Origin: Pseudomonas rhizosphaerae
Lineage (GTDB): Bacteria > Pseudomonadota > Gammaproteobacteria > Pseudomonadales > Pseudomonadaceae
Assembly: GCF_000761155.1 (NCBI RefSeq)
Contig: NZ_CP009533.1
Location: 1,984,001 to 2,048,000, forward strand
Direction of reading: 5' to 3'
DNA length: 64,000 nt
Within the stretch, counting starts at the first letter, position 1. Each line of letters begins with the position of its first letter. Below, piece by piece: positions 1-64,000 of this stretch. The position numbers were made by a program, and so were the translations under genes. The notes beneath the pieces are model-generated. The model saw only the letters and a list, made by a program, of their open reading frames with translations. It did not search any database and was not told the DNA's origin.

Positions 1-860
1 TAGGCCGTGGCGGAAAACTCGCGGTTGTAGTCGTAGCCACCACCGCGCAGCACCTGGCGCGCGACGTCGGTGTCGCCGAAGTACTCGATGCTGAAACGGT
101 CGAAGTTGTACATGCCGCGCGCCTCGGGCAGGTCCTTGCCCCACCAGTCGGGGTTGCGCTTGAAGGTGATGCTGCGGCCGTTGTCGATCTTCTCGATCGC
201 GTAGGGGCCGCTGCCAAGGGGCGCCTCGAAGCCGCCACCGCTGGCGAAGTCGCGGGTCTTCCACCAATGCTCGGGCAGCACCGGCAAGGTGGCCAGGTCC
301 AGCGGCAAGGTACGGCTTTCGGCGTTCTTGAAGTTGAAGCGCACCTGTCGCGGGCCTTCTACTTGCACATCGGCAACGTTGGCGAACTGGGTGCGGTAGC
401 CCAGGCTGCCTTCACGCATCAGCAGCTCGAAGGTGTAGCGCACGTCTTGCGCGGTAATCGGCTGGCCGTCGGCGAACACCGCCTTGGGGTTGAGGTAGAA
501 GCGCAGCCACAGGCCGTCGTCGCCGCGTTCCATGCGCTCGGCCACCAGACCATAGACGGTGTAGGGCTCATCCAGCGAGCGCACGGCCAAGGGCGAGTAG
601 AGCAGCCCGTCGACCTGGCTGACGCCGATGCCCTTGTCGATGTACGGCAGGATGTGGTCGTACTGGCCGATCTCGATGGCCGAACGGCGCAGGCTGCCGC
701 CCTTGGGCGCGTCGGGGTTCACGTAGTCGAAATGCTGGAAGTCTGCGGGGTAGCGGGGCGCTTCGCCATAGACGGTCAGCGCGTGCTGGGCGGCGGCCTG
801 GGCGCCCGTGGCCGTGGTGAACAGGGCACAAAGAACGATGGAGAGGAAAACTGCGCGCAT
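1..860 (-). CDS. Family 5 extracellular solute-binding protein, partial
   Basis: Only the first 286 residues are in the window; the 3' end lies beyond base 1. The protein opens with a signal peptide (MRAVFLSIVLCALFTTATG, likely cut after AQA near residue 22). It continues with features typical of SBP_bac_5 proteins: an early HFDYVNPDAPKGG stretch and ADGQPITAQDVRYTFELL near residue 130. The family binds oligopeptides or similar ligands in the periplasm for an ABC importer. The APKGG opening is closest to the YejA-type subgroup, which is an inference from motif memory. The start is the ATG whose complement is at 858-860. It follows ppiC on the same strand, with a hairpin between them. Confidence 0.85.
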   Translation of the reverse strand, partial: MRAVFLSIVLCALFTTATGAQAAAQHALTVYGEAPRYPADFQHFDYVNPDAPKGGSLRRSAIEIGQYDHILPYIDKGIGVSQVDGLLYSPLAVRSLDEPYTVYGLVAERMERGDDGLWLRFYLNPKAVFADGQPITAQDVRYTFELLMREGSLGYRTQFANVADVQVEGPRQVRFNFKNAESRTLPLDLATLPVLPEHWWKTRDFASGGGFEAPLGSGPYAIEKIDNGRSITFKRNPDWWGKDLPEARGMYNFDRFSIEYFGDTDVARQVLRGGGYDYNREFSATA

Positions 861-927
861 TGTCTGCCTGGGTCGAAAAGCGAAGGGTGCAGCCTAACAT
901 CATGGCCCGGTGGTATTGCAAACGCAG

Positions 928-952
928 AACGGCCCGCGATAGGCGGGCCGTT
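928..952 (-). terminator. Hairpin between ppiC and the binding-protein gene
   Basis: A perfect 10-bp inverted repeat, AACGGCCCGC / GCGGGCCGTT, with a 5-base loop lies 26 bases past the ppiC stop. The tract following it on the minus strand is only modestly T-rich, so termination strength is uncertain. Confidence 0.5.
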
Positions 953-977
953 CGGGCGTAACGCAGACCGCAGACTA

Positions 978-1259
978 TCAGTCCTGACGGCTGGTGACTT
1001 CCAGCAGGTGATAACCGAACTGGGTCTTCACCGGGCCTTGCACGACGTTGATCGGCGCGCTGAATACGACGGTGTCGAATTCCTTGACCATCTGGCCTGG
1101 ACCGAACGAACCCAGGTCGCCACCTTGACGGCTGGACGGGCAGGTAGAATTGGCCTTGGCGATTTCCGCGAAATCGGCGCCGCCCTCGATCTGAGCCTTG
1201 AGGTCGTTGCACTTGGCTTCGTCGGCAACCAGGATGTGGCGGGCAGTGGCTTTAGCCAT
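978..1259 (-). CDS. ppiC: Peptidyl-prolyl cis-trans isomerase, parvulin type (PpiC)
   Basis: A 93-residue single-domain parvulin that catalyses prolyl cis-trans isomerisation, probably in the cytoplasm because no signal peptide is visible. Family landmarks are ARHILV near the N-terminus, GGDLGSFGPGQMVKEFD in the middle and PVKTQFGYHLL near the C-terminus. The length matches the usual PpiC of about 93 residues. The ATG with complement at 1257-1259 is chosen because MAKATARHILV is the conserved opening and GGAGAAT precedes it; the longer open frame upstream has no homology-like content. Confidence 0.93.
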   Translation of the reverse strand: MAKATARHILVADEAKCNDLKAQIEGGADFAEIAKANSTCPSSRQGGDLGSFGPGQMVKEFDTVVFSAPINVVQGPVKTQFGYHLLEVTSRQD

Positions 1260-1347
1260 GGTGATTCTCCTTTCTGAAAAAGTGGGCAGGTTACCCGATT
1301 GAGGGGCGGTTTTCCTGCAAAAGTTCCATACGAATCTGTACGGCGAG

Positions 1348-2655
1348 TCAGTCGCGGCTGTGCACCCGGCGGCCGGCGGCATAGGTCTGCAAGACCGCGC
1401 GGTCGTCGCCCAGGGTCATCAGTACGAACAGCACTTCTTCAAACGTCTTGGCTTGCGCGATGCGGTAGCTGAGCAGCGGCGTGGCATGGTAGTCGAGCAC
1501 CACGAAGTCGGCATCGGTGCCCGGCTGTAGGGTGCCGACGCGGTCTTCCAGGCGCAGCGCGCGGGCGCCACCCAGAGTCGCCAGGTACAGCGACTTGAAC
1601 GGGTTGAGTTTTTCACCCTGCAACTGCATGACCTTGTAGGCCTCGTTCAGGGTATGCAGTAGCGAGAAACTGGTGCCAGCGCCGACGTCGGTGCCCAGGC
1701 CGACGTTGACCTTGAAGCGCTCGGCCTGGGGCAGGTTGAACAGGCCGCTGCCCAGAAACAGGTTGGAGGTGGGGCAGAAGGCAATGGCCGAGCCGGTTTC
1801 CGCCAAACGCTCGCACTCGGCGTCGCACAGGTGCACACCGTGGGCAAATACCGAGCGCTCGCCGAGCAACTGGTAATGGTCGTACACGTCCAGGTAGTTG
1901 CCGCGCTCGGGGAACAGCGCCTTGACCCATTCGATTTCCTGGAGGTTCTCGCTCAGGTGGGTCTGCAGGTAGACGTCCGGGTACTCGCGCAGCAGTTGCC
2001 CGGCCAGGGTCAGCTGGGCCTCGCTGCTGGTCGGCGCGAAGCGCGGCGTCACCGCGTAGTGCAGGCGGCCCTTGCCGTGCCAGCGTTCGATCAGCGCCTT
2101 GCTCTGGGCGTAGCTGCTCTGGGCGGTGTCGGTCAGGTAGTCGGGCGCGTTGCGGTCCATCATCACCTTGCCGGCGATCAGCCGCAGGTCCAGGGCCTGG
2201 GCGGCTTCGAACAGGGCGTCGACCGATTCAGGGTGGACGCTGCCGAACACCAACGCAGTGGTGGTGCCGTTGCGCAGCAGTTCCTTGAGGAAGATCTGCG
2301 CGACACCGTCGGCATGCGCCTTGTCGGCGAACTGGCCTTCACAGGGGAAGGTGTACTCGTTCAGCCAGTCCAACAGTTGCTCGCCATAGGAGCCGACCAT
2401 GCCGGTCTGGGGGAAGTGGATGTGGGTGTCGATGAAGCCGGGGGTGATCAAGGCATCGGGGTAATGGGTCACCTCGACGTCGTCCGACAGCGTCGGCAGC
2501 ACCTCGCTGGCGGCGCCCAACGCACTGATCCGCCCGTCCTCGACCACCAGCACGCCATCGGCGAAGTATTCGTAGGAGGCCTGGACACCGACCAGGGCAG
2601 GGTCGTCGAGGCTGTGCAGGATTGCGGCGCGATAGGCTTTGCAGGTAAGGCTCAT
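1348..2655 (-). CDS. guaD: Guanine deaminase
   Basis: Amidohydrolase of 435 residues that converts guanine to xanthine and ammonia, feeding the xanthine dehydrogenase encoded just upstream. Metal-site motifs visible in order are PGFIDTHIHFPQTG (HxH), QTHLSEN, FAHGVHL and the distal aspartate in GLGTDVGAGTS. The length is normal for bacterial GuaD. The start codon overlaps the xdhC stop in an ATGA arrangement, so it is the last gene of the xdhA-xdhB-xdhC-guaD operon and probably translationally coupled. Confidence 0.95.
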   Translation of the reverse strand: MSLTCKAYRAAILHSLDDPALVGVQASYEYFADGVLVVEDGRISALGAASEVLPTLSDDVEVTHYPDALITPGFIDTHIHFPQTGMVGSYGEQLLDWLNEYTFPCEGQFADKAHADGVAQIFLKELLRNGTTTALVFGSVHPESVDALFEAAQALDLRLIAGKVMMDRNAPDYLTDTAQSSYAQSKALIERWHGKGRLHYAVTPRFAPTSSEAQLTLAGQLLREYPDVYLQTHLSENLQEIEWVKALFPERGNYLDVYDHYQLLGERSVFAHGVHLCDAECERLAETGSAIAFCPTSNLFLGSGLFNLPQAERFKVNVGLGTDVGAGTSFSLLHTLNEAYKVMQLQGEKLNPFKSLYLATLGGARALRLEDRVGTLQPGTDADFVVLDYHATPLLSYRIAQAKTFEEVLFVLMTLGDDRAVLQTYAAGRRVHSRD

Positions 2656-3518
2656 GGTGCATCTCTCAAGGCAGCGGGGCTGCGGCGCGAGCGCGGCAGC
2701 AGTTGGGCGACCCCCGGCGAGCTGGCTGTCCCCGGCTCGGCGCGGGCGCCAAAGTGCGCATTGTAGGTGGCGATGATCTCGGCGGCGATGGAAACGGCGA
2801 TTTCCATGGGCAGCTTGCCCTTCACCGCTTCCAGGCCCATGGGGCAGCGCATGCGCTGCACCACACTGGGCGCGATGCCGCGGTCACGCAGGCGGTGCTC
2901 GAAGCGCGCGCGCTTGGTGGCGGAGCCGATCAGGCCGAACCAGGTGAAGTCGTTGCGCTCAAGGATGGCTCGGGTCAGTTCCAGATCCAGCGAGTGGTCA
3001 TGGGTCATGACGATGCAGTAGCTGCCCACCGGCAGGCTCGCGACCTCGTCCACCGGCTCGTCGGTGATCACCTGGCAGACACCGTCGGGCAGGCTCGCCG
3101 GAAACTCCTCGGGCCGCGAGTCGACCCAGCGCACCCGGCATGGCAAGCTCGCCAGCAGCGGCACCAGCGCGCGGCCGACATGGCCGGCACCGAACACCAC
3201 CACCTGCGCCTGCGTTTGCGCCACCGGCTCGAACAGCAGGACGGTGGCGCCGCCGCAGCACTGCCCCAGGCTGGCGCCCAGGCTGAAACGCTCCAGGCGT
3301 GTGGCGCGGGTGCCTTCGGCGAGCATTTCGCGGGCGATGTGCAGCGCCTTGTATTCCAGGTGGCCGCCGCCGATGGTGTCGAACAAGGCGGTGTCGCTGA
3401 CCACCATCTTGGCCCCGGCATTGCGCGGCGTGGAGCCTTTCTCTTCGATGATGGTCACCAGCACGCAGGCTTCGCCACGGGCCTGCTGTTCGGCCAGGGC
3501 ACCGATCCAGTCAGTCAT
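2652..3518 (-). CDS. xdhC: Xanthine dehydrogenase accessory protein XdhC
   Basis: A 288-residue XdhC/CoxI-family protein. Known members bind the molybdenum cofactor, promote its sulfuration and deliver it to XdhB. The N-terminal domain contains the conserved GQCCGG cysteine motif. The C-terminal Rossmann-like part has VVFGAGHVGRALVPLL and FTWFGLIGSATKRARF. The start chosen is MTDWIGALAEQQ, whose codon overlaps the end of xdhB by 8 bases; an upstream extension of the open frame lies wholly inside xdhB and is not conserved in character. Overlap on both sides supports a single transcript with xdhA, xdhB and guaD. Confidence 0.94.
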   Translation of the reverse strand: MTDWIGALAEQQARGEACVLVTIIEEKGSTPRNAGAKMVVSDTALFDTIGGGHLEYKALHIAREMLAEGTRATRLERFSLGASLGQCCGGATVLLFEPVAQTQAQVVVFGAGHVGRALVPLLASLPCRVRWVDSRPEEFPASLPDGVCQVITDEPVDEVASLPVGSYCIVMTHDHSLDLELTRAILERNDFTWFGLIGSATKRARFEHRLRDRGIAPSVVQRMRCPMGLEAVKGKLPMEIAVSIAAEIIATYNAHFGARAEPGTASSPGVAQLLPRSRRSPAALRDAP

Positions 3519-5886
3519 GGCGTACGCTCCCGGGCGCCGCCTGGCGCATCTGCTCGCAACCCCACAGCACCCGTTCCGGCGTGGCGGGCGCGTCGATATT
3601 CGGTTGCAGGCGGTAGTCGCCCAGGCTGGCCACGGCATCCTTGATCGCGCACCAGGCAGCGATGCCCAGCATGAACGGCGGCTCGCCCACGGCCTTGGAA
3701 TGGAACACGGTGTCTTCGGGGTTCTTGCGGTTTTCCACCAACTGCACGCGCAGGTCCTGGGGCATGTCGGCCACCGCCGGAATCTTGTACGACGCCGGGC
3801 CGCTGGTCAGCAGCTTGCCCTGATCGCTCCACACCAATTCTTCGCAGGTCAGCCAGCCCACGCCCTGCAGGAAACCGCCTTCTACCTGGCCCAGGTCGAT
3901 GGCCGGGTTCAAGGAGGCGCCGACGTCGTGGAGGATGTCGGTGCGCAGCAGCTTGTACTCGCCGGTCAGGGTGTCGATCAACACTTCGCAGCACGCCGCG
4001 CCATAGGCGAAGTAGTAGAACGGCCGGCCACGGGCCAGGCTGCGGTCGTAATGAATCTTCGGCGTCTTGTAGTAGCCGGTGCTGGACAGCGACACCTGGC
4101 CCATCCACGCCTGCTGCACCAGGCTCTGGAACGTCAGCAGCTGGTCGCGCACGCGCACATGGCCGTTGCTGAATTCCACGTCTTCCTCACTGACCCGGTA
4201 GTGCCGCGCGGCGAACTCGACCAGCCGCTGCTTGAGAATCAGCGCCGCGTTCTGCGCCGCTTTGCCGTTGAGGTCGGCACCGCTGGACGCCGCAGTCGGC
4301 GAGGTATTGGGCACCTTGTCGGTGTTGGTGGCGGTGATCTGGATGCGCGCGATGTCGACCTGGAATACCTCGGCCACCACCTGCGCGACCTTGACGTTCA
4401 AGCCCTGGCCCATTTCGGTGCCGCCGTGGTTGAGGTGGATGCTGCCGTCGGTGTAGATATGGATGAGCGCGCCAGCCTGGTTGAGAAAGCTGGCCGTGAA
4501 CGAGATACCGAACTTGACCGGCGTCAGCGCCAGGCCCTTCTTCAACACCGGGCTGTCGGCGTTGAACGCGCGGATCGCCTCGCGGCGCTGTTCGTAGTCG
4601 CAGCTGGCTTCGAGTTCGGCGGTGATCTCTTCGAGCAGGTTGTGCTCCACCGTCTGGTGGTAATGGGTGACATTGCGCTCGGTCTTGCCGTAGTAGTTGG
4701 CCTTGCGCACCGCCAGCGGGTCGAGGGCCAGGTGGCGCGCGATGCGGTCCATCACTTCCTCGATGGCCACCATGCCCTGGGGGCCGCCGAAGCCGCGGTA
4801 GGCAGTGTTGGACGCCGTGTGGGTCTTGCAACGGTGGCCGTTGATGGTGGCATCGCCCAGGTAGTAGGCGTTGTCGGCATGGAACATCGCCCGGTCGACG
4901 ATCGACGCCGACAGGTCAGGGGAGTAGCCGCAGTTGCCGGCCAGGTCCAGATCGATCCCGTGCAGCCGCCCGTTGTCGTCGAAGCCGACGTCGTATTCGA
5001 TGTAGAAAGGGTGGCGCTTGCCGGTCATGAGCATGTCCTCGACCCGCGGCAGGCGCATTTTGGTCGGCTGCCCGGTCAGGTGCGCCACCACGGCGCACAG
5101 ACAGGCCGGGCTGGCGGCCTGGGTCTCCTTGCCGCCGAAACCACCGCCCATGCGGCGCATGTCCACCACCACCTGGCTCATGGACACGTCCAGCACCTCG
5201 GCCACCAGCTTCTGCACCTCGGTGGGGTTCTGCGTCGAGCAGTAGACGATCATTCCGCCGTCCTCGGTGGGCATCACCGAGCTGATCTGGGTTTCCAGGT
5301 AGAAATGTTCCTGGCCGCCGATGTGCAGGCTGCCCTGCAAGCGGTGGGGCGCGCTGGCCAATGCCGCGGCCGAGTCACCACGCTGGTGGGTGTGGCTGTC
5401 GAGCACGAAATGCTGCTGGCGCAGCGCCTGGACCACGTCCAGCACCGGCGGCAGGTCTTCGTACTCGATCACCGCCGCCATTGCCGCGCGGCGGGCACTG
5501 TCCAGGTCGCGGGCGGCCACTGCCAGTACCGGCTGGCCGACGAACTCGACCTTGTCGATCGCCAGCAACGGGTCGCCGGGCAGTAACGGGCCGATGTCCT
5601 TGAGGCCGGGGATGTCCTCGTGGGTGATCACCAGGCGCACGCCGGGGATGTCGTAGCAGGCGGAGGTGTCGATGCGCAGGATGCGTGCGTGGGCCCGGTC
5701 GGACAGCCGCGCATACACGTGCAGCTGGTTGGGGAATTCCAGGCGATCGTCGATGTACACCGCCTCACCCGTGACGTGCTTGTCGGCGCTGTCGTGCTTG
5801 ACGCCCCGGCCTACGCCGGTGGTCAGCCCCTGGGCGAACAGTTCAGCCATGCGTGCCTGGCTGTCGGGCGCTTGATGCTCAGACAT
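3511..5886 (-). CDS. xdhB: Xanthine dehydrogenase, molybdopterin-binding subunit
   Basis: The 791-residue large subunit carrying the molybdenum cofactor, which oxidises hypoxanthine and xanthine to urate. It has the small N-terminal a/b hammerhead (VGRGVKHDSADKHVTGEAVY) followed by cofactor-binding motifs GGGFGGKE, TAYRGFGGPQG and GGTEMGQGLNVKVAQV. The catalytic glutamate is at about residue 735 in GEPPFMLG, matching the glutamate of eukaryotic enzymes. Size and motif order match the bacterial XdhB type in which the FeS and FAD domains sit on a separate subunit. It overlaps xdhA and xdhC by 8 bases each. Confidence 0.96.
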   Translation of the reverse strand: MSEHQAPDSQARMAELFAQGLTTGVGRGVKHDSADKHVTGEAVYIDDRLEFPNQLHVYARLSDRAHARILRIDTSACYDIPGVRLVITHEDIPGLKDIGPLLPGDPLLAIDKVEFVGQPVLAVAARDLDSARRAAMAAVIEYEDLPPVLDVVQALRQQHFVLDSHTHQRGDSAAALASAPHRLQGSLHIGGQEHFYLETQISSVMPTEDGGMIVYCSTQNPTEVQKLVAEVLDVSMSQVVVDMRRMGGGFGGKETQAASPACLCAVVAHLTGQPTKMRLPRVEDMLMTGKRHPFYIEYDVGFDDNGRLHGIDLDLAGNCGYSPDLSASIVDRAMFHADNAYYLGDATINGHRCKTHTASNTAYRGFGGPQGMVAIEEVMDRIARHLALDPLAVRKANYYGKTERNVTHYHQTVEHNLLEEITAELEASCDYEQRREAIRAFNADSPVLKKGLALTPVKFGISFTASFLNQAGALIHIYTDGSIHLNHGGTEMGQGLNVKVAQVVAEVFQVDIARIQITATNTDKVPNTSPTAASSGADLNGKAAQNAALILKQRLVEFAARHYRVSEEDVEFSNGHVRVRDQLLTFQSLVQQAWMGQVSLSSTGYYKTPKIHYDRSLARGRPFYYFAYGAACCEVLIDTLTGEYKLLRTDILHDVGASLNPAIDLGQVEGGFLQGVGWLTCEELVWSDQGKLLTSGPASYKIPAVADMPQDLRVQLVENRKNPEDTVFHSKAVGEPPFMLGIAAWCAIKDAVASLGDYRLQPNIDAPATPERVLWGCEQMRQAAPGSVRHD

Positions 5887-7333
5887 GGGCGCTCACCCGC
5901 GTTTGAATGTGCGGCGACTGCAACTCGATGAAGCACTTGCGCAGCAGGTTCTGCGCGGTCAGCAAGCGGTACTGCTTGCTCGCGCGAAAATCCGACAGCG
6001 GCGTGAAGTCCTCGGCCAGCGCGGCGCAGGCGGCCTCGACAGTCGCCTTCGTCCAGGGCCTGTCGAGCAACGCGGCCTCGCAGCCTGCGGCGCGCTTGGG
6101 AATCGCCGCCATGCCACCGTAGGCGATGCGTACGTCATGAACGCGGCCATCTTCGATCAGCAGACTGAACGCGGCACACACGGCGGAAATGTCATCGTCC
6201 AGCCGCTTGGAAACCTTGTAGGCACGAAACACGCGGCGGGCGTCGGCGCGCGGGACGATGATCTTTTCGATGAACTCGCCGTCTTCCCTGGCGGTGACTC
6301 GATAGTCGATGAAATAGTCCTGCAGGGGCAGGGTGCGGCTGCGCTCGCGTTTGCGCAGCACCACGTGCGCGCCCAGGGCCAGCAACAACGGCGGGCTGTC
6401 GCCGATGGGCGAAGCGTTGCCGATGTTGCCGCCCAGGGTGGCCTGGTTGCGAATCTGCAACGACGCGAATCGATGCAACAAGTGGCCGAAGTCGGCGTAC
6501 TCGGCCGCCAGCGCCTGATAACAATCGGTCAAGGGCATAGCCGCGCCGATCTCCAGGCGATCGTCGAAGGTCTCGATACGCTTCATCTCGGCAACGTGGC
6601 CGACGTAGATCATCACTGGCAGCACCTTGTGCGCCTGGGTCACTTCCAGCGCCAGGTCGGTGCCACCGGCCAGCAAGCGCGCCTCGGGCTGCTCACTGTA
6701 CAGCTCGGCCAGGTCGGCCACGGTCAAGGGCACCAGGCAGCGGTTGTTGCCGCCGTGAAGCTCGTCGGTCCGTGCTGGCGCGATGGCTTGCAGCCGGGCA
6801 AGGGTCTGCGCCTGCTGGCTGTCGAACTGATCCGGCAGTGCAGGCCCGCCGCAGGCCTGGGCCGCGGCATCGAGAATGGGTCGGTAGCCGGTACAGCGAC
6901 AGAGGTTGCCGGACAACGCCTCGCAGGCCTGCTCGCGGTTCGCCTGCGGCTGGTTCTTCTGCAGGGCGAACAACGACATGACGAAACCCGGTGTGCAGAA
7001 CCCGCACTGAGAGCCATGGCAGTCGACCATGGCCTGCTGAACGCTGTGCAGGCGACCTTGGAGCTTAAGGTCCTCGACGCTGAGCAGCTGCTTGCCGTGC
7101 AGGCTGGAAACGAACGTCAGACAGGCATTGCTGCTGCGATAACGAATGTGCGGCTGACCGCCGTCTTCGACCCGCTCGCCGATCACCACGGTGCAGGCAC
7201 CGCAATCGCCGCTGGCGCAGCCCTCTTTGGTGCCCGGCCGCGCCAAATCGGTGCGCAGGTATTCCAGCACTGTCAGGTTTGGGTCCAGGGCATGCTCGGT
7301 GTGCAGCGTTTGATTCAAAAGGAACTGGATCAC
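5879..7333 (-). CDS. xdhA: Xanthine dehydrogenase, FeS/FAD subunit
   Basis: The small subunit that carries electrons from the molybdenum site to NAD+. The N-terminus holds the plant-type [2Fe-2S] motif CASGDCGACTVV, then the second cluster motifs CGFCTPG and NLCRCTGYRP. The FAD domain follows, with LLAGGTDLALEV and TLGGNIGNASPIGDSPP. I chose the GTG with complement at 7331-7333, giving (M)IQFLLNQTLHTEH, because a GAGG lies about 8 bases upstream. A GTG 12 bases further upstream (complement at 7343-7345) is also open and would give 488 residues. It is the first gene of the xdhABC-guaD operon. Confidence 0.94.
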   Translation of the reverse strand: MIQFLLNQTLHTEHALDPNLTVLEYLRTDLARPGTKEGCASGDCGACTVVIGERVEDGGQPHIRYRSSNACLTFVSSLHGKQLLSVEDLKLQGRLHSVQQAMVDCHGSQCGFCTPGFVMSLFALQKNQPQANREQACEALSGNLCRCTGYRPILDAAAQACGGPALPDQFDSQQAQTLARLQAIAPARTDELHGGNNRCLVPLTVADLAELYSEQPEARLLAGGTDLALEVTQAHKVLPVMIYVGHVAEMKRIETFDDRLEIGAAMPLTDCYQALAAEYADFGHLLHRFASLQIRNQATLGGNIGNASPIGDSPPLLLALGAHVVLRKRERSRTLPLQDYFIDYRVTAREDGEFIEKIIVPRADARRVFRAYKVSKRLDDDISAVCAAFSLLIEDGRVHDVRIAYGGMAAIPKRAAGCEAALLDRPWTKATVEAACAALAEDFTPLSDFRASKQYRLLTAQNLLRKCFIELQSPHIQTRVSAHV

Positions 7334-7412
7334 GGATGGCCTCACGACGCCTGATTCTTCGGTCTGCCTCTAGCAGAATCTATGCGGCAGCCGGGGGGCG
7401 GTCAACGATTAG

Positions 7413-7428
7413 CTGACCTGCGGGTCAG
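7413..7428. promoter_or_regulatory. Inverted repeat in the xdhA/GntR divergent region
   Basis: The palindrome CTGACC-TGCG-GGTCAG lies in the 255-bp gap between divergent xdhA and the GntR-family gene. GntR/FCD regulators bind short dyads, so this is a candidate operator. The role is inferred from position only. Confidence 0.35.
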
Positions 7429-7588
7429 GAAATTGGGCGAGCCCGTTTCCTGCGCCCCGGCAGACATGCCTTTAGCCAAGCCACATCCGTGCCAACCTGC
7501 CGCCTTTGCCCTGCAATTGGGGTACACTGCGCCCCATGCTGCGATCACAGACAGCCGATCACCGATTACCGATTGTCGAAGGAAAACC

Positions 7589-8248
7589 ATGACGTTCAAG
7601 GCGCCGGACAGCCTCGCCGAGCAAATTGCCCATCATCTGGCCGAGCGCATCATCAGCGGTGAGCTCAAGCCGGCCGAGCGCATCCAGGAACTCAAGGTCA
7701 CCCAGGCGCTGAACGTCAGCCGTGGCTCGGTGCGCGAGGCCCTGCTGATTCTCGAACGCCGCCATCTGGTCGACATCCTGCCGCGCCGCGGCGCCCAGGT
7801 CAGCGAGCTCAGCGAACACAAGGTACGCAGCCTCTGCGCCCTGATGGGCGAGATGTACATCATGCTCGGCGACGCCGTGGCCCAGCGCTGGAAGACCGAG
7901 GCCGACCTGGCGCCGTTTCTGATCATCCAGGGGCGTTTGCAGACCAGCTTCGAACGCCAGGACATCAACGCCTTTGTCGAAGACAGCTTCAACGTCATGC
8001 GCGCCGCCTATCCTTTCGCCAACAACCCGTACCTGCAAGAGACCATCGAGAACCTGCAGCCGGCCATGAACCGCACCTATTACCTGGCCCTGGAACAGCG
8101 CAAGGCGTCGATGAGCGAATACCTGGCCTTGTTCGGACGCCTGCTGCAGGCGGTGTCGGCGCGTGACCCGCAGCTCATCCGCAAGGTGCTGGGCGAATAC
8201 TGTCAGCGTAGCTGCGAATTGGTGCTCAGCGCCTTGGCGGTTCGCTGA
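7589..8248 (+). CDS. GntR-family (FCD) transcriptional regulator
   Basis: A 219-residue regulator. The N-terminal winged helix-turn-helix spans about residues 8-75 and contains RIISGELKPAERIQELKV and NVSRGSVREALLILE, the GntR signature. The C-terminal helical part fits the FCD ligand-binding domain of the FadR subfamily. The start is the ATG after GAAGGAAAACC; the longer open frame upstream crosses the intergenic region and is rejected. It is divergent from xdhA, which suggests control of purine catabolism. It ends 2 bases before smc, an arrangement common in Pseudomonas, so it might also be read with smc. The effector is unknown. Confidence 0.9.
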   Translation: MTFKAPDSLAEQIAHHLAERIISGELKPAERIQELKVTQALNVSRGSVREALLILERRHLVDILPRRGAQVSELSEHKVRSLCALMGEMYIMLGDAVAQRWKTEADLAPFLIIQGRLQTSFERQDINAFVEDSFNVMRAAYPFANNPYLQETIENLQPAMNRTYYLALEQRKASMSEYLALFGRLLQAVSARDPQLIRKVLGEYCQRSCELVLSALAVR

Positions 8249-8250
8249 GC

Positions 8251-11200
8251 ATGCGCCTCAAGTGCATTCGTCTGGCCGGGTTCAAGTCGTTCGTCGACCC
8301 GACCACGGTCAATTTCCCCAGCAACATGGCCGCCGTGGTGGGGCCCAACGGTTGCGGCAAGTCCAACATCATCGACGCCGTGCGCTGGGTCATGGGCGAA
8401 AGCTCGGCGAAGAACCTGCGCGGCGAGTCGATGACCGACGTCATCTTCAACGGCTCCACCAGCCGCAAGCCGGTCAGCCAGGCCAGCATCGAACTGGTGT
8501 TCGACAACAGCGACAGCACCTTGGTGGGCGAGTACGCCGCCTACGCGGAAATCTCGATCCGCCGCAAGGTTACCCGCGAGAGCCAGAACACCTATTACCT
8601 GAACGGCACCAAGTGCCGTCGACGCGACATCACCGACATCTTCCTCGGCACCGGCCTGGGCCCGCGCAGCTACTCGATCATCGAGCAGGGCATGATCTCC
8701 AAGCTCATCGAGGCCAAGCCCGAAGACCTGCGCAATTTCATCGAGGAAGCGGCCGGCATCTCCAAGTACAAGGAGCGTCGTCGCGAAACCGAAAGCCGCA
8801 TCCGTCGTACCCACGAGAATCTGGCGCGCCTGACCGACCTGCGCGAGGAGCTGGAACGCCAGCTCGAACGCCTGCACCGCCAGGCCCAGTCGGCCGAAAA
8901 ATACCAGCAGTACAAGGCTGAAGAGCGTCAGCTCAAGGCGCAGCTGTCGGCCCTGCGCTGGCAGACCCTGAACGAGCAGGTCGGCCAGCGTGAGGCGGTC
9001 ATCGCCGACCAGGAAGTGGCCTTCGAGGCCCTGGTCGCCGAGCAGCGCAATGCCGATGCCGGCATCGAACGCCTGCGCGATGGTCATCACGAGCTGTCCG
9101 AACGGTTCAATACGGTGCAGGCGCGTTTCTATTCCGTGGGCGGCGACATCGCCCGGGTCGAGCAGAACATCCAGCACGGCCAGCAGCGCCTGCGCCAATT
9201 GCAGGACGATTTCAAGGAAGCCGAACGCGCGCGCCTGGAAACCGAATCCCACCTGGGCCACGACCGCACGCTGCTGGCGACCTTGGGCGAAGAGCTGGAA
9301 ATGCTCGAGCCCGAACAGGCCATCAGTACGGAAGCGGCCGAAGAGGCCGCCGCAGCCCTGGAAGAAGCGGAAACCCGCATGCACGGCTGGCAGGAACAGT
9401 GGGACCGGTTCAATACCCGCTCGGCCGAGCCGCGGCGCCAGGCCGAAGTCCAGCAGGCGCGCATTGCCCAGTTGGAGCTTTCGATGCAGCGCCTGGCCGA
9501 GCGGCAGCGCCGCCAAAGCGAAGAACGCGAGCTGCTGGCGGCCGATCCGGAAGATGCGGCCATCCTCGAACTGGACGAACAACTTGCCAGCAGCGAAATG
9601 CTCATCGAGGAATGGACCGCGCAGGAGCAGCAGCAAGCCGAGCAGTTGGAAGCCACCCGTCAGCAACTGCACGAGGCCACCCAGGCCCAACAGCAGGCTC
9701 AGGGCGAGTTGCAGCGACTCAACGGCCGCCTGGCCTCCCTGGAAGCGCTGCAGCAGGCCGCGCTGGACCCGGGCACGGGAACCGCGCAGTGGCTGGACCA
9801 GCAGGGGCTGGCCCAGCATCCGCGCCTGGCCGAAGGGCTGCGGGTCGAGCCGGGTTGGGAACAGGCCGTGGAAACCGTACTGGGCGCCGACCTGCAAGCC
9901 GTGCTTGTCGATGATCTGGCGGGCCTGGACCTGGCCAACTTCGAACAGGGCGAATTGCGTTTGGTCAGCGCTACGGCAGGCGGCGCGGCCCTGGCCGACA
10001 GTCTGCTGCACAAGGTCCACAGTGAGGTCGACCTGAGCCCGTGGCTCGCTGGCGTGCGCGCAGTGGCCGACCTCGACACCGCCCTGGCATTGCGCAACCA
10101 GTTGGCTCCTGGCGAAAGCCTGGTCAGCCAGGACGGCTACTGGCTGGGACGGCACTTCCTGCGGGTCAGCCGCGGCAACGACGCCAGCCGTGGCGTGCTG
10201 GCCCGCGGGCAGGAGCTGCAAGCCCTGCACCTGGACGTGCAGGCCCACGAGGCGACCCTGGCGCAGGTCCAGGAACAGTTGCTCACCTGCCGCGAGCAGC
10301 AGCAAGCCCAGGAGCAGCTACGCGAACAGCTGCGTCGGCGCATCCAGGACGAAAGCCGCCAGCAGGGCGAACTCAAGGCCAGGCTCTCGGCCAGCCGGGC
10401 CAAGGCCGAGCAGTTGTCGCTGCGCCGCCGCCGACTCGACGAAGAACTCGGCGAGCTGGCCGAGCAGCGTGCGCTCGAGCACGAGCAGGTTGGCGAGTCG
10501 CGCCTGCAATTGCAGGACGCCCTCGACGCCATGGCCAGCGATACCGAACAGCGCGAACAACTGATGGCCCAGCGCGACGAGCTGCGTGAGGGTCTGGAGC
10601 GCATCCGTCAGGACGCCCGCCAGCATAAGGACAGGGCACACCAGTTGGCGGTCCGCCTGGGTTCGCTGCGCGCCCAGCACGACTCCACACGCCAGGCGCT
10701 CGAACGCCTGCAACTGCAGGCCGAGCGCCTGACTGAAAAACGTGAACAATTGACCCTGGGCCTGGAGGAGGGCGAAGCGCCCCTCGAAGAGCTGCGCCTG
10801 AGCCTGGAGGGCCTGCTCGAACAACGCATGGCCGTGGACGATGAAATGCGCCACGCGCGGCTGGCCCTGGACGATGCCGACCGCGAATTGCGCGACGTCG
10901 AAAAGCGGCGCACCCAGGCCGAGCAACAGAGCCAGGTACTGCGCGGCCAGCTGGAACAGCACCGCCTGGAGTGGCAGGGGCTCAGCGTGCGGCGCAAGAC
11001 CCTGCAGGAACAACTGCATGCTGACGGCTACGACCTGCACGGCGTGCTCGCCACCCTCGACGTGCTGCTCAACGAGCAACAGGCCGAGGAAGAACTTCAG
11101 CGCATCGATGGGCGCATCCAGCGCCTGGGCGCGATCAACCTCGCCGCCATCGACGAATACCAGCAGCAGTCCGAGCGCAAGCGCTACCTGGACGCCCAGG

Positions 11201-11739
11201 ATGCCGACCTGGCCGAAGCGCTCGACACGCTGGAAAACGTCATTCGCAAGATCGACAAGGAAACCCGCAGCCGCTTCAAAGACACGTTCGACCAGATCAA
11301 TGCCGGTTTGCAGGCACTTTTTCCGAAAGTTTTCGGTGGTGGCAGTGCTTATCTGGAACTGACGGGCGAAGATTTACTCGATACAGGGGTAACGATCATG
11401 GCGCGTCCGCCCGGCAAGAAGAACAGCACCATTCATTTGCTCTCCGGTGGAGAGAAAGCCCTGACCGCACTGGCCCTGGTTTTCGCCATCTTCAAATTGA
11501 ATCCGGCGCCGTTCTGCATGCTCGACGAAGTCGATGCACCGCTGGACGATGCCAACGTCGGTCGCTACGCACGGTTGGTGAAGGAGATGTCGCAGACAGT
11601 GCAGTTCATCTATATCACCCACAACAAGATCGCCATGGAAATGGCCGATCAACTGATGGGGGTGACCATGCATGAACCAGGCTGCTCGCGACTGGTCGCC
11701 GTGGACGTCGAGGAGGCCCTGGCCATGGTCGAGGCCTGA
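8251..11739 (+). CDS. smc: Chromosome segregation protein SMC
   Basis: The 1162-residue SMC ATPase that, with ScpA and ScpB, compacts and resolves chromosomes. The N-terminal head has Walker A GPNGCGKS at residues 31-38. Two long glutamine/glutamate/arginine-rich coiled-coil arms flank a hinge around residues 500-620. The C-terminal head contains the ABC signature LLSGGEKALTALALVFA and the Walker B region FCMLDEVDAPLDDAN. All motifs are intact and the length is typical. Large open frames on the opposite strand here are GC-driven shadows. Confidence 0.97.
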   Translation: MRLKCIRLAGFKSFVDPTTVNFPSNMAAVVGPNGCGKSNIIDAVRWVMGESSAKNLRGESMTDVIFNGSTSRKPVSQASIELVFDNSDSTLVGEYAAYAEISIRRKVTRESQNTYYLNGTKCRRRDITDIFLGTGLGPRSYSIIEQGMISKLIEAKPEDLRNFIEEAAGISKYKERRRETESRIRRTHENLARLTDLREELERQLERLHRQAQSAEKYQQYKAEERQLKAQLSALRWQTLNEQVGQREAVIADQEVAFEALVAEQRNADAGIERLRDGHHELSERFNTVQARFYSVGGDIARVEQNIQHGQQRLRQLQDDFKEAERARLETESHLGHDRTLLATLGEELEMLEPEQAISTEAAEEAAAALEEAETRMHGWQEQWDRFNTRSAEPRRQAEVQQARIAQLELSMQRLAERQRRQSEERELLAADPEDAAILELDEQLASSEMLIEEWTAQEQQQAEQLEATRQQLHEATQAQQQAQGELQRLNGRLASLEALQQAALDPGTGTAQWLDQQGLAQHPRLAEGLRVEPGWEQAVETVLGADLQAVLVDDLAGLDLANFEQGELRLVSATAGGAALADSLLHKVHSEVDLSPWLAGVRAVADLDTALALRNQLAPGESLVSQDGYWLGRHFLRVSRGNDASRGVLARGQELQALHLDVQAHEATLAQVQEQLLTCREQQQAQEQLREQLRRRIQDESRQQGELKARLSASRAKAEQLSLRRRRLDEELGELAEQRALEHEQVGESRLQLQDALDAMASDTEQREQLMAQRDELREGLERIRQDARQHKDRAHQLAVRLGSLRAQHDSTRQALERLQLQAERLTEKREQLTLGLEEGEAPLEELRLSLEGLLEQRMAVDDEMRHARLALDDADRELRDVEKRRTQAEQQSQVLRGQLEQHRLEWQGLSVRRKTLQEQLHADGYDLHGVLATLDVLLNEQQAEEELQRIDGRIQRLGAINLAAIDEYQQQSERKRYLDAQDADLAEALDTLENVIRKIDKETRSRFKDTFDQINAGLQALFPKVFGGGSAYLELTGEDLLDTGVTIMARPPGKKNSTIHLLSGGEKALTALALVFAIFKLNPAPFCMLDEVDAPLDDANVGRYARLVKEMSQTVQFIYITHNKIAMEMADQLMGVTMHEPGCSRLVAVDVEEALAMVEA

Positions 11740-11930
11740 AAAACCCTGAATTCGACGTTAAAATCGAGCTATGTGCGACAGACGGTGTAAAGTTGTTTCC
11801 GGTCGTGCTAGTTTTACCGAAATAGTGTTTACGCGTGGAGAAAACGCCTGTCAGAACATAGAGTTGGCGCCACGTCTTAAAGAGGGTTCACGCCCTTTAT
11901 TTTTCATTTTCATTAGAGGCACGGGATTAC

Positions 11931-12854
11931 ATGGAAATCGGTCTGCGCGAGTGGCTGATCCTCATCGGCATCATTGTCATTGCCGGTATTCTTTTCGATG
12001 GCTGGCGCCGGATGCGCGGCGGCAAGGGCAAGCTCAAGTTCCGTCTGGATCGCAACATCAACAACCTTCCCGAGGAAGACACCGGCGCCGAAGTGCTCGG
12101 TCCTCCCCGTGTGCTCGATACCCACAAGGAGCCGCAACTGGACGAGCATGACCTGCCGCCCATGAGTGCCCAGCGTGACGGTGGCAGCCAGCGCGCCAAG
12201 CGCGAGCCGACCGCCGACCACGCCGACCTGAACCTGACGGTGGAGCCGGACGAGATCAAGGAACCCCGCGAAGCCCGTCCACCCAAGCCTGCCCGCGAGC
12301 CCAAGCCTGCCAGGCCGCAGCCGGCCATGAAGGCAGCACGCGACAGCCACGATGACTTCGCCAGCGATGGCAAGGGTTTCTCGAGCAGCGGTGCGCCGGC
12401 CGTGGAGAAAGACCTGCCGCCGGTTGAAGAAGTGCTGGTGATCAGCGTGATTTCCCGCAGCGAAAGCGGCTTCCGTGGTCCGGCATTGCTGCAGAACATC
12501 CTGGAAAGCGGCCTGCGCTTCGGCGACATGGATATTTTCCATCGCCACGAAAGCATGGCGGGCAATGGCGAGATCCTGTTTTCCATGGCCAACGCGGTCA
12601 AGCCAGGCATCTTCGACCTGGACGACATCGACCACTTCAGCACCCGTGCCGTGAGCTTCTTCCTCGGGCTGCCCGGTCCGCGTCATCCCAAGCAAGCGTT
12701 CGACGTGATGGTAGCGGCCGCTCGCAAGCTGGCCCATGAACTGGACGGCGAGTTGAAAGATGACCAGCGCAGCGTACTCACCGCGCAAACCATCGAGCAC
12801 TACCGCCAGCGCATCGTCGAATTCGAACGCCGCGCCTTGACCCACAAGCGCTAG
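11931..12854 (+). CDS. zipA: Cell division protein ZipA
   Basis: A 307-residue inner-membrane protein that tethers FtsZ at the division septum. One N-terminal transmembrane helix ([18 protein letters not shown], residues 5-22) is followed by a basic patch. A long charged, proline-rich linker comes next, including a [14 protein letters not shown] stretch. The globular FtsZ-binding domain runs from about residue 163 ([14 protein letters not shown]) to the end. It follows smc after a 191-bp gap that holds no gene and precedes ligA, the usual Pseudomonas order. Confidence 0.96.
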
Positions 12855-12874
12855 GCTTTAAACCGCGGCGCTCC

Positions 12875-15384
<2,510 letters not shown>

Positions 15385-15398
15385 CATCATGACATAAA

Positions 15399-15424
15399 AG
15401 GCGCATCCCCACCCCGATGCGCCT
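15399..15424 (+). terminator. Hairpin downstream of ligA
   Basis: Stem AGGCGCAT / ATGCGCCT with a 10-base loop lies 15 bases past the ligA stop. There is no T-tract, so it may be an RNA-stabilising hairpin. The 12-mer GTAACATCATGA occurs on both sides, near 15381 and 15441. Confidence 0.4.
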
Positions 15425-15493
15425 GATGCACCCAAGTTCTGTAACATCATGACGCATCGGCATTGTCATCATATCCCAACCTACTGAGCCCCC

Positions 15494-15845
15494 TGTAGCA
15501 GCGGCGCGAGCCGCGTCCGGCACACCGCGTTCACCCTGACACACCGAAACCACCCCCAACCGCGTCCAGCCACCCCACGCTTATCCTGATGCACCGCGTG
15601 TACCGCCGACGCGGCTCGCGCCGCTGCTACAAATACCCCCAGCCGCGCCGGGCTGCACCGCGTTTATCCTGATGCACCGCGTGCGCCGCCGACGCGGCTC
15701 GCGCCGCTGCTACATGCGCCACAAAACTACTGTAGCAGCGGCGCAAGCCGCGTCCGGCCACACCGCCTTTCCCCCTGACAGATCGCGCCCGACTGCACCG
15801 CATTTGTCCTGGTGCACCGCGTGTGCCGCCGACGCGGCTCGTGCT
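15494..15845. repeat. Cluster of five REP elements of the GTAGCAGCGGCGC type
   Basis: The 555-bp gap after ligA has no credible gene and is mostly repeats. Direct copies (TGTAGCAGCGGCGCRAGCCG) lie at 15494-15519 and 15731-15756. Inverted copies lie at 15605-15630 and 15688-15713, and a truncated inverted copy ends near 15845. The segment TCCTGRTGCACCGCGTG preceding the inverted copies is itself repeated three times, so part of the cluster arose by tandem duplication. Confidence 0.85.
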
Positions 15846-15939
15846 TAACCTCTCATCTGCTTTTCATCCAACCAACATCGCAAATGAAACCTTTTTCATA
15901 GCCGCAAGCTCTAGTCATGGCAGGCCACTGGAGATCGCC

Positions 15940-17106
15940 ATGTACCGTTTTTTCGAACAGCTCAGCACCCGAATCACCGCCCCATTTACCAAGCCAGACA
16001 ATCGCCACAGCAAGGTATGGGAATGCACCTGCGGACAGTCGATCTTCTTCCGCAACAGCCAGTGCCTGGCCTGCCACGCGCTACTGGGCTACTGGCCAGC
16101 CAAGAACGTGCTGTCCACACTCGACGCAGGTCCCGAAGCAGGCAGCTGGCGCTTGCACGCCGCCCCGGACGCCGGGCTGTTTCGCCGCTGCGCCAACCTC
16201 GACACTCCGGCAGCCTGCAACTGGCTGGTCCCGGCAGAGCAGGGCGCCGCAGCCCTGTGCACCGCGTGCAGCCTGAACCGCACCATCCCCGACCTCAGCG
16301 TCCCGGAAAACCCCGAACACTGGCGCAAAGTCGAAACCGCCAAGCGCCGCCTGATCGCCCAGCTGATCAATCTGGGCCTGCCGGTGATCGCCAAGACCGA
16401 AGACGAAGCCACGGGCCTCGCGTTCGACTTCATCGGCACCGACCTCAACGGCAATGCGCCTACCACTGGCCATGCCAACGGTCTGGTGACTCTGGACATC
16501 AAGGAAGCGGATGACGCCCACCGGGAAAAGGTTCGCGTGCAGATGCGCGAGCCATACCGCACGCTGCTCGGACATTTCCGACATGAAGTAGGCCACTACT
16601 ACTGGGACCGGCTGATCGCCGACACCCACTGGGTTGCCGACTATCGTCGTTTGTTCGGCGACGAAAGCCAAAGTTACGCCGACGCCTTGCAGCGCCACTA
16701 CGACCAGGGTGCCCCGGCCGACTGGCAGCAGAACTTCGTCAGTGCCTACGCCACCATGCACCCTTGGGAAGATTGGGCCGAAACCTGGGCGCACTACTTG
16801 CACATGATGGACGCCGTAGACACCGCGCTAGGCTTCGGCATGAGTGCGAAGGAAATGGACTTGGACTACACGCCGTTCCCATTGACCACTTTGTACGATC
16901 CGGACCACACCAGCGGCCCGGCATTCCTTGCATTCGTCAACGCCTGGATCGAACTGGCGGGCATGCTCAACGAGCTGTCACGCGCCATGGGTCAGCCCGA
17001 TTTCTACCCCTTCGTGCTGCCCCCGGCCGTGATCGCCAAGCTCCACTTCATCCACGTCGTCGTCCAGGAAGCCGGCGGCCGCGCCGACGACGTCCTTCAG
17101 GTGTGA
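15940..17106 (+). CDS. Putative zinc-binding metallopeptidase family protein
   Basis: A 388-residue protein with an N-terminal zinc-ribbon-like motif (C29, C31, C42, C45 in WECTCGQSIFFRN and QCLACHALLG). An HEXXH metallopeptidase motif, HEVGH, is at residues 215-219, inside FRHEVGHYYWDRLI. The combination fits the putative zinc-binding peptidase (Peptidase_Mx-like) family, whose substrates I do not know. No signal peptide or membrane helix is visible. The ATG after CTGGAGATCGCC is chosen because MYRFFEQL is followed at once by the conserved ribbon; the open frame upstream runs into REP sequence. It stands alone between two REP clusters. Confidence 0.8.
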   Translation: MYRFFEQLSTRITAPFTKPDNRHSKVWECTCGQSIFFRNSQCLACHALLGYWPAKNVLSTLDAGPEAGSWRLHAAPDAGLFRRCANLDTPAACNWLVPAEQGAAALCTACSLNRTIPDLSVPENPEHWRKVETAKRRLIAQLINLGLPVIAKTEDEATGLAFDFIGTDLNGNAPTTGHANGLVTLDIKEADDAHREKVRVQMREPYRTLLGHFRHEVGHYYWDRLIADTHWVADYRRLFGDESQSYADALQRHYDQGAPADWQQNFVSAYATMHPWEDWAETWAHYLHMMDAVDTALGFGMSAKEMDLDYTPFPLTTLYDPDHTSGPAFLAFVNAWIELAGMLNELSRAMGQPDFYPFVLPPAVIAKLHFIHVVVQEAGGRADDVLQV

Positions 17107-17150
17107 CCTACACTTCATGAGCAAGCCCCTCCCTGTGTGGGAGCTGGCCA

Positions 17151-17338
17151 CTGTGGGAGCGGGCTCTGCCCGCGAAGAGGCCCTCCCAGTCACCCCCCAG
17201 TATAGGAACGGGCCACTGTGGAAGCCCCCCACTGTGGAAGCGGGCTCTGCCCGCGAAGACGCCCTCCCAGTCACCTTCTTATCCAAAACCTGCATCGCCC
17301 ATCCGGACATCTTCGCGGGCAGAGCCCGCTCCTCACAG
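17151..17338. repeat. Three REP elements downstream of the zinc peptidase gene
   Basis: Copies of CTGTGGGAGCGGGCTCTGCC with its CGCGAAG tail at 17151-17177 and, with one change, at 17232-17258. An inverted copy is at 17311-17338. The 279-bp gap holds nothing else that I can support. Confidence 0.85.
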
Positions 17339-17385
17339 TAAGTCATTCCCACAGGGGCTCACTCCCACATTTCGCCGGAATCCCC

Positions 17386-17868
17386 CTACAGCACCAACAC
17401 AAACCTGCGCTCATAACCAATCCGGCCACGGTAAGCCTCACCGCGGTCCACCCACCCCAGCGCCTTGTACAAACCCATGCCTGCCACATTGTCGGCATCC
17501 ACCGACAGCTCCAGCTGCTGCACACCCGGCCATGCTCCCCGCGCGGCATCGGGCAAGCCTTCAAGGCACGCACGTCCCAACCCTCGGCCCTGCATGCGCC
17601 AATCCACCTGCAACGCATGCAGCGTCGCTGACCCTGGATGGGCCCATTCCGGCACGTAGCGTCCATGCTTGAGCAACAGGAACGCCTTCGGCACCTCATC
17701 CACCAGCAGGGCGAAACCCTGTATCTCGCCGTCCATGCAGCCCAGCAGGGTATACATCGCCATGTCCACATCTCCGGAGTACTGCTTCTGCTCCGGGCGA
17801 ATTTCGATATCCATCAATTGCTGCAATTGCGCAGGCGACAAGTAGGGGTAGGGCGTCAGAACGTTCAT
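17386..17868 (-). CDS. GNAT-family N-acetyltransferase
   Basis: A 160-residue single-domain acetyltransferase. The acetyl-CoA pyrophosphate-binding loop is QGRGLGRACLEGL, preceded by the strand LHALQVDWRM. The C-terminal DADNVAGMGLYKALGWVDRG is the usual GNAT motif B. The acceptor substrate cannot be told from sequence. I start at the ATG giving MNVLTPYPYLSP; a TTG three codons earlier is open but less likely. It is convergent with the zinc peptidase gene and divergent from ffs-dnaX. Confidence 0.85.
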   Translation of the reverse strand: MNVLTPYPYLSPAQLQQLMDIEIRPEQKQYSGDVDMAMYTLLGCMDGEIQGFALLVDEVPKAFLLLKHGRYVPEWAHPGSATLHALQVDWRMQGRGLGRACLEGLPDAARGAWPGVQQLELSVDADNVAGMGLYKALGWVDRGEAYRGRIGYERRFVLVL

Positions 17869-18026
17869 TGCAGGCAACCGGGCAGGGGAAATGCGGCGAC
17901 GTTACCAATTCACATGCCTGCTGTCGCTTATCCTGCGCGTACGCCGGCAGCACAGGCTTCAAACACCCAGCCGGCCATCCGCGCCAAGTCCCTGACAGCC
18001 CTCGAAATTTTATCTCGCGCAACGGG

Positions 18027-18054
18027 TTGTAACTTCCGTCAGGACCGGTACAAT
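18027..18054 (+). promoter_or_regulatory. Probable sigma-70 promoter of ffs
   Basis: TTGTAA (18027-18032) and TACAAT (18049-18054) are separated by 16 bases and lie about 34 bases before the SRP RNA. This is a close match to the -35/-10 consensus. Confidence 0.6.
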
Positions 18055-18087
18055 GGCCCCCGCTCGCTACCTAGCGAGTGTCGTTAT

Positions 18088-18197
18088 GGTGACCCTGCCG
18101 GTCCCCCCGCAACGATTACCCGTGAACCTGGTCAGATCCGGAAGGAAGCAGCCACAGCGGGAACATTGTGTGCCGGGGTGTGGCTGGTAGGGTTGCC
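18088..18197 (+). ncRNA. ffs: Signal recognition particle 4.5S RNA
   Basis: The apical SRP RNA signature is present: GGTCAGATCCGGAAGGAAGC on the first side and GTGTGCCGGGGTGTGGCTGG on the return strand. The outer ends pair (GGTGACCCTGCCGG with the GGCTGGTAGGGTTGCC side), giving one long hairpin of about 110 bases, the size of the bacterial small SRP RNA. It binds Ffh for co-translational membrane targeting. Exact ends are estimated from pairing. Its position just upstream of dnaX is usual in Pseudomonas. Confidence 0.93.
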
Positions 18198-18317
18198 ACC
18201 TCTTCCAGAATTCGTCATTGCACGGGTTCGCAGCATCACCCCTCCCAAGTCTATGTTCATGCGATCAATCGCCATCGCCCACTTTCGCCTGCGTTTCTAC
18301 AAGCCAACGCAGCAATA

Positions 18318-18350
18318 GAGCAGGGCGCGGATGCAATTTTGGCCCTGCTC
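18318..18350 (+). terminator. Hairpin between ffs and dnaX
   Basis: Perfect 9-bp stem GAGCAGGGC / GCCCTGCTC with a 15-base loop containing AATTTTG. There is no T-tract after it. It may end or stabilise the ffs transcript, or fold the dnaX leader. Confidence 0.4.
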
Positions 18351-18395
18351 CATTAGCATTGGCGGTCTTCCGCTTTCATGTCGCGACGGTTTTCG

Positions 18396-19892
18396 ATGAG
18401 TTATCAGGTTCTTGCACGTAAATGGCGTCCGCGCTCGTTCCGCGAAATGGTCGGCCAGACCCATGTGCTCAAGGCATTGATCAATGCGCTGGACAACCAG
18501 CGGCTGCATCACGCCTACCTGTTCACCGGTACCCGGGGCGTGGGCAAGACCACTATCGCGCGGATCATCGCCAAGTGCGTCAACTGCGAGACGGGCATCA
18601 CCTCCACGCCGTGCGGCGAATGCTCGGTCTGCCGCGAGATCGACGAGGGGCGCTTCGTCGACCTGATCGAGATCGACGCGGCCAGCCGGACCAAGGTCGA
18701 AGACACCCGCGAACTGCTCGACAACGTCCAGTACGCTCCCAGCCGCGGGCGCTTCAAGGTCTACCTGATCGACGAAGTGCACATGCTGTCCAGCCACTCT
18801 TTCAACGCGCTGCTGAAAACGCTGGAAGAGCCGCCGCCCTACGTCAAGTTCATTCTCGCCACCACCGATCCGCAGAAACTGCCGGCGACCATCCTGTCGC
18901 GCTGCCTGCAGTTTTCGTTGAAGAACATGACCCCGGAGCGGGTGGTCGAGCACTTGAACCATGTGCTGGGCGTCGAGAACGTGCCGTTCGAAGACGACGC
19001 GCTGTGGCTGCTGGGCCGCGCGGCCGATGGCTCGATGCGCGATGCCATGAGCCTGACCGACCAGGCCATCGCGTTCGGTGAAGGCAAGGTGTTGGCCGCC
19101 GATGTGCGAGCGATGCTTGGCACCCTGGACCACGGTCAGGTGTATGGCGTGTTGCAGGCACTGCTCGATGGCGATGCCCGTGCGCTGCTCGAAGCGGTAC
19201 GCCATCTGGCAGAGCAGGGGCCGGACTGGAACGGTGTGCTGGCCGAAATGCTCAACGTGCTGCACCGCGTGGCCATCGCCCAGGCGCTGCCCGAGGCGGT
19301 GGACAACGGCCAGGGTGACCGCGATCGCGTGTTGGCGCTGGCCCAGGCACTGCCGGCCGAAGATGTGCAGTTCTACTACCAGATGGGCCTGATCGGCCGC
19401 CGCGACCTGCCTTTGGCCCCGGAGCTGCGAGGCGGCTTCGAGATGGTGCTGCTGCGCATGCTCGCGTTCCGCCCGGCAGGCACCAGCGACGGACCCGATC
19501 AACCACTAAAGACAGTGGGGATCAGCCAAGCCACAGTTGATTCCACCCAACCCGTGGCCGCCTTGCCCCCTGTAGGAGCGGTCATCGGCCGCGAAGAATC
19601 CCCTGCGGATAACCAGACAAACCGCGTCGCCTCCTTCGCGGGCAGAGCCCGCTCCCACAGTTTGATCGCAGCGGAACAACCCCCCGCAGATCAAAAGACA
19701 GACCACCCCCACAGCCGGCCTCCAGCGGAGCAGCCCCCTGTGGGAGCGGGCTCTGCCCGCGAAGAATCCCCGCAGATCAAAAGACAGACCACCCCCACAG
19801 CCCGCCTCCAGCGGAACAGCCCCCTGTGGGAGCGGCTCTGCCCGCGAAGAAGCCGCCGCGCAGCCCCAGGCAGCCCCCGAACCCATCATTGA
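18396..19892 (+). CDS. dnaX: DNA polymerase III gamma/tau subunit, 5' part, frame lost in REP segment
   Basis: Clamp-loader ATPase. From MSYQVLARKWRPRSF the order is Walker A GTRGVGKT at residues 45-52, zinc cysteines C64, C73, C76 and C79, Walker B YLIDEVHMLS, and domain III to about residue 375. From about residue 392 the frame reads through REP DNA ([31 protein letters not shown]) and stops at 19892 after 498 residues. The tau-specific C-terminal domain continues in another frame. As it stands the product would be gamma-like with a REP-encoded tail. The ATG at 18396 is preferred over one six codons upstream because homologues begin MSYQVLARKW. Either the gene is truly broken or the assembly has an indel here. 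Confidence 0.9.
   Translation: MSYQVLARKWRPRSFREMVGQTHVLKALINALDNQRLHHAYLFTGTRGVGKTTIARIIAKCVNCETGITSTPCGECSVCREIDEGRFVDLIEIDAASRTKVEDTRELLDNVQYAPSRGRFKVYLIDEVHMLSSHSFNALLKTLEEPPPYVKFILATTDPQKLPATILSRCLQFSLKNMTPERVVEHLNHVLGVENVPFEDDALWLLGRAADGSMRDAMSLTDQAIAFGEGKVLAADVRAMLGTLDHGQVYGVLQALLDGDARALLEAVRHLAEQGPDWNGVLAEMLNVLHRVAIAQALPEAVDNGQGDRDRVLALAQALPAEDVQFYYQMGLIGRRDLPLAPELRGGFEMVLLRMLAFRPAGTSDGPDQPLKTVGISQATVDSTQPVAALPPVGAVIGREESPADNQTNRVASFAGRARSHSLIAAEQPPADQKTDHPHSRPPAEQPPVGAGSAREESPQIKRQTTPTARLQRNSPLWERLCPRRSRRAAPGSPRTHH
19571..19850. repeat. Four REP elements and an 86-bp tandem duplication inside dnaX
   Basis: REP copies are at 19571-19597 (GTAGGAGCGGTCATCGGCCG type), 19633-19660 (inverted CTTCGCGGGCAGAGCCCGCT), 19739-19765 and 19825-19850. 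An 86-bp unit starting CGCAGATCAAAAGACAGACC at 19685 is repeated from 19771. Its second copy has lost one G in the REP core (GAGCGGCTC against GAGCGGGCTC). These elements are normally intergenic. Confidence 0.9.
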
Positions 19893-20649
19893 CCTGCCCT
19901 GGAACGATCCAGTTGCACCCGCCGTCGTGCCCACCCAGGAACCCATCCTCGACATCGTCGGCGAGCAGCCCGCATTGACCCCAATGCCAGCGCCTACACC
20001 CGCCAGCGCCGTCCCCGATGCCCCTGAAACCGAGCCGGAGCCTTCCGAAGACGACGCCGAACCTGTCGACTACACCCCAGCCGGCATGGACCGCGACGAC
20101 GAGCCGCCACTGGACGAAGACTACTACGCCCCGGAAACCGACGGCGCCGCCTACAGCTACCTCGACGAGCTCGCCAGCGAGACTGTCCACGATGCGCCGG
20201 TCGAGGCCGAACCCGAGGTGCTGCCCGCCGCGCAGCCAGCCACCGGCCTGGCCCTGCAATGGCTCGAACTGTTCCCGAAGCTGCCGATTTCAGGCATGAC
20301 CGGCAGCATCGCCGCCAACTGCACCCTGATCGCCATGGAGGGCGACGACTGGCTGCTGCACCTGGACCCGGCGCAAAGCGCGCTGTTCAACAGCACCCAG
20401 CAGCGCCGCCTGAACGACGCGCTCAACCAGTACCACGGGCGCCCGATCAGCCTGACCATCGAGCTGATCCGTCCGGAACAGGAAACCCCGGCTCAGGCCG
20501 CTGCGCGCTGGCGTGCCAATCGCCAGGCCGATGCCGAGCAGTCGATTCACCAGGACCCGTACATTCAACAAATGCTGCAACAGTTCGGTGCCATCATTCG
20601 CGACGATACGATTGAACCAGTCGAGGCGGTGGCCAGCCCAACGCGTTAA
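19666..20649 (+). pseudogene. dnaX: dnaX 3' part (tau C-terminal domain), out of frame with the 5' part
   Basis: This frame is open from 19666 and encodes PEPIIDLPWNDPVAPAVVPT, an acidic proline-rich linker, and the globular tau C-terminal domain (LALQWLELFPKLPISGMTGS to QDPYIQQMLQQFGAIIRDDT). That domain normally binds the polymerase alpha subunit. It is in the +1 frame relative to the ATPase part. Removing one 86-bp repeat unit and restoring the missing G would join them as [10 protein letters not shown] followed by AAAQPQAAPEP. A GTG at 19927 could start a 240-residue separate product, but no Shine-Dalgarno sequence is apparent. Confidence 0.75.
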
Positions 20650-20723
20650 GCACCCGACCCAATCCCGCGCAAGACGCCTCCGGCGCTGCGCGTTCATACC
20701 CATTGACCCTTGAGGTGAACCCC

Positions 20724-21050
20724 ATGATGAAAGGTGGCATGGCCGGCCTGATGAAGCAGGCCCAGCAGATGCAGGAAAAAATGGCTCAGATGCAGGAAGA
20801 GCTGGCCAAGGCCGAAGTAACCGGCCAGTCGGGCGCAGGCCTGGTGAGCGTAGTGATGACCGGACGTCACGACGTCAAGCGCGTCAGCCTCGATGACAGC
20901 CTGATGCAGGAAGACAAGGACGTTCTGGAAGACCTCATCGCCGCCGCCGTCAACGACGCCGTCCGCAAGATCGAGGCCAACAGCCAGGACAAGATGTCCG
21001 GCATGACCTCCGGTATGCAACTCCCGCCAGGCTTCAAGATGCCGTTCTAA
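20724..21050 (+). CDS. ybaB: YbaB/EbfC family nucleoid-associated protein
   Basis: A 108-residue DNA-binding protein of the YbaB/EbfC family, found between dnaX and recR in most proteobacteria. It is methionine- and glutamine-rich at the N-terminus ([20 protein letters not shown]), with the conserved core [19 protein letters not shown] and [15 protein letters not shown]. The ATG at 20724 follows GAGGTGAACCCC. It is cotranscribed with dnaX in known genomes and is followed here by a strong terminator. Confidence 0.95.
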
Positions 21051-21057
21051 ACCCCAA

Positions 21058-21086
21058 ATGCCAGGCCCTCAGCCTGGCATTTTTTT
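21058..21086 (+). terminator. Rho-independent terminator after ybaB
   Basis: Stem ATGCCAGGC / GCCTGGCAT with a 5-base loop followed by seven Ts, 7 bases past the ybaB stop. A textbook terminator. Confidence 0.9.
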
Positions 21087-21102
21087 GCGCCGCTCATTCC
21101 CC

Positions 21103-21391
21103 GTAGGAGCGGTCATCGGCCGCGAAAGGCAGACCCCGGTCCACCAGCAAGACCGCGTAATCCCCTTCGCGGCCACTGACCGCTCCCACGACGCCAAGCC
21201 CCCAGCCCCGGACTTTTAGCCTCCCACATTCCCCGTAGGAGCGGTCATCGGCCGCGAAAGCCGGACCCCGGTCCACCAGCAAGACCGCGTAATCCCCTTC
21301 GCGGCCACTGACCGCTCCCACGACGCCAAGCCCCAGCCTCGGACTTTTAGCCTCCCACATTCCCCGTAGGAGCGGTCATCGGCCGCGAAAG
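21103..21391. repeat. Tandem REP array with period of about 132 bp
   Basis: Two nearly identical units of 132 and 131 bp plus a partial third begin at 21103, 21235 and 21366 with GTAGGAGCGGTCATCGGCCG. Each full unit ends with an inverted REP (CTTCGCGGCCACTGACCGCT), so the repeated block is a whole REP doublet with its spacer. It fills most of the 450-bp gap, which has no gene. Confidence 0.9.
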
Positions 21392-21500
21392 CCGCGCTAC
21401 GGTCTCCAGCCAAGCCTCGTCTCTGAAAGGGCCCAGTTGAACATCCCCCCACCCCCCGCTGTCCTTTTCCTATAGCCACTTGCTCAAGGAATACCCCGCA

Positions 21501-22535
21501 ATGTCCCAAGACCTGACCCTCAACCAGCGCTTCGTCCTCGCGTCCCGCCCAACCGGCGCGCCGACGCCGGAAAATTTCCGCCTGGAGCGCGAAGCATTGC
21601 CGGATCTCGAGGACGGCCAAGTCCTGCTGCGCACCCTCTACCTGTCACTCGACCCCTACATGCGTGGCCGCATGAGCGACGCGCCGTCCTACGCGGCGCC
21701 GGTTGAAATCGACGAGGTCATGACCGGCGGCACCGTCAGCCGTGTGGAAACCTCCAAGCATCCAAAATTCCGCGAAGGCGATCTGGTCGTCGGCATGACC
21801 GGTTGGCAAACCCACTGCATCTCCGATGGCAGTAACCTCACGCCGCTGCCTGCCGGCATCCCCAGCCCGTCCATGGCGCTCGGCGTCCTCGGCATGCCTG
21901 GCATGACTGCCTACATGGGCCTGACCCACATCGGCCAGCCCAAGGAAGGCGAAACCCTCGTCGTCGCTGCAGCTTCCGGCGCGGTTGGTTCGGTAGTAGG
22001 GCAGGTGGGCAAGATCAAGGGCCTCAAGGTCGTCGGTATCGCCGGCGGTCCGGACAAGTGCCGCTATGTCGTCGAGGAGCTGGGCTTCGACGCCTGCGTC
22101 GACCACAAGAGCGACACCTTCGCCGAAGACCTGGCCAAGGCCTGCGATCAGGGCATCGACATCTACTTCGAGAACGTCGGCGGTAAAGTCTTCGACGCGG
22201 TCATGCCCCTGCTCAACGCCCGTGCGCGCATCCCGGTCTGTGGCCTGATCGCCGGCTACAACGCCACCGATCTGCCGGAAGGCCCCGACCGTTTCGCGCT
22301 GCTGCCGCGCACCTTGCTCACCAAGCGCATCCGCATGCAGGGCTTCATCGTGTTCGACGATTTCGGCGATCGCCACGCCGAATTCTTCTCGGCCATGGTG
22401 CCGTGGGTTCGCGACGGCAAGATCAAGTTCCGTGAAGACGTGGTGGAAGGTCTGGAGCGCGCGCCAGAAGCTTTCATCGGGCTGCTGCAAGGGCATAACT
22501 TCGGCAAGCTGGTGGTCAAGGTTTCCGAGGTCTGA
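21501..22535 (+). CDS. curA: NADP-dependent oxidoreductase, CurA/zinc-free MDR family
   Basis: A 344-residue medium-chain reductase lacking the zinc ligands of alcohol dehydrogenases. It matches the leukotriene B4 12-hydroxydehydrogenase/CurA group, which reduces activated C=C bonds with NADPH. Landmarks are RTLYLSLDPYMRGRM near residue 50, GMPGMTAYMGL, the nucleotide-binding loop AASGAVGSVVGQVGK and VDHKSDTF. The start MSQDLTLNQRFV has AAGGA 11 bases upstream. The symbol reflects family resemblance; the physiological substrate is not known. Confidence 0.85.
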   Translation: MSQDLTLNQRFVLASRPTGAPTPENFRLEREALPDLEDGQVLLRTLYLSLDPYMRGRMSDAPSYAAPVEIDEVMTGGTVSRVETSKHPKFREGDLVVGMTGWQTHCISDGSNLTPLPAGIPSPSMALGVLGMPGMTAYMGLTHIGQPKEGETLVVAAASGAVGSVVGQVGKIKGLKVVGIAGGPDKCRYVVEELGFDACVDHKSDTFAEDLAKACDQGIDIYFENVGGKVFDAVMPLLNARARIPVCGLIAGYNATDLPEGPDRFALLPRTLLTKRIRMQGFIVFDDFGDRHAEFFSAMVPWVRDGKIKFREDVVEGLERAPEAFIGLLQGHNFGKLVVKVSEV

Positions 22536-22600
22536 TCATTTGACGTGGTCCGGAGGCGCGGGTATAAACCGCGTCTCGTCGTCATTCCAGGCCGCCTTCC

Positions 22601-23203
22601 ATGAGCTTCAGCCCACTGATCCGTCAACTGATCGACAGCTTGCGCACCCTGCCCGGCGTCGGTCAGAAATCCGCCCAGCGCATGGCCTTGCAGCTGCTCG
22701 AGCGCGACCGCAGCGGCGGTAGCCGGTTGGCCCAAGCCTTGAGTCAGGCCATGGAAGGCGTTGGCCATTGCCGCCAGTGCCGTACCCTCACCGAAGAAGA
22801 ACTCTGCCCGCAATGCGCTGACCCGCGCCGCGACGACACGTTGCTGTGCGTGGTGGAAGGGCCAATGGACGTCTATGCTGTGGAGCAGACCGGCTACCGC
22901 GGCCGCTATTTCGTCCTCAAGGGGCATTTGTCGCCGCTCGATGGCTTGGGCCCGGAGGCAATCGGCATTCCACAGCTGATGGCACGCATAGACGAGCAGG
23001 GCACCTTCGCCGAAGTGATCCTGGCCACCAACCCGACCGTGGAAGGCGAAGCCACTGCACATTACATCGCTCAGCTGCTGGCGAAAAAAGGTCTGATAGC
23101 TTCGCGTATTGCCCACGGCGTGCCATTGGGTGGCGAATTGGAGTTGGTAGACGGCGGCACCCTGGCCCATTCTTTCGCTGGCCGCAGACCAATCACCTTG
23201 TAA
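22601..23203 (+). CDS. recR: Recombination protein RecR
   Basis: A 200-residue RecR, which with RecO and RecF loads RecA at gaps. It has an N-terminal helix-hairpin-helix ([20 protein letters not shown]), the four-cysteine zinc finger [18 protein letters not shown], a Toprim domain starting [15 protein letters not shown] and the C-terminal [20 protein letters not shown]. It is normally next to ybaB; here the CurA-like gene and a REP array intervene. Confidence 0.96.
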
Positions 23204-23218
23204 CCGGTTACCATAGCC

Positions 23219-23443
23219 CCCGTAGCAGCGGCGCAAGCCGCGTCGGCGGCACACGCGGTGGACCGGAACAACCGCAGTGCTGCCGGACGCGGCTCGCGCC
23301 GCTGCTACAGAAACTGGGTCGCTGGCAGGCACATTCACCAGGCTCCCACGATCCCCGTAGCAGCGGCGCAAGCCGCGTCGGCGGTATACGCGGTAGGCCT
23401 GAACAAACGCGGTGCTGCCGGACGCGGCTTGCGCCGCTGCTAC
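23219..23443. repeat. Two REP doublets between recR and the phzF-like gene
   Basis: Direct CGTAGCAGCGGCGCAAGCCG units near 23220 and 23356 are each matched by an inverted copy (GGACGCGGCTCGCGCCGCTG and variant) at 23282-23309 and 23417-23443. The spacers of the two doublets are similar (CGCGGT..GAACAA.CGC), so one doublet appears copied from the other. Nothing else is seen in this 288-bp gap. Confidence 0.85.
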
Positions 23444-23491
23444 AAAAATTACAGCGTCATTGCCTTCACACATTCACCTTCAGGGCCGACC

Positions 23492-24370
23492 ATGCACCGC
23501 TTAGCGTTCAAGCAAGTCGACGTCTTCACCCACCAGCGCTTCAAGGGCAACCCGCTGGCGGTCATTCTGAAGGCCGAAAGCCTGACCCGCGAACAGATGC
23601 AGCAAATCGCCCACTGGAACAACCTGTCCGAAACCACCTTCGTGCTGCCTGCCACGCGCCCCGAAGCGGACTACCGCGTCCGCATCTTCACCCCCAGTTC
23701 CGAGCTGCCGTTCGCCGGCCATGCCACCATTGGCTCCGCCCACGCCTTGATGGAAGCCGGCCTCATCGAGCCCCGCAACGGCAGGCTGGTGCAAGAGTGC
23801 CCCGTGGGCCTCATCAACGTCGACGTCACCAGTCAGCCCGATGGCTCGCGGCTGATCACTTTCGAGCTGCCACCCGCAACGATCCAGCCGGTCAACGACA
23901 GCGATTATCGCGAACTGCAGGCCGTGCTGGGTGTGAGCGTGGTGCGCGATCGCCGGCCGTGCTTCGTGACGGTGGGTCCGCGCTGGCTGGTGGTGCAGCT
24001 GCGCGACGCGCAAACGGTACTGGCCGTGATACCAGACCTGGCGCGCATGGCCATCAACGACCACCGCACCAGCACCACGGGCGTTGTGATTTTCGGCCCG
24101 CACCCTGAAGGCAGCAATGAACACATCGAGGTGCGTACCTTTGCACCCACGTGCGGCATCGTCGAGGACGCGGCTTGTGGCAGCGGCGGCGGGGCGGTAG
24201 CAGCCTTCATTCGTGCCACGGGCCAGACCGCCTCGTTCGGTTCGCAAATACGTATCGCCCAAGGCGCCGCCCTGGGGCGCGCCGGCAAGCTGCACCTGTC
24301 GATCAGCGATGAATCGATCAAGGTCAGCGGTGCCTGTGTCACCTGCCTTGATGGCTTTCTCAAACCCTAG
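23492..24370 (+). CDS. PhzF-family isomerase-like protein
   Basis: A 292-residue PhzF/DapF-fold protein. Visible family motifs are VFTHQRFKGNPLAV, the catalytic glutamate E47 in NNLSETTFVLP, RIFTPSSELPFAGHATIGSA and EDAACGSGGGAVAAF. Such proteins are widespread single-gene paralogues of phenazine PhzF and usually have unknown substrates; no phenazine genes are nearby. The ATG at 23492 gives the conserved opening MHRLAFKQVDVFT. The upstream open frame reads through REP sequence and is excluded. Confidence 0.88.
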   Translation: MHRLAFKQVDVFTHQRFKGNPLAVILKAESLTREQMQQIAHWNNLSETTFVLPATRPEADYRVRIFTPSSELPFAGHATIGSAHALMEAGLIEPRNGRLVQECPVGLINVDVTSQPDGSRLITFELPPATIQPVNDSDYRELQAVLGVSVVRDRRPCFVTVGPRWLVVQLRDAQTVLAVIPDLARMAINDHRTSTTGVVIFGPHPEGSNEHIEVRTFAPTCGIVEDAACGSGGGAVAAFIRATGQTASFGSQIRIAQGAALGRAGKLHLSISDESIKVSGACVTCLDGFLKP

Positions 24371-24388
24371 CCAGCACCAAGGCAGACC

Positions 24389-24718
24389 TCAGCGGCCCAC
24401 CACCTCGATGCCGCCATCGGTATGTTGCCGATACAGCGTGTATGGCAGCATCAACGTATCGAACACCGCCGAGACGGCCATATCCACCGCCACAAAACCT
24501 AGCTGCGCTCCGTCTCGCGTCTGTCCCGGCCTGGCCTCCTTCCCATGCAGGAGGCAGAAGTCGTACACCACGCCGCTGTACACCCGAGGCACCGCAGCGC
24601 AGAACGATTCCGCTTCCTTGAGGTTGTCACTGGTCACCACGTCGTCGCGAAACACCGTATTGATCGTGCCGCAACCGGCCAGCAATCCCGCGAGTAACAC
24701 ACCTACCACTGCTTTCAT
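24389..24718 (-). CDS. Small YceK/YidQ-like lipoprotein
   Basis: A 109-residue lipoprotein precursor. The signal peptide MKAVVGVLLAGLLAGC ends in a lipobox with the lipidated cysteine at residue 16. The mature part has VYSGVVYDFCLLHG and the FVAVDMAVSAVFDTLMLPYT motif typical of the YceK/YidQ (DUF1375) family, whose function is not known. AAGGAG lies 8 bases before the ATG, which fixes the start; the open frame extends upstream without support. It is convergent with the phzF-like gene. Confidence 0.85.
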   Translation of the reverse strand: MKAVVGVLLAGLLAGCGTINTVFRDDVVTSDNLKEAESFCAAVPRVYSGVVYDFCLLHGKEARPGQTRDGAQLGFVAVDMAVSAVFDTLMLPYTLYRQHTDGGIEVVGR

Positions 24719-24968
24719 GCGTACCACTCCTTGTGTGAGGTCGGCACTATACCGGTTCTCCATGCCGGCTTCGCCCTGCGCCAAATGTGCCTTTCGTCAG
24801 ATGAAGGGAACTGTCATTTACGAAAACGCAAAATGCGTTGTCCATTGCCTCGCCGAATCGAGCCGCCATATCAGGTAAGTGCGCTGAAGGGAGCTCTAGT
24901 TACCTCCCGTAACATCTTTTTTCGCAGTCTGTACAACGGGCGTTACAACCTTCGCTGCTGGCCTGAAA

Positions 24969-25005
24969 GTCCCGTCGGGACACACCCTGGGTGGTTTGGT
25001 ATGAT
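24969..25005 (+). promoter_or_regulatory. Probable promoter and operator-like dyad of the O-polysaccharide locus
   Basis: GGGACA (24977-24982) and TATGAT (25000-25005) are spaced by 17 bases, about 70 bases before rmlB. A dyad GTCCCG-T-CGGGAC (24969-24981) overlaps the -35. The rest of the 357-bp gap after the lipoprotein gene contains no gene that I can support. Confidence 0.55.
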
Positions 25006-25075
25006 CCGGCCTTTGAACATTTTGCATACGTCGGGCGCATCCTGAATCGATCCAGCGCGCCCCATCTTCAACTCG

Positions 25076-26161
25076 ATGGTGTTGTTTAACGTGAAAATCC
25101 TTGTAACCGGTGGTGCAGGCTTCATTGGCTCGGCAGTGATTCGCCATATTCTGGCGAATACCGACGACGCGGTGGTCAATGTCGATAAACTGACCTACGC
25201 CGGTAATCTGGATTCGCTTATGGGCAGTGAGCGCACCCCGCGCTACGCCTTCGAGCACGTCGACATCTGCGATCGCGCGCAAATGGATCGCGTGTTCGCC
25301 GAGCACCGGCCGGATCGGGTCATGCACCTGGCCGCCGAGTCCCATGTCGACCGTTCTATCACCGGGCCTGCTGCCTTCGTCGAAACCAATGTCATCGGCA
25401 CCTACACGCTGCTCGAGGCCTCCCGCCAATACTGGTCGCAGCTCGATGCCGAGAAACAGGCCGCATTTCGCTTTCACCACATCTCCACCGATGAAGTGTA
25501 TGGCGACCTCGAAGGTCCCGAAGACCTGTTCACCGAAACCACACCTTACCAGCCCAGCTCGCCGTATTCCGCGAGCAAGGCCAGCTCCGATCACCTGGTC
25601 CGCGCCTGGCAGCGCACGTACGGCTTGCCGACGCTGATCACCAACTGTTCGAACAACTATGGGCCGTGCCATTTCCCGGAAAAACTCATTCCGTTGATCA
25701 TCCTCAATGCCCTGGAAGGCAAAGCGTTGCCCATTTATGGCAAAGGTAATCAAATCCGCGACTGGCTGTATGTCGAAGACCACGCACGTGCGCTGTATCG
25801 AGTAGTGACCGAAGGCGAGGTAGGGGAGACCTACAACATCGGCGGTCACAACGAGAAACAGAACATCGAAGTCGTGCACACGGTCTGCGCCTTGCTCGAC
25901 GAACTCTGCCCGCAGTCCCCCCATCGTCCTCATGCGCAGTTGATCACCCACGTACAAGATCGCCCCGGCCATGACGTTCGCTACGCCATCGACGCCAGCA
26001 AGATCCAGCGCGAGCTGGGCTGGACGCCGGTAGAAACGTTCGAGTCGGGTATCCGCAAGACCGTGCAGTGGTATCTGGATAATCCCGAATGGGTGAACCG
26101 CGTGAAGAGCGGCGCCTACCAGCAATGGATCGATACGAATTATCAAGGGCGTGAACTGTGA
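25076..26161 (+). CDS. rfbB: dTDP-glucose 4,6-dehydratase
   Basis: A 361-residue extended SDR, RmlB, which makes dTDP-4-keto-6-deoxyglucose. It has the NAD-binding loop [12 protein letters not shown], the catalytic region [11 protein letters not shown], the YSASK motif ([15 protein letters not shown]) and the family-typical [18 protein letters not shown]. The ATG at 25076 is used; a GTG five codons later would give the more familiar opening [11 protein letters not shown], and neither has a clear Shine-Dalgarno. The stop overlaps the rmlD start. No rmlA or rmlC follows, so complete dTDP-rhamnose synthesis would need genes elsewhere. Confidence 0.95.
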
Positions 26162-27054
26162 AAATATTGCTCCTGGGTAAGAACGGTCAGGTGGGTTGGG
26201 AGCTGCAGCGTGCGTTGGCGCCGCTGGGCAATGTTGTCGCGCTGGGCAGGAACATCGATGAAGCCGGTCTGTGTGGCGACCTGGCGGCACTGGAGGGCTT
26301 GGCCGACACGGTTCGGCGTATCGCGCCGGACGTGATCGTCAACGCCGCCGCGTACACCGCCGTCGACAAGGCCGAAACCGAAAAGGACACCGCCGACCTG
26401 ATCAATCACCGGGCCAGCGGCATGCTCGCCCGCGAAGCGCTCGAGCTGGACGCCTGGCTGGTGCATTACTCCACCGACTACGTGTTCGACGGCACGGGCG
26501 ACAAGCCCTGGCTCGAAACCGACACCACGGTGCCGGTCAACTACTACGGTGCCAGTAAGCTGGCCGGCGAAGAAGCCATTCGACAGTCCGGCTGCAAGCA
26601 CCTGATCTTCCGCACCAGCTGGGTCTACGCAGCACGGGGCAACAATTTCGCCAAGACCATGCTGCGCCTGGCCAAGGATCGCAAGAGCCTGAGCGTCATC
26701 AGCGACCAGATCGGCGCACCCACCGGTGCCGAGCTGCTGGCCGACGTCGTTGCGCATGCCATTCCCATGGCCGTGGCCAGCCCGGATCTCGCGGGCACCT
26801 ACCACCTGGCGGCCACCGGTGAAACGTCCTGGCACGCTTTTGCCAAACTGGTCATCGAGAACGCCCGCCGCCAAGGCACCAAGCTGGCCGTGGAAGCGGT
26901 CGAGGCCATTCCCACTAGCGCCTACCCGACGCCCGCGCGGCGCCCGCTGAATTCGCGCCTCGACACCACCAAGCTGACCGAGCGTTTCGGCCTGACGCTG
27001 CCGCACTGGGAAGTGGGCGTGAAGCGCATGCTGGCTGAAATCAGCACCAAGTGA
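26158..27054 (+). CDS. rfbD: dTDP-4-dehydrorhamnose reductase
   Basis: A 298-residue RmlD, which reduces dTDP-4-keto-L-rhamnose to dTDP-L-rhamnose with NAD(P)H. Motifs visible are [52 protein letters not shown] and [14 protein letters not shown]. It begins at a GTG that overlaps the rmlB stop (GTGA), indicating coupling. A 257-bp gap separates it from manC, with no gene seen in it. Confidence 0.94.
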
Positions 27055-27311
27055 TGGCCGCTGAACTAGTGACCCACGCCGAGTGTCCAAGCGCGAACGA
27101 TTTGCGCTTGGCCCCATATTTCCTGATATTCTAGCCGCCACTTCCTTGACTCATCAGCAGCGAGCGGTTTTAGGGGTTTGACGTATAAGTTGTCTGCGGC
27201 GCAGGGAGCCGCGAGATCTTCGATACGCCGGGGTGGTGCACCCCATGTACAGATGGTCTACAGATCGATTTCACAGTGCCGCTACACCGGCAAACAAAGG
27301 ATCCAATACGC

Positions 27312-28757
27312 ATGAACCTGATCCCCGTTATTCTTTCCGGCGGCGTTGGCAGCCGGTTGTGGCCCGTTTCCCGCGAGGCCCATCCCAAGCCCTTCATGGC
27401 GCTGCCCGACGGCCAGAACCTGATTCAAAAAACCTTCCTGCGCGCCGCCAAGCTCGAAGGCGTGTCCGAAGTGCTGACCGTCACCAACCGCGAACTGCTG
27501 TTCAAGACCGAAGACGAATACCGCACCGTCAACAAGACCGGCCACGCCCAGGGCTTCATCCTCGAGCCGTTCGGCCGCAACACCGCCGCCGCCGTTGCCA
27601 TGGCCGCGCTGCAACTCAATGACTCCCACGGCCCCGACGCCCACATGCTGGTGCTGGCAGCCGACCACCTGATCCAGAACGAAGCCGCATTCGCCGCGGC
27701 CGTCGCCAAGGCCGTGAAGCTGTCGGCCGATGGCTGGCTGGTCACCTTCGGCATTCAGCCCCAGTACCCTGAAACCGGTTTTGGCTACATCGAAGCCGGC
27801 GTCGGCACCGGCCTGGACGGCACCTTGAAAGTCGCCCGTTTCGTCGAAAAGCCGGACCTGGAAACCGCCAAGGGCTATGTGGCCGCCGGCAACTACTTCT
27901 GGAACTCGGGCATGTTCTGCTTCAAGGTCGGCAGCGTCCTGGAAGAGCTGAAAAAGCACGCACCGGACGTGCTGGCCGCCGCCGCGGCCGTCAAGGACGC
28001 CTCGCGCCTGACCGAAGCGCCGAACTACCGCTGCCTGGCCCTGGACGCTGATGCGTTCGCCCAGGTTCCGGACATTTCGGTCGACTACGCCCTGATGGAG
28101 CGCTCGGACAAGGTCGCCACCGTGCCGTGCGACATTGGCTGGAGCGACATCGGTTCGTGGAACGCCGTCAGCGAGCTGACCGAAGCCGACGCCCAGGGCA
28201 ACCGCTTCGAAGGCGAAGTGCTTTCGCACAACGCCCGCAACAACTTCGTCCACAGTGAAGACCGCCTGACCGCGCTGGTTGGCGTCGACGACCTGCTGGT
28301 CATCGACACCCCTGACGCCCTCATGATCAGCCACAAAGATCACTGCCAGGACGTCAAGCACATCGTCGGCCAGCTCAAGGCCAGCGGTCACCACCTGCAC
28401 AAGCTGCACCGCACCGTGCACCGTCCATGGGGTACCTACACCACCCTGGAAGAGGGCGAGCGCTTCAAGATCAAGCGCATCGTGGTCAAGCCGCAGGCGT
28501 CGCTGTCGCTGCAGATGCACCACCACCGCAGCGAACACTGGATCGTGGTCAGCGGCATGGCCGTCGTCGTCAACGACGACCGCGAGCTGATGCTCAACAC
28601 CAACGAATCGACGTTCATTCGTGCCGGCCACCAGCATCGCCTGAAAAATCCGGGCGTGATCGACCTGGTCCTGATCGAAGTGCAAAGCGGCGACTACCTC
28701 GGTGAGGACGACATCGTCCGTTTCGAAGACGTCTACGGCCGCGTTGACAAGGCCTGA
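27312..28757 (+). CDS. manC: Mannose-1-phosphate guanylyltransferase / mannose-6-phosphate isomerase
   Basis: A 481-residue bifunctional enzyme of the ManC/AlgA/WbpW type. The N-terminal nucleotidyltransferase has ILSGGVGSRLWPVSREAHPK and the later ARFVEKPDLE. The C-terminal cupin isomerase has HRPWGTYTTLEEGERFKIK, QMHHHRSEHWIVVSG and AGHQHRLKNPG. It converts fructose-6-phosphate through mannose-1-phosphate to GDP-mannose together with the next gene. AAGGA stands upstream of the chosen ATG. Linkage to wzm/wzt fits a mannose- or D-rhamnose-based polysaccharide; gmd and rmd are not in the window. Confidence 0.94.
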   Translation: MNLIPVILSGGVGSRLWPVSREAHPKPFMALPDGQNLIQKTFLRAAKLEGVSEVLTVTNRELLFKTEDEYRTVNKTGHAQGFILEPFGRNTAAAVAMAALQLNDSHGPDAHMLVLAADHLIQNEAAFAAAVAKAVKLSADGWLVTFGIQPQYPETGFGYIEAGVGTGLDGTLKVARFVEKPDLETAKGYVAAGNYFWNSGMFCFKVGSVLEELKKHAPDVLAAAAAVKDASRLTEAPNYRCLALDADAFAQVPDISVDYALMERSDKVATVPCDIGWSDIGSWNAVSELTEADAQGNRFEGEVLSHNARNNFVHSEDRLTALVGVDDLLVIDTPDALMISHKDHCQDVKHIVGQLKASGHHLHKLHRTVHRPWGTYTTLEEGERFKIKRIVVKPQASLSLQMHHHRSEHWIVVSGMAVVVNDDRELMLNTNESTFIRAGHQHRLKNPGVIDLVLIEVQSGDYLGEDDIVRFEDVYGRVDKA

Positions 28758-28898
28758 TCGATATCCCCCGCATCGGCCTCTGCGCGTGCTTGAAACACAT
28801 GCGCAGGGGCCGAACCGCGCTGGTCGTTCGTCAGCGACCGTCCAATCTACCGACGTCCGCACTGATTGCGCGTCGGCCACATAGAGCGAGCGATTGCC

Positions 28899-30260
28899 AT
28901 GTATCCCCCTCTCCAGACCCGTTGCTTCAAGGCCTATGACATCCGCGGCCAAGTCCCTGCCGACCTCAATGACGACATCGCCTACCGCATCGGCCGCGCG
29001 CTGGTGTCCGAGCTGCACGGCAAAGCCTATGTGGTCGGGCGCGACATGCGCCTGGAAAGCCCAAGCCTGGCCGCTGCCCTGATCAAGGGCCTGACCGAGG
29101 CGGGCGCCGATGTGCTCGACCTGGGCCTGTGCGGCACCGAAGAAGTCTACTTCGCCACCAGCCACCTCAAGGCTGACGGCGGCATCATGATCACCGCCAG
29201 CCATAACCCCAAGGGTTACAACGGCATGAAGCTGGTGCGCGAGCACTCCAAGCCGATCAGCGGCGACACTGGCCTGGATGCCATCCGTGCCCGGGTCGAA
29301 GCGGGTAACTTCGACGAAAAGGCAGCCACCGCTGGCCACGTTCGCGAAGTGTTCGACAAGAGCGCCTACATCGAGCACCTGCTGACCTACATCGACGTCA
29401 ACTCGCTCAAGCCCCTCAAGGTGCTGGCCGACCCAGGCAACGGTGCCGTTGGCCCGACCATCGAACTGCTCAAGGCCAAGCTGCCGCTGGAACTGATCGT
29501 CATCAACGGCGAGCCAGACGGCAACTTCCCCAACGGCGTGCCCAACCCGCTGCTGCCGGAAAACCGCGAGCTGACCCGCAAGGCCCTGCTGGAAAACGGC
29601 GCCGACATGGGTATCGCCTGGGACGGCGACTTCGACCGCTGCTTCTTCTTCGACGACAAGGGCCGCTTCATTGAGGGCTACTACCTGGTTGGCCTGCTGG
29701 CTGAAATGCTGCTGAAGAAACACCCCGGCAGCAAGATCATCCACGACCCGCGCCTGACCTGGAACACCATCGAGCAGGTGGAAGCCGCTGGTGGCGTCGC
29801 CATCCAGAGCAAGACCGGCCACGCCTTCATCAAGGAGCGCATGCGCGCCGAAGACGCCGTGTACGGCGGCGAGATGAGCGCCCACCACTATTTCCGCGAC
29901 TTCGCCTACTGCGACAGCGGTAACATCCCGTGGCTGCTGGTCGCCGAGCTGATGAGCGTCACCGGCAAGACCCTCGCCCAGTTGGTGGACGAGCGCATCG
30001 AAGCCTTCCCGTGCAGCGGCGAGATCAACTACGAAGTCGCCGACGTCAAAGGCTCGATCGAGAAGATCCTGGCGTTCTACACCGCCGAGAACCCCAGCGT
30101 CGACCGCACCGACGGCATCAGCGTCGAGTTCGCCGACTGGCGCTTCAGCCTGCGGGGTTCGAACACCGAGCCATTGCTGCGCCTGAACGTGGAAAGCCGC
30201 GGCAGCGAAGAATTGGTGGCTCAGCGTGTCGCTGAGATTGAGCGTTTGATCAAAGGATAA
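28899..30260 (+). CDS. manB: Phosphomannomutase/phosphoglucomutase
   Basis: A 453-residue AlgC-like alpha-D-phosphohexomutase, interconverting mannose-6-P and mannose-1-P. The phosphoserine is S101 in [14 protein letters not shown]. The metal-binding loop is [15 protein letters not shown], the sugar-binding loop [12 protein letters not shown], and the phosphate-binding loop [15 protein letters not shown]. All motifs are intact. The start is the ATG before [16 protein letters not shown]. Only 2 bases separate its stop from the wzm start codon, so export and precursor genes are read together. Confidence 0.94.
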
Positions 30261-30262
30261 TT

Positions 30263-31053
30263 ATGTTCGGCATGTTAAGAGGCATCTGGGACTACAGAGG
30301 CTTCATTGCAACTTCCATCAAGAACGAGTTCGTTGCGCGCTTTGCGCGCAGCAAGCTCGGTGGCCTCTGGATGATCATTCATCCGCTGGCCCAGGTCGCT
30401 ATCTATGCGCTCATCCTGTCGAACGTGCTCGGTGCCCGCCTGCCGGGCATCGACAACAAGTACGCCTACGCGCTGTACCTGATTGCCGGCATCCTGGCCT
30501 GGAACCTGTTCGCGGAAATCGTCGGGCGCTGCCTGACGGTGTTCATCGAGCAGGGCAACCTGATGAAGAAGATGCGCTTTCCGCGCATTGCGCTGCCCAT
30601 CATCGTGGTCGGCTCCGCGCTGCTCAACAACCTGCTGCTGTTTGCCGCAGTGTTGATCATCTTCGCCGCGCTCGGCCATGCGCCTAACATGCAGATGTTC
30701 TGGTTGCTGCCGTTGACGCTGACGATCGTTGCACTGGCCGTCGGCATCGGTCTGGTGTTGGGCGTCTTGAACGTGTTCATCCGAGACATCGGCCAAGTCA
30801 TGCCTATCGTGCTGCAAGTGTGGTTCTGGTTCACGCCTATCGTATATTCGATAAACATCGTGCCGGACTATCTGAGAGGCACACTGGACTCCAACCCCAT
30901 GTACCCGATCGTTGCCGCCTACCACAACGTACTGGTGTACAAAGTGCCACCTGATCTTGCGCAGATCGGCGTGGTGGTCTTGATCGCCGTGGGCTTGATG
31001 TTGCTGGGCTTGTTCCTGTTCCGTCGGGCGTCTGCAGAAATGGTGGACTCCCT

Positions 31054-31057
<4 letters not shown>
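30263..31057 (+). CDS. wzm: Polysaccharide ABC transporter, permease (Wzm)
   Basis: A 264-residue ABC-2 type permease with about six membrane helices, opening with FVARFARSKLGGLWMIIHPL, a stretch typical of O-antigen and teichoic acid exporters. Wzm and Wzt move the finished lipid-linked O-polysaccharide across the inner membrane. The AAAGGATAATT before its ATG lies in the end of manB. Its stop overlaps the wzt start (ATGA). Confidence 0.95.
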
Positions 31058-32267
<1,210 letters not shown>

Positions 32268-32268
<1 letters not shown>

Positions 32269-33956
32269 TGGATGACGGTTTCTACAGGGCTTTCGAAGAC
32301 CGCTATCGGGGTTCGCGTGAACTGATCACCGAGCGACTGCGCGTCTATTTGCCATTTCTCGAACCGCTCAAGGGCCTTTATCAGGATTATCCGATACTGG
32401 ACCTTGGCTGCGGTCGTGGCGAATGGCTCGAGTTGCTTCAGCGCGAAGGCTACGCCCCCATGGGCGTTGATCTGGACGAGGGGATGCTGCAGGCCTGTCA
32501 GGCACTGGGATTACCTGCGCGCAATGCGGATGCGCTCGCGGCGCTCAAGGAGCTGCCAGACAACAGCCTGATAGCCGTGACTGGCTTTCACATCGCTGAA
32601 CACATTCCATTCCCGGTGCTGCAAGAGGTGGTCGCCGAGGCCCAGCGCGTGCTGCGCCCGGCCGGGCTACTGATCCTGGAAACGCCTAACGCGGAAAGCC
32701 TCGTCGTCGGGACCAACACGTTCTATCTGGACCCGACCCACGAACGGCCACTGCCAGGCTTGCTGCTTTCGTTTCTGGCAGAGCATTCAGGGTTCGCCAG
32801 GGCCAAGATCGTCCGCCTTCAAGAGCGCGACGAACTGCGCAACGAAGGCCAGAGTATTGGGATCTGGGACGTGATTTCGGGCACCAGCCCGGACTACGCC
32901 GTGGTCGTTCAGAATCCGGCTGGCGCCGAACAACTCGAAGCCTTCGCGTCTGCGTTCGACGCAGCCTATGGTGTCGCGCTGGACCAATTGGCAATGCGTT
33001 ACGACCATGCTCTCGAGCTGCGCCTGAACGCGATCGAAAGCAAGATTGCGCAAGGCCCTGACCAGGAAGCCCAGGGGCAGTTCGTCACCTACCCCGGCCT
33101 GCAAGGCGCACTGGAACGCATCCACATTCATCACGCGGAACAACTGAAGCTGCTGCACGACAACTTCCAACATGCAGCTGACGTCCACGAAGACCGCTTC
33201 AACCAGGCAAGCCGGGCCCAGGAGCAACGTTTCCACGATCTCGTCATTGCTCAGGAGCAGCGCTTCAGCGACGCCGTGGTGGCTCAGGAGCAACGATTCG
33301 TAGAAGCGGCGGCCGCGCAGGAGCAACGCCTCATCGAGTCGTCGGTCGTGCAGGAACAACGGTTCAGTCAAGAAGTCGAGGTGTACCAGCACCGGTTCAG
33401 CGAAAGCGTGATCGATCTGCAGCAGCGGTGCACGCAGCTTCAGAACAGCCTTGCAGAAGCACACCTTCACCACAGTAACGCGGTGCAGGAGCTCGACCAG
33501 GTTCGCACCGAACTCAATGCATCGCTGGGTCATGCCCACCATTGGTACTTGCGCGCCGTGGCGTACGAGCAGCAGTTGCAGGAGATGCAGCGCAGTACCT
33601 TTTGGCGCGTTACCAGTCCGGCGCGCTGGTCGGTTCATACAGTCCGCACCGCCCCGGGTGCAGCGGTCGGCGTCGTGCGCGGCTCCGGGCGCAAGGTCCT
33701 GGGCGCCGCCGTACAGTTCGTTCTGGCTCGGCCGATGCTGCATCAGCGTCTGAACAACGCGCTCAAACGTTCTCCGCGCCTGTACATGGCGCTCAAGAGC
33801 GTCGTGCACAACCACGGGATGATGCCCGATGCCGCGCTGGCATCCAGTCTTCCTTCGGACAGTTCAGTGCCTGCGCACCTGGAAGGCCTGTCGGTTGAAG
33901 CGCGTCAGATTTATCACGACCTGAAAAAAGCTATTGATCAAAAGGACCGGGGCTAA
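32268..33956 (+). CDS. SAM-dependent methyltransferase with coiled-coil stalk
   Basis: A 562-residue protein. Residues 1-240 form a class I methyltransferase: motif I ILDLGCGRGEW at 44-53, then GVDLDEGMLQACQ and GFHIAEHIPF. From residue 310 to 386 there are seven consecutive 11-residue repeats of the form RFxxxxxAQEQ, predicting a long hendecad coiled coil, with more helix to about 460 and a basic C-terminus. Overlap with wzt and the Wzt carbohydrate-binding domain suggest a chain-terminating methyltransferase that also sets chain length, as WbdD does in E. coli O8/O9a. This is inference; no kinase domain is seen here. Confidence 0.85.
33195..33425 (+). repeat. Seven in-frame 33-bp repeats coding the 11-residue stalk repeat
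   Basis: Seven consecutive 33-base units encode RFNQASRAQEQ, RFHDLVIAQEQ, RFSDAVVAQEQ, RFVEAAAAQEQ, RLIESSVVQEQ, RFSQEVEVYQH and RFSESVIDLQQ. The units differ in sequence, so the protein repeat is conserved more than the DNA. Confidence 0.85.
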
Positions 33957-36900
33957 TGCGGATTGTTATAGACATGCAGGGCGCTCAGGTTCATTGCGCC
34001 ACCTCCGAGTCGCCTTGCTACGTCATGGACCTGGTGGAAAGCCTGGTTGAAAACGGTGGAGAGCACGAAATATTCCTGGCCCTGAGCAGCCTGCTCGACG
34101 GGACCATTGAAGCCATTCGTGCGAAGTTTCACGGTGTATTGCCCAGCGAGAACATTCGCGTCTGGTCCGCGCCTGGGCCTGTCGACCTGCACCACGGCGA
34201 AAACGCCGGGCGTGCCAAGGTCGCCGAGCTGGTGCGTGAAACCTTCCTGGCCAACCTCGAGCCGGACCTGTTGCTGCTGTCCCACGCAGCCATTAGTACT
34301 GGCAGTGAAGCTGCGTCGCTCGTAAGCGCGTTGCCCAGCGGTATGTCGATCGGCATGATCGTCGAAAGCGTAAGCGCGTTCGAAGAGGGCGCGCCGCGCC
34401 CGCAGTGGGTGCATCAGTTCGACCGCGAAGGTCAAGCCCACAGCGTATTGCTGCTGCGCCCGCTGGACGTCGAAAGCGTCAGTCAGGCGCTGGATATTCC
34501 CGCCGAGCGGATCATTTCGCTGAACACCGATTCAACCACCGACTTTGGTGAACAGGACCTGCGCAACGACGCGTCGAACGTGCTCGCGCTGCTGGAGCGA
34601 AGTGGCGTTCCTCCATTGGAAAAGCCGGCGTTGCGCCATCGCCTGGCCTACGTCTCGCCTTTGCCACCACAGAAGAGCGGCATTGCCGGGTACAGCGCCG
34701 AGCTGCTGCCCGAGCTCAGCGCCTACTACGACATCGACGTGGTGACTGGCCATCTGGAAGTGACTGACGCGTGGGTGCTGGACAACTGTACGCTGCGCTC
34801 CGTCGACTGGTTCCGGGAAAATGCCTCGAGCTATCAGCGGGTCATCTATCACCTGGGCAACAACCCGATGCATGCCTTCATGTTCGAGTTGCTCGAGGAC
34901 ATTCCAGGCGTCGTGGTGCTGCACGATTTCTATCTGGGCAATGTGCACTGGTATCGCCAGGCGCATGCGCTGAAACCCGGCGCGTGGGTACAGGAGCTGT
35001 ACCAGGGCCATGGTTACAAAGCGGTGGCGGATTTCTTCGAGGACGGCGTGCATGACACGCTTCCCCGCTATCCGGGCAGCCTGGGCGTGCTCAGCAAGGC
35101 CCTGGGGGTGATCGTGCATTCCGAATACTCACTGTCGCTGGCGCGGCATTGGTATGGCAACTCGGAACACTGCTCCATGATTCCGCTGCTGCGTGTCCCC
35201 GCCGCCGCACCCGATCGGGCCAAGGCACGCAAGGCGTTGGGCTTGAAGCCCGACGACTTCGTGGTGTGCACCTTCGGATTCATGGGCAAGACCAAGCTCA
35301 ACCATCGCCTGCTCTCGGCATGGGAATATTCCGAACTCTTAAGCCAGGACCGCAAGTGCAAGTTGTTCTTCGTGGGGCAGAACGAGGCCTCCGACTACGG
35401 CCAGGCCATCGAGGAACAGCTCAAGGCCCGCAAGCAGGCTTCAGGCGTGAATATCGTCGGCTGGACCGACAACTCGACCTACGAACTGTACTTGGCAGCG
35501 GCGGACGTGGGCGTTCAGTTGCGTGAGCTGTCACGTGGCGAAACCTCGGCCGCCGTGCTCGACTGCTTCAACTACGGCCTGGGCACGATCGTCAACGCCA
35601 ACGGCGCCATGGCGGATCTGCCCGACGACGTGCTGATCAAGCTGCCGGACCAGTTCAGCGATACTCAATTGACCGAGGCCCTGGAACAGCTGCGCGGTCA
35701 TCCGCATTTCTGCCGAGAGCTGGGCGACCGGGCTGCCGCCTTCGTGCACGCCGACCACGCCCCCGCACAGTGCGCCAAGCTGTACATGGAGCGTATCGAA
35801 GCGCACTACGAGGAACACAGCCGCTACAAGACCTTCGTGTCGTCGGTGGCCAGTGTCATTGCCAGCGACGAAGCCAACGTCGATATTCTCGAAACCTCCA
35901 AGTGCATCGCGCTCAACCAACCGCCGACCATCGGCCTGCGTCGTATCTACGTCGATGTATCTGCGATGGCTCGCGTCGATTTGCGTACCGGCATCCAGCG
36001 CGTGGTGCGTGCGTTGCTGTTGGCACTGATCGAATCGCCGCCGCCGGGTTACCTGTTCGAGCCCGTGCTGCTGAGCAACGTGGGTGGTGCATGGCACTGG
36101 CGCTACGCGCGCAGTTTCATGATGACGCTCATGGGCTGCCCCAACGAGTGGCTGCGCGATGACCCGGTCGACATGCAGCCGGGGGAGCAATTCCTCGGTC
36201 TGGACTTCTGCGGTTCGTACACCGTCGAAGGCGGCAAAGCCAAGGTCTTTGCCCGCATGCGCGAGCGGGGCGTAAGGACATCGTTCGTGGTCTACGACCT
36301 GATCCCGATCCTGTTCGAGGAGCACTTCCCGCCAGGCACCAAGGATGCCCATGCCCAGTGGCTGTATGAAATCACCCAAGCCGATGCTGCGCTGTGCATT
36401 TCCGCGGCCGTGGCCCACGATCTTCAATATTGGCTGGCTGTCCACGGTGCCCCGCGTCCGGATCACAAACGCCTGGAAACCAGCTGGTTCCACCTCGGCG
36501 CCGACCTGAACTCGTCGGTGCCCAGCACCGGGATGCCGGACGGCGCCGCCGAGATCCTTGCTCGCCTGCGCAGCGCGCCGAGCTTCCTTTCGGTAGGCAC
36601 CATCGAGCCGCGCAAGGGTTACGCCCAGACGCTGGCGGCATTCGACCTGCTATGGGACGAGGGCGAGGAACTGAATCTGGTGTTCGTCGGCAAGGAAGGC
36701 TGGATGGTCGAGAAGCTCGCGGCCAGCGTGCGCAAGCATCCACAGCTGAACAAGCGCCTGTTCTGGCTGGAAGGCATCAGCGACGAATACCTCGAAAAGC
36801 TGTACGAGTCTTCGTCTTGCTTGCTTGCTGCCTCGGAAGGAGAGGGGTTCGGCCTGCCACTGATCGAGGCTGCCCAGCACAAGTTGCCGATCCTGGCCCG

Positions 36901-37183
36901 AGCACTGCCGGTGTTCCGCGAAGTGGCGGGCGAGCATGCTGCTTTCTTCGAAGGCGATACGCCTCGTGCCTTGGCCGATGCGGTGCATCAGTGGGTCCGC
37001 AGCGATGCCGATGGCAAGACGGTCCGGTCCGACGACATGCCGTGGCTGACCTGGAAGCAGAGTGCAGAACAGTTGAAAAAGGCTTTGTTCGGTCTCGAGC
37101 AGATAGCGCCGACGACGATCGTTCAAGCTGCCACCGCGCCCGATGCAGTGCATGAAACGGAGGGCAGTCGGCAGGAATGCTGA
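33956..37183 (+). CDS. Large protein with two GT4-type glycosyltransferase domains
   Basis: A 1075-residue cytoplasmic protein. An N-terminal region of about 220 residues resembles a degenerate sugar-transferase half. It is followed by a GT4-like domain (YVSPLPPQKSGIAGYSAEL, VCTFGFMGKTKLNHRLL, LSRGETSAAVLDCFNYG). A second GT4 domain starts near residue 660 (RRIYVDVSAMARVDLRTGIQ), with FLSVGTIEPRKGYAQTL and the E-x7-E site in EGEGFGLPLIEA (E963, E971). Two active sites suggest addition of two sugars or a polymerising role in O-chain synthesis, as seen for WbdA-like enzymes. The stop of the methyltransferase overlaps its ATG by one base. Confidence 0.85.
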   Translation: MRIVIDMQGAQVHCATSESPCYVMDLVESLVENGGEHEIFLALSSLLDGTIEAIRAKFHGVLPSENIRVWSAPGPVDLHHGENAGRAKVAELVRETFLANLEPDLLLLSHAAISTGSEAASLVSALPSGMSIGMIVESVSAFEEGAPRPQWVHQFDREGQAHSVLLLRPLDVESVSQALDIPAERIISLNTDSTTDFGEQDLRNDASNVLALLERSGVPPLEKPALRHRLAYVSPLPPQKSGIAGYSAELLPELSAYYDIDVVTGHLEVTDAWVLDNCTLRSVDWFRENASSYQRVIYHLGNNPMHAFMFELLEDIPGVVVLHDFYLGNVHWYRQAHALKPGAWVQELYQGHGYKAVADFFEDGVHDTLPRYPGSLGVLSKALGVIVHSEYSLSLARHWYGNSEHCSMIPLLRVPAAAPDRAKARKALGLKPDDFVVCTFGFMGKTKLNHRLLSAWEYSELLSQDRKCKLFFVGQNEASDYGQAIEEQLKARKQASGVNIVGWTDNSTYELYLAAADVGVQLRELSRGETSAAVLDCFNYGLGTIVNANGAMADLPDDVLIKLPDQFSDTQLTEALEQLRGHPHFCRELGDRAAAFVHADHAPAQCAKLYMERIEAHYEEHSRYKTFVSSVASVIASDEANVDILETSKCIALNQPPTIGLRRIYVDVSAMARVDLRTGIQRVVRALLLALIESPPPGYLFEPVLLSNVGGAWHWRYARSFMMTLMGCPNEWLRDDPVDMQPGEQFLGLDFCGSYTVEGGKAKVFARMRERGVRTSFVVYDLIPILFEEHFPPGTKDAHAQWLYEITQADAALCISAAVAHDLQYWLAVHGAPRPDHKRLETSWFHLGADLNSSVPSTGMPDGAAEILARLRSAPSFLSVGTIEPRKGYAQTLAAFDLLWDEGEELNLVFVGKEGWMVEKLAASVRKHPQLNKRLFWLEGISDEYLEKLYESSSCLLAASEGEGFGLPLIEAAQHKLPILARALPVFREVAGEHAAFFEGDTPRALADAVHQWVRSDADGKTVRSDDMPWLTWKQSAEQLKKALFGLEQIAPTTIVQAATAPDAVHETEGSRQEC

Positions 37184-37261
37184 AAGGTCGCAGACGGCGT
37201 TGATGCCGTTCCATGACCCATTGAAAGCGTTGGCCCGAAGGCGTTTTTCGTCGCTGACCGG

Positions 37262-37295
37262 GGCACCGCCAGGGTGCCGACCGTAGCGGTCGGCG
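37262..37295 (+). other. Two adjacent hairpins ending the first O-polysaccharide block
   Basis: GGCACC/GGTGCC and GCCGACC/GGTCGGC stems follow each other about 80 bases past the glycosyltransferase stop and 110 bases before rfbG. No T-tract is present. A TATTAT at 37331-37336 could be a -10 for rfbG, but its -35 is poor. Confidence 0.35.
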
Positions 37296-37403
37296 CGGCC
37301 CTGCTTATACCCAAATGGCTGTTTCCAAGGTATTATTGGCGGCTATATGCGTTCTCCCGTTCGTGGGTCAGGACCGAACTAAACCAATGACGGTGCACGT
37401 GCA

Positions 37404-38486
37404 ATGACAACCCGCCTGAAGCTTGAAGAGCGACTCGTTGGCAAGAAAATTCTGGTCACCGGGCACACCGGTTTCACCGGAAGCTGGGCATGCCTTTGGT
37501 TGACATCTATCGGTGCCGAAGTCGCTGGCTACTCGCTGGCTCCCGACACCACTCCTTCCCTGTATCAGACCATGGGTCTGGACAAGGACGTCGCCAGCAC
37601 ACTGGGCGACATCTGTGATTTCGAATCGCTGCACAAGGCAGTCGAAGCGTTCCAGCCGGAGCTGATCCTTCACCTGGCTGCTCAGCCACTGGTGCGCAAG
37701 TCCTATCGCGAGCCGGTGCAGACATTCCTCGTCAATGCCCAGGGCACTGCCCATGTTCTTGAGGCCGCACGTCTGGTCAAAAGCGTGCGTGGCGTGCTCT
37801 GCATCACCACGGACAAGGTCTACAAGAACAACGAATGGGCCTGGCCATACCGCGAAAACGATCCGTTGGGTGGCAAGGACCCGTATAGCGCCTCCAAGGC
37901 CGCTGCGGAAATGGTCATTCAAAGCTACGCCGCTTCGTATCCTTTCGCGGAAGGCCAGGGCCCAGCCATTGCGACGGCGCGCGGCGGCAACATCATCGGT
38001 GGTGGAGATTGGTCCGAAGATCGCCTAGTGCCGGATTTCGTCCGTGCCGCCATCGACGGCCAGGCCATGACGCTGCGCTACCCGGACGCCACCCGTCCAT
38101 GGCAGCACGTGCTGGCCCTGGTACACGGCTACATGGTGATCCTGGCCGAGCTGGCCTCGGACACACCCGAGCGAGTTGCCAAAGCCTGGAACCTGGGCCC
38201 TCAGGAACTCAAGCAGTATTCGGTCAGAAGTGTCCTCGAACTCATGAGCGAACACTGGCAGCGTCCAGACCTCAAGTACATGGACAACCCTCTGCCTGAA
38301 GCCGGTTCCTTGGCACTCGACAGCTCCATCGCCCGAAACCAGCTGAACTGGATTCCGGTGTGGGACACTGAAGAGGTCGTTCGACAGACCGCGCTGTGGT
38401 ATCGCGACTACTACGCAAACCCTGAAAAGGCCCGAGACATTACCTTGGCCCAGATCAACGAGTGGCGCGCAGGCATCCAGGAGTGA
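37404..38486 (+). CDS. rfbG: CDP-glucose 4,6-dehydratase
   Basis: A 360-residue extended SDR of the RfbG/DdhB group, making CDP-4-keto-6-deoxyglucose from CDP-glucose. The dinucleotide loop is ILVTGHTGFTGSWACLWL, with HLAAQPLVRKSY, CITTDKVYKN and DPYSASKAAAEMVI. The family-specific ATARGGNIIGGGDWSEDRLV is also present. Its substrate is made by RfbF, encoded three genes downstream. No 3-dehydratase (RfbH/DdhC) is in the window, so the keto sugar is probably reduced or epimerised directly, for example by the next gene product. Confidence 0.94.
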   Translation: MTTRLKLEERLVGKKILVTGHTGFTGSWACLWLTSIGAEVAGYSLAPDTTPSLYQTMGLDKDVASTLGDICDFESLHKAVEAFQPELILHLAAQPLVRKSYREPVQTFLVNAQGTAHVLEAARLVKSVRGVLCITTDKVYKNNEWAWPYRENDPLGGKDPYSASKAAAEMVIQSYAASYPFAEGQGPAIATARGGNIIGGGDWSEDRLVPDFVRAAIDGQAMTLRYPDATRPWQHVLALVHGYMVILAELASDTPERVAKAWNLGPQELKQYSVRSVLELMSEHWQRPDLKYMDNPLPEAGSLALDSSIARNQLNWIPVWDTEEVVRQTALWYRDYYANPEKARDITLAQINEWRAGIQE

Positions 38487-39298
38487 TTTACATCCTGGGC
38501 GGACGAGGCCGGCTGGGGCAAGCCCTGGCCGCGCTGTACGAGCCAGGCCAGAGCGTCTGCCTGGACAGGGCAGTGTATGACGCCTGGTCGCAGCCCGATG
38601 CGGCCGGTGCCGTCAGGTCATACTTCTCCCGGTGCACGCCGGTGCCCTCGATCATCTATGTCTGCTCGGGTCTGCTGGACCCGCAGATCCCGGACGACGA
38701 ACTGCTGGCGGTGAATTACCAGTTGCCGCGTAATGTCATCGAAGGTGTCCAAGGGCTGGGCATCAAGGTGGTGACGTTCGGCACGGCCATGGAGCATGGC
38801 CTGGCAACCAACCGTTATGTCCAAAGCAAGGTCAAGCTGAGCGAGTTCGTCGAGCAGTCCGTCGCCCAGGGCGCCCTGGCAACGCATGTGCGCATCCATA
38901 CGCAGTACGGGGAGGGCGAGCCTAGTTCGTTCATGTTCCTCGGTCAGATCCTGACTGCGCTGCGGAACGACACCCCGTTCGCCATGACGCTGGGGCGCCA
39001 GCTGCGTGAATACCATCACGTCGCAGACGACGCCAGGGCCATTCAATTGCTGGTTCAGGAAGCGATTGTCGGTCCGGTGGACTTGTCCCATGGCGAACCG
39101 GTGACGTTGCGCAATCTGGCCGAAGCGATCTTCGAGTCGCTTGGTAAATCCCATCTTCTTCAAGTAGGCAAGCTGCCGGAGCCCGTTCAGGAAAACTTCG
39201 ATACGGTCTTCGTCGTCCCCGAAACACTCCAGACACTTTCATTCAGGGACACCCATCCGGCGGTTGTCGACTACATGAAGTCAAGGATGAATGGTTAA
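38483..39298 (+). CDS. NAD-dependent epimerase/reductase (SDR), probable deoxysugar step
   Basis: A 271-residue short-chain dehydrogenase/epimerase. It starts at a GTG overlapping the rfbG stop (GTGA), giving (M)IYILGGRGRLGQALAALY with the GGxGxxG-type loop. A catalytic tyrosine/lysine pair may be NRYVQSKVKLSEF. HHVADDARAIQLL is the typical C-terminal SDR region. From its position it probably converts CDP-4-keto-6-deoxyglucose to a CDP-6-deoxyhexose, but the stereochemistry cannot be read from sequence. An earlier in-frame GTG at 38462 is less likely because CAGG lies 9 bases before 38483. Confidence 0.8.
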   Translation: MIYILGGRGRLGQALAALYEPGQSVCLDRAVYDAWSQPDAAGAVRSYFSRCTPVPSIIYVCSGLLDPQIPDDELLAVNYQLPRNVIEGVQGLGIKVVTFGTAMEHGLATNRYVQSKVKLSEFVEQSVAQGALATHVRIHTQYGEGEPSSFMFLGQILTALRNDTPFAMTLGRQLREYHHVADDARAIQLLVQEAIVGPVDLSHGEPVTLRNLAEAIFESLGKSHLLQVGKLPEPVQENFDTVFVVPETLQTLSFRDTHPAVVDYMKSRMNG

Positions 39299-40287
39299 TG
39301 CAAGGTTTTGATGCACATATGCTTAGATCAGACAAAAAGCCTTTGGTCTCGATATCCATTCCGGTACTCAACGAGTCGGGCAACCTGGAAAACCTCTACA
39401 AGCGCCTCGTTGCACTGGGCGTGAAGATGGAGAGTCGTTGCGATCTGGAGTTCGTTTTCTCGGACAATCATTCGGACGACACGACCTGGGACATGCTCAC
39501 GGAATTGGCCGCCAGGGATTCGCGGGTTCGGGCCATTCGCTTTTCCAAGAACTATGGCTTCCAACGCTCCATTCTCGCCAACTACATGCACACCCGCGGC
39601 GACGCTGTCATGCAGATCGACGCCGACCTCCAGGACCCACCCGAACTGCTGGAAGCATTCTTCGAGCGCTGGGAGGCGGGTTTCGACGTCGTCTATGGCG
39701 TGCGCCGCAAGCGCCCTGAAAGCTGGCTGCTGAACAACTTCCGCCGTGTGGGCTACTGGGCCATCGACAAGGTCAGCGAGCATCCCATTCCTCGCGACGT
39801 CGGCGACTTCCGCCTGATCGATCGCAAGGTGGTCAATGTCCTGCTCAAGACCAAGACGGCCAACCCCTATCTGCGTGGCATGATTGCCGGCATCGGCTTC
39901 AACCAGACAGGTATCGCCTACGACCGCGATGCGCGCGTGGCCGGCGAAAGCAAGTTCAACGTCAACCGCCTTGTTCGCCTGGGTCTTACCGCCGTCTTCA
40001 ACCATTCCACAGTTCCGCTGCGCGCTGCATCGTTCGTGGGCAGTCTGATACTGGCCGCAAGTCTTATCGGCGCGCTGTATTACGTGGTGTTGAGGGTCTT
40101 TCATCCCGAGTTGCCGCCGGGCCTGGCAAGTATTCATATCCTGGTGCTGTTCGGCATCGGTTTGAATTCATTCCTGCTGGGCATCATTGGCGAGTACATC
40201 CTGCGTATCTATCTGGTATTGCGCGCTGACCCGGTCGCCGTTATCCAGCAAAGTCTCAATTTCGATCCCTCCGATCTCAAATTATAA
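39298..40287 (+). CDS. GT2 polyprenyl-phosphate glycosyltransferase (GtrB/DPM1-like)
   Basis: A 329-residue family 2 transferase. The catalytic domain has VSISIPVLNESGNLENLYKR, FSDNHSDDTTWDML and the metal-binding MQIDADLQDPPELLE. The C-terminus carries two membrane helices (about residues 232-256 and 270-300), the arrangement of GtrB and dolichol-phosphate mannose synthases. Such enzymes charge undecaprenyl phosphate with one sugar for use in the periplasm. Sitting among the rfbG, SDR and rfbF genes, its donor may be the CDP-deoxysugar. Its start overlaps the SDR stop by one base. Confidence 0.9.
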   Translation: MQGFDAHMLRSDKKPLVSISIPVLNESGNLENLYKRLVALGVKMESRCDLEFVFSDNHSDDTTWDMLTELAARDSRVRAIRFSKNYGFQRSILANYMHTRGDAVMQIDADLQDPPELLEAFFERWEAGFDVVYGVRRKRPESWLLNNFRRVGYWAIDKVSEHPIPRDVGDFRLIDRKVVNVLLKTKTANPYLRGMIAGIGFNQTGIAYDRDARVAGESKFNVNRLVRLGLTAVFNHSTVPLRAASFVGSLILAASLIGALYYVVLRVFHPELPPGLASIHILVLFGIGLNSFLLGIIGEYILRIYLVLRADPVAVIQQSLNFDPSDLKL

Positions 40288-40297
40288 GGAGCATAAG

Positions 40298-41065
40298 ATG
40301 AAAGCTGTCATTCTGGCCGGTGGCCTGGGTACTCGCATCGCCGAAGAGTCAGACACCAAGCCAAAACCGATGGTCGAGATCGGCGGCAAGCCGCTGCTGT
40401 GGCACATCATGCGTTCATACGCCAACCACGGCATCAAGGACTTCGTCATCTGCCTGGGCTACAAGGGCTATGTCATCAAGGAGTTCTTCTTCAACTACTA
40501 CCGCCACATGTCGGACATGACCATCGACCTGTCCACCGGTGATACGCAGATCCTCAACAGCCAGGCCGAAGACTGGAAAATCACCCTGGTCGATACCGGA
40601 CCTGAAACCATGACCGGCGGCCGCCTGAAGCGTGTTGCGCCTTATCTGGACAATGAAACGTTCTGCCTGACCTACGGTGACGGCTTGTCCGACATCAACA
40701 TCAGTGCCGAGGTTGAATTCCACCGCCAGCACGGCAAATTGGCTACCGTTGCCGCAGTACAACCGCCTGGCCGTTTCGGCGTGCTGAACATCGACGCGCA
40801 CAACGCTGTGTCCAGCTTCGAGGAAAAACCGAGCGATGAAATCGGCTGGATCAACGGCGGTTTCTTTGTACTGGAACCTCAAGTCATCCAGTACATCGAT
40901 GGCGACAGCATTTCCTGGGAGCGCGAGCCGCTGACCAACTTGGCAAAAGACGGGCAACTGTCGGCGTTCCACCACACCGGTTTCTGGCAGCCGTGCGACA
41001 CCCTGCGTGACAAGCGCGAACTCGAAGCCCTGTGGGCGGCCAACAAAGCCCCGTGGCGGATCTGA
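40298..41065 (+). CDS. rfbF: Glucose-1-phosphate cytidylyltransferase
   Basis: A 255-residue RfbF/DdhA enzyme that makes CDP-glucose from CTP and glucose-1-phosphate. It has the nucleotidyltransferase loop ILAGGLGTRIAEESDTKPKP, MVEIGGKPLLWHIM, and CLTYGDGLSDINI as the metal site. A strong AAGGAG lies before the ATG, and the open frame upstream of it is inside the GT2 gene. This commits the block to CDP-sugar chemistry, distinct from the dTDP and GDP sugars encoded further upstream. Confidence 0.95.
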   Translation: MKAVILAGGLGTRIAEESDTKPKPMVEIGGKPLLWHIMRSYANHGIKDFVICLGYKGYVIKEFFFNYYRHMSDMTIDLSTGDTQILNSQAEDWKITLVDTGPETMTGGRLKRVAPYLDNETFCLTYGDGLSDINISAEVEFHRQHGKLATVAAVQPPGRFGVLNIDAHNAVSSFEEKPSDEIGWINGGFFVLEPQVIQYIDGDSISWEREPLTNLAKDGQLSAFHHTGFWQPCDTLRDKRELEALWAANKAPWRI

Positions 41066-41073
41066 GCAAGCAC

Positions 41074-42081
41074 ATGACCCAAGCGACAGCGGTAAAAGAA
41101 CGGCGCTGGATCAAGCACCTGATAGGGGGCGGGATCACGCTCATCTGTCTGGGCGCGATCTTCCGCCTGGTGAAGTTCTCCGAAGTGATGGACGCCCTCA
41201 AGCAGTTCGAATGGCATTACCTGATCTTGGGTGTGATGTCCCTGGCGTTCGGCTACTGCGTGCGGATCTTCCGCTGGTCGGTGATGCTTTCGGCCACCGG
41301 GAGCGAGGTCAGCTTCAAGAACTGCGCTGCGCCGTTCCTGGGGGCGATCGCGCTCAACAACGTGCTGCCGCTGCGCCTGGGTGACGTTGTCCGCGCTTTG
41401 GTTTTTCCCAGTGCCATGGGTGTGACCAAAACCGCCGCCGCGACCAGCCTGGTCGTAGAACGCCTGATCGATCTGGTCACGTTGCTGGCGTGTCTTGCCC
41501 TGGGCGTGCTGGCCATCCAGACGCTTCAAGTGCCGCCTGCACTGCGTGAAAGCGCGGTGGTGCTGGCACTGCTCGGCGGTATCGCCCTGGCGGTAGGCTT
41601 TTTCTTTTCGGGCAGTTTCGCGCGCTTGTTCAACAAGCTCGGCGGCGGTACCGACGCGAGCAGGGGCTCGGCCAAGCTGCAGCAGATCTTTCGCACCATT
41701 GCCGGCCTGTTCGAAAGCTTCGACGTGATGTCGCGCCCACGGGTGCTGGGCACCATGTTGCTGCTTTCGATACTGGTCTGGATGGGCGAGGCGGGCTTGT
41801 TCTATTTTGCCCTGCAAGGCCTCGGCCTGGAGGCGACGCCGTTGATGGCACTGTTGGTCATGGCGATTACCACCTTGTCGACGCTGGCACCGTCCTCACC
41901 CGGTTATGTTGGCCCGTTCCATTTGGCGGCATTCACCGCAGTTTCCCTGATCGGTGGCACTTCCGCGCAAGCGGGCAGTTACGCCGTGATCGTACACCTG
42001 GCGCTTTGGCTGCCGACCACCATCGTCGGCGCCCTGGCCATCTGGTCCCGGCCGGCTCTGTTCAAGGCCGCCCGCAAGTGA
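41074..42081 (+). CDS. Lysylphosphatidylglycerol-synthase-like membrane protein (PF03706 type)
   Basis: A 335-residue integral membrane protein with about eight helices. Family-typical segments are WHYLILGVMSLAFGYCVRIF, NNVLPLRLGDVVRALVF, ATSLVVERLIDLVTLL and TLAPSSPGYVGPFHLAAFTA. Members of this UPF0104-like family occur beside GtrB-like transferases and in some cases are proposed to move lipid-linked sugars. A flippase role for the polyprenyl-phosphate sugar made by the nearby GT2 is inference. It starts 9 bases after rfbF. Confidence 0.85.
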   Translation: MTQATAVKERRWIKHLIGGGITLICLGAIFRLVKFSEVMDALKQFEWHYLILGVMSLAFGYCVRIFRWSVMLSATGSEVSFKNCAAPFLGAIALNNVLPLRLGDVVRALVFPSAMGVTKTAAATSLVVERLIDLVTLLACLALGVLAIQTLQVPPALRESAVVLALLGGIALAVGFFFSGSFARLFNKLGGGTDASRGSAKLQQIFRTIAGLFESFDVMSRPRVLGTMLLLSILVWMGEAGLFYFALQGLGLEATPLMALLVMAITTLSTLAPSSPGYVGPFHLAAFTAVSLIGGTSAQAGSYAVIVHLALWLPTTIVGALAIWSRPALFKAARK

Positions 42082-42111
42082 TCAAGACCTTATCCATTCT
42101 GGTAAACATCA

Positions 42112-43413
42112 ATGAATAATTACGACGTAGTGATTGTAGGGGGCGGTTTTACCGGCCTCACCGCAGCGTATGTACTGGCCAAGCAAGGCAAGAGCGTACA
42201 AGTCATCGAAGCGGACTCCACCCCTGGCGGCCTGGCCGGTATCTTCGAGTTCGACGACGGTGTGCGGGTCGAGAAGTTCTACCACCACTGGTTCAACAAC
42301 GACGTGTTCGTTCCCGAGCTGGTCAAGGAACTGGGTCTGGAAGGCGACGTGATCCTGCTGCCAACCCGCACCGGCATGTACTTCAATGGCCGCATGTGGA
42401 AGCTCTCCACGCCGCTGGACCTGCTGCGCTTCAAGGCACTGTCGTTCGTCGACCGTATCCGCCTGGGCCTGCTGGTGTTCCAAGTGCGCAAGATCAAGGA
42501 CTGGAAGTCCATCGAGCACCTGAGCATCCGCGAGTGGCTGGAAGGCATGTGCGGCAAGTCGGTGTACAAAGTCGTCTGGGAGCCGTTGATCGACTCCAAG
42601 TTCTCCGTCTACGCCGAAGCGGTGAACGCCGTGTGGATGTGGAAAAAACTGGTACTGCGCGGCAGCACCCGTAACGACAAGGGCGGCGAAGAACTTGCCT
42701 ACTTCAAGGGCGGTTTCGGTCGCCTGGCCGAAGCGCTGGTCTCGGCCATCCGCGAGCACGGCGGCGAAGTCACCCTGAACACCAAGGTTCAGGGCCTGGT
42801 GACCGAGGGCAAGCAGATCACGGCCGTGACCACCGATAAAGGCGAAGTGGCAGGCAAGAAGTTTCTGTTCACCCCATCGTTCCCGTTGATCGCCGACCTG
42901 TTCGAAGGCAAAGCGGACGACCAGTGGCTGGCCAAGCTGCGTCGCGTGAAGTACCTGGGCAACATGTGCCTGGTGCTGCGTCTGAAGCACAGCCTGTCCG
43001 ACACCTACTGGTTGAACGTCAACGACCCGGGCTTTCCGTTCGTGGGCGTGATCGAGCACACCAACTTCGACACCCCGGAAAACTACAAGGGTACGCATAT
43101 CGCCTACCTGTCGCGCTACCTGGCGACCCAGGATCCGGTATGGGCCTACAACGACGAGCAGTATCTGGACTTCGCCCTGGGCCACCTCAAGCGCATGTTC
43201 CCCAAGTTCGAGAAGGACTGGGTCGTCGACTACAAGGTATGGCGCTCCGAGTACGCACAGCCGGTCACCGAGCGTAACTATTCGCAGTACGTACCTGACG
43301 CCACGACGCCGTACGACAACGCCTTGATCTCGACCATGGCGCAGATCTATCCGGAAGACCGTGGTACCAACTACGCTATCCGCGAAGGCCGAGCCATCGC
43401 CAAGCAGCTGTAA
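42112..43413 (+). CDS. FAD-dependent oxidoreductase (amine oxidase/PPOX-like)
   Basis: A 433-residue flavoprotein. The N-terminal dinucleotide fold is VVIVGGGFTGLTAAYVLAKQ, followed by STPGGLAGIFEFDDGVRVEK and FYHHWFNND, as in amine-oxidase/protoporphyrinogen-oxidase superfamily members. A FKGGFGRLAEALVSAIREHG segment and a C-terminal AIREGRAIAKQL complete the flavin domain. Such proteins are common in polysaccharide loci, but the reaction is generally not known. Oxidation or epimerisation of a lipid-linked sugar is one possibility. It is followed by a strong terminator-like hairpin. Confidence 0.85.
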   Translation: MNNYDVVIVGGGFTGLTAAYVLAKQGKSVQVIEADSTPGGLAGIFEFDDGVRVEKFYHHWFNNDVFVPELVKELGLEGDVILLPTRTGMYFNGRMWKLSTPLDLLRFKALSFVDRIRLGLLVFQVRKIKDWKSIEHLSIREWLEGMCGKSVYKVVWEPLIDSKFSVYAEAVNAVWMWKKLVLRGSTRNDKGGEELAYFKGGFGRLAEALVSAIREHGGEVTLNTKVQGLVTEGKQITAVTTDKGEVAGKKFLFTPSFPLIADLFEGKADDQWLAKLRRVKYLGNMCLVLRLKHSLSDTYWLNVNDPGFPFVGVIEHTNFDTPENYKGTHIAYLSRYLATQDPVWAYNDEQYLDFALGHLKRMFPKFEKDWVVDYKVWRSEYAQPVTERNYSQYVPDATTPYDNALISTMAQIYPEDRGTNYAIREGRAIAKQL

Positions 43414-43438
43414 ACACAGTTGAACGGGTAGGGTAAAT

Positions 43439-43478
43439 CTCCGGGTGTCTGACCAGTGCAGACGCCCGGAGCCGTTTT
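43439..43478 (+). terminator. Terminator-like hairpin after the FAD oxidoreductase gene
   Basis: A 13-bp stem, CTCCGGGTGTCTG / CAGACGCCCGGAG (one G-T pair), has a 7-base loop and is followed by CCGTTTTG. It may reduce transcription into the two membrane-protein genes downstream. Confidence 0.65.
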
Positions 43479-43525
43479 GAAGGGTCCCAAAAAGGAAGAT
43501 GGGTACGCTCATCTTGGAGAGGCAA

Positions 43526-45451
43526 ATGCACTCAGGAACTGTGCCGTCAAAGCTGATGGTCTGTTTGATGTTCGTAGCTTTGGCGCTGTTGGTGGCGCTC
43601 AACATCGACGCGCTGTGGGGGCATGCCGTTGACCTGGCCCACCACTACGTACTGGTGTTCAGGATAGGCGAGCAATTCAACCTCGGTAATCCCACCGATC
43701 CCTCCATGGGCGAGATGAATTTCTACCCTCGGCTGAGCCACATCGTGGCTGCGGTCGCAGGCTTCATAGTGGGGTCGCCGTTGCTCGGCTTGCACCTGAC
43801 CGCGCTGCTTTCACTTTTCCTGATCTGGTTTTGCTACGTCTACCTGCTGGGCACGCTGCCGCGTGCGTTGGCGGTTGCGAGCATCGTCTGCCTTGCCGTG
43901 CTCTCGTTTCTCAACAAGCGGGTCTTCCATCTGGAAGTGCACGGCAGCGAGCTGGTCGACAACTACTTCTTCTCCCAGTTGATGGCGCAAAGCGTGACCA
44001 TGCTGGTCATCGCGATCGGCCTGCTGTCCGAGCGCAAGGCCGGCCGCTGGTGCGCCTACTTCGTGCTGGTCATGGGCATCTTCATCAACACCGGCATACA
44101 CCTGCTGCCCACCCTTGAACTGCTGGGTGTGCTAGGTTTTGTATTGCTTGTGGATGGCATCAAGGTTCGCCGTACGGACCCGCGATTGAGGGTCTGGCTG
44201 CTGCCCGCACTCATCGTCCCAGCCTGCGCGTTGGCTGGCGTACTGATCAATCCGGCATTCGCTGCCATGCGCCAGATCGCGGACAACAACGGCGGCCTGG
44301 GCTTTGATCGAATCAGCTACCCCGTAGGTTTGATCACCGTTTGCCTCGCGGTAATGGCGATGTCCTTCGTGGCCGCATGGGCCTACTTGCGACCTCATGG
44401 CCAGTACGCCTGGCCCGTGCTCAAGTACCTGTCGGCGCTAGGCATGGCCATGGCCACGCTTTGCCTGTTGCAGATGGTGCTGGCGCAGTTTGGCTATGGC
44501 TCCGATTACGCAGTCAAGAAGTACGGAAACGGCCTGCTGACGCAATTGTTGGTGCTTGCCAGTGCCGGCTTGGGTGCCTTGATCCTACGTCGGCCCCGAA
44601 TCCGAGCGTTGCAGTTGCCGGGTTGGCTGTTTGCACCCGGTGCGGCCGTGCTGTTCTTCTGTATCGCCACCAACGCCACGCCGCGCAAGAGTGATTTCGA
44701 CGTGTCCGAGCTCGTACAGCTCGAAAAAAGCATGATCGGCTTGCTGGCCAGCCAGTACACGCCGGCAGTGTCGCCCAAGCAGGATGTAGTGATAGGCCTA
44801 AGCAAGGAACCGACCTTCGACTACATGTTTACCTTGGCGATCGCTCGTACGTCACGCAAGTACGCCACACCTGAAATCTTCTACACCCACGCCATCACCG
44901 ATTTCAGCAAGTACGACAATGTCATCACCGCGCCCGGTACACCCCGTTACGATAGCCCCCAGTGTCGGCGCAACAGCAACCGCCTACTGGTGGTCGACTC
45001 GGCAGCGTGCCTGGCGACATTGGCGCAGGAGGTTGAAAAGCAGCAGACGGCTTTCGATTTCACCTCCGACAGCACCTTGCCTGTGGGCAGCATCGACGGT
45101 TTCAGCGTCCCGGAGGCACACGGGCGCTGGATGCAGACACCACAAGCGCGCTTTACCTGGCTGCGACCCAGCGTTGCACCCAATACCCTGAAGGTAAAAA
45201 TCACGCCTTTCCTGAGCGCCGAGCATCCGCGACAAAGACTGTTGATCAAGGTCAATGGCCAGCGCGTGTATGAAGGGGAGTTCCTCTATGAAGGTCTGGT
45301 AGAACCCATTCAGGTTGCAATCCCGGCACCCACCGAGCGTGGCTACGTGGTCGAGTTCGACGCGCCCGACGCCATCTCACCCAAGGCACTGGGATTGAGT
45401 GAAGACACTCGAGAATTGAGCTTCTCGGTTAAGGAATTGACGTTTGAGTAA
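43526..45451 (+). CDS. Polytopic membrane protein, possible GT-C glycosyltransferase
   Basis: A 641-residue protein with about ten or eleven predicted helices in the first 400 residues and a soluble C-terminal region of about 240 residues. The first extracytoplasmic loop carries an acidic site (HAVDLAHHYV), as expected for GT-C enzymes, which use polyprenyl-phosphate sugars. I do not recognise a specific family. The start is the ATG after TTGGAGAGGCAA; another ATG 27 bases upstream is also open. Its neighbours suggest transfer of the CDP-derived sugar to the polysaccharide, which is inference. Confidence 0.75.
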   Translation: MHSGTVPSKLMVCLMFVALALLVALNIDALWGHAVDLAHHYVLVFRIGEQFNLGNPTDPSMGEMNFYPRLSHIVAAVAGFIVGSPLLGLHLTALLSLFLIWFCYVYLLGTLPRALAVASIVCLAVLSFLNKRVFHLEVHGSELVDNYFFSQLMAQSVTMLVIAIGLLSERKAGRWCAYFVLVMGIFINTGIHLLPTLELLGVLGFVLLVDGIKVRRTDPRLRVWLLPALIVPACALAGVLINPAFAAMRQIADNNGGLGFDRISYPVGLITVCLAVMAMSFVAAWAYLRPHGQYAWPVLKYLSALGMAMATLCLLQMVLAQFGYGSDYAVKKYGNGLLTQLLVLASAGLGALILRRPRIRALQLPGWLFAPGAAVLFFCIATNATPRKSDFDVSELVQLEKSMIGLLASQYTPAVSPKQDVVIGLSKEPTFDYMFTLAIARTSRKYATPEIFYTHAITDFSKYDNVITAPGTPRYDSPQCRRNSNRLLVVDSAACLATLAQEVEKQQTAFDFTSDSTLPVGSIDGFSVPEAHGRWMQTPQARFTWLRPSVAPNTLKVKITPFLSAEHPRQRLLIKVNGQRVYEGEFLYEGLVEPIQVAIPAPTERGYVVEFDAPDAISPKALGLSEDTRELSFSVKELTFE

Positions 45452-45582
45452 CAGCAGTCCTTCGCCAGCTCCTGCCGACATCCATCGTGGGCGAGATATA
45501 ACGGGGTATCGCCTTAAACATTTCCAACCCGCCGTCGCTGGCCTCACGGCCGCAGCGGTAAGCATGCACGGAAGTCGACTTT

Positions 45583-47544
45583 ATGCGTGACACGAAAACC
45601 GTACTTCATCAGCCGCAACAACGTCATATGGGCGTCTACGTAGGCATCTGCCTGGCCCTGCTGTTCCTCTATCTGCTGTTGAGCCGCCTGGCGCCCGTAC
45701 GCGTAGGCGATGGCTCGGAGTACTACGCCATGTACCTGGCGTGGCGCGATACGCTGCGTCCCTGGATGAACCCCGCTTCGTTCGCGTCCTACCAGCAGCT
45801 GTATTCGGAACATGGCATTGCTGATCTGGTAACCCTGGAGTGGCTGCAGACAGCCTTCCCGGCGCTCCAGCTCGGCGACATGGCCGACTTCAACCATTTC
45901 TGGTTCTACAGCTTCCTGGCCTTCGTCGTCAGCAAGGCAGTGAGCCTGGTAGGCCTGGTTCTGGTGCCCCATCAAGCGTTCCTGGCGCTGCACTGGCTCT
46001 TGCTATGCATCACCGGTATGACCGCTTACCGCTTGTATGGAAAGCGCGGCATCGGCGTATTCACGGTGCTCACGCTTTTCTCTCCCATGCTCTGGTTCAC
46101 AGACAAGGTTCACACAGAGGTGCTGACCTACTGCCTGACCTTGATGGGCATCATGTTCGTCTTCTCCAGGCTGTACCTGGCGGGTGCGTTGGTCATCGGC
46201 ATTGCCGCCACGCAAAACCCGAGTTTCGCGCTGGTAGCGTTCATTCCGTTCGCCTATCGCTTCGTGCTGTTGCGCACGCAACGTTTCACTTTCTTCGAAG
46301 TATGCCTGGTGGTCGGCACTGCATTTGCCGTACTGGCGCACCCGATCTACTACTTCCTGAGATTCGGTGTGATTACACCGCAACTGCTCGCCGGTGGCGC
46401 ATCACTGGGCAGCAATCTGTCGACGTTCTATATCTGGATCCTGGACCCGGACCTGGGCCTGTTGCCGAACTGGCCGGTCGGTGCGTTCTTCATCTTGACC
46501 GCCGTAGCCCTGGCCAAGTGGGCGAAACCCATAGCCGGGGAGGGTGGCGACAGGGCCTTCTATGTGTTCCTGGCCGCCTTCTTCCTCATCAACTTCTATG
46601 CTCACTCATCGACCATAAACCTTAACTCAGCAGGCACACCAGGTGTTGCCCGCTACTCGCTGTGGTACCTGCCGGCATTCTTCCCGGTTGTCTATTTCGT
46701 GGCACGCTGCCTACCCTTCGGGCGCTTTATGACAGCGCTGTGGGCCTTGGTACTGCTGGCACTGGGCATCTATGGCATACAGCAAAACAACCCCGTCAAA
46801 CCCGAGCAGTATTCGTCTCCTTCGTGGTTGTCCAACGTCATTCAAACCAACGTCCCAGGTCTCTACTACCCGCCAGCCGAAGTATTCACCGAACGCTACT
46901 CAGGGTATGGCGAAGCCATCAAGGTGTTGAAGCCACGTGCCGTGCTTGGGCCTGACTGCCACAAGCTGTTCGTCTTCGCAGGCCAACGCGAGCGCATGGT
47001 CACAGCACCGTCGTCGTGCACGCTTGACCTTAAAAAGCTGGAGACTCTGGTAGCGACCGATTTCGTCGGAGTGACCGAAGACCAGTATGTTCAACTCAGC
47101 AAAGACCAGCTCGCTTCCGCGGCATTCATAATGGCCCCCGGTAGCTATCAGGTTGGTACGTCCGGTACCGGCTCGCCTGTGATAGGTGATGGCTGGTTCG
47201 CCACAGAGCCGTGGGGACGGTGGTCAAGCGCGAATGCCACGTTGGTATTGCCGTGCAATCCCGCGCAACCCTACGCAGGGAAAGAAAGCCTCAACTTGGC
47301 GCTGCACCTCGAAAGCTTTGCAGATCAGCCTGTACAGATCAGCCAGGACGACAACGTTCTGTTCGACGGAGCGTTGCCTGCGGATGGCTTGGTTCCGATC
47401 AAGGTGAAAGTTGACAGCTGTAGAACCCCGATCTTGAAGCTGGACGTGCATGTCGAGAATGCAAAGTCTGCGCTTGAGCGAGGGTTGTCGGATGATCCGC
47501 GGAGGCTTGGGGTGGGGTTGCGGGGGGTTGAGGTGTTGCCTTAA
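45583..47544 (+). CDS. Polytopic membrane protein, possible GT-C glycosyltransferase
   Basis: A 653-residue protein with about ten helices to residue 410 and a soluble C-terminal part. After the first helix comes the acidic loop VRVGDGSEYYAMYLAWRDT, where GT-C enzymes place a catalytic carboxylate. The C-terminal region contains DGWFATEPWGRWSSANATLV, a motif of a beta-sandwich domain seen in other surface-polysaccharide membrane proteins. GGAAG precedes the ATG. With the previous gene it makes a pair of similar topology. It is the last plus-strand gene of the locus and is followed by a hairpin and the AT-rich minus-strand block. Confidence 0.75.
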   Translation: MRDTKTVLHQPQQRHMGVYVGICLALLFLYLLLSRLAPVRVGDGSEYYAMYLAWRDTLRPWMNPASFASYQQLYSEHGIADLVTLEWLQTAFPALQLGDMADFNHFWFYSFLAFVVSKAVSLVGLVLVPHQAFLALHWLLLCITGMTAYRLYGKRGIGVFTVLTLFSPMLWFTDKVHTEVLTYCLTLMGIMFVFSRLYLAGALVIGIAATQNPSFALVAFIPFAYRFVLLRTQRFTFFEVCLVVGTAFAVLAHPIYYFLRFGVITPQLLAGGASLGSNLSTFYIWILDPDLGLLPNWPVGAFFILTAVALAKWAKPIAGEGGDRAFYVFLAAFFLINFYAHSSTINLNSAGTPGVARYSLWYLPAFFPVVYFVARCLPFGRFMTALWALVLLALGIYGIQQNNPVKPEQYSSPSWLSNVIQTNVPGLYYPPAEVFTERYSGYGEAIKVLKPRAVLGPDCHKLFVFAGQRERMVTAPSSCTLDLKKLETLVATDFVGVTEDQYVQLSKDQLASAAFIMAPGSYQVGTSGTGSPVIGDGWFATEPWGRWSSANATLVLPCNPAQPYAGKESLNLALHLESFADQPVQISQDDNVLFDGALPADGLVPIKVKVDSCRTPILKLDVHVENAKSALERGLSDDPRRLGVGLRGVEVLP

Positions 47545-47558
47545 CGGAAAAAGGGAGG

Positions 47559-47585
47559 GCCCAGCCGCTGGTGCTGGGCTCTTTA
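47559..47585 (+). terminator. Terminator at the end of the plus-strand polysaccharide locus
   Basis: Stem GCCCAGC / GCTGGGC with a 7-base loop is followed by TCTTT, 14 bases past the stop. It faces the converging minus-strand genes. Confidence 0.6.
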
Positions 47586-47677
47586 GCAAGCTGCGTCCAG
47601 TGTTCCACAAAAATTACCCAGCCAATTAATAGTAGGGTAGGTGTAAGACCTGTCACGCCAAACTTGAGTCGGGCACG

Positions 47678-48559
47678 CTATGTTGCAGCGCTATTCGATT
47701 TTTGGAGTGTTTCGATTTCGGCTTCAATCAGCTCAAGCTCCAAGGCAGCATGCAATCGTGAGGTTTCAAGAAGGTTCATCCTGGTGTGATAATCGGCCGT
47801 AGATTGATCAGGGGGAACAGACAATGTGCCATGGGAGGCCTTGATAGACACAACTTGCTCGTGGCATCCGGCAATATTTCGACGGCCCAGTGCATTTTCT
47901 AAAGCCGGTTTCCTTCTAATAATGCACATTGAGTTGACAAATTCAATGGAGTGAATTTCAGATAGCAGCGATTCACTGAGAGCTGGAGTCAGGCCATAAG
48001 CTTTCAAATAATCGGCCCTTGTTCGACCAATCTGCCAGTGCTCGTGATTTATGATGTCAGCAAGTTTCTTGAAAAAAGCCATCGCGGAGAGCGGATAATT
48101 GAGTCCGCCCTCCCAGTCCGCCCAATAGCTACAGTGCAGATCTTCAGCAATAAAAATTCCACCCTCACTGATGAAGCCGAACATATCAGAAAAAGTTCGG
48201 ATTATATCGGAGCTGGTGTGGGAGCCATCATCGATGATGATGTCGAAAACGGGTGAGCGTTCCGTTAATTTATTCTGAGTGTCCTGATTCTTTATGTCAC
48301 CAATAACAATATTTATTCTATTGGAATTGTAGCTGAGTGAGGCACACTCTTCGTTGATGTCGCATCCTGAGATCGATGTAGCATTGGGAAAATATTTATC
48401 CCAGATCTCCAGTGAGCCGCCGTTCTGGATGCCGATCTCGAGAATCGATAGAAAATGTTCTCGAACAGGGCTAAACAATCTATCGTAATGGTATAAATAG
48501 CTTTGCCACTTGTCCGAAACGCGTCCGACATGCTGATTATAGATTTCGTCTAACACCAT
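47678..48559 (-). CDS. Class I SAM-dependent methyltransferase
   Basis: A 293-residue protein. Its first 215 residues resemble small-molecule O-methyltransferases encoded in sugar and antibiotic loci: ILEIGIQNGGSLEIWDKYFP is motif I, followed by GCDINEECASL, FDIIIDDGSHTSSDIIRTF and GGIFIAEDLHCSYW. The last 60 residues are helical (LLETSRLHAALELELIEAEI) and may oligomerise. AGAGAGTAG precedes the ATG. Base composition is AT-rich relative to the plus-strand locus. It is the last gene of the minus-strand polysaccharide block; a sugar methylation role is likely but inferred. Confidence 0.85.
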   Translation of the reverse strand: MVLDEIYNQHVGRVSDKWQSYLYHYDRLFSPVREHFLSILEIGIQNGGSLEIWDKYFPNATSISGCDINEECASLSYNSNRINIVIGDIKNQDTQNKLTERSPVFDIIIDDGSHTSSDIIRTFSDMFGFISEGGIFIAEDLHCSYWADWEGGLNYPLSAMAFFKKLADIINHEHWQIGRTRADYLKAYGLTPALSESLLSEIHSIEFVNSMCIIRRKPALENALGRRNIAGCHEQVVSIKASHGTLSVPPDQSTADYHTRMNLLETSRLHAALELELIEAEIETLQKSNSAAT

Positions 48560-48652
48560 AATTTTTATCTACTCTCTAAAGCTGAATTTGTTAAGCAGTG
48601 CAGGAGGCCGGGCCGGTGAAAAAAGCACATCGGCCCATTCGTTAGCTGTGCG

Positions 48653-49987
48653 TCACATCGTGCTCAGCGCCTTGTAAAAATTATTTTTGTGAGATGTCCC
48701 AAATTGGTAATTAGCCACCTTGAATTTCAGGCGCTCTCTTTCAAGATCAGTGAGCCGTTGAAGCTTTTCGGCGATCACGCTTTTGATTGAATACGTGCCG
48801 TAAACAGCAGGGCACTCCAATATGAAGCGTGAATTTGACTGAAGTAAGACATGGTCAGGACGCTCGTGATCCAATATCGTTGTATCAACGGATGCACTGC
48901 TATGAACTTGAACCACGCGGCTAAAAAATAACGTAAGTGGTTTAACTAAACTGTCCGAAGATGAGCTGCCAAAGACGACCAACGTACGATGCATGTGTGC
49001 TGAGGGATTCTCGAACACAACGATTTTGCCGTTGTTGTTAATGTGATTATTGAATGTCACAGCCAAGGCGGAATCGGGTATGCTGAAAGCAATTCTAGGA
49101 TGCAGCGGTGGGGGGTCTAGCTTTTCAGCTAAATCCCCTTTGCTCTGCTCAATGGTATAGCTGATTTTCATATGCCGTTCAAAGCTTTCCATGTCCAAGC
49201 CAAAGCTCGAAATGATCCGCGTGAACGCTACATAAGCACCATAATCCGTCCAGTGCGTATCGCCTTTCCAATAGGTAAGAGCCTTGTCATGGGTCAGCTC
49301 GGCGAGTGGGTAGATAAACCTAGCATCCGCTTTGAAAAGTTCAACGAACTGATTAGGCGTATTGAATGGACTACATGCATGCGGATAGTACTCAGGCAGT
49401 ACATATTCCTTTCCGGGGGCAAGCAGAAATCGCCATTCAAAACCGCGTTCATTAGCAGCTGTTGAAAAATGCCGGATGTAATCCATCCAGTCGTGCTTTA
49501 GCTGATCATCTAGAATCACGTCACCCACATACTGCTCGACGCTATTGTTGGTGTCGTTGTCCAGAAAGAGCCAGCCATCGCGACCTATTTGCACTTTTGA
49601 AAGTTCTTCAAAAAAGAACGTGCCTAGCCAGCAGGGTTGATCATCATGCGTCAAAGCGATATCAAAAGACGGAACATCTGAGCTGGGGATATTAGTCACA
49701 ATGCTGAACCCGCATGTCAGCACAGGTCGAGTACCCTTGAACTCACCTGAGAGCGCTTCTGCAACATCGGTTCGTTCAATGTCGATAGGGCCGCTAAACC
49801 GCCGGCCAGCGATATCTATCAAAACGTGGGTAGCTTTATGAACACTCAAAACCCAGCCACTGATGGTAAAGGGAGATCCGTCGTCCCGGGACTCAAAACT
49901 AGGCGCCGGCTCTTCGAGATTCCAAGCATGTATAAGCTCAGAGATACTTTCGGCCTTAGCCGGAATAAAATTTCGAAGAGTGGTCAT
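48653..49987 (-). CDS. AlgX/AlgJ-like SGNH acetyltransferase-type protein
   Basis: A 444-residue protein. Residues from about 140 to the end match the alginate O-acetyltransferase AlgX/AlgJ SGNH-like domain: VQIGRDGWLFLDNDTNNSVE, LLAPGKEYVLPEYYP, the catalytic Asp-His pair D243/H245 in KGDTHWTDYGAY and a serine-rich loop TLVVFGSSSSDSL. The first 120 residues form a separate beta-rich module with ISGWVLSVHKATHVLIDI, also found in the neighbouring glycosyltransferases. No signal peptide is visible, unlike AlgX, so where it acts is unclear. It probably acetylates a saccharide. It starts 3 bases after the preceding gene ends. Confidence 0.82.
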   Translation of the reverse strand: MTTLRNFIPAKAESISELIHAWNLEEPAPSFESRDDGSPFTISGWVLSVHKATHVLIDIAGRRFSGPIDIERTDVAEALSGEFKGTRPVLTCGFSIVTNIPSSDVPSFDIALTHDDQPCWLGTFFFEELSKVQIGRDGWLFLDNDTNNSVEQYVGDVILDDQLKHDWMDYIRHFSTAANERGFEWRFLLAPGKEYVLPEYYPHACSPFNTPNQFVELFKADARFIYPLAELTHDKALTYWKGDTHWTDYGAYVAFTRIISSFGLDMESFERHMKISYTIEQSKGDLAEKLDPPPLHPRIAFSIPDSALAVTFNNHINNNGKIVVFENPSAHMHRTLVVFGSSSSDSLVKPLTLFFSRVVQVHSSASVDTTILDHERPDHVLLQSNSRFILECPAVYGTYSIKSVIAEKLQRLTDLERERLKFKVANYQFGTSHKNNFYKALSTM

Positions 49988-49990
49988 AAG

Positions 49991-52129
49991 TTAATTAGCT
50001 CCAAAGGTTCGTTGTCGAATCTTCTCTCTGAGTTCATCGAGGCGGGTTTTGCATTTCTCGAAGAGATCGTTTGTTATAACCGAGTCTCGAGACTCAGTGT
50101 TTGTGATGGCAAGCGTGTGTGCTCTATCGGTACAATGCAGGTAATCGCCAATGTAAAAATTCTCACTCAAAGAAGCCCAGTCAGTCGTGGTCTCATCGAA
50201 AATCTGCAACGTGAGGTAGTAGTCTTCCATGAATTTCTGGTCTGAGAAATACTCTAGCGCATTAGCATCAAACTTTGATTTGTCCAGCATGAAGCTATGA
50301 AGTGGGGCATGGTTTGTCTCTAAGAACTCTTTATAGGTGAAGCCGTATTCGTATGTTTTATTTCTTTTAATGAACCGTTCCGACTCCGATTCGTAGGTTG
50401 TATCATACACGCGTCCAAACGTAGCTTTGGATTGGGTCGTTTGAAGTCTATTTATTAGGTAGCTGTAGGAATCGCTGAGCATGAGATCGTCATGGTCTAG
50501 GAAGGCAACATAACGCGAGGTCGCTGCGTTCAGTCCATCATGTAGAAGTTTGGCTCGAATATCCTGGGAGTTATTATGGGAGTTGAATCGCATAATGGAT
50601 ATTTGGGTGTTGGGTGAGTAATTAAAGTTATCGCACAACGACGTCAATGCTTTAAATTGCTGTTGAGATAGATCTTGGGCGCATATGAGTGGTTTGACGA
50701 CGCAGGAATGGATGGCTGCCAAACTCAGCAATGCATTTCTAAGCTCACTCAGGTTGTCGTTTTTGTGAAATCTAATGATAGTCGTTACCTCGGATAGAAG
50801 GTCCGGGTTTTGAGTTGTAACTTTCGTTGGAAACACACGGGCTTTATGGCATATTTTGAATGTCTGATCTCTGTGGCCCGAAGGAATGAGGATAACAGAG
50901 TTATTGTAAGCACTCTCGGAATGTACGGAGCAATGGCCTACGTCTTTTTGTAGTTCTTGGGATGCGCCGTATTCATTCGATATGATAACGGACTCTGTAT
51001 TGATTGAGTGAGCCTTCCGCATCTCGCTGATGAAACTTTCAGTGATCAGTGCCAGCTTTCTAAACTGTAATTTGAAAGACGGTTTGTGCTTCGAGAGCTG
51101 AACGATGGGGCATTTTAGTCTGTTCAATTCGTCAGCGGCAAATTTATTGCTTACCACGATTTTTAGTTTGCTATTGCGAACAGAAGCAGCCAGTTGTTTG
51201 AAAAATTTTAGTTTGGTAAGGGCGTCTGAATCCAGATCTCGAATAAGATAATCAGGAAGTTCGATTTCAATACATGTTATTGCTTTTAGATTGGGGTTTG
51301 AGCCGATGTCGTCTGAATAGGGTATGTTGGACAGTGCTCGGCCCACACTATTGAGGTACGCATATCCAAAATTTTCATCTGGTTCTAAATGCGCACCCTC
51401 CGCCCATTCGTTCCAGGCGTTGATAACAACTATCTGTCGGTCTGTAGGGAGGTTTTCTTTGGTGTAGGAAATTGCGCTTTCAAGCCAATTCTGAAATTTC
51501 TCAGGCGTGCTGTCATGCACAATATGGGCTTCCGAACCATAACGGGCGGTATTATCCCAAGCCGGAACAAGACTTCTGAAATACTCGAAGTCTTTTGAGC
51601 TGGTCTGATCCATATAGTAACTAGCGACGTCATCATATTTGAGAACACTGCCATTCACCGGCCAATATTTATGCAAAGTGTCCCTGATTTCAGGGGCATT
51701 ACCAGCGGTCCAGTCATGTAATACCCTTTCCAGGGCCCCATCCATGCCGTAGTCCCTAGGGTCGGTGGCACCTCTGGTCATGATAGCGGTGATGTAAAGC
51801 GGCGGTATGCCATGTTCTGCACACACTTTGTTCCAAGTGCTGATGTACTGATCGGGATTTGGAATGGATGATGGACGATAAATATAGAGAACGGGTCGGC
51901 CATCTATCGTGATGTAGCGACTGTCTTTCAAAAATGGCACGAGATACCGTATGAATGCTTCAGCATCTTCTTGTGAGTAATTTTGCGATAGCAGTACTTC
52001 GGAGTCGTTCCCATCCCAGCGCTTAGTCCAGTTCTCATTGGCCCAGCAGAAGCAGTAAGGCATGTCTACATCTTTGTTGGCAAGCAACATGCGAGCGGGC
52101 TCTTCCAGAATCAATTTCCCGAGAACCAA
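49991..52129 (-). CDS. WbsX-like/GT2 glycosyltransferase, 3' part of a frameshifted gene
   Basis: The open frame of 712 codons begins in the middle of a WbsX-type (GH99-like) domain: KLILEEPARMLLANKDVDMP, CFCWANENWTKRWDG and INAWNEWAEGAHLEPDE. A family 2 glycosyltransferase-like domain follows (TTIIRFHKNDNLSELRNALL, AFLDHDDLMLSDSYSYL). The frame has no proper start: the first codon is a TTG inside the upstream frame, and the first ATG is at 52090. One extra A in the GGGAAATTG near 52112-52120 would fuse it to the upstream frame as HYWFSGKLILEEP. A single protein of about 1260 residues is therefore the likely original. Confidence 0.8.
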   Translation of the reverse strand: MVLGKLILEEPARMLLANKDVDMPYCFCWANENWTKRWDGNDSEVLLSQNYSQEDAEAFIRYLVPFLKDSRYITIDGRPVLYIYRPSSIPNPDQYISTWNKVCAEHGIPPLYITAIMTRGATDPRDYGMDGALERVLHDWTAGNAPEIRDTLHKYWPVNGSVLKYDDVASYYMDQTSSKDFEYFRSLVPAWDNTARYGSEAHIVHDSTPEKFQNWLESAISYTKENLPTDRQIVVINAWNEWAEGAHLEPDENFGYAYLNSVGRALSNIPYSDDIGSNPNLKAITCIEIELPDYLIRDLDSDALTKLKFFKQLAASVRNSKLKIVVSNKFAADELNRLKCPIVQLSKHKPSFKLQFRKLALITESFISEMRKAHSINTESVIISNEYGASQELQKDVGHCSVHSESAYNNSVILIPSGHRDQTFKICHKARVFPTKVTTQNPDLLSEVTTIIRFHKNDNLSELRNALLSLAAIHSCVVKPLICAQDLSQQQFKALTSLCDNFNYSPNTQISIMRFNSHNNSQDIRAKLLHDGLNAATSRYVAFLDHDDLMLSDSYSYLINRLQTTQSKATFGRVYDTTYESESERFIKRNKTYEYGFTYKEFLETNHAPLHSFMLDKSKFDANALEYFSDQKFMEDYYLTLQIFDETTTDWASLSENFYIGDYLHCTDRAHTLAITNTESRDSVITNDLFEKCKTRLDELREKIRQRTFGAN

Positions 52130-53769
52130 TAGTGATAGAAAATTTGGCCATGCACGCCGGCCACTTTCATAAGCTGAGCCTGCTTTTTTAGAACGGCAGG
52201 GGAGTCCAATAGGTAATAACCGATGTCACTATGTGGCACATGTTGTTGGTAGTGCTCATTGAACAAAGGCGTTGACGTTTTAACCTTGGTCCACTCGGTA
52301 AATCCTTTTCCATGCCACTCATCGTTTTCAGGGATAGGGTGAAACTGAGGCAGATAGAATGATAAAATCTTGATAGCCTGTTCATTTATAAGCTTGGCGT
52401 AATTTCTCTGCGGCTCATAATATAGTTTCCCTATGTCGCTTTGACCGTTAAGAAGCTTCAGTATTTTTCCAGGAGCGTTGCGCCCGCTTATCAATATTAT
52501 CCGTTCCAAAGCGTGCGCTAAAGTACCATCTGTGGGTATGGGTTCTTCAGGGAAATTTTCCCAGCCCAGCGACATCGAAAGGAAAGGCGAAATTCCTTCC
52601 TTGCTTGCCCAAAACATTGAACCTTCAGGGAATTCGATTTTTTGGAAGTCCGAGATACTGATGTCAAGATGTTCATGCAGTACTTCTCGAGCTATATCGT
52701 AATTTCCCGCCCAGCCTGATGGATCTTTAATGTAATAGCTTTGGCCTTCGGGATATATAAATTTGGTTTCGCTGTTTATCAAGCTCAGTATCTTGTGAAC
52801 TTTATCTTTCGAGCCGAGCAAAGAGTTGAGGATCTGATCGCCCCAGCGCTCAAGGTCTTGAGTATGTGTGCTTTTCTTCGTATGTATGTGACACACTGCG
52901 TCGTAGGCTTGAAGCTCTGCGCCGAACTCGATTATAAATGGTGCTAGATCTCTGCCTTTGTTAGGCACCGTTTTTATGTTCAGTTCCTGTATGTTGCTGA
53001 CGTGCTTGACTATCTCTTCCGATATTTCGCGAGTGGACGTGCAAGGGGTGGACACGAAAAGATCGAAAGCAAGGGGTATGTTGTTAAGATGCTGAATCAT
53101 CTTCTGAAGCATGTCAGGGTAAAATAAGTGCAAGTGTATCGCGACCGTCATACCGTCGATCGATTGTGGTGATCCGCTGTATACTGAGCTTTCCAGGTAA
53201 TAGGGTATACTCGAGACATTCTGCGTTGAAGCGGCTTGTTCAGGCCAGCCACTTTTACTGAAAAGCCGGTCAATACCATTGATCTGGCTTCTAAGCGCGC
53301 TGACTTCTTTACGTACGCTATCGCGGAAGGTTACAAATGAATGCACTCGTTGTTCGTGTTTTCCGAACATTTCAAAGTGTTGTTGCGCAGATCCAAATAC
53401 ACCGTCTCTTACCGCTTCTTCAATATCAGGGTACACATTGAGATAGATAGCTTCATCAAACGCATCCGGTTCGTGGTATTTGTTGGCGACTATCCGAGTC
53501 AGCATTTCAGAGCGTCGCACTGATTCATTCAAGGTCGCTAGTATGGGGGCTCTCAATGCCGCCATGTCCTTCATAAGCTTTTCCTGAATAGTATCCACCT
53601 TCTTGGTTTTCTTTTGGATTCGCTGTTTAGCTAGGCGTATATTGTATTCAACTATCTTTCCAAGCTCAGGATTTTCTTTTCTTGCCCGCTCATAGCTTTT
53701 TATCGCACTTCGATAATCTTCAGCGCGAAACTGCTCGTTGGCGATTGAAAGGCTGGTCTTGGTTTTCAT
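52111..53769 (-). CDS. RgpF-like rhamnan synthesis protein, 5' part of a frameshifted gene
   Basis: A 552-residue frame. The N-terminus has a TPR-like helix pair (ANEQFRAEDYRSAIKSYERA). The central region matches the rhamnan synthesis F family (MTVAIHLHLFYPDMLQKMIQ, TVPNKGRDLAPFIIEFGAEL, VCHIHTKKSTHTQDLERWGD, WAGNYDIAREVL). The last 85 residues start a WbsX domain (KILSFYLPQFHPIPENDEWH, GKGFTEWTKV) and stop abruptly after FYHYWFSGN. The rest of that domain is in the next frame, so the stop at 52111 is a frameshift product. The gene probably makes glycan-chain linkages in the polysaccharide encoded by this AT-rich block. Confidence 0.82.
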   Translation of the reverse strand: MKTKTSLSIANEQFRAEDYRSAIKSYERARKENPELGKIVEYNIRLAKQRIQKKTKKVDTIQEKLMKDMAALRAPILATLNESVRRSEMLTRIVANKYHEPDAFDEAIYLNVYPDIEEAVRDGVFGSAQQHFEMFGKHEQRVHSFVTFRDSVRKEVSALRSQINGIDRLFSKSGWPEQAASTQNVSSIPYYLESSVYSGSPQSIDGMTVAIHLHLFYPDMLQKMIQHLNNIPLAFDLFVSTPCTSTREISEEIVKHVSNIQELNIKTVPNKGRDLAPFIIEFGAELQAYDAVCHIHTKKSTHTQDLERWGDQILNSLLGSKDKVHKILSLINSETKFIYPEGQSYYIKDPSGWAGNYDIAREVLHEHLDISISDFQKIEFPEGSMFWASKEGISPFLSMSLGWENFPEEPIPTDGTLAHALERIILISGRNAPGKILKLLNGQSDIGKLYYEPQRNYAKLINEQAIKILSFYLPQFHPIPENDEWHGKGFTEWTKVKTSTPLFNEHYQQHVPHSDIGYYLLDSPAVLKKQAQLMKVAGVHGQIFYHYWFSGN

Positions 53770-53888
53770 AATGGGGTCACTGTAGATTCAGTCTATGATT
53801 TAAGAGGGCTGATATTCGCTATTGCCTGTTTTGTACAGATTAAATCCGCATCAGCCTCTTCGTTTTACCGTAGGTCCACGGAGGCTAA

Positions 53889-55442
53889 TTAATTTTTGGA
53901 TGTGGGTAATCGAACAAGGTCTTTGGTTTGTAGTCTGGCCGTAGAAGGTGTCTTTGCTGCTTTCCGACCCTTTTCTCGGGGCTTTTCCGGGCCGGCCGAT
54001 GTATTTCTGATCAGTATCTGTTTCAACGATTCGCTGACGACCTTCCATCGTGTGCAATCTGCGCCTTGCAAGGCACCCGTAAAAATAAGGTTATCCAATT
54101 GGGTCGGCAAGCTAACCACTATAGCGGTTATTAATAGCTTGTCTTCATCCTGCAGCAGGTTCCACACGTTCGTATCCATCGCATGAGGCATCGCGAATCG
54201 AAGTTCTAATCGCTTCCCCCGATCATCATCGCTTTCTGCAAACCAGCTGTGAAAAGCATGTGCACTGCTTTCAAAAAACTCCAATCTAGGATTTTGGCCA
54301 AAACTCTCGTTAATGTCGTTGGCGCTCGCGAGCTTATACTCAAATTCTGGCCACACTTTGTGGCCAAGCCGAACATTTTTCAAAATAATGGAAATCGATT
54401 GATAATTATCGAGATTAGCAGTGCTAGATATGAGCACGTCGTCATATCTAAGAAGTCCTGGCCAGCCTTGCAGCAGGTGGTCCAAAACCGAAAAGCCATT
54501 GATGAATTCATCTTTATTGAAATTGGCGAACTTCGTGAGTTCGGTATTCTTCACGGCTCTTAAGACCTTGCGCACCAGTTCGCAGACCATTAGCCAGTCT
54601 GAAGAACCCAGTTCGCTCAAAATAGCATTGCCATGTTGCATCACTGGTCCTTGAGTAGCGACCAGGGGTAGCTGGTTGCTTTGTTTGAACGCAGTCGGCC
54701 ATTTAATCAGCGGCGAACAAGCAGCTGAGCGATAAAGAGTGATGGTGCCTATGCCACTGCACACTTTCGTATCAAAGCGTAAGGTCGGAATATATAGATT
54801 GTTAATATAAGTTTGCGTCACAATCCAGCGTAACGTTTCATTGTCGACAACATTTACTGAAATCGAGTCACACTCCCAGTAATGAGGGTTTTTGTTTATG
54901 AAGGACTCGATACGATGCTGCTGCCTCTGTGTCATGTTTCTTTCGTCGACCAGTCTTTCAATAATCTCTTGGGATTGATGAAGCTGGAATAGCAACTCCC
55001 TATTTTCATCCTGCGCATTTATTTTATCGAATTCTATCAAGGAGGCTGTCTTGAAAGCAGCCTGTTCTTCACTTACCAGTCTCTTGTTCGCTTTCTTTAG
55101 GCTTTCGCAATCTTCATTTAGTATTTTGATTCTGTGCAGCGCGGCTTCGTGCTCTTCAAATATCTCGTGTAAATGCGCAGTGCCTGTTTGTCCTTTTATA
55201 AGTCCGGTTGATCCGGTGGAGATATCTTCTTTCAGTTTTTCGATAAGCGCGTATTTGCTTCTTAACTGTCTGTTAAAATTTGCTACTGCTTTCTCTGAAT
55301 CAAAAATAGTATTTTCGATTTCTTTCTGCAGTTTTTCCAGGCTTGAAGTTATGGACGTCCGAGCTGAAAGGCCCGTCGCGATGACTGGCTCTTTGTCCAA
55401 CGGGTGCAGGCTCTTCTCACTTCGCTCTTTTTTTGCCGTCAT
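53889..55442 (-). CDS. Coiled-coil protein of unknown function
   Basis: A 517-residue protein that I do not recognise. Residues from about 25 to 180 are strongly helical with heptad-like spacing (LEKLQKEIENTIFDSEKAVA, CESLKKANKRLVSEEQAAF). The remainder is a globular domain with RWIVTQTYINNLYIPTLRFD and LQGWPGLLRYDDVLISSTAN. The C-terminus is basic. No membrane helix or signal peptide is seen. I start at ATG (MTAKKERSEKS); a TTG five codons upstream is also open. It is flanked by glycosyltransferase genes on the same strand, so a scaffold or chain-length role in glycan assembly is possible but unsupported. Confidence 0.7.
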   Translation of the reverse strand: MTAKKERSEKSLHPLDKEPVIATGLSARTSITSSLEKLQKEIENTIFDSEKAVANFNRQLRSKYALIEKLKEDISTGSTGLIKGQTGTAHLHEIFEEHEAALHRIKILNEDCESLKKANKRLVSEEQAAFKTASLIEFDKINAQDENRELLFQLHQSQEIIERLVDERNMTQRQQHRIESFINKNPHYWECDSISVNVVDNETLRWIVTQTYINNLYIPTLRFDTKVCSGIGTITLYRSAACSPLIKWPTAFKQSNQLPLVATQGPVMQHGNAILSELGSSDWLMVCELVRKVLRAVKNTELTKFANFNKDEFINGFSVLDHLLQGWPGLLRYDDVLISSTANLDNYQSISIILKNVRLGHKVWPEFEYKLASANDINESFGQNPRLEFFESSAHAFHSWFAESDDDRGKRLELRFAMPHAMDTNVWNLLQDEDKLLITAIVVSLPTQLDNLIFTGALQGADCTRWKVVSESLKQILIRNTSAGPEKPREKGRKAAKTPSTARLQTKDLVRLPTSKN

Positions 55443-55560
55443 TGTCGGTGTGTCCAATATCGTTTCGACTAAAGTTCAGGTTGAAGTCGTATGCTGATAG
55501 CGGTGTAATTCATCACGCTGCATCATCGATCAGCACCCGGATCCGCAAGTCCTCTTAACG

Positions 55561-58023
55561 CTATCCACTGGTTCGCACTAAATTATCGTCTTTCAAGGAC
55601 AAAGCGTGTAATGAGCGCAATGGCTTTCTCGAAGCCGTTGGCTTATCGAGCCCCCTTACGGTCGACAGCGGTCTTGGAGGTAGTGCGAGGCCTCCGTAGG
55701 GTCCTGTCTGATAATCGTGACTCAACCCAGGATGGTAGTAATCATCCACTTGTCCATTGTCGGTCCAATTGGATCTGAAAAATCTCTGTTCGCGCTGTCC
55801 CCGGGCAATGCGATCTACAGTCGAATCTTTTCCCCGGCTGGCAGACTCCGCATGAATCAGTTCAGCGAAAGGCGTCCACAACACTTTCAAGCCTCGTTCG
55901 CGTATCCTTAGGCATAGATCCACATCATTGAACGCAATAGGCAATGAATTCTCATCCATTCCACCCAGTTCTAGATAGATGTCTCTAGGCGTAAGCATGC
56001 ATGCACCGGTAACGGAACTCTGGCACCGAACGACCTGATTCATCCCAAGATAACCAGCATCCTGTCTAGCACTACTATTTCCCGCATGTGCCGCGAGCCC
56101 GTTTATACCTATGGTGACGCCACCATGCTGTACCATGCCGTTCGCCCAGAGTAATTTGGCACCAACCGCTCCAACGCCTGGCCGCAGTGCTTGGCTTACC
56201 AATTCCTTGAGCCAATCGGCTTCGAGAATCTCGATATCATTATTTAACAAGCATAAAAACCTGCCAGTTGCAATTTCAGCAGCTCTATTGTTGACCGCCG
56301 GATAGTTGAACGGATACGGATGAGGTAGTACATGCACACCGCGGCTTTCAAGTTCGGCTAGATAAGCGAGGGTCCTGGTGTCGCTGGAATCATTATCAAC
56401 TATAATAACCTCTAAATTATCATAGTCAGTATGTCCCAGTACGCCTTCGACGCAGGTTCTCAAAAGGTCAACTTGATCTCGTGTAGGGATCATTATGGTT
56501 ACCCGTGGAAGGACCTCTGGCAACGGCCAGCGTGCTCTCAGTAGGCCCGGATACCCCGTGACATCGTCCAGAGTCGCATCACTTGATAAACATTGAACAA
56601 GCCAAGCTATAGACTCTCGTCGACTGCTTGTCTTGGGATCCTCTGCGGGGGTTCGCGCTAACCTATTGCTCCTGTGGTACACTACGCGCGGTAAATGCAT
56701 GACACGTTTGGAGTTAACTACAGTCGATAGTGCCATACCAGCCAGAAACATGTCCCAGCTTAATTTGCCTTCATTCTTGCAGTTCTCTGTAAGATCAATC
56801 GCGGCGTTCACCGCTGACATACTAAAAATCGCCCCTGGGGAAAATACGTCCTCGCCTATGAAAAGATCTATATCCCAAGCAGGTTTGAGCCAAGGTGCGG
56901 TGCGTCGGCCGCTGATATCGTCGCAGTCGCAGTCTCCATAGGCCCAGTCAACGCCTTCAATCATTAGTTCTTGCAATTGATCAAGTGCAAAAGGCGCCAG
57001 CCGATCACCCGCCATAACCGGAATGACATTACGGCAACCCTGTGACTGTAGACTTTTTAACGCGTCAACTACATCATCGCTTGAGCAGCACTCTATCGCT
57101 TTGGCTGGATGTCTTTGAACCAAGCTAGCCATGGAAATCGCTTCAAGTTCCTTTGCCTTTTTCGTGAGCACAAGAATCCCGCAATTGACAGGTTGATCAT
57201 GCAGCATCGGGGGGGCGGATTGAAACGCTTCGTACCATTCATGGTAATGGTTGAATCCAGCACTTTTGGGCAATATGAGCTCATGCTGCTTAGCTACTTC
57301 GGCCAGTAATTGAATATCTGGATCATTCAGTTCACTCGCTTTTTTATTGCGCAGTATACCTTCTATTCCTTCTGGCCAAGTGCACACTGTGATTGGGCTG
57401 CCAGACAAAGGCTCCCCGCGGTCGTTTTCTATAGTCAGGGTATGAACCCTGCCGTCGGCCAGTTGCCACGGAAGGTCCAATTCAAACGCATGATCGTTTG
57501 TATTTAGATAAGACAAGGAGTGGTGCGCCAGATTCGCTACAGTGCTGGTGAGCTTCTGGCCGTGTTCGATTACGTTTATTGTGACATTCCGATTTGGACT
57601 GCCTGTATCCCAAGCCCAACCATAGATTTTAAGGCCCCCTGTGTGCCAGACCTGCGAGGCGGCATTTGACTGTCCCGCAGAACGAGGTGCCGGCAATGCG
57701 ATACCGTCGCAGAGCCAATACCCGAGGTTTGCGACTCGGGCGGAGATTTGTCTGGCATTGGTTAGATAGCGTTCCTGTATTTTCATGGCGAAGCCATGAA
57801 ACCCGTCACCGATGATAGGATTCTGAATAAACGCCTCAGCCCTCGCAAATCCTACACTCTGGCCGTCTGCGAAAACTTCTACGACAATTCTCGTCTCGGT
57901 ATGATCATCGTCTATAGCCCAGCCTTGAAGCACGTCGCCATACAACCCGGTGATTGCTCCTCGCACGCTTGGCTTGATTTTCATAGAATGCTCAGCGTCA
58001 AATTCGTCATTTAGTAATTTCAT
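55561..58023 (-). CDS. GT2 glycosyltransferase with N-terminal beta-sandwich modules
   Basis: An 820-residue protein. Two related beta-rich modules come first (GDVLQGWAIDDDHTETRIVV near residue 30, GGLKIYGWAWDTGSPNRNVT near 130). A degenerate transferase-like region follows, with VDWAYGDCDCDD. A complete family 2 domain then has VTIMIPTRDQVDLLRTCVEG, VIIVDNDSSDTRTLAYL, CLLNNDIEILEADWLKELV and GGMDENSLPIAFNDVDLCLR. This layout is typical of large O-antigen transferases that add a sugar to a growing chain. The ATG overlaps the end of the upstream GT2 gene by 17 bases. Confidence 0.87.
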   Translation of the reverse strand: MKLLNDEFDAEHSMKIKPSVRGAITGLYGDVLQGWAIDDDHTETRIVVEVFADGQSVGFARAEAFIQNPIIGDGFHGFAMKIQERYLTNARQISARVANLGYWLCDGIALPAPRSAGQSNAASQVWHTGGLKIYGWAWDTGSPNRNVTINVIEHGQKLTSTVANLAHHSLSYLNTNDHAFELDLPWQLADGRVHTLTIENDRGEPLSGSPITVCTWPEGIEGILRNKKASELNDPDIQLLAEVAKQHELILPKSAGFNHYHEWYEAFQSAPPMLHDQPVNCGILVLTKKAKELEAISMASLVQRHPAKAIECCSSDDVVDALKSLQSQGCRNVIPVMAGDRLAPFALDQLQELMIEGVDWAYGDCDCDDISGRRTAPWLKPAWDIDLFIGEDVFSPGAIFSMSAVNAAIDLTENCKNEGKLSWDMFLAGMALSTVVNSKRVMHLPRVVYHRSNRLARTPAEDPKTSSRRESIAWLVQCLSSDATLDDVTGYPGLLRARWPLPEVLPRVTIMIPTRDQVDLLRTCVEGVLGHTDYDNLEVIIVDNDSSDTRTLAYLAELESRGVHVLPHPYPFNYPAVNNRAAEIATGRFLCLLNNDIEILEADWLKELVSQALRPGVGAVGAKLLWANGMVQHGGVTIGINGLAAHAGNSSARQDAGYLGMNQVVRCQSSVTGACMLTPRDIYLELGGMDENSLPIAFNDVDLCLRIRERGLKVLWTPFAELIHAESASRGKDSTVDRIARGQREQRFFRSNWTDNGQVDDYYHPGLSHDYQTGPYGGLALPPRPLSTVRGLDKPTASRKPLRSLHALSLKDDNLVRTSG

Positions 58024-60400
58024 GCCTGGGCGTCACTGAATGGTCCGTTTGTTGTCCTGCCAGCCGAATAGTGTCGCGATTAACTGCCATATCAAAACAA
58101 GGTGTCGGCGGCTCAATTTGGTTCTGGCTTGCAATTTTGGTCGGCGCGCTACAACCGCTGAGAACGTTGCTGTCCATGCGGGTAAGGCCTGGAAGTTCAT
58201 ATATGCCCATGACACAATCCAGCGCACACATGGCGGTGTAGCTGGTGGCATCTATATCCGTAAGAAAAATTTGCTGTTTGCTGATTGCTTTTCTTTTTCG
58301 AATGAATTCGAGATGGTTGTTGATCGCTTCTTCAGATGTGTTGTCGCTTTCCATCAAAAGTCTCGGGTGAGAGAGGTCCTGATTGGTAGATGAGCGCTTG
58401 TCACCATGTGAATACTCTTGGATTGTGTCATTACAACCATCATGTTGTATGGTCGTTTTCAGTCGCGAATGACATTCAAATTTCAACGTTTTTGCGAAGT
58501 GTGGTATCGGGTGACGTGCGGAATAGACAAAAGATATCTGGCGCATATGTATAAGCTGATTAAGATCATCTGCCAAATTTTGCATCTGGGCGCTCAAGTC
58601 ATAATTGACAATCATCGCTAAGGAGCTGAATTCTATTTTTAGCGTAGCAACTTCGCCCCATGCGAGCTGTTGATGGCTGAGGCTTGCTGCATAGCGTTTA
58701 TCTGTATGACCCATGTTCGGCATGGACGTTTGGGGAGTATCGACTTTCCGACCCGTGATATCATGCTTAATTATGAATGCGTCCAATCGAGCCTTTTGCA
58801 ATGCATTACGGGCCGTTTGCAGAGGGTCATGCTGGCAAAAATCCAGATAGGCTTTTTCTGCTTTAGGGTAACGCTGTCTGAGCACAGCGTTGTTGTACGC
58901 GACTCGTATGTTTTTTTCCTCTCCGAAAGAGACTCCCCCTTTATGAGCAATGAATACATTAGTAGCGCCCAGGTGGCGCCAACCCATGGTTTTCGCTCTC
59001 AGGCACCAATCAGTTTCTTCCCCGTAGCCACGAGTTAGTGTAACTTCATCTAGATAGCCGACACTTTCCAATGCTGTTCTTTTTATATAGAGACAGAATC
59101 CGCACCCGGTTTCCAGCTCTACCGCAGCACTGGAGATATCGCTCGCCAGGGTGTCCAGTTCAGACTGTTCCTCAGCACTGGGCATGGGCGAACTCACCCG
59201 GCTGACTGGAAAGCTCATCAGTTCGCCGTTATTGGTAAACGGCGTCACCGAAGCGATATCGTCGGCGGCGTAGGCGGTATCGCGCAGCCGATCCAGCCAG
59301 TTGCCATGCACGCGGGTATCAGCGTTCAACCACACAACGTCCTGGCGAGGGCTGAGTGCCATGGCGCGATTCATGGTGCGTATGAAGCCCAGGTTCACCG
59401 GTTGCTGTACCAGCGTTATCTTGCCCTTGCTCGCCAGTAGCTTCAGCGCCTTGCGCAAGGCGGGTACGGGAGTCGCGTCGTCCAGCACCACGAGTCGATG
59501 GGGCGTACGGTTGAGCTTGCGCGTCGCGATCGCGCTGATAATGCACTCCAGGGTTTCCTCGAGGCCATCGTAGATCGGAATCAGAACATCGACCGGGTGG
59601 TTCTTACCCACATCGCCAATCGGCGTCGGAGGTACGAAAGTCGGCATAGCCGAAACCGGACTGCCTAGAAGAACTGTGCCTGTTGTAAATCTCACGGTCA
59701 CTGCTGGAGTCGGATTAGGAACCTTGATACGGATTCCGCCATGGGTTGCAGGTAGGCCTGCGGCCGTGAGCAGGGGATGGGCCACGTTGGCCGAGACGGT
59801 CATGGCCCTTCCGTTGGCTTCCAACTCCAGTGCAGCAGGTGCATGCACGTTGCGCAGGTCAACGGCCCAGCCCTGTATTTCCTTTTCCTCGGGCAGATAG
59901 CGCGCTACACCGACAGTGGCTGGCGCATCGGTTTGCGCAGCGAGAATCTTGAGGACGAAGTTCAGCTCATTGCCGGCCGTGATATCTGGCAAGTGGGCAA
60001 GGATCAAGCGGCGAAGCTCGGTAGGGCTCGCCGACTGGCTGCGAGCTTGCCACAGCATCATGCGCAGAGCGGGGTCATTGGGGAGCTTCTGCCATATGGC
60101 TGCGAGATAGCGAGCGGCCATTTCAGGCTGCCCCTGCGCCAGCATGCTGCGGCCAAGCAGGGCGTGTACGTCTGCACGCTCGGGGAGGGCGTGCGCTGCA
60201 TTGCTGAAAAAAATAAAAGCCAGCTTGGGATCATTCGGCAAAGCATCGATGCCTTTCCAGATCAAAGCTTCTGGACGGTATTCGGGCGTCTGCAGAGCGA
60301 GCTCGAGCATCGCCGCGGCGCTTTCATGCTCTTGCGCCTCACGGTGACGATGAAATATGTCCATGAGCGTTTCTCGCCCACGGTCGAGGTTTATGGACAT
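58007..60400 (-). CDS. GT2 glycosyltransferase with N-terminal TPR-like region
   Basis: About 797 residues. An N-terminal helical repeat region (LGRSMLAQGQPEMAARYLAA) and a beta-rich module (EKEIQGWAVDLRNVHAPAAL) precede a family 2 domain: VDVLIPIYDGLEETLECIIS, LVVLDDATPVPALRKAL, DVVWLNADTRVHGNWLDRL and TRGYGEETDWCLRAKTMGW. The last 200 residues are not recognised. The 5' two-thirds is GC-rich like the chromosome, whereas the part downstream of about 59,090 is AT-rich, so the gene looks mosaic. I start at ATG 60400; a GTG at 60415 is also possible. It is the first gene of the minus-strand block. Confidence 0.85.
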   Translation of the reverse strand: MSINLDRGRETLMDIFHRHREAQEHESAAAMLELALQTPEYRPEALIWKGIDALPNDPKLAFIFFSNAAHALPERADVHALLGRSMLAQGQPEMAARYLAAIWQKLPNDPALRMMLWQARSQSASPTELRRLILAHLPDITAGNELNFVLKILAAQTDAPATVGVARYLPEEKEIQGWAVDLRNVHAPAALELEANGRAMTVSANVAHPLLTAAGLPATHGGIRIKVPNPTPAVTVRFTTGTVLLGSPVSAMPTFVPPTPIGDVGKNHPVDVLIPIYDGLEETLECIISAIATRKLNRTPHRLVVLDDATPVPALRKALKLLASKGKITLVQQPVNLGFIRTMNRAMALSPRQDVVWLNADTRVHGNWLDRLRDTAYAADDIASVTPFTNNGELMSFPVSRVSSPMPSAEEQSELDTLASDISSAAVELETGCGFCLYIKRTALESVGYLDEVTLTRGYGEETDWCLRAKTMGWRHLGATNVFIAHKGGVSFGEEKNIRVAYNNAVLRQRYPKAEKAYLDFCQHDPLQTARNALQKARLDAFIIKHDITGRKVDTPQTSMPNMGHTDKRYAASLSHQQLAWGEVATLKIEFSSLAMIVNYDLSAQMQNLADDLNQLIHMRQISFVYSARHPIPHFAKTLKFECHSRLKTTIQHDGCNDTIQEYSHGDKRSSTNQDLSHPRLLMESDNTSEEAINNHLEFIRKRKAISKQQIFLTDIDATSYTAMCALDCVMGIYELPGLTRMDSNVLSGCSAPTKIASQNQIEPPTPCFDMAVNRDTIRLAGQQTDHSVTPRHEITK

Positions 60401-60433
60401 AGCTGGCGAATTCACTGCAAATAATAAAAAGAA

Positions 60434-60453
60434 GGGCGACCCTGAAGTCGCCC
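60434..60453 (-). terminator. Terminator after the RTX/DUF4214 gene
   Basis: Stem GGGCGAC / GTCGCCC with a 6-base loop. Read on the minus strand it is followed by TTCTTTTTATTATT. A second hairpin, CCCGCC-TTGC-GGCGGG, lies at 60468-60483. Confidence 0.8.
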
Positions 60454-60512
60454 CTTTTCGAAAACCACCCGCCTTGCGGCGGGCAGTATTCAGCTTGCTA
60501 CGACTGGGCGGT

Positions 60513-61958
60513 TTAGACCTGGCCGTGGATCACAATGACGTTGTCAATTGTGTTGGTAGCTTCTTCCGAACCGACGATGGCGATAGCGACGTCCGCCAGG
60601 GTGTGACCCTGAGCGATATAGTCGATCCAGCCAGCCTTGCTTGCAGCGTCTTCGGTCGCGGAGCGGCCCAAGGCGTTGGTGTACAGGCTGTCGATGAAGT
60701 CGCTGTTGATTTTCTGACCGGCTTCAGCCGAGTTCAGAATGCTTGCAGCGACTTCGGTACGGCTAGTACCGGTGACCAACTGGCTGATCCAGTTGTTCAG
60801 GCCATCGGCTTCGGCACCGCGACCCAGTGCAGCCTGGTACAGGCCCTGGACGTACGAACCGTTGCTCTGGTCGTTGCTGATGGCTTCCTGCGAAGTGGCA
60901 ATTGCGCTGACCACGTCGGTACGAGTGCCACCGGCAGCCAGGGTGTTCAGCCAGCTCTGTACGCCTGCTTCATCGACGTTGGTTACGTCACGCTGCAGAA
61001 TCTGGGTGTACAGAGACTCAACGAACGCTTCGTTCGACACGACGGTGTACTCGGAAGAGTTCAAGAACTCTTGAGCGATGGCGGTAGTGGAAACACCGGC
61101 TTCGGCCTGAGCAGCCCACAGTTGTGCACCATCCTTGTCTGCATCACGGCCCAGCAGGCCTTGGAACAGACGCAGCGCAGCCGCTTCGGCTTCGCTGTCG
61201 ACCAGAGCAACGGATTCGTTGTTGTCGAAGGACAGGAACTCGGCGTGAGTGATCGACGCAGTTTGCGTGCCGGTCAGGTTCACATCGAAGTTGTTGCCGA
61301 CGGTGAAGTCGTAGTCCTGGCGCGAACCGCCCAGGTGAACGACATCGTAGCCTTCGCCAGCGTCGACCACATCAGCGGTACCAGCCAAGAAGATCTCGTC
61401 GTTACCGGCACCCGAAAGGATAACGTTGTTGCCAGCGCCACCGTAGATGGTGTCGTTGCCAGCAGCAGTAATGATGGTGTCGTTGCCGTCACGGCCGTCG
61501 ACGTAAACATTACGGTCGCCAGTGAAGATCAAGGTGTCGCTGCCATCACCTGAAGTAACGATCAGGTCTGGGGTGGAATCAGTTACAGCAGCGGCAGAAA
61601 CGTCGCCTTCGGCGGCGAATGCAGCAAAGGCAGCAACAGCAGGTGCATCGAAAGACACAACCAGGTTGGCTTCGCTTTCAAATACGAACGCTTGAGCTGC
61701 GGAAAGCTGGGCAGGAATGGCCACAGCAACGTTTTCACCCGCTGCGCCGGCGATGGTTGCGCTGACCAGGGCAGGAGTGGTGCCGGCTGGCGAGACTGGG
61801 GCGGACACGCCGTCCCACGAAGCAACACTTACACTTTCAGCAGTGTCCAGTGCCAGCAGAGTGCTGATGGCAGCGGCGGTAGTGGAGGACAACAGAGTAG
61901 GGTTGTTGGCCAGCGAACCTTTCAGTTCGGACGCGGAGTAAGGCTGATCGTATTGCAT
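60513..61958 (-). CDS. RTX-repeat protein with DUF4214 domains, type I secretion substrate
   Basis: A 481-residue acidic, alanine-rich protein without a signal peptide. Residues from about 135 to 195 contain degenerate calcium-binding glycine-rich nonapeptides (SGDGSDTLIF, DGRDGNDTIITAAGNDTIYG, GAGNNVILSGAGND). The C-terminal half has about four DUF4214-like repeats, for example LFQGLLGRDADKDGAQLWAA, LYQAALGRGAEADGLNNWIS and LYTNALGRSATEDA. RTX proteins are exported by type I machines using a C-terminal signal, and the divergent transporter gene next door fits. A surface-layer or matrix-protein role is inferred. AGGA lies before the ATG. Confidence 0.9.
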   Translation of the reverse strand: MQYDQPYSASELKGSLANNPTLLSSTTAAAISTLLALDTAESVSVASWDGVSAPVSPAGTTPALVSATIAGAAGENVAVAIPAQLSAAQAFVFESEANLVVSFDAPAVAAFAAFAAEGDVSAAAVTDSTPDLIVTSGDGSDTLIFTGDRNVYVDGRDGNDTIITAAGNDTIYGGAGNNVILSGAGNDEIFLAGTADVVDAGEGYDVVHLGGSRQDYDFTVGNNFDVNLTGTQTASITHAEFLSFDNNESVALVDSEAEAAALRLFQGLLGRDADKDGAQLWAAQAEAGVSTTAIAQEFLNSSEYTVVSNEAFVESLYTQILQRDVTNVDEAGVQSWLNTLAAGGTRTDVVSAIATSQEAISNDQSNGSYVQGLYQAALGRGAEADGLNNWISQLVTGTSRTEVAASILNSAEAGQKINSDFIDSLYTNALGRSATEDAASKAGWIDYIAQGHTLADVAIAIVGSEEATNTIDNVIVIHGQV

Positions 61959-61975
61959 GTGTAATTCCTGTTACT

Positions 61976-62863
61976 TCAGGCCATCTGGCCTGTGCTGCTA
62001 TTTTTCTGCTTCAGTGCAGAGTTTTCCCACGGAGACTTATAGCGGGGAGCGTTCGTCTTCGTGACGGGATCTATTGAGAGATGCAGCGCCACCAGAGGCT
62101 CGGTGCCAGTGGGGCCATACATCATCTGATTGGGCACGACGAGTTGTGGCGATGAGCCAGAAAACACGATGTGACCCGAGAGTTCGTAAAGGCAGCGGTT
62201 TGGCCCGACCAGGCTGAACCCTGCAGAGATAAGGGGGGACGACTTGCCGCGGGTGCCGCTGAAGGTACCTGCTGCCACATTAGGGCTGGGGCCTGAGCCG
62301 GCAACTGTCGAGGTGTAGACGAGGTCAACGCCCTCGGGCTTGTTTTCCCAGATGACGCTGAAACCCTCTAGTCGCTTGGTGCCGTCATGTTCGCCGACCC
62401 AGCCCTTGGTGGACTCCACATCGCCCGCGCCTTGCAGGTGTGCAATCAACTTCAGGGTTGCGGGTGCTGCCTCTACTGCCAACGTATAGCTCGGCTCAGG
62501 CGTTGCAACCACGGCAAAATTTCGCATGATGGCGGGGGAGGTATCGATACGGTCGATACGGAGATCCACCGGATCGATTTCGGCGTCGAACATGTGGTAT
62601 TCGGTGATGAGTACAGTTGCGACGCCACCTTTGACACGGGCGACTATGGTGTCGCCCAGGTGCGTGAGCATGTTCTTGCTGACGCCTTCGCCCGGAAAGA
62701 AATCGATAGATCCTTTGCCTAGGGGCGCTTGCTGTAGCGAAATACAGACGGGCTTGTCAGACGGTGGCTGAGAGGCATACCGGAATATATACATTCCAGG
62801 CTCAAGCAGGGTTACCCGCGAGCTTATTTTCAGGCCATCTAATGCATGCGAAGGCAGTGACAT
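61976..62863 (-). CDS. Beta-rich hypothetical protein upstream of the RTX gene
   Basis: A 295-residue protein that I cannot assign. It has no signal peptide or membrane helix and is rich in beta-prone segments (SRVTLLEPGMYIFRYASQPP, TIVARVKGGVATVLITEYHM, RCLYELSGHIVFSGSSPQLV). It ends 17 bases before the RTX gene on the same strand, so the two are probably cotranscribed. It could be a second secreted component, an assembly factor or an outer-surface partner. I chose the ATG giving MSLPSHALDGLKIS; an in-frame ATG 13 codons upstream is also open. Confidence 0.75.
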   Translation of the reverse strand: MSLPSHALDGLKISSRVTLLEPGMYIFRYASQPPSDKPVCISLQQAPLGKGSIDFFPGEGVSKNMLTHLGDTIVARVKGGVATVLITEYHMFDAEIDPVDLRIDRIDTSPAIMRNFAVVATPEPSYTLAVEAAPATLKLIAHLQGAGDVESTKGWVGEHDGTKRLEGFSVIWENKPEGVDLVYTSTVAGSGPSPNVAAGTFSGTRGKSSPLISAGFSLVGPNRCLYELSGHIVFSGSSPQLVVPNQMMYGPTGTEPLVALHLSIDPVTKTNAPRYKSPWENSALKQKNSSTGQMA

Positions 62864-62999
62864 GAATTTCCATTTCCTGTTGGCTTGAACACACTGTGCC
62901 ATCTAAAAACGGCAAACCTGTTACAAATGACTCGGCCAGTGGCGGCGTCCCTTCGAGCGAGGATGATTAGGCTTAACGGGGTGAGATGTCAATCACTGA

Positions 63000-63017
63000 G
63001 TGTAAAAATTCTTACAC
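63000..63017. promoter_or_regulatory. Palindrome in the divergent type I secretion/RTX gap
   Basis: GTGTAA-AAATTC-TTACAC, a perfect 6-bp-arm dyad, lies in the 653-bp AT-rich gap between the divergent genes. Apart from it and a run of AT-rich DNA around 63,100, I see no credible gene in the gap. An open frame at 63193-63444 has no start signal or recognisable content. Confidence 0.4.
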
Positions 63018-63516
63018 GCGATATGGATTTTTCCTACATGTGCATCGTAATTGTTGTTGCGGCGTATTTCCCTGGCCTGATGAAATAAGATATGCATATA
63101 TCCAGAAATTCTAAAAATTAAAAAATCGTTATAAATCAAACTATTGTGATAACTAATGACTTTTCAGGTTTAGTGCGACAAATTTAAGGCGCGTGAGTGC
63201 TAGCTTTGCGCCACTACTTAGCATTGTCTTTTTATCGATTGGAGTGGCTAGTGGCGCTTCGATTGAGGCAATCTCAAACACTGTCCGGTTAGTCTGGTTT
63301 CCCCGTATCGCGGCGAGCGCTGCCTTTAGAACCCTTGCTCCCTTCCTCAAGAGAAAATTAAGTAATCCCTATTTTCGTAAGCTTTCCGTTTCCCTATCCT
63401 TGTGCTCTCTAGAGCGCTTTGAATTGATCGCATCGGCACACTAACGTTGCGCCCCCGCACTCCAGCACCAGTGATACACTGCCCGCCGTTTTCGCCTTTT
63501 TTCAAGTACGGATGCT

Positions 63517-64000
63517 ATGAGTCGTTTACCAGAAAATAATTTGCAGGCCGCCCTCAAGGCATGCAAAAGCAGCTTCGTTTCTGTGGGTGTGTTCAGCTTT
63601 TTCGTCAACGCGCTGATGCTGGTTCCGACGTTCTACATGATCCAGATTTCTGGACGGGTCGTGCCATCCAGCAGCAGCTCGACGTTGATCATGCTGACGC
63701 TGATTCTCACCGTCTTGATGATCACCATGGGCGCTCTGGAATGGGTGCGATCGCGCATGATGGTTCGCATAAGCAACCGCCTTGATGTATTGCTCAGTCG
63801 TGATGTCTACCGTGCGAGCTTCAAGCGCGCGCTCAACAGCGGTGGGATGGATGCGACAGCCCAGTCGCTGAACGATTTGACATCCCTACGCCAGTTTCTG
63901 ACCGGTCCTGGACTTTTCGCCTTTTTCGATGCGCCCTGGTTTCCGATCTACACCGCAGTAATGTTCATGTTTCACCCCTGGTTCGGCTGGATGACCGTGG
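63517..64000 (+). CDS. Type I secretion ABC transporter (PrtD/LapB-like), partial
   Basis: The first 161 residues are in the window; the 3' end lies beyond base 64000. There is an N-terminal membrane domain with helices at about residues 22-45 (SFVSVGVFSFFVNALMLVPT) and 55-78 (LIMLTLILTVLMITMGALEW). The segment TSLRQFLTGPGLFAFFDAPW is highly typical of PrtD-type permease/ATPase proteins. The ATPase motifs must lie downstream and cannot be checked. It is divergent from the beta-rich/RTX gene pair and is the likely exporter of the RTX protein. Confidence 0.88.
   Translation, partial: MSRLPENNLQAALKACKSSFVSVGVFSFFVNALMLVPTFYMIQISGRVVPSSSSSTLIMLTLILTVLMITMGALEWVRSRMMVRISNRLDVLLSRDVYRASFKRALNSGGMDATAQSLNDLTSLRQFLTGPGLFAFFDAPWFPIYTAVMFMFHPWFGWMTV

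Follow-up and report, generated by a model that had tools for sequence, protein, structure and literature searches.

Tau, a product of dnaX, carries DnaB- and alpha-binding parts, and in E. coli tau a long unstructured link is described between domains I-III and IV/V (PMC11470591). A change of frame between the clamp-loader part and the tau part is known from the gamma/tau recoding of E. coli and Thermus and from two-frame dnaX genes in other phyla (PMC3711429). A review reports that recombinant E. coli makes only full-length tau from dnaX of P. aeruginosa (PMC3290774).

In a comparison of Pseudomonas, REPs are described as elements of non-coding regions (PMC3390384), and the account of Pseudomonas REPINs and RAYTs, which deals with inverted REP pairs, clusters, and RAYT genes lying among REPs, counts extragenic elements (PMC3116915). 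REPs lying within genes of replication and repair have been on record since 2013 (PMC3733652). As presented there, REPs of the GTAG and CGTC families occur within genes and are translated with them, in most cases as dimers or groups and often in genes of DNA synthesis and repair, with UvrABD, RecBCD, Pol I, DnaE2, and DnaE among the carriers, and the authors suggest that they encode flexible linkers or loops; dnaX and polymerase III are absent from the main text of that paper. Palindromes that lie in frame inside unrelated genes are also known as the Rickettsia palindromic elements (RPE, reviewed in PMC10969869).

The dnaX gene considered here lies in a window of 64,000 nt (bases 1984001-2048000 in a genome of 4.685 Mb that is assembled as one contig, G000 among the genomes compared), and it carries a REP array between its clamp-loader and tau parts. 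Like the intragenic REPs of PMC3733652, such an array is predicted to be translated in relatives of this strain; unlike them, as far as that paper describes them, it occupies a single site shared by a clade, is tandem, and varies in copy number between near-identical alleles. The RPE, as reviewed, belong to another element family and are found as one insert in each of many genes, whereas the variable array described here is essentially confined to a single gene. The inverted REP pairs, the clustering, and a RAYT gene among REPs in the same genome recall the elements of PMC3116915, but the dnaX array is coding rather than extragenic. Finally, although the frame changes between the same two parts of the gene as in the reported gamma/tau systems, the window has no slippery run of the tested types, two steps are needed, and the frame of its relatives is open. 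Within the open-licence literature, no paper on REPs in dnaX was found by title or start of abstract. REP-decorated replication proteins are already known; what DnaX adds to them is a tether whose in-frame REP array varies in length.

REP cores and a tandem repeat within dnaX

The first part of dnaX matches PF13177, PF22608, and PF12169 and lies in an ORF that, as listed, opens at 18378 and meets the stop of the same frame at 19890-19892; judging from aligned relatives, which begin MSYQVL there, the true start is probably 18396. The tau part (PF12170) lies in a different frame, and the ORFs and domain matches thus bear out what a preliminary description of this DNA had reported. Upstream of dnaX, the stretch ~18100-18200 (+) has what we take to be a resemblance to a small SRP RNA gene.

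Table 1. Features of dnaX and its REP array, in coordinates of the window
Feature	Position	Strand	Remarks
dnaX clamp-loader part	18396..19466	+	DNA_pol3_delta2, ATPase lid, domain III families
REP-derived linker array in dnaX	19565..19862	+	four REP cores: three +, one -
REP core 1	19575-19594	+	
REP core 2 (inverted)	19636-19655	-	27-nt perfect inverted repeat with 19738-19764
Tandem repeat	19682-19859	+	period 86, 2.1 copies, 94% match
REP core 3	19743-19762	+	
First frame step relative to P0001	19768..19771	+	three-frame comparison
REP core 4	19829-19847	+	19 nt; site of second frame step
dnaX tau-specific part	19836..20649	+	third of three frames used; domain V family 20257-20613

That dnaX contains four REP cores along with a tandem repeat of 86 bp, as the preliminary description had also claimed, was confirmed by the core coordinates and by repeat detection; at a spacing of 86, 68 nt of the repeat match at 97%. 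As expected of REPs, the elements are short high-copy palindromes with cores of 19-21 nt and complementary arms, and a GTAG/GTGG-like tag stands at the end of the palindrome, CTGTAGGAGCGG and CTGTGGGAGCGG being seen at the cores (the GTAG family name and the definition of the tag are those given in PMC3733652). Cores 1 and 2 form an inverted pair, the trait of a REPIN, and orientations also alternate in dnaX of a relative (G043); the window's cores 3 and 4 are single copies in direct orientation. Because the genome holds 534 strict REP cores and only 1 for the reversed pattern, and because the array folds far better than its shuffled versions (z -7.5; 0 of 100 shuffles as good), the array is not a product of chance. 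Furthermore, the peptides translated from it match REP-encoded modules of relatives.

The same genome has two Y1_Tnp (Y1-transposase) genes, one of which is surrounded by the same REP type. This RAYT-like gene (L227; contig 1, 2075256-2075561, -) has many REP cores within the 500 bp before it and the 600 bp after it. Within the window, an intergenic REPIN array just downstream of a ybaB-like gene (21106-21388) holds five REP cores of alternating orientation at a spacing near 131-132 bp.

In-frame arrays of variable length in relatives

A protein search with the window ORF gave 7979 proteins, the best 120 of which were listed and fetched; with two new ones from a search with the linker of P0002, these make a set of 122 DnaX proteins. 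REP-like linker peptides are present in 42 of the 122, the REP origin being read in DNA for the window, G043, G249, and G336 and from the peptides for the other REP-bearing proteins. Among the matches listed, the closest DnaX proteins by their conserved parts (P0001-P0004 and P0121, with a core identity of 99.0-99.8% to the window) pass in a single frame through a linker of the same kind at the same site, and the relatives' linkers read as REP translations, with one peptide from one strand and FAATDRSH from the other. P0001, known here as protein alone, is a close allele from another strain with an array that matches that of the window; P0121 has one 29-aa unit but an array unlike the window's. 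In DNA, the genomes G043 and G249 have the array in an open frame, with 3.3 copies of a 114-bp unit. When the linker part of P0002 was used by itself as query, with candidates restricted to proteins 0.55 to 1.75 times the length of this query, 26 proteins were recovered, all with DnaX domains. A REP is consequently read in frame between conserved protein parts in G043, in G249, and in the relatives' proteins, but not in the window sequence as assembled, in which the frame breaks. The preliminary description had named one open frame in relatives as the mark of an error at the break and had foreseen that the presence of REPs within the coding sequence would stand even so; the comparison of dnaX REP content among relatives found an open frame, with the REPs inside it.

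The length of the linker, counted as the residues between MLAFRP and LPW, varies greatly between proteins that are otherwise nearly identical. In hand-picked groups, which leave out at least nine REP-bearing proteins (P0020, P0045, P0046, P0048, P0050, P0053-P0055, and P0122) and come from a clustered database that may favour length variants, four window-like alleles (core identity 98.8-99.5%) have linkers of 130, 130, 139, and 168 aa; seven P. baltica-like proteins (96.8-99.8%) have linkers of 92-168 aa, with 15 of 21 pairs differing; and 19 P. coleopterorum-like proteins (98.7-100%) have linkers of 82-168 aa, with 140 of 171 pairs differing. REP-free relatives (P0024-P0043), compared by linker length alone, have a linker of exactly 73 aa in 20 of 20 cases.

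What is kept within these linkers is the reading frame rather than a particular peptide. The distance between same-strand REPs is divisible by three for all 5 of the 5 spacings in dnaX of G043, for 16 of 81 elsewhere in the two genomes examined, and for 1 of 2 in dnaX of the window, these spacings, like the module pairs that follow, being interdependent. Between the modules of G043 and G249 (three each), differences at codon positions 1/2/3 number 32/52/31, and within genomes they number 12/19/17; in the flanks of G043 and G249, the corresponding figures are 2/0/55 for the first 360 codons and 9/3/37 for the last 200. The modules are without the third-position bias seen in the flanks, and their mean identity is 93.0% within and 88.8% between genomes, with overlapping ranges. 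Frame and openness are kept, and the peptide is less conserved than the flanks; this combination fits a spacer.

In a tree of 97 different DnaX cores, 23 REP-bearing rows, the window among them, form one group with an SH-aLRT support of 94, just below the 95 mark. The REP-bearing rows outside this group are P0020, P0044, P0052, and G336, and the REP label requires four changes on the tree, three of them forced by strong branches. A P0002-type linker query of 398 genomes of the genus found dnaX arrays in G000, G043, and G249, to which G336 was added by eye, so that four genomes among 398 is a lower bound; a P0022-type query of 194 relatives found two (G000 and G043). In G336, a distant Pseudomonas, the same linker of dnaX (L101) holds one degenerate REP that keeps the frame and probably stems from a separate insertion event. 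A scan of 84 loci (80 named and four from the window's own genome) with a strict REP motif, which misses degenerate copies and for which 4 of the 84 loci had no anchor, found dnaX-internal REPs only in the window's own locus.

It was also considered that in-frame REPs might be spread over many genes, but this was not seen in the stretches examined (680 kb from G000, 800 kb from G043). Conserved ORFs contain 7 of the 76 REPs in the G000 stretch (four within dnaX) and 10 of the 148 in the G043 stretch (seven within dnaX). The six outside dnaX are all ~250 bp or less from where the ORF begins, so they may lie upstream of the actual start codon. For nine loci at which a REP frame is free of stops, the translations were judged by eye. 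Elsewhere, locus L223 (contig 13 of G249, ~466475) has a long array of directly repeated single REPs that, in one stop-free frame, would encode about ten copies of one peptide.

The frame break in the window

Aligned to the window by tblastn, P0001 follows one frame to ~19770 and another from ~19835, and the stretch between lies in the third frame, in which 21 residues are identical to P0001. The window thus departs from P0001 by two frame steps within about 70 bp, each one base short. At the first, the tandem unit is 86 bp, and the matching unit of P0001 is 29 codons (87 bp). The second is at core 4, which is the lone 19-nt core among 229 REP cores in 680 kb of the window's own genome and 800 kb of G043 (20 nt in 218 and 21 nt in 10). 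The preliminary description needs correction here: relative to the closest intact protein there are two steps, and the unit that keeps the frame is 87 bp.

To what extent the assembly can be trusted was judged from split genes. With 1451 G043 ORFs queried, 15 of 660 conserved ones were flagged as split relative to G000, and 23 of 647 in the reverse direction, in a compared total of 655 kb that contains overlaps because antisense shadow ORFs are included; these counts supersede those of a smaller comparison (6 of 291 and 11 of 306). Reading of the alignments identified two long genes that are intact in G043 but broken in the window genome, dnaX and a gene for a 1259-aa glycosyltransferase. Several other flagged ORFs have a lone small indel, for which either genome could be the broken one, and the remaining cases are shadow ORFs, gene ends, or many-indel regions. 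A generally poor assembly is unsupported, given a single contig with few breaks (15/660). The assembly being good overall, it is the array itself that is suspect, and the break in dnaX is most likely a sequencing or assembly error.

The glycosyltransferase gene (50000-53769, -) is split at ~52117, and its pieces comprise RgpF with the start of WbsX and the rest of WbsX with a family 2 glycosyltransferase; in P. baltica, it is a single 1259-aa ORF. A run at ~52117 is one base shorter in the window than in P. baltica, by error or by phase variation.

Taken together, these results have led to the following model, which as a whole we regard as likely. In a clade that unites the window's species with P. 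baltica, P. coleopterorum, and their kin, REPs or REPINs, perhaps inserted by a RAYT, lie in frame within the flexible DnaX linker that separates the clamp-loader part from the part of tau that binds helicase and polymerase. The array would grow and shrink by whole-codon tandem modules, presumably through recombination between repeats, and would thus be translated as a spacer of very variable length, whose peptide is under little constraint and of which frame and openness are kept. The window has the same array, one base short in two places, most likely from an error in a GC-rich, palindromic array. If the break is an error, the living cell therefore makes full-length tau.

Alternatively, the break could be real, and the cell would then make a gamma-like DnaX of ~500 aa; tau would be absent, or its domain would arise through initiation within the gene or through leaky decoding. 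This outcome, which the preliminary description had raised, leaky decoding aside, for the case of a real break, appears unlikely. The assembly is a single contig with few breaks, repeats with strong hairpins are plausible sites of mutation, and the tau part does have in-frame start codons, the earliest being GTG 19927, TTG 19975, and ATG 19984. However, inspection by eye found no clear ribosome-binding site ahead of these starts, core 4 is aberrantly short, and no truncated form with a REP linker is present in the best 120 of 7979 homologs; the six among these 120 that are shorter than 620 aa (three labelled partial, and one more a partial MAG sequence) are without a REP-like peptide. Furthermore, the part of tau that would be lost is reported to bind DnaB and the polymerase (PMC11470591), full-length tau is said to be the only product when recombinant E. 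coli expresses P. aeruginosa dnaX (PMC3290774), and filamentation, SOS induction, and cell death are described for E. coli mutated in domain V (PMC11470591, PMC11869525).

Programmed recoding, in which the ribosome or RNA polymerase would slip within the array to give both products, as for dnaX of Chlorobium and Thermus, is very improbable. The break does lie near the position of the reported E. coli gamma/tau boundary (residue 431; PMC11470591), strong hairpins follow it, and two-frame dnaX genes are described from other phyla (PMC3711429). Yet two steps would be required instead of one, and dnaX of the window has no in-frame seven-base slippery run of the tested types; these two points rule against recoding. 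In addition, the relatives have one open frame, and the frame change is thus not conserved. In-frame slippery runs were found in 8 of 100 dnaX genes, seven of them A-type and outside Pseudomonas and one a C7 run in G249 (L085), where the frame is open.

The preliminary description was right to envisage an in-frame ancestor with a REP-encoded linker, a form now found in the closest relatives, but its version with one unit instead of two and one extra base in the last REP core, though arithmetically able to unite the two outer frames, is unsupported and highly improbable because P0001 keeps both 29-aa units in a single frame and the middle frame between the steps has 21 residues identical to it.

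A tether encoded by repeats

The REP array is real and unusual: shared by a clade, it lies in frame in the tether that a replication protein carries, and its length varies. The loss of tau in the window strain is probably not real. As a practical matter, an apparent loss of frame in a finished genome can be an artefact of a REP array inside the gene.

Proteins with at least 98.7% identity outside the tether can have tethers that differ in length by as many as 86 residues. It is conceivable, though doubtful, that the REP array acts as a dial for the length of the tau tether, with copy number tuning the coupling at the fork, and that hairpins in the mRNA might add a gamma-like product. If this were true, copy number could change fast by repeat recombination, and how far the tether can span from clamp loader to helicase and polymerase would vary among strains of one species. 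Since nature has provided variants of tau-linker length with nearly constant end domains, the effect of tether length on the coupling of helicase, clamp loader, and polymerase is testable.
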